DNA of 6,462 nt from Trebonia sp. (GTDB taxonomy: Bacteria > Actinomycetota > Actinomycetes > Streptosporangiales > Streptosporangiaceae): assembly GCA_030038035.1 (NCBI GenBank), contig JASHPP010000618.1:1-6462 (forward strand). Direction: 5' to 3'. A model generated the notes under the pieces. It was given only the letters and a program-made list of their open reading frames with translations. It searched no databases and was not told where the DNA came from. The first letter of the stretch is position 1. Each line of letters opens with the position of its first letter. Shown here in pieces: positions 1 to 6,462 of the stretch. The position numbers were made by a program, and so were the translations under genes.

Positions 1-615
1 CTAGCGGTTGGCGATGTCGTACTGGTTGGGGCCAGGAGTTCCCTCCAGCAGGGTGAAGATGAGCAGGACGATGCCGCCGACGAACGGGACGAGCCCGATG
101 AAGACCCAGAAGCCGGACTTGTCCTGGTCGTGCAGCCGCCGCACGGTCAGCGGGAGGACCGTGATGAACAGGGCGATATACCCGAGTATGTCGAGGACGA
201 GCCCGAATGCCTTGAGGAAGGCGCCGAGGAGGATCAGCACCACGAACGCGATCACCTCGAACAGGGCGAACCACCAGTACGCCGAGCGCGATGCGCGGCC
301 GTAGTAGTTGAACGCGTTGCGGAAGGCCTCGGTCACCGCCTGCTGAAAGCCGACCGGGCCGCCCTGCAGGTAGCCGCGCTGGTAGCCGGGCGGGTAGCCG
401 CCCTGCTGCGGGTAGGGACCGGGGGCGTAACCGCCTTGCTGCGGGTACTGTGCCTGCTGGTACTGCGGGTACTGCGGGTACTGCCCCGGCGGGTACTGCC
501 CCGGCGGGTACTGCTGTCCCGGCGGGTACTGCTGTCCCGGCGGGTACTGCGGGTTTTGCCCGTAGCCGCCGGGCTGTTGCTGGCCTGAGTTGTAAGGGTC
601 GTAGGGAGCACCCAT
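1..615 (-). CDS. DUF805 family membrane protein with Tyr/Pro/Gly/Gln-rich N-terminal repeats
   Basis: This is a complete 204-residue protein of unknown function, and no reaction is claimed for it. Residues 1-85 are low complexity: two YPPGQQ units, two YPPGQ units, two YPQ units, then looser PQQGGY-type copies, predicted disordered and probably cytosolic. Residues 88-204 match the DUF805 pattern: FNYYGRASRSAYWWF near residue 102, hydrophobic segments at about 116-133, 138-157 and 169-190, the family signature VRRLHDQDKSGFW at 158-170, and a C-terminal GTPGPNQYD motif. The ATG at 613-615 is preceded on the minus strand by GGAGG (622-626) with a 6-nt gap, which fixes the start. An ATG five bases upstream is in another frame. 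The gene is transcribed away from the hydrogenase-like operon, and nothing in its sequence links it to that operon. The family call is firm; the role is not. Confidence 0.93.
   Translation of the reverse strand: MGAPYDPYNSGQQQPGGYGQNPQYPPGQQYPPGQQYPPGQYPPGQYPQYPQYQQAQYPQQGGYAPGPYPQQGGYPPGYQRGYLQGGPVGFQQAVTEAFRNAFNYYGRASRSAYWWFALFEVIAFVVLILLGAFLKAFGLVLDILGYIALFITVLPLTVRRLHDQDKSGFWVFIGLVPFVGGIVLLIFTLLEGTPGPNQYDIANR
463..546 (-). repeat. In-frame tandem repeats encoding YPPGQ(Q) and YPQ
   Basis: Reading on the minus strand inside the DUF805 gene, two 18-base units (YPPGQQ), two 15-base units (YPPGQ) and two 9-base units (YPQ) follow each other, covering residues 24-51. The copies are almost identical at the DNA level (CGGCGGGTACTG core on the plus strand), so the tract can expand or contract by whole codons without breaking the frame. 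Confidence 0.9.
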
Positions 616-740
616 GCCATGCCTCCGTATTCCCCCGTTTCAGGGAGACCGATGATGATGATGCAGGTCGGAGCGATTCTCTAGCTGTTCACGTGTTCGC
701 GCAGTACAAATGGCGACATTGTTGTTTGGGCCGTCCGTCG

Positions 741-770
741 TTGCGACCCCGCTGCTACCTGAGTGACAAT
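741..770 (+). promoter_or_regulatory. Weak candidate promoter for the hydrogenase-like operon
   Basis: TTGCGA (741-746) and GACAAT (765-770) are separated by 18 bases and could be -35 and -10 boxes of a housekeeping-type promoter. The -10 lacks the usual first T, so the match is poor. If used, transcription would start near 777 and the inverted repeat at 813-842 would lie in the 5' leader. No convincing promoter was found for the divergent minus-strand gene. Treat this as a suggestion only. Confidence 0.22.
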
Positions 771-812
771 AGGGGTTTGGCGATGAGGCTCGCCGCAACC
801 GTCCGGCGTCCG

Positions 813-842
813 GCCATTAGGCCGGCCTGCCGGCCTAATGGC
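813..842. repeat. Perfect 13-bp inverted repeat with 4-nt loop in the divergent spacer
   Basis: The left arm GCCATTAGGCCGG (813-825) and right arm CCGGCCTAATGGC (830-842) are exact reverse complements around the loop CCTG. A G-T pair (812/843) could extend the stem in RNA. It lies 42 bases before the leader ORF start and about 198 bases upstream of the DUF805 start. There is no T-run after either arm and no upstream plus-strand gene, so an ordinary intrinsic terminator is unlikely. It could be an operator for a dimeric regulator, a 5'-leader hairpin (stabiliser or attenuator), or a copy of a dispersed repeat. The structure is certain; the function is not known. Confidence 0.85.
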
Positions 843-870
843 TTCTATCCCTGTGTACAGTCACGTGGGT

Positions 871-876
871 AGGAGG
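871..876 (+). promoter_or_regulatory. Strong Shine-Dalgarno site of the leader ORF
   Basis: AGGAGG sits 7 bases before the GTG at 884. It is the best ribosome binding site in the operon and points to 884, not 937, as the first translation start. The hyfC-like start at 937 has only a weak AGGG (926-929) upstream. Confidence 0.7.
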
Positions 877-883
877 ACAAGAG

Positions 884-940
884 GTGGCAGAGCCCCAGGA
901 ACCGGAACCTCCCGGCAATGAACCCAGGGCCGCGGTGTGA
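884..940 (+). CDS. 18-codon leader ORF coupled to the hyfC-like gene
   Basis: GTG 884 to TGA 938-940 encodes MAEPQEPEPPGNEPRAAV (GTG read as Met), an acidic, proline-rich peptide with no hydrophobic segment, cysteine or recognised family. Support comes from its position: AGGAGG lies 7 bases upstream, and its stop overlaps the next start in a GTGA junction (937-940), the same kind of 4-nt overlap seen at two later gene junctions. It is the first ORF of the operon and may deliver ribosomes to the poorly marked hyfC-like start. It could be a translational-coupling leader, a small accessory subunit, or the remnant of a longer gene. No earlier ATG, GTG or TTG exists in this frame back to the TAA at 836-838. 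The coding call rests on the start signal and the overlap only. Confidence 0.5.
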   Translation: MAEPQEPEPPGNEPRAAV

Positions 941-1899
941 GCGCGGCCCTGCCTATCCCGGTCATCCAGCTGTTGCAGGTTCTTACGGTCGCGCTTGGCG
1001 CGCCCGCGGTGACGGGCGTGATCGCCAAGGTCGAGGCGCGGCTGCAGGGCCGCCGAGGCCCCCGGGTACTGCAGCCGTACTACGACCTGGCCAAGCTGTG
1101 CCGCAAGGAGGCGCTGGCCCCTGCCGGGGCGAGCGCGTTCTTCCTCGCGGCGCCGCTCATCGCGGTCGCCGCCTACCTGACGATCCCGCTGCTGATCCCG
1201 GTGCTCACCACCTACGGCCTGCCGCTGGGGTACATGGGCGACATCCTGGGCGGCGGCTTCCTGCTCTCGCTGGCCAGCTTCGTGGTGGCGGTCGCCGCGC
1301 TGGAGACGGGCAGTCCCTACGCGCAGCTCGGATCGAGCCGGGCCAAGACGTTCTCGGCGATAACCGAGCCGGTCGTGCTGTTCGTCGTGTTCACTGTCGC
1401 GCTGCTGACCGGCACCGACCTGCCCTACGCGCTGGCCGCCACGGTCCGCTCCTCCGCCGGCCAGGTGATCCGCCCCGCGCACCTGCTCGCGTCCGCCGCG
1501 CTGTTCATGGTGATCCTGCACGAGACCGGGCGGATCCCCGTCGAGACCCATAGCGGCACGAACGAGTTCGGCATGATCGAGGAGGCCAGGTCCTTCGAGC
1601 ACTCCGGGCCGTACTTCGCGCTGCTGAAGTGGGGCTCGATGCTCAAGCAGATGATCCTGTTCACGATCTTGTCCGACGTGTTCCTCGTGCCGTGGGGCCT
1701 GGCGTCCACGCAGCGGCTCGGGTCGGTGCTGCTGGCGATCGCGGCGCTGCTCGCGAAGGCGGGCGCGGTGGGCGTCGTCGTCGCGGTGATCGACAACTCA
1801 TTCGCCAAGCTGCGCCTGTTCAAGATCACCGAATACGCGTCGGCCGCCTTCCTGCTCGCCGTGCTCGGCGTGTTCACGCTGTACCTGGGAGGCGGCTGA
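937..1899 (+). CDS. hyfC: HyfC/HycD-like (NuoH family) membrane subunit of a hydrogenase-related complex
   Basis: This 320-residue integral membrane protein is homologous to NuoH of complex I and HyfC/HycD of group 4 hydrogenases, the subunit that joins the peripheral arm to the pumping arm. Its first helix (about 9-30) runs into the signature KVEARLQGRRGPRVLQPYYD (31-50) and LAKLCRKEALAP. About eight hydrophobic segments follow, with SSRAKTF (133-139) and IPVETHSGTNEF (200-211) in the conserved loops. The end DNSFAKLRLFKITEY (286-300) is also typical. In the loop at 202-225, recalled relatives read THxELTMxHE; here the His residues are Thr208 and Glu215, while Glu210 and Glu216 remain. GTG 937 gives a normal N terminus. 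Its weak SD and GTGA overlap with the leader ORF suggest coupled translation. The stop overlaps the next ATG by one base (TGATG). Confidence 0.93.
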   Translation: MSAALPIPVIQLLQVLTVALGAPAVTGVIAKVEARLQGRRGPRVLQPYYDLAKLCRKEALAPAGASAFFLAAPLIAVAAYLTIPLLIPVLTTYGLPLGYMGDILGGGFLLSLASFVVAVAALETGSPYAQLGSSRAKTFSAITEPVVLFVVFTVALLTGTDLPYALAATVRSSAGQVIRPAHLLASAALFMVILHETGRIPVETHSGTNEFGMIEEARSFEHSGPYFALLKWGSMLKQMILFTILSDVFLVPWGLASTQRLGSVLLAIAALLAKAGAVGVVVAVIDNSFAKLRLFKITEYASAAFLLAVLGVFTLYLGGG

Positions 1900-2582
1900 T
1901 GAACTCTGCGCCAGGCATCTACGCGGGCGCGGCGAACGTGATCGCGGCGCTGATGCTGCTGCTTGAGTTCGGCATGCTGCGCCAGGCGCTGGTCAGGGAC
2001 CAGGTCCGCCTGTACGCCGTGCAGTCCGCGCTGATATCCGTCCTGGCGGTCGTCATCGCCGCCGACCGGGGCCTGCCCGACCTGTACGCGCTTGCCGGGC
2101 TGTCCGCCGCGCTCAAGGTCGTCGCGGTCCCGCTGGTGCTGCGCCGGCTGCTGCCGGGAAGCGTCGACGTCCGCGAGGAGCCGCCCGGGGTCGCGGGCAG
2201 CCACACGCTCAGCCCCGCGATCGCGGTGCTCGCGGCGATCGGCCTGGCGGCGTTCGGGTTCTTCGCGGTCGGCTCGTTCCACATGGGCGGCCCGGGCGCG
2301 CCGGCCCTCGCGCTGGCCATCGCCGCGGCGATGGTGTTCGTCGCGTTCGGCCTGATGATCATCCGCAAGGACGTCGCCTCCCAGGCGATCGGGTTCTTCT
2401 CGCTTGAGAACGCGATCTCGCTGGCCGCGCTCGTGGTGGCGGCCGGGCTGCCGCTGATCCTGGAGACCGCGTTCCTGTTCGACCTGCTGGTGGCCGTCGT
2501 GGTGTTCGGCATGCTGACGCGGGCGCACCATGCCAGGACGGACTCGCTGTCCACCGCCGACCTGACCCGGCTGCGCGGATGA
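1899..2582 (+). CDS. hyfE: HyfE-like (NuoK-related) membrane subunit
   Basis: This 227-residue protein has about seven hydrophobic helices (near 10-27, 38-56, 62-83, 104-125, 134-154, 162-184 and 188-207). The second half carries the HyfE/NuoK pattern IRKDVASQAIGFFSLENAIS (155-174) followed by LPLILETAFLFDLLVAVVVFG (184-204). Glu170 and Glu189 occupy positions expected for the buried acidic residues that NuoK-type subunits use in proton transfer. The best start is ATG 1899, with GGGAGG (1887-1892) 6 bases upstream, sharing one base with the preceding TGA. It corresponds to hycP (Rv0085) in the M. tuberculosis locus and to HyfE in E. coli hydrogenase 4. A short hydrophilic tail (208-227) ends the protein. 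Nothing appears truncated, and the acidic residues needed for ion transfer seem to be kept. Confidence 0.9.
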   Translation: MNSAPGIYAGAANVIAALMLLLEFGMLRQALVRDQVRLYAVQSALISVLAVVIAADRGLPDLYALAGLSAALKVVAVPLVLRRLLPGSVDVREEPPGVAGSHTLSPAIAVLAAIGLAAFGFFAVGSFHMGGPGAPALALAIAAAMVFVAFGLMIIRKDVASQAIGFFSLENAISLAALVVAAGLPLILETAFLFDLLVAVVVFGMLTRAHHARTDSLSTADLTRLRG

Positions 2583-2595
2583 GCGGGGCCAGCCG

Positions 2596-4083
2596 ATGAT
2601 CGCAGTCCTGCTCGCCATCTTGATCGTGCCGCTGGCCGCCGCGCTCGCCTGCCTGGCGCTGCCTGCCCGCGCGGCGGCCGCCGTCGCGGTCGTCTCGGGG
2701 ATCGCCAGCTTCGGCCTTGTCCTCGCGCTGGTGCCTGACGCCTCGCACGGGGACCTGTCCGGCTTGTCCGGCTACCTGCGGGTCGACGCGGTGAGCGCGG
2801 TCTTCCTGCTCGCGACCAGCTTCCTGTACGCGGCGGTGGCCACCTACGCGGTCGGTTACCTGAAATCGCATCACGACGACGCGTACGCACGCCGCTTCTG
2901 GGTCGGGTTCAACGCGTTCGCCTGGGCGATGCTGGCCGCCCCGCTGATGGGCAGCCTGGCCCTGCTGTGGATCGCGGTCGAGGTGACCACGGTCATCTCC
3001 GCGCTGCTCGTCGCGATCGAGGACACCGACGGCGCCGCCGAGGCGGCCTGGAAGTACGTCCTGATCGCCTCCGCCGGCCTGGGCCTGGGGCTGCTTGCCA
3101 CGGTCTTCGCCTACTACGCCGGGTCCCAGGTCCTCGGCGAGCATTACAACCTCGCGATCCAGCCGCTGATCCAGGCCGGGTCCCGGCTGCCGAAGACACC
3201 GGTCGAGCTCGCCTTCCTGCTCGCCGTCCTCGGCTACGGCACGAAGGTCGGCCTGTTCCCCGTGCACACGTGGCTGCCCGACGCGCACTCAGAGGCGCCG
3301 ACCCCGGTGTCCGCGCTGCTGTCCGGCGCGCTGCTCGCGACCAGCTTCTACGCGATTCTGCGGTTCTACCAGGTCGCCGGCGCGGCGCTCGGCACCGGCT
3401 TCCCGCGCGAGGTCCTGCTGGCGTTCGGGATCGCCTCGCTGCTGCTAGCGTCGCTGTACGTGTTCGGCCAGCGGGACGTCAAGCGGCTGCTCGCCTACTC
3501 CAGCGTGGAACACATGGGCATCCTCGCGGTCGGCGTGTCGTTCGGCGTCCCCGTCGCGCTGGCCGGGGTGCTGCTGCACGTGATGGCGCACGCGGCCGCC
3601 AAGGGCAACGCGTTCATGGGGGCGGGGGTGTTCACGGTGAAGTACGGGACCAAGCGGATGTCGGCGATGCGCGGCGGCCTGGCGCTGCTGCCGTGGAGCG
3701 GGCCGCTGTTCCTGCTGGCGATCCTCGCGCTGTCCGCGCTGCCGCCGTTCGGCGTCTTCCGCAGCGAGTTCCAGATCGTCGCGGGCGGCCTGTCCAGCGG
3801 CAGCTACGCCGCCGGTGCCGTCCTGGTCGTGCTGGTGACACTGGCGTTCTTCGGGCTGGCCACCGCGGCGACCGGCATGCTGCTGACCCCGGCGTCCCCG
3901 GCGTCCCCGGCGTCCCCTGCGTCCGCGTCCGCCCCGGCGAAGGCGCCAGGCGAGCCGACCAGCTGGATGGTCGTCCCGGTGCTCGCCGGGCTGGCGGTCC
4001 TCGTGCTGCTCGGCGTGCACCCCCCAGGCGAGCTCACGGACCTGATCGCCCGCGGCGCCGCCCAGCTGCGGGGCACGCCATGA
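2596..4083 (+). CDS. hyfF: HyfF-like (NuoL/M/N, Mrp antiporter family) proton-channel subunit
   Basis: This 495-residue, roughly 14-helix protein carries the proton-antiporter (Proton_antipo_M) domain and is expected to move H+ or Na+ across the membrane. Channel residues are visible: Glu129 in LLWIAVE (helix 5 Glu), Lys153, Lys217 in GYGTK followed by the family loop FPVHTWLPDAHSEAPTPVSA (221-240), His328/His332/Lys336 in the HVMAHAAAKG stretch, and Glu391 in FRSEF. DVKRLLAYSSVEHMG (294-308) is also typical. ATG 2596 lies 13 bases after the HyfE stop with only a weak GGGG upstream. The end overlaps the next gene by ATGA (4080-4083). An oddity is the Ala/Ser/Pro linker at 431-454, encoded by a 9-bp tandem repeat, placed between the last hydrophobic segments. 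Unlike the soluble subunits downstream, no key residue appears lost, so ion translocation remains plausible. Confidence 0.94.
   Translation: MIAVLLAILIVPLAAALACLALPARAAAAVAVVSGIASFGLVLALVPDASHGDLSGLSGYLRVDAVSAVFLLATSFLYAAVATYAVGYLKSHHDDAYARRFWVGFNAFAWAMLAAPLMGSLALLWIAVEVTTVISALLVAIEDTDGAAEAAWKYVLIASAGLGLGLLATVFAYYAGSQVLGEHYNLAIQPLIQAGSRLPKTPVELAFLLAVLGYGTKVGLFPVHTWLPDAHSEAPTPVSALLSGALLATSFYAILRFYQVAGAALGTGFPREVLLAFGIASLLLASLYVFGQRDVKRLLAYSSVEHMGILAVGVSFGVPVALAGVLLHVMAHAAAKGNAFMGAGVFTVKYGTKRMSAMRGGLALLPWSGPLFLLAILALSALPPFGVFRSEFQIVAGGLSSGSYAAGAVLVVLVTLAFFGLATAATGMLLTPASPASPASPASASAPAKAPGEPTSWMVVPVLAGLAVLVLLGVHPPGELTDLIARGAAQLRGTP
3892..3930 (+). repeat. 9-bp tandem repeat encoding an Ala-Ser-Pro linker in the HyfF-like protein
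   Basis: Two exact GCGTCCCCG units (3892-3909) are followed by GCGTCCCCT (3910-3918) and a decayed GCGTCCGCG plus TCC. They encode Ala-Ser-Pro three times and then Ala-Ser-Ala-Ser, starting at residue 433. The unit length is a multiple of three, so slippage changes linker length and not the reading frame. The linker sits between predicted membrane segments and is probably exposed. Confidence 0.88.
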
Positions 4084-5525
4084 CGATCACCAGCACGCAG
4101 CCGTGCGTGGCGGCGCTCTGGGACGCCGTGGACGCCAGGATCGCCGGCGGCGGCCGTTTCGCCGGCCTGTTCGCCGCGCCGGCCCGGGCAGCGGACACCG
4201 AACCGGGCGGCGGCGTCACGCTGTCCGCGCACGTCGCCGTCCCCGGCGGGATCGACACGCTCCAGACGACGCTGCCGCCAGGCGCCGCCGGGTACCCGGC
4301 GCTCACCCCCCGCCAGCCCGCCGCGTTCTGGTACGAGCGGGTGATCCACGACCAGACCGGGATCGTGCCGGAAGGGCACTCCCGGCTCGCCCCGCTCGTC
4401 GGCCCGGGGGATCCGGACGATCACACGCTGCCGCGGCACGTCGCCGGCTACGGCGTGTTCACGATCCCGCACGGCCCGGTGCGGTCCGGCGTGCTCGAGT
4501 CGATGGAATACCTCGTCGAGACTCCCGGCGAGGCGATCCCGCACCTGAACATGCGGATCTTCTACAAGCACCGCGGCATCGCCGCCCGGTTCACGGGGAT
4601 GAGCGTCGCCGACGCCGTGCTGCTCGCCGAACGGGCCGAAGGCATCGCCTCCGTCGCGCACGCCCTCGCGTTCTGCCACGCGGTGGAGGCGATCGCGGGC
4701 TGCCAGGTGCCGCGGGAGGCAGGCCTCGTCCGCGTCGCGCACGCCGAGCTCGAACGGATCGCCAACCACCTGGACGTCGCCATGCGGCTGGCCGACGCGG
4801 CCGGCCTCGCCGTGGCCACCACCCGGTTCGCGCTGCACAAGGAGCGGGTGCTGCGCCTGGTCAGCGCGCTGTGCGGCAGCCGCTTCGGGCGCGGCGTCGT
4901 GGTGCCAGGCGGCGTGTCGGCATGGCCGGATCCGAGCCCGGTCCTGCCCGACCTGGCCCGCCTGGAAAAGCAGGTCAAGACCGACGCCGACGCGGTCATG
5001 GCCACTTCCTCGTTCCTCGACCGGATCCGCGGCACCGGCCCGCTCGACGCCGGCCGGGCCCGCGAGCACGGCGCGCTCGGGCCGATCGGCAAGGCGTCCG
5101 GGTACGCCGACGACGACCGCCTCGCCCGCCCCTACGACGCCTACCCGCTGCTGGCCGTCCCGCCCGCCGGCCAGCACGTGGCCGGGGACGCCCTCGCCAG
5201 GCTCCGTGTCCGGTGGGAGGAGGTGGACCAGGCTTTCCGCCTGATCTGGCAGGCCCTTTCCGATTTCCCCGAACGATCCGGGCCGTCTCCGCACGTCCCC
5301 TGCCCCGCGGTCGACGGCCGGGCGACCGGCTGGGCCGAGGCCCCCCAGGGCGAGGTGCTCTACGACCTGACGATCGAGGACGGCCGGATCGCCCGCTGCC
5401 AGCCGCGGTCGGCCTCGTTCCACGACCTCGTGCTCATGCACCAGGTCTTCGCCGGTGACATCCTCACCGACTTCCCGTTCATCGAGGCCAGCTTCGGCCT
5501 GTCGGTCGCGGGCGCGGCCATGTGA
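4080..5525 (+). CDS. hyfG: HyfG-like (NuoCD-related) large subunit lacking all four NiFe-ligand cysteines
   Basis: This 481-residue soluble subunit would sit on the membrane arm beside the HyfC-like protein. Residues 1-107 are a short NuoC-type region ending in AFWYERVIHDQTGIVPEGH (82-100). The catalytic-subunit fold follows: HGPVRSGVLESMEY (131-144), PHLNMRIFYKHRGIAARFTG (154-173), SVAHALAFCHAVE (191-203) and AELERIANHLD (222-232). In real hydrogenases the first CxxC is ERICGIC; here residues 184-190 read ERAEGIA, giving Glu187 and Ala190. The C-terminal DPCxxC after ADFPLI is replaced in TDFPFIEASFGLSVAGAAM (463-481), giving Ser475 and Gly478, and the chain ends there. NiFe binding and H2 chemistry are therefore not expected. 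ATG 4080 overlaps the HyfF stop (ATGA). The open frame extends far upstream, but that part is out-of-frame reading of hyfF. This is an Ehr-type subunit; its real substrate is unknown. Confidence 0.93.
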   Translation: MTITSTQPCVAALWDAVDARIAGGGRFAGLFAAPARAADTEPGGGVTLSAHVAVPGGIDTLQTTLPPGAAGYPALTPRQPAAFWYERVIHDQTGIVPEGHSRLAPLVGPGDPDDHTLPRHVAGYGVFTIPHGPVRSGVLESMEYLVETPGEAIPHLNMRIFYKHRGIAARFTGMSVADAVLLAERAEGIASVAHALAFCHAVEAIAGCQVPREAGLVRVAHAELERIANHLDVAMRLADAAGLAVATTRFALHKERVLRLVSALCGSRFGRGVVVPGGVSAWPDPSPVLPDLARLEKQVKTDADAVMATSSFLDRIRGTGPLDAGRAREHGALGPIGKASGYADDDRLARPYDAYPLLAVPPAGQHVAGDALARLRVRWEEVDQAFRLIWQALSDFPERSGPSPHVPCPAVDGRATGWAEAPQGEVLYDLTIEDGRIARCQPRSASFHDLVLMHQVFAGDILTDFPFIEASFGLSVAGAAM

Positions 5526-5544
5526 TTGCCTGGGAGGCGGAACA

Positions 5545-6321
5545 GTGAGCATCTGGGCGCTGCACGGGCTGCGCGACGGGGTGGTGACGACCCGCTGGCC
5601 ACGCCGCGGCGACGAATACGCGCACGCCTGGCGGGGGCCGGCCGTGGTGCGCGGCGACGCGGCGGCGGCGCACATCGCGGCGGCCGACGCCGCCGCGATG
5701 TGCCCGACAGGAGCGATCGAGGTCTCCGGGCGGGTCGCCGTCGACCAGGGGCGATGCATCCTGTGCGGGCGGTGCGTGGCGGCGCGGCCCGACGTGTTCG
5801 CCTGGTCGGCTGGCGCGACAGGGCCGCGCGCGGCGACGGTCACCAGGCAGGCGCTTGTCGTCCCCCCTGCGCCGGAGACCGACGCGGCGGTCGCGGCGGT
5901 GCGCGCCGCGCTCGCGGCGCGCACCGCCGCCCTGCGCCGCAGCGTGCACATCCGGCACGTGGACGCGGGCTCGGACGGCGCCGAGGAGTGGGAGATCCAG
6001 GCGCTGCTCGGCCCCGTCTACGACGTGCACCGGCTCGGCGTCTTCTTCACCGCCAGCCCGCGGCACGCCGACGTGCTGCTCGTCACCGGCGCCGGGGCGC
6101 CCGGCATGGCCGGGCCGCTGCGCGCCACGTACGAGGGAATGCCCGACCCGAGGGTGGTGATCGCCGTCGGCGCCGACGCGGTCAGCGGCGGCCTGCTCGG
6201 GGACCGGCTCACCGGGGTGTCGGCCATCGTGCCCGTCGACATTTGGGTCCCGGGCAGCCCGCCACCGCCGTTCGGAATATTGAAAGCCTTGCTGATCGCG
6301 ATGGGAAAGCTGATCCGATGA
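5545..6321 (+). CDS. Ferredoxin-HyfI/NuoB-like fused small subunit lacking the proximal [4Fe-4S] ligands
   Basis: This 258-residue protein looks like a HyfH-type ferredoxin fused to a HyfI/NuoB small subunit. After the N-terminal WALHGLRDGVVTTRWPR motif (4-20) comes a ferredoxin-like region: Cys53-Pro54 in MCPTGAIEV and Cys71, Cys74, Cys77 in CILCGRC. Those four can bind one [4Fe-4S]; the other cluster's ligands are His, Ala, Ala and Arg81. The NuoB-like half starts at SVHIRHVDAGS (133-143) and contains SPRHADVLLVTG (171-182) and YEGMPDPRVVIAVG (196-209). All four proximal-cluster cysteines are missing: SCNGCE became SDGAEE (Asp144, Glu147), GDCA became GADA (Asp211), and PGCPP became PGSPP (Ser238). 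GTG 5545 has GGGAGG (5532-5537) 7 bases upstream and follows the large-subunit stop after 19 bases. The stop overlaps the next gene by ATGA. No frameshift is seen, so the losses look selected or tolerated, not decayed. Confidence 0.9.
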   Translation: MSIWALHGLRDGVVTTRWPRRGDEYAHAWRGPAVVRGDAAAAHIAAADAAAMCPTGAIEVSGRVAVDQGRCILCGRCVAARPDVFAWSAGATGPRAATVTRQALVVPPAPETDAAVAAVRAALAARTAALRRSVHIRHVDAGSDGAEEWEIQALLGPVYDVHRLGVFFTASPRHADVLLVTGAGAPGMAGPLRATYEGMPDPRVVIAVGADAVSGGLLGDRLTGVSAIVPVDIWVPGSPPPPFGILKALLIAMGKLIR

Positions 6322-6462
6322 GCGCGCTGTTCGCGGCCGGGCTGATCCTGCTCGGGGTGGCGGGGGCCGGCGCGCTGCTGCCGTCACGGCCCGGGCGGGC
6401 GCGGGGGCTGCCCTATCTGGCGGGCGCGGCCGGGGCGGCGTGCCTGGCGGTCGCGGGCGGGT
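6318..6462 (+). CDS. Start of a hydrophobic subunit, probably HyfB-like (partial, cut by window end)
   Basis: ATG 6318 overlaps the preceding TGA in ATGA (6318-6321) and opens a frame of 48 complete codons to the window edge. The visible protein begins with a hydrophobic helix (MSALFAAGLILLGVAGAGALL, about residues 3-21), a basic turn (SRPGRARG) and a second hydrophobic stretch (from residue 31), the usual beginning of a NuoL/M/N-type antiporter subunit. The HyfB-like subunit is the one member of the HyfB-C-E-F-G-I set not yet seen in this operon, and in M. tuberculosis the HyfB-like gene directly follows the small-subunit gene. The identity is inferred mainly from position; the conserved antiporter core is beyond the window. 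Confidence 0.68.
   Translation, partial: MSALFAAGLILLGVAGAGALLPSRPGRARGLPYLAGAAGAACLAVAGG

Follow-up and report, generated by a model that had tools for sequence, protein, structure and literature searches.

In the small subunit of an Ehr-type complex (group-4-hydrogenase-like subunits, NiFe ligands lost) encoded in a 6,462-nucleotide stretch of Trebonia sp. DNA, the whole of which is termed the window here, the four Cys that ligate the proximal, N2-type [4Fe-4S] cluster were found to be replaced by Asp, Glu, Asp and Ser. Comparison of homologues gives good support to this ligand loss as a real and conserved feature of a fluoride-linked Ehr branch. Our preferred reading, held at somewhat better than even, is that the complex is a fluoride-responsive Ehr which had its electron wire dismantled in Actinomycetota and would now serve as a redox-independent cation/H+ exchanger.

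Results

Replacement of the N2-type ligands in the small subunit

The small-subunit reading frame is intact (start GTG 5545, stop 6319-6321, 258 aa) and GGGAGG stands ahead of it at 5532-5537. In an alignment of the protein to HycG of E. coli and MbhJ of P. furiosus, positions 144, 147, 211 and 238 fell in the four cluster-Cys columns, and the codons there (Table 1) agree with the Asp, Glu, Asp and Ser read in an earlier note on this DNA. The absence of these ligands also supports that note's suggestion that the usual electron route would be cut. The ferredoxin part of the protein lacks the distal cluster motif, leaving a single [4Fe-4S] motif (C53, C71, C74, C77), which by the usual ligand scheme we take to be that of the cluster next to N2; two ferredoxin motifs are present in the fluoride-linked relatives L018, L019 and L091-L093.

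Table 1. Features located in the window, numbered from its first nucleotide
Feature	Position	Strand	Remarks
Fluoride riboswitch aptamer (RF01734, crcB motif), predicted	770..854	+	29.2 bits, E 4.6e-5; precedes HyfC at 937
13-bp hairpin over conserved 3' aptamer segment CUAAUGGC	813..842	+	putative alternative fold
HyfC/NuoH-like membrane subunit	937..1899	+	aligns with E. coli HycD (7z0s_D, E 1.2e-38)
HyfE-like membrane subunit	1896..2582	+	hydrogenase 4 membrane subunit, E 1.5e-15, under its cut-off
HyfF-like antiporter-type subunit	2596..4083	+	E129, K153, K217, H332, K336 present
HyfG/NuoCD-like large subunit	4080..5525	+	NiFe ligand motifs replaced: AERAEGIASVAH, LTDFPFIEASFG
Small subunit gene	5545..6321	+	ferredoxin domain with one cluster motif, fused to NuoB/HyfI-like domain without cluster ligands
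Remaining [4Fe-4S] motif: Cys53 (CP) and Cys71, Cys74, Cys77 (CxxCxxC)	5701..5775	+	
Asp144, first cluster-Cys position	5974..5976	+	codon GAC
Glu147, second cluster-Cys position	5983..5985	+	codon GAG
Asp211, third cluster-Cys position	6175..6177	+	codon GAC
Ser238, fourth cluster-Cys position	6256..6258	+	codon AGC
Further subunit gene, 5' end	6318..6462	+	cut by window end; probably HyfB-like, by gene order in L002

We examined the four positions in three homologue sets, the best 120 of 4261, 5063 and 2874 matches (359 distinct proteins, the window's own included); the description thus covers the near family. Cys was found at none of the four positions in any of the 359 proteins. The first set (best 120 of 4261, window protein included), in which the 119 other proteins are 71-81% identical to the window protein, read DEDS in 114, DADS in 2, DEDD in 2, DEDN in 1 and DEES in 1 (letters in the order 144, 147, 211, 238). 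The second (best 120 of 5063), obtained with the Mycobacterium branderi protein, itself N/D/D/A, as query, read DDDA in 76, DDDS in 29, NDDA in 13, DDDT in 1 and DDDG in 1, and the third (best 120 of 2874, of which 119 were new) DEDS in 95, DADN in 8, DVDS in 6, DDDS in 4, DVDD in 3 and single patterns in 4. Over the three best-120 sets position 144 is Asp except for Asn in 13 proteins and position 211 is Asp except for one Glu; position 147 varies among E, D, A and V, and position 238 among S, A, D, N, T and G. The earlier note's replacement of three ligands by acidic residues therefore stands for the window protein, but across homologues only positions 144 and 211 are near-invariant, and a strict four-ligand carboxylate metal site was rejected because positions 147 and 238 vary. 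Its argument against simple decay is upheld by the intact frame and by the conserved pattern among the best homologues, which speaks against chance as well.

Ligand Cys at shifted places were rejected as well: no conserved Cys stands in for N2 in the first two best-120 sets, where 119/120 proteins of the first (best 120 of 4261) have no Cys after the RHVD motif and, of the second (best 120 of 5063), 85/120 have none, 33 have one and 2 lack the anchor. An intact second NuoB within the same operon was likewise rejected, a single NuoB-like match being present per locus in L002, L017 and L019. Cys are retained in two copies of NuoB and in three further small subunits of the group-4 type encoded by genomes of relatives, so the loss is specific to the present complex. 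In genomes G454 and G435 a paralogue with all four Cys (CCCC) lies within 10 kb of the Cys-free operon, and was taken as part of a second complex because it has its own large subunit; at these places (L088/L102 in G454, L089 in G435) two Ehr operons adjoin, one Cys-free and one CCCC. How widespread the loss is, which the earlier note had left open, was answered in part by two genome samples: 3/396 genomes of a phylum sample and 15/198 of an order sample had a match at E <= 1e-84 (one genome common to both), and every match was Cys-free.

Fluoride riboswitch ahead of the operon

The predicted aptamer of the window scores under the Rfam gathering score of 34, and its pairing is that of the motif (P1 GGCG/CGCC, pseudoknot GAGGC/GCUUC). 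All rows in a comparison with relatives pair in this way, the window included, and an alignment of 16 aptamer copies has compensatory change in 3/4 P1 pairs and one pseudoknot pair. Compared with shuffles of the alignment, 97.9% of cells were paired vs 79.7%, 28 cells were changed on both sides vs 11.9, and the covariation score was 0.453 vs 0.143 (0/500 shuffles reached the observed value in each case), but measures counting pairs or pair types in the same 16-copy alignment did not exceed shuffles (142 and 274 of 500). Between aptamer and operon, an 18-codon leader ORF (884-940, + strand) was read by eye behind a strong ribosome site (AGGAGG, 871-876); its end, GTGTGA, overlaps the HyfC GTG start, as if the two were translationally coupled. 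Divergent from these, at 1-615 on the - strand, lies a gene whose product, a small and presumably DUF805-like membrane protein, is rich in Gln, Pro and Tyr at its N-terminus.

Genome-wide, RF01734 matches fell on the strand of the small-subunit reading frame and 3.1-6.8 kb upstream of it, that is, at the operon 5' end (distances counted from the stop preceding that frame). Fluoride riboswitches that exceed the gathering score (40-58 bits) number 4 in L017, 3 in L018 and 8 in L019. Many actinobacterial aptamers have P1 CCGG/CCGG and often extra sequence between the conserved parts, with low scores (those of L075-L090, L100 and L101 gave 16-30 bits with Rfam, or were missed), so the Rfam model probably undercounts them. 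We also used a model, R1, built from the 16 aptamer sequences (including the window and several of the loci counted below), in which P1 is the sole helix. Outside its training set R1 matched eleven loci at the expected place, E 4e-14 to 5e-4 (L079, L084, L088, L089, L086, L075, L100, L103, L099, L101 and, partially, L090), and at E <= 1e-3 it matched none of the control loci L020, L021, L104-L107, L109 and L113-L128; the best control match, same-strand and upstream in L118, was partial and, at E 0.012, fell short of the threshold. The Burkholderiales-type riboswitch was missed by R1 and found by Rfam. At E <= 1 Rfam found no fluoride switch in L002, L075, L086, L089, L099, L100 or L101; the calls for L075, L086, L089, L100 and L101 come from a core pattern and R1 only, that for L090 from the core pattern and a partial R1 match only, and those for L103 and L099 from R1 only.

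Distribution of riboswitch and ligand loss on the large-subunit tree

The count covered rows with upstream DNA of roughly 5 kb or longer (L129, with 4946 bases, was retained). In these, a locus was scored as having the switch when a same-strand upstream match was given by RF01734, either at E <= 0.1 or over the gathering score, or by R1 at E <= 1e-3. L003, L004, L005/L130, L080, L085, L089 (+ strand copy), L098, L119 and L123 were omitted for short upstream DNA; L131 duplicates L001, and L130 duplicates L005. The riboswitch was present upstream in 20/21 Cys-free rows (window included), 6/8 rows with partial loss and 10/29 CCCC rows, Fisher values on these tallies ignoring kinship. Before R1 the counts were 19/21 Cys-free and 9/29 CCCC, R1 having added L099 and L103, respectively. 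The one Cys-free exception, L002, had no match near its operon with either Rfam or R1. Since 10 CCCC rows carry it, the riboswitch is a trait distinct from Cys loss.

A large-subunit tree of 64 rows was made by a "quick" method (L003, L004 and L098 are not in it). A starred branch separates 41 rows, called the fluoride side, from 23; the riboswitch was found in 36/37 testable rows on the 41-row side vs 0/21 on the 23-row side, and the association of this Ehr branch with the riboswitch is, as judged from sequence, well supported. The 24 Cys-free rows make up one side of a branch (SH-aLRT 94), all on the fluoride side, and four CCPS rows join them (95, starred branch). The fluoride side also holds CCCC, CCCN and CCPS rows, CCCN arising within another fluoride group. 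The clade thus appears to have been linked to fluoride first and to have lost ligands within it, on the root and order that we assign to the tree. Two Ehr loci of the non-fluoride side, L107 (G243:C6) and L109 (G286:C24), have T/C/D/D at the ligand positions and no fluoride switch match.

The four NiFe Cys (RxCGxC and DPCxxC) are absent from the window large subunit, and the sequences standing at the two motifs identify the complex as an Ehr, as the earlier note had proposed. All 41 large subunits of the fluoride side lack both RxCGxC and DPCxxC; on the non-fluoride side, seven rows combine RxCGxC with D-[PAG]-CxxC. Glu occupies a NiFe-Cys place of the L1 motif in 22/24 Cys-free rows and, in 24/24, closes the L2 motif (TDFxFIE type). 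The RLDY of complex I, a column which we take to hold the quinone-site Tyr of NuoD, aligns with RAEG in the window protein, so the quinone-site Tyr is also missing.

Loss of the ferredoxin motif in a sub-branch

Cys53, 71, 74 and 77 are retained in 239/240 proteins of the first two sets (best 120 each); in the third (best 120 of 2874) all four are retained in 105/120 and all four are absent in 14/120. None of the four is present in L099, L100 and L101 (DVDS, DVDD), and the L100 small subunit has zero Cys in the whole protein. Within the fetched L099, L100 and L101 loci, CxxCxxC occurred in only two ORFs (one in L099, one in L100), neither ferredoxin-like, though a ferredoxin may be encoded outside these loci. 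dN was well under dS for L100 vs L101 (0.058 and 0.311) and, in another pair, for L002 vs L003 (0.053 and 0.177), ratios of about 0.2 and 0.3; these proteins are therefore kept by selection, and the sub-branch without the ferredoxin motif remains under purifying selection.

Membrane subunits, ion path and neighbouring genes

Membrane-arm subunits of the HyfB, C, E and F types are encoded, HyfB by its 5' end in the window and whole in relatives. Residue counts were taken from the best ORF per locus; where a locus has two operons, that ORF may belong to either copy. In HyfF of the Cys-free rows besides the window, E129 was kept in 22/23, K153 in 21/23, K217 in 22/23, and H332, K336 and E391 in 23/23; MbhH has the same residues in the columns of E129, K217, H332 and K336. 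In HyfB (L002 numbering) the Cys-free rows keep E132, K211, K339 and E394 in 23/23 and H335 in 22/23, and in HyfC they keep D102, E144, E210 and E221 in 21/21 and E216 in 20/21. These are residues known or presumed to move ions. According to a passage of PMC5703873, Mrp antiport depends on one Glu and one Lys, shared with complex I, in MrpA and MrpD.

Beside the operon of L002 (Conexibacter sp. S30A1) are eno and two crcB genes, beside that of L017 (M. branderi) eno and a DUF190 gene, and beside that of L019 (a B. cenocepacia plasmid) genes for PPase, HAD, DUF190, crcB and a voltage-gated chloride channel-type protein. No formate dehydrogenase is among the annotated neighbours of L017 and L019. 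A CLC-type gene matching that of the L019 fluoride island was also seen in L114, L116 and L120-L122, near true group-4 NiFe hydrogenases.

Discussion

Taken together, a dismantled electron wire and retained ion-translocating residues make a redox-independent exchanger the most likely function. The fluoride riboswitch and fluoride-related neighbours, which the earlier note does not mention, provide the likeliest setting for it. We propose that fluoride would turn the operon on through the riboswitch, giving a complex with a membrane arm of HyfC, E and F (and HyfB, by the gene order of relatives) and a peripheral arm of HyfG and the ferredoxin-fused small subunit. Its electron wire would have been taken apart by loss of the NiFe ligands, the entry ferredoxin cluster motif and the N2-type ligands, and it would exchange cations for H+ without electrons, Mrp-like in action. 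HF entry acidifies the cell; the exchanger would export the protons brought by HF and so help to maintain pH and the membrane potential for fluoride export. What was once the redox arm would persist as a cap, structural or gating, in which Asp144 and Asp211 perhaps replace the cluster by a charged or protonatable core. A passage of a 2024 review (PMC11139923) gives Na+/H+ antiporters as the next commonest fluoride-riboswitch class after exporters. The wider claim, that this is a complex I-like machine which keeps its quinone/hydrogenase arm and carries out no redox chemistry, we hold tentatively, at a little short of even. The single cluster motif kept in most members calls for caution on a redox-free reading, as it may be structural, a sensor, or serve an unseen redox step.

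It is unlikely, in our estimate, that redox still drives the complex, with electrons passing from the remaining ferredoxin-type cluster directly to a chamber acceptor or with an unrecognised cofactor in place of N2. The near-general retention of Cys53, 71, 74 and 77 speaks for this, but no conserved Cys substitutes for N2, the L100/L101 type lacks the ferredoxin motif in the fetched loci and yet is selected, and the remaining cluster would lie about two relay steps from the chamber. The MBS/Mbx sulfane-sulfur reductase, a complex I family member without the full NiFe site, demonstrates that the family can change its chemistry; as described in an excerpt of PMC7684303, however, the catalyst of MBS is its 3-Cys proximal cluster, which ends a three-cluster wire, and those ligands are missing in the window small subunit. 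Somewhat less probable still is a channel for protons or cations gated by fluoride or pH, or a regulator of other transporters, in which carboxylates of the old N2 and NiFe pockets would form a proton path or an Mg2+/F- sensor. The near-invariance of Asp144 and Asp211 and the Glu residues at the L1 and L2 motifs are consistent with it, but with Ala or Val at position 147 in part of the family and N/D/D/A in M. branderi there is no fixed metal site, and the AF2 model of the small subunit, of middling quality (pLDDT 68.9), provides no pocket structure.

Relaxed constraint, with the operon as an Ehr relic in decay that fluoride islands carry along, is improbable. Stepwise loss (CCCC, CCCN, CCPS, none) does resemble erosion of a redox function; against this stand the intact frame, the high identity to the window protein in the first homologue set, the kept ion-path residues of the Cys-free group and the dN/dS ratios of the two pairs, the last two of which led us to reject decay. 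That the operon encodes a fluoride-induced formate hydrogenlyase-type fermentation enzyme is the least credible of these alternatives, at very low probability, even though crcB motifs are placed ahead of "formate hydrogen lyase" genes in a passage of Weinberg 2010 (PMC2864571), and the 2024 review (PMC11139923), in the part that concerns them, repeats the label and reads it as formate oxidation. The N2 ligands are absent in the window protein, a formate dehydrogenase is lacking among the annotated neighbours of L017 and L019, and a true formate hydrogenlyase was rejected because the NiFe motifs are absent from the fluoride-side large subunits, for whose rows the label is therefore unfit. The "formate hydrogenlyase" of fluoride-riboswitch lists may be complexes of this kind, if the genes are the same, as we presume.

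The exchanger that we favour differs from other Ehr complexes in lacking N2-type ligands, in its fluoride riboswitch, and in having one sub-branch without the ferredoxin motif. Compared with formate hydrogenlyase and hydrogenase-4 (Hyc, Hyf), the window complex lacks NiFe ligands, N2 ligands and the entry cluster motif, and compared with respiratory complex I it lacks the N2 cluster ligands. It resembles the Mrp cation/H+ antiporters in its antiporter-type subunits with key Glu and Lys and in the redox-free action proposed for it, but it keeps a HyfG/HyfI peripheral arm and a NuoH-like subunit. With the fluoride riboswitch regulon (crcB, CLC-F, eno, ppa) it shares the riboswitch and, in relatives, the neighbouring genes; the Ehr member of that regulon would be the one labelled formate hydrogen lyase in the literature. 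Fluoride service alone needs no ligand loss, given the 10 fluoride-linked CCCC relatives (L018, L019 and L091-L093 among them).

Ehr complexes, whose function is mostly unknown, thereby gain a concrete setting, fluoride stress, and a probable mislabel in the fluoride regulon is pointed out. The branch would offer a natural experiment for complex I, on the role of the peripheral arm and the E-channel when no electrons flow, and its graded series of ligand losses would make redox-free ion transport by this superfamily directly testable.
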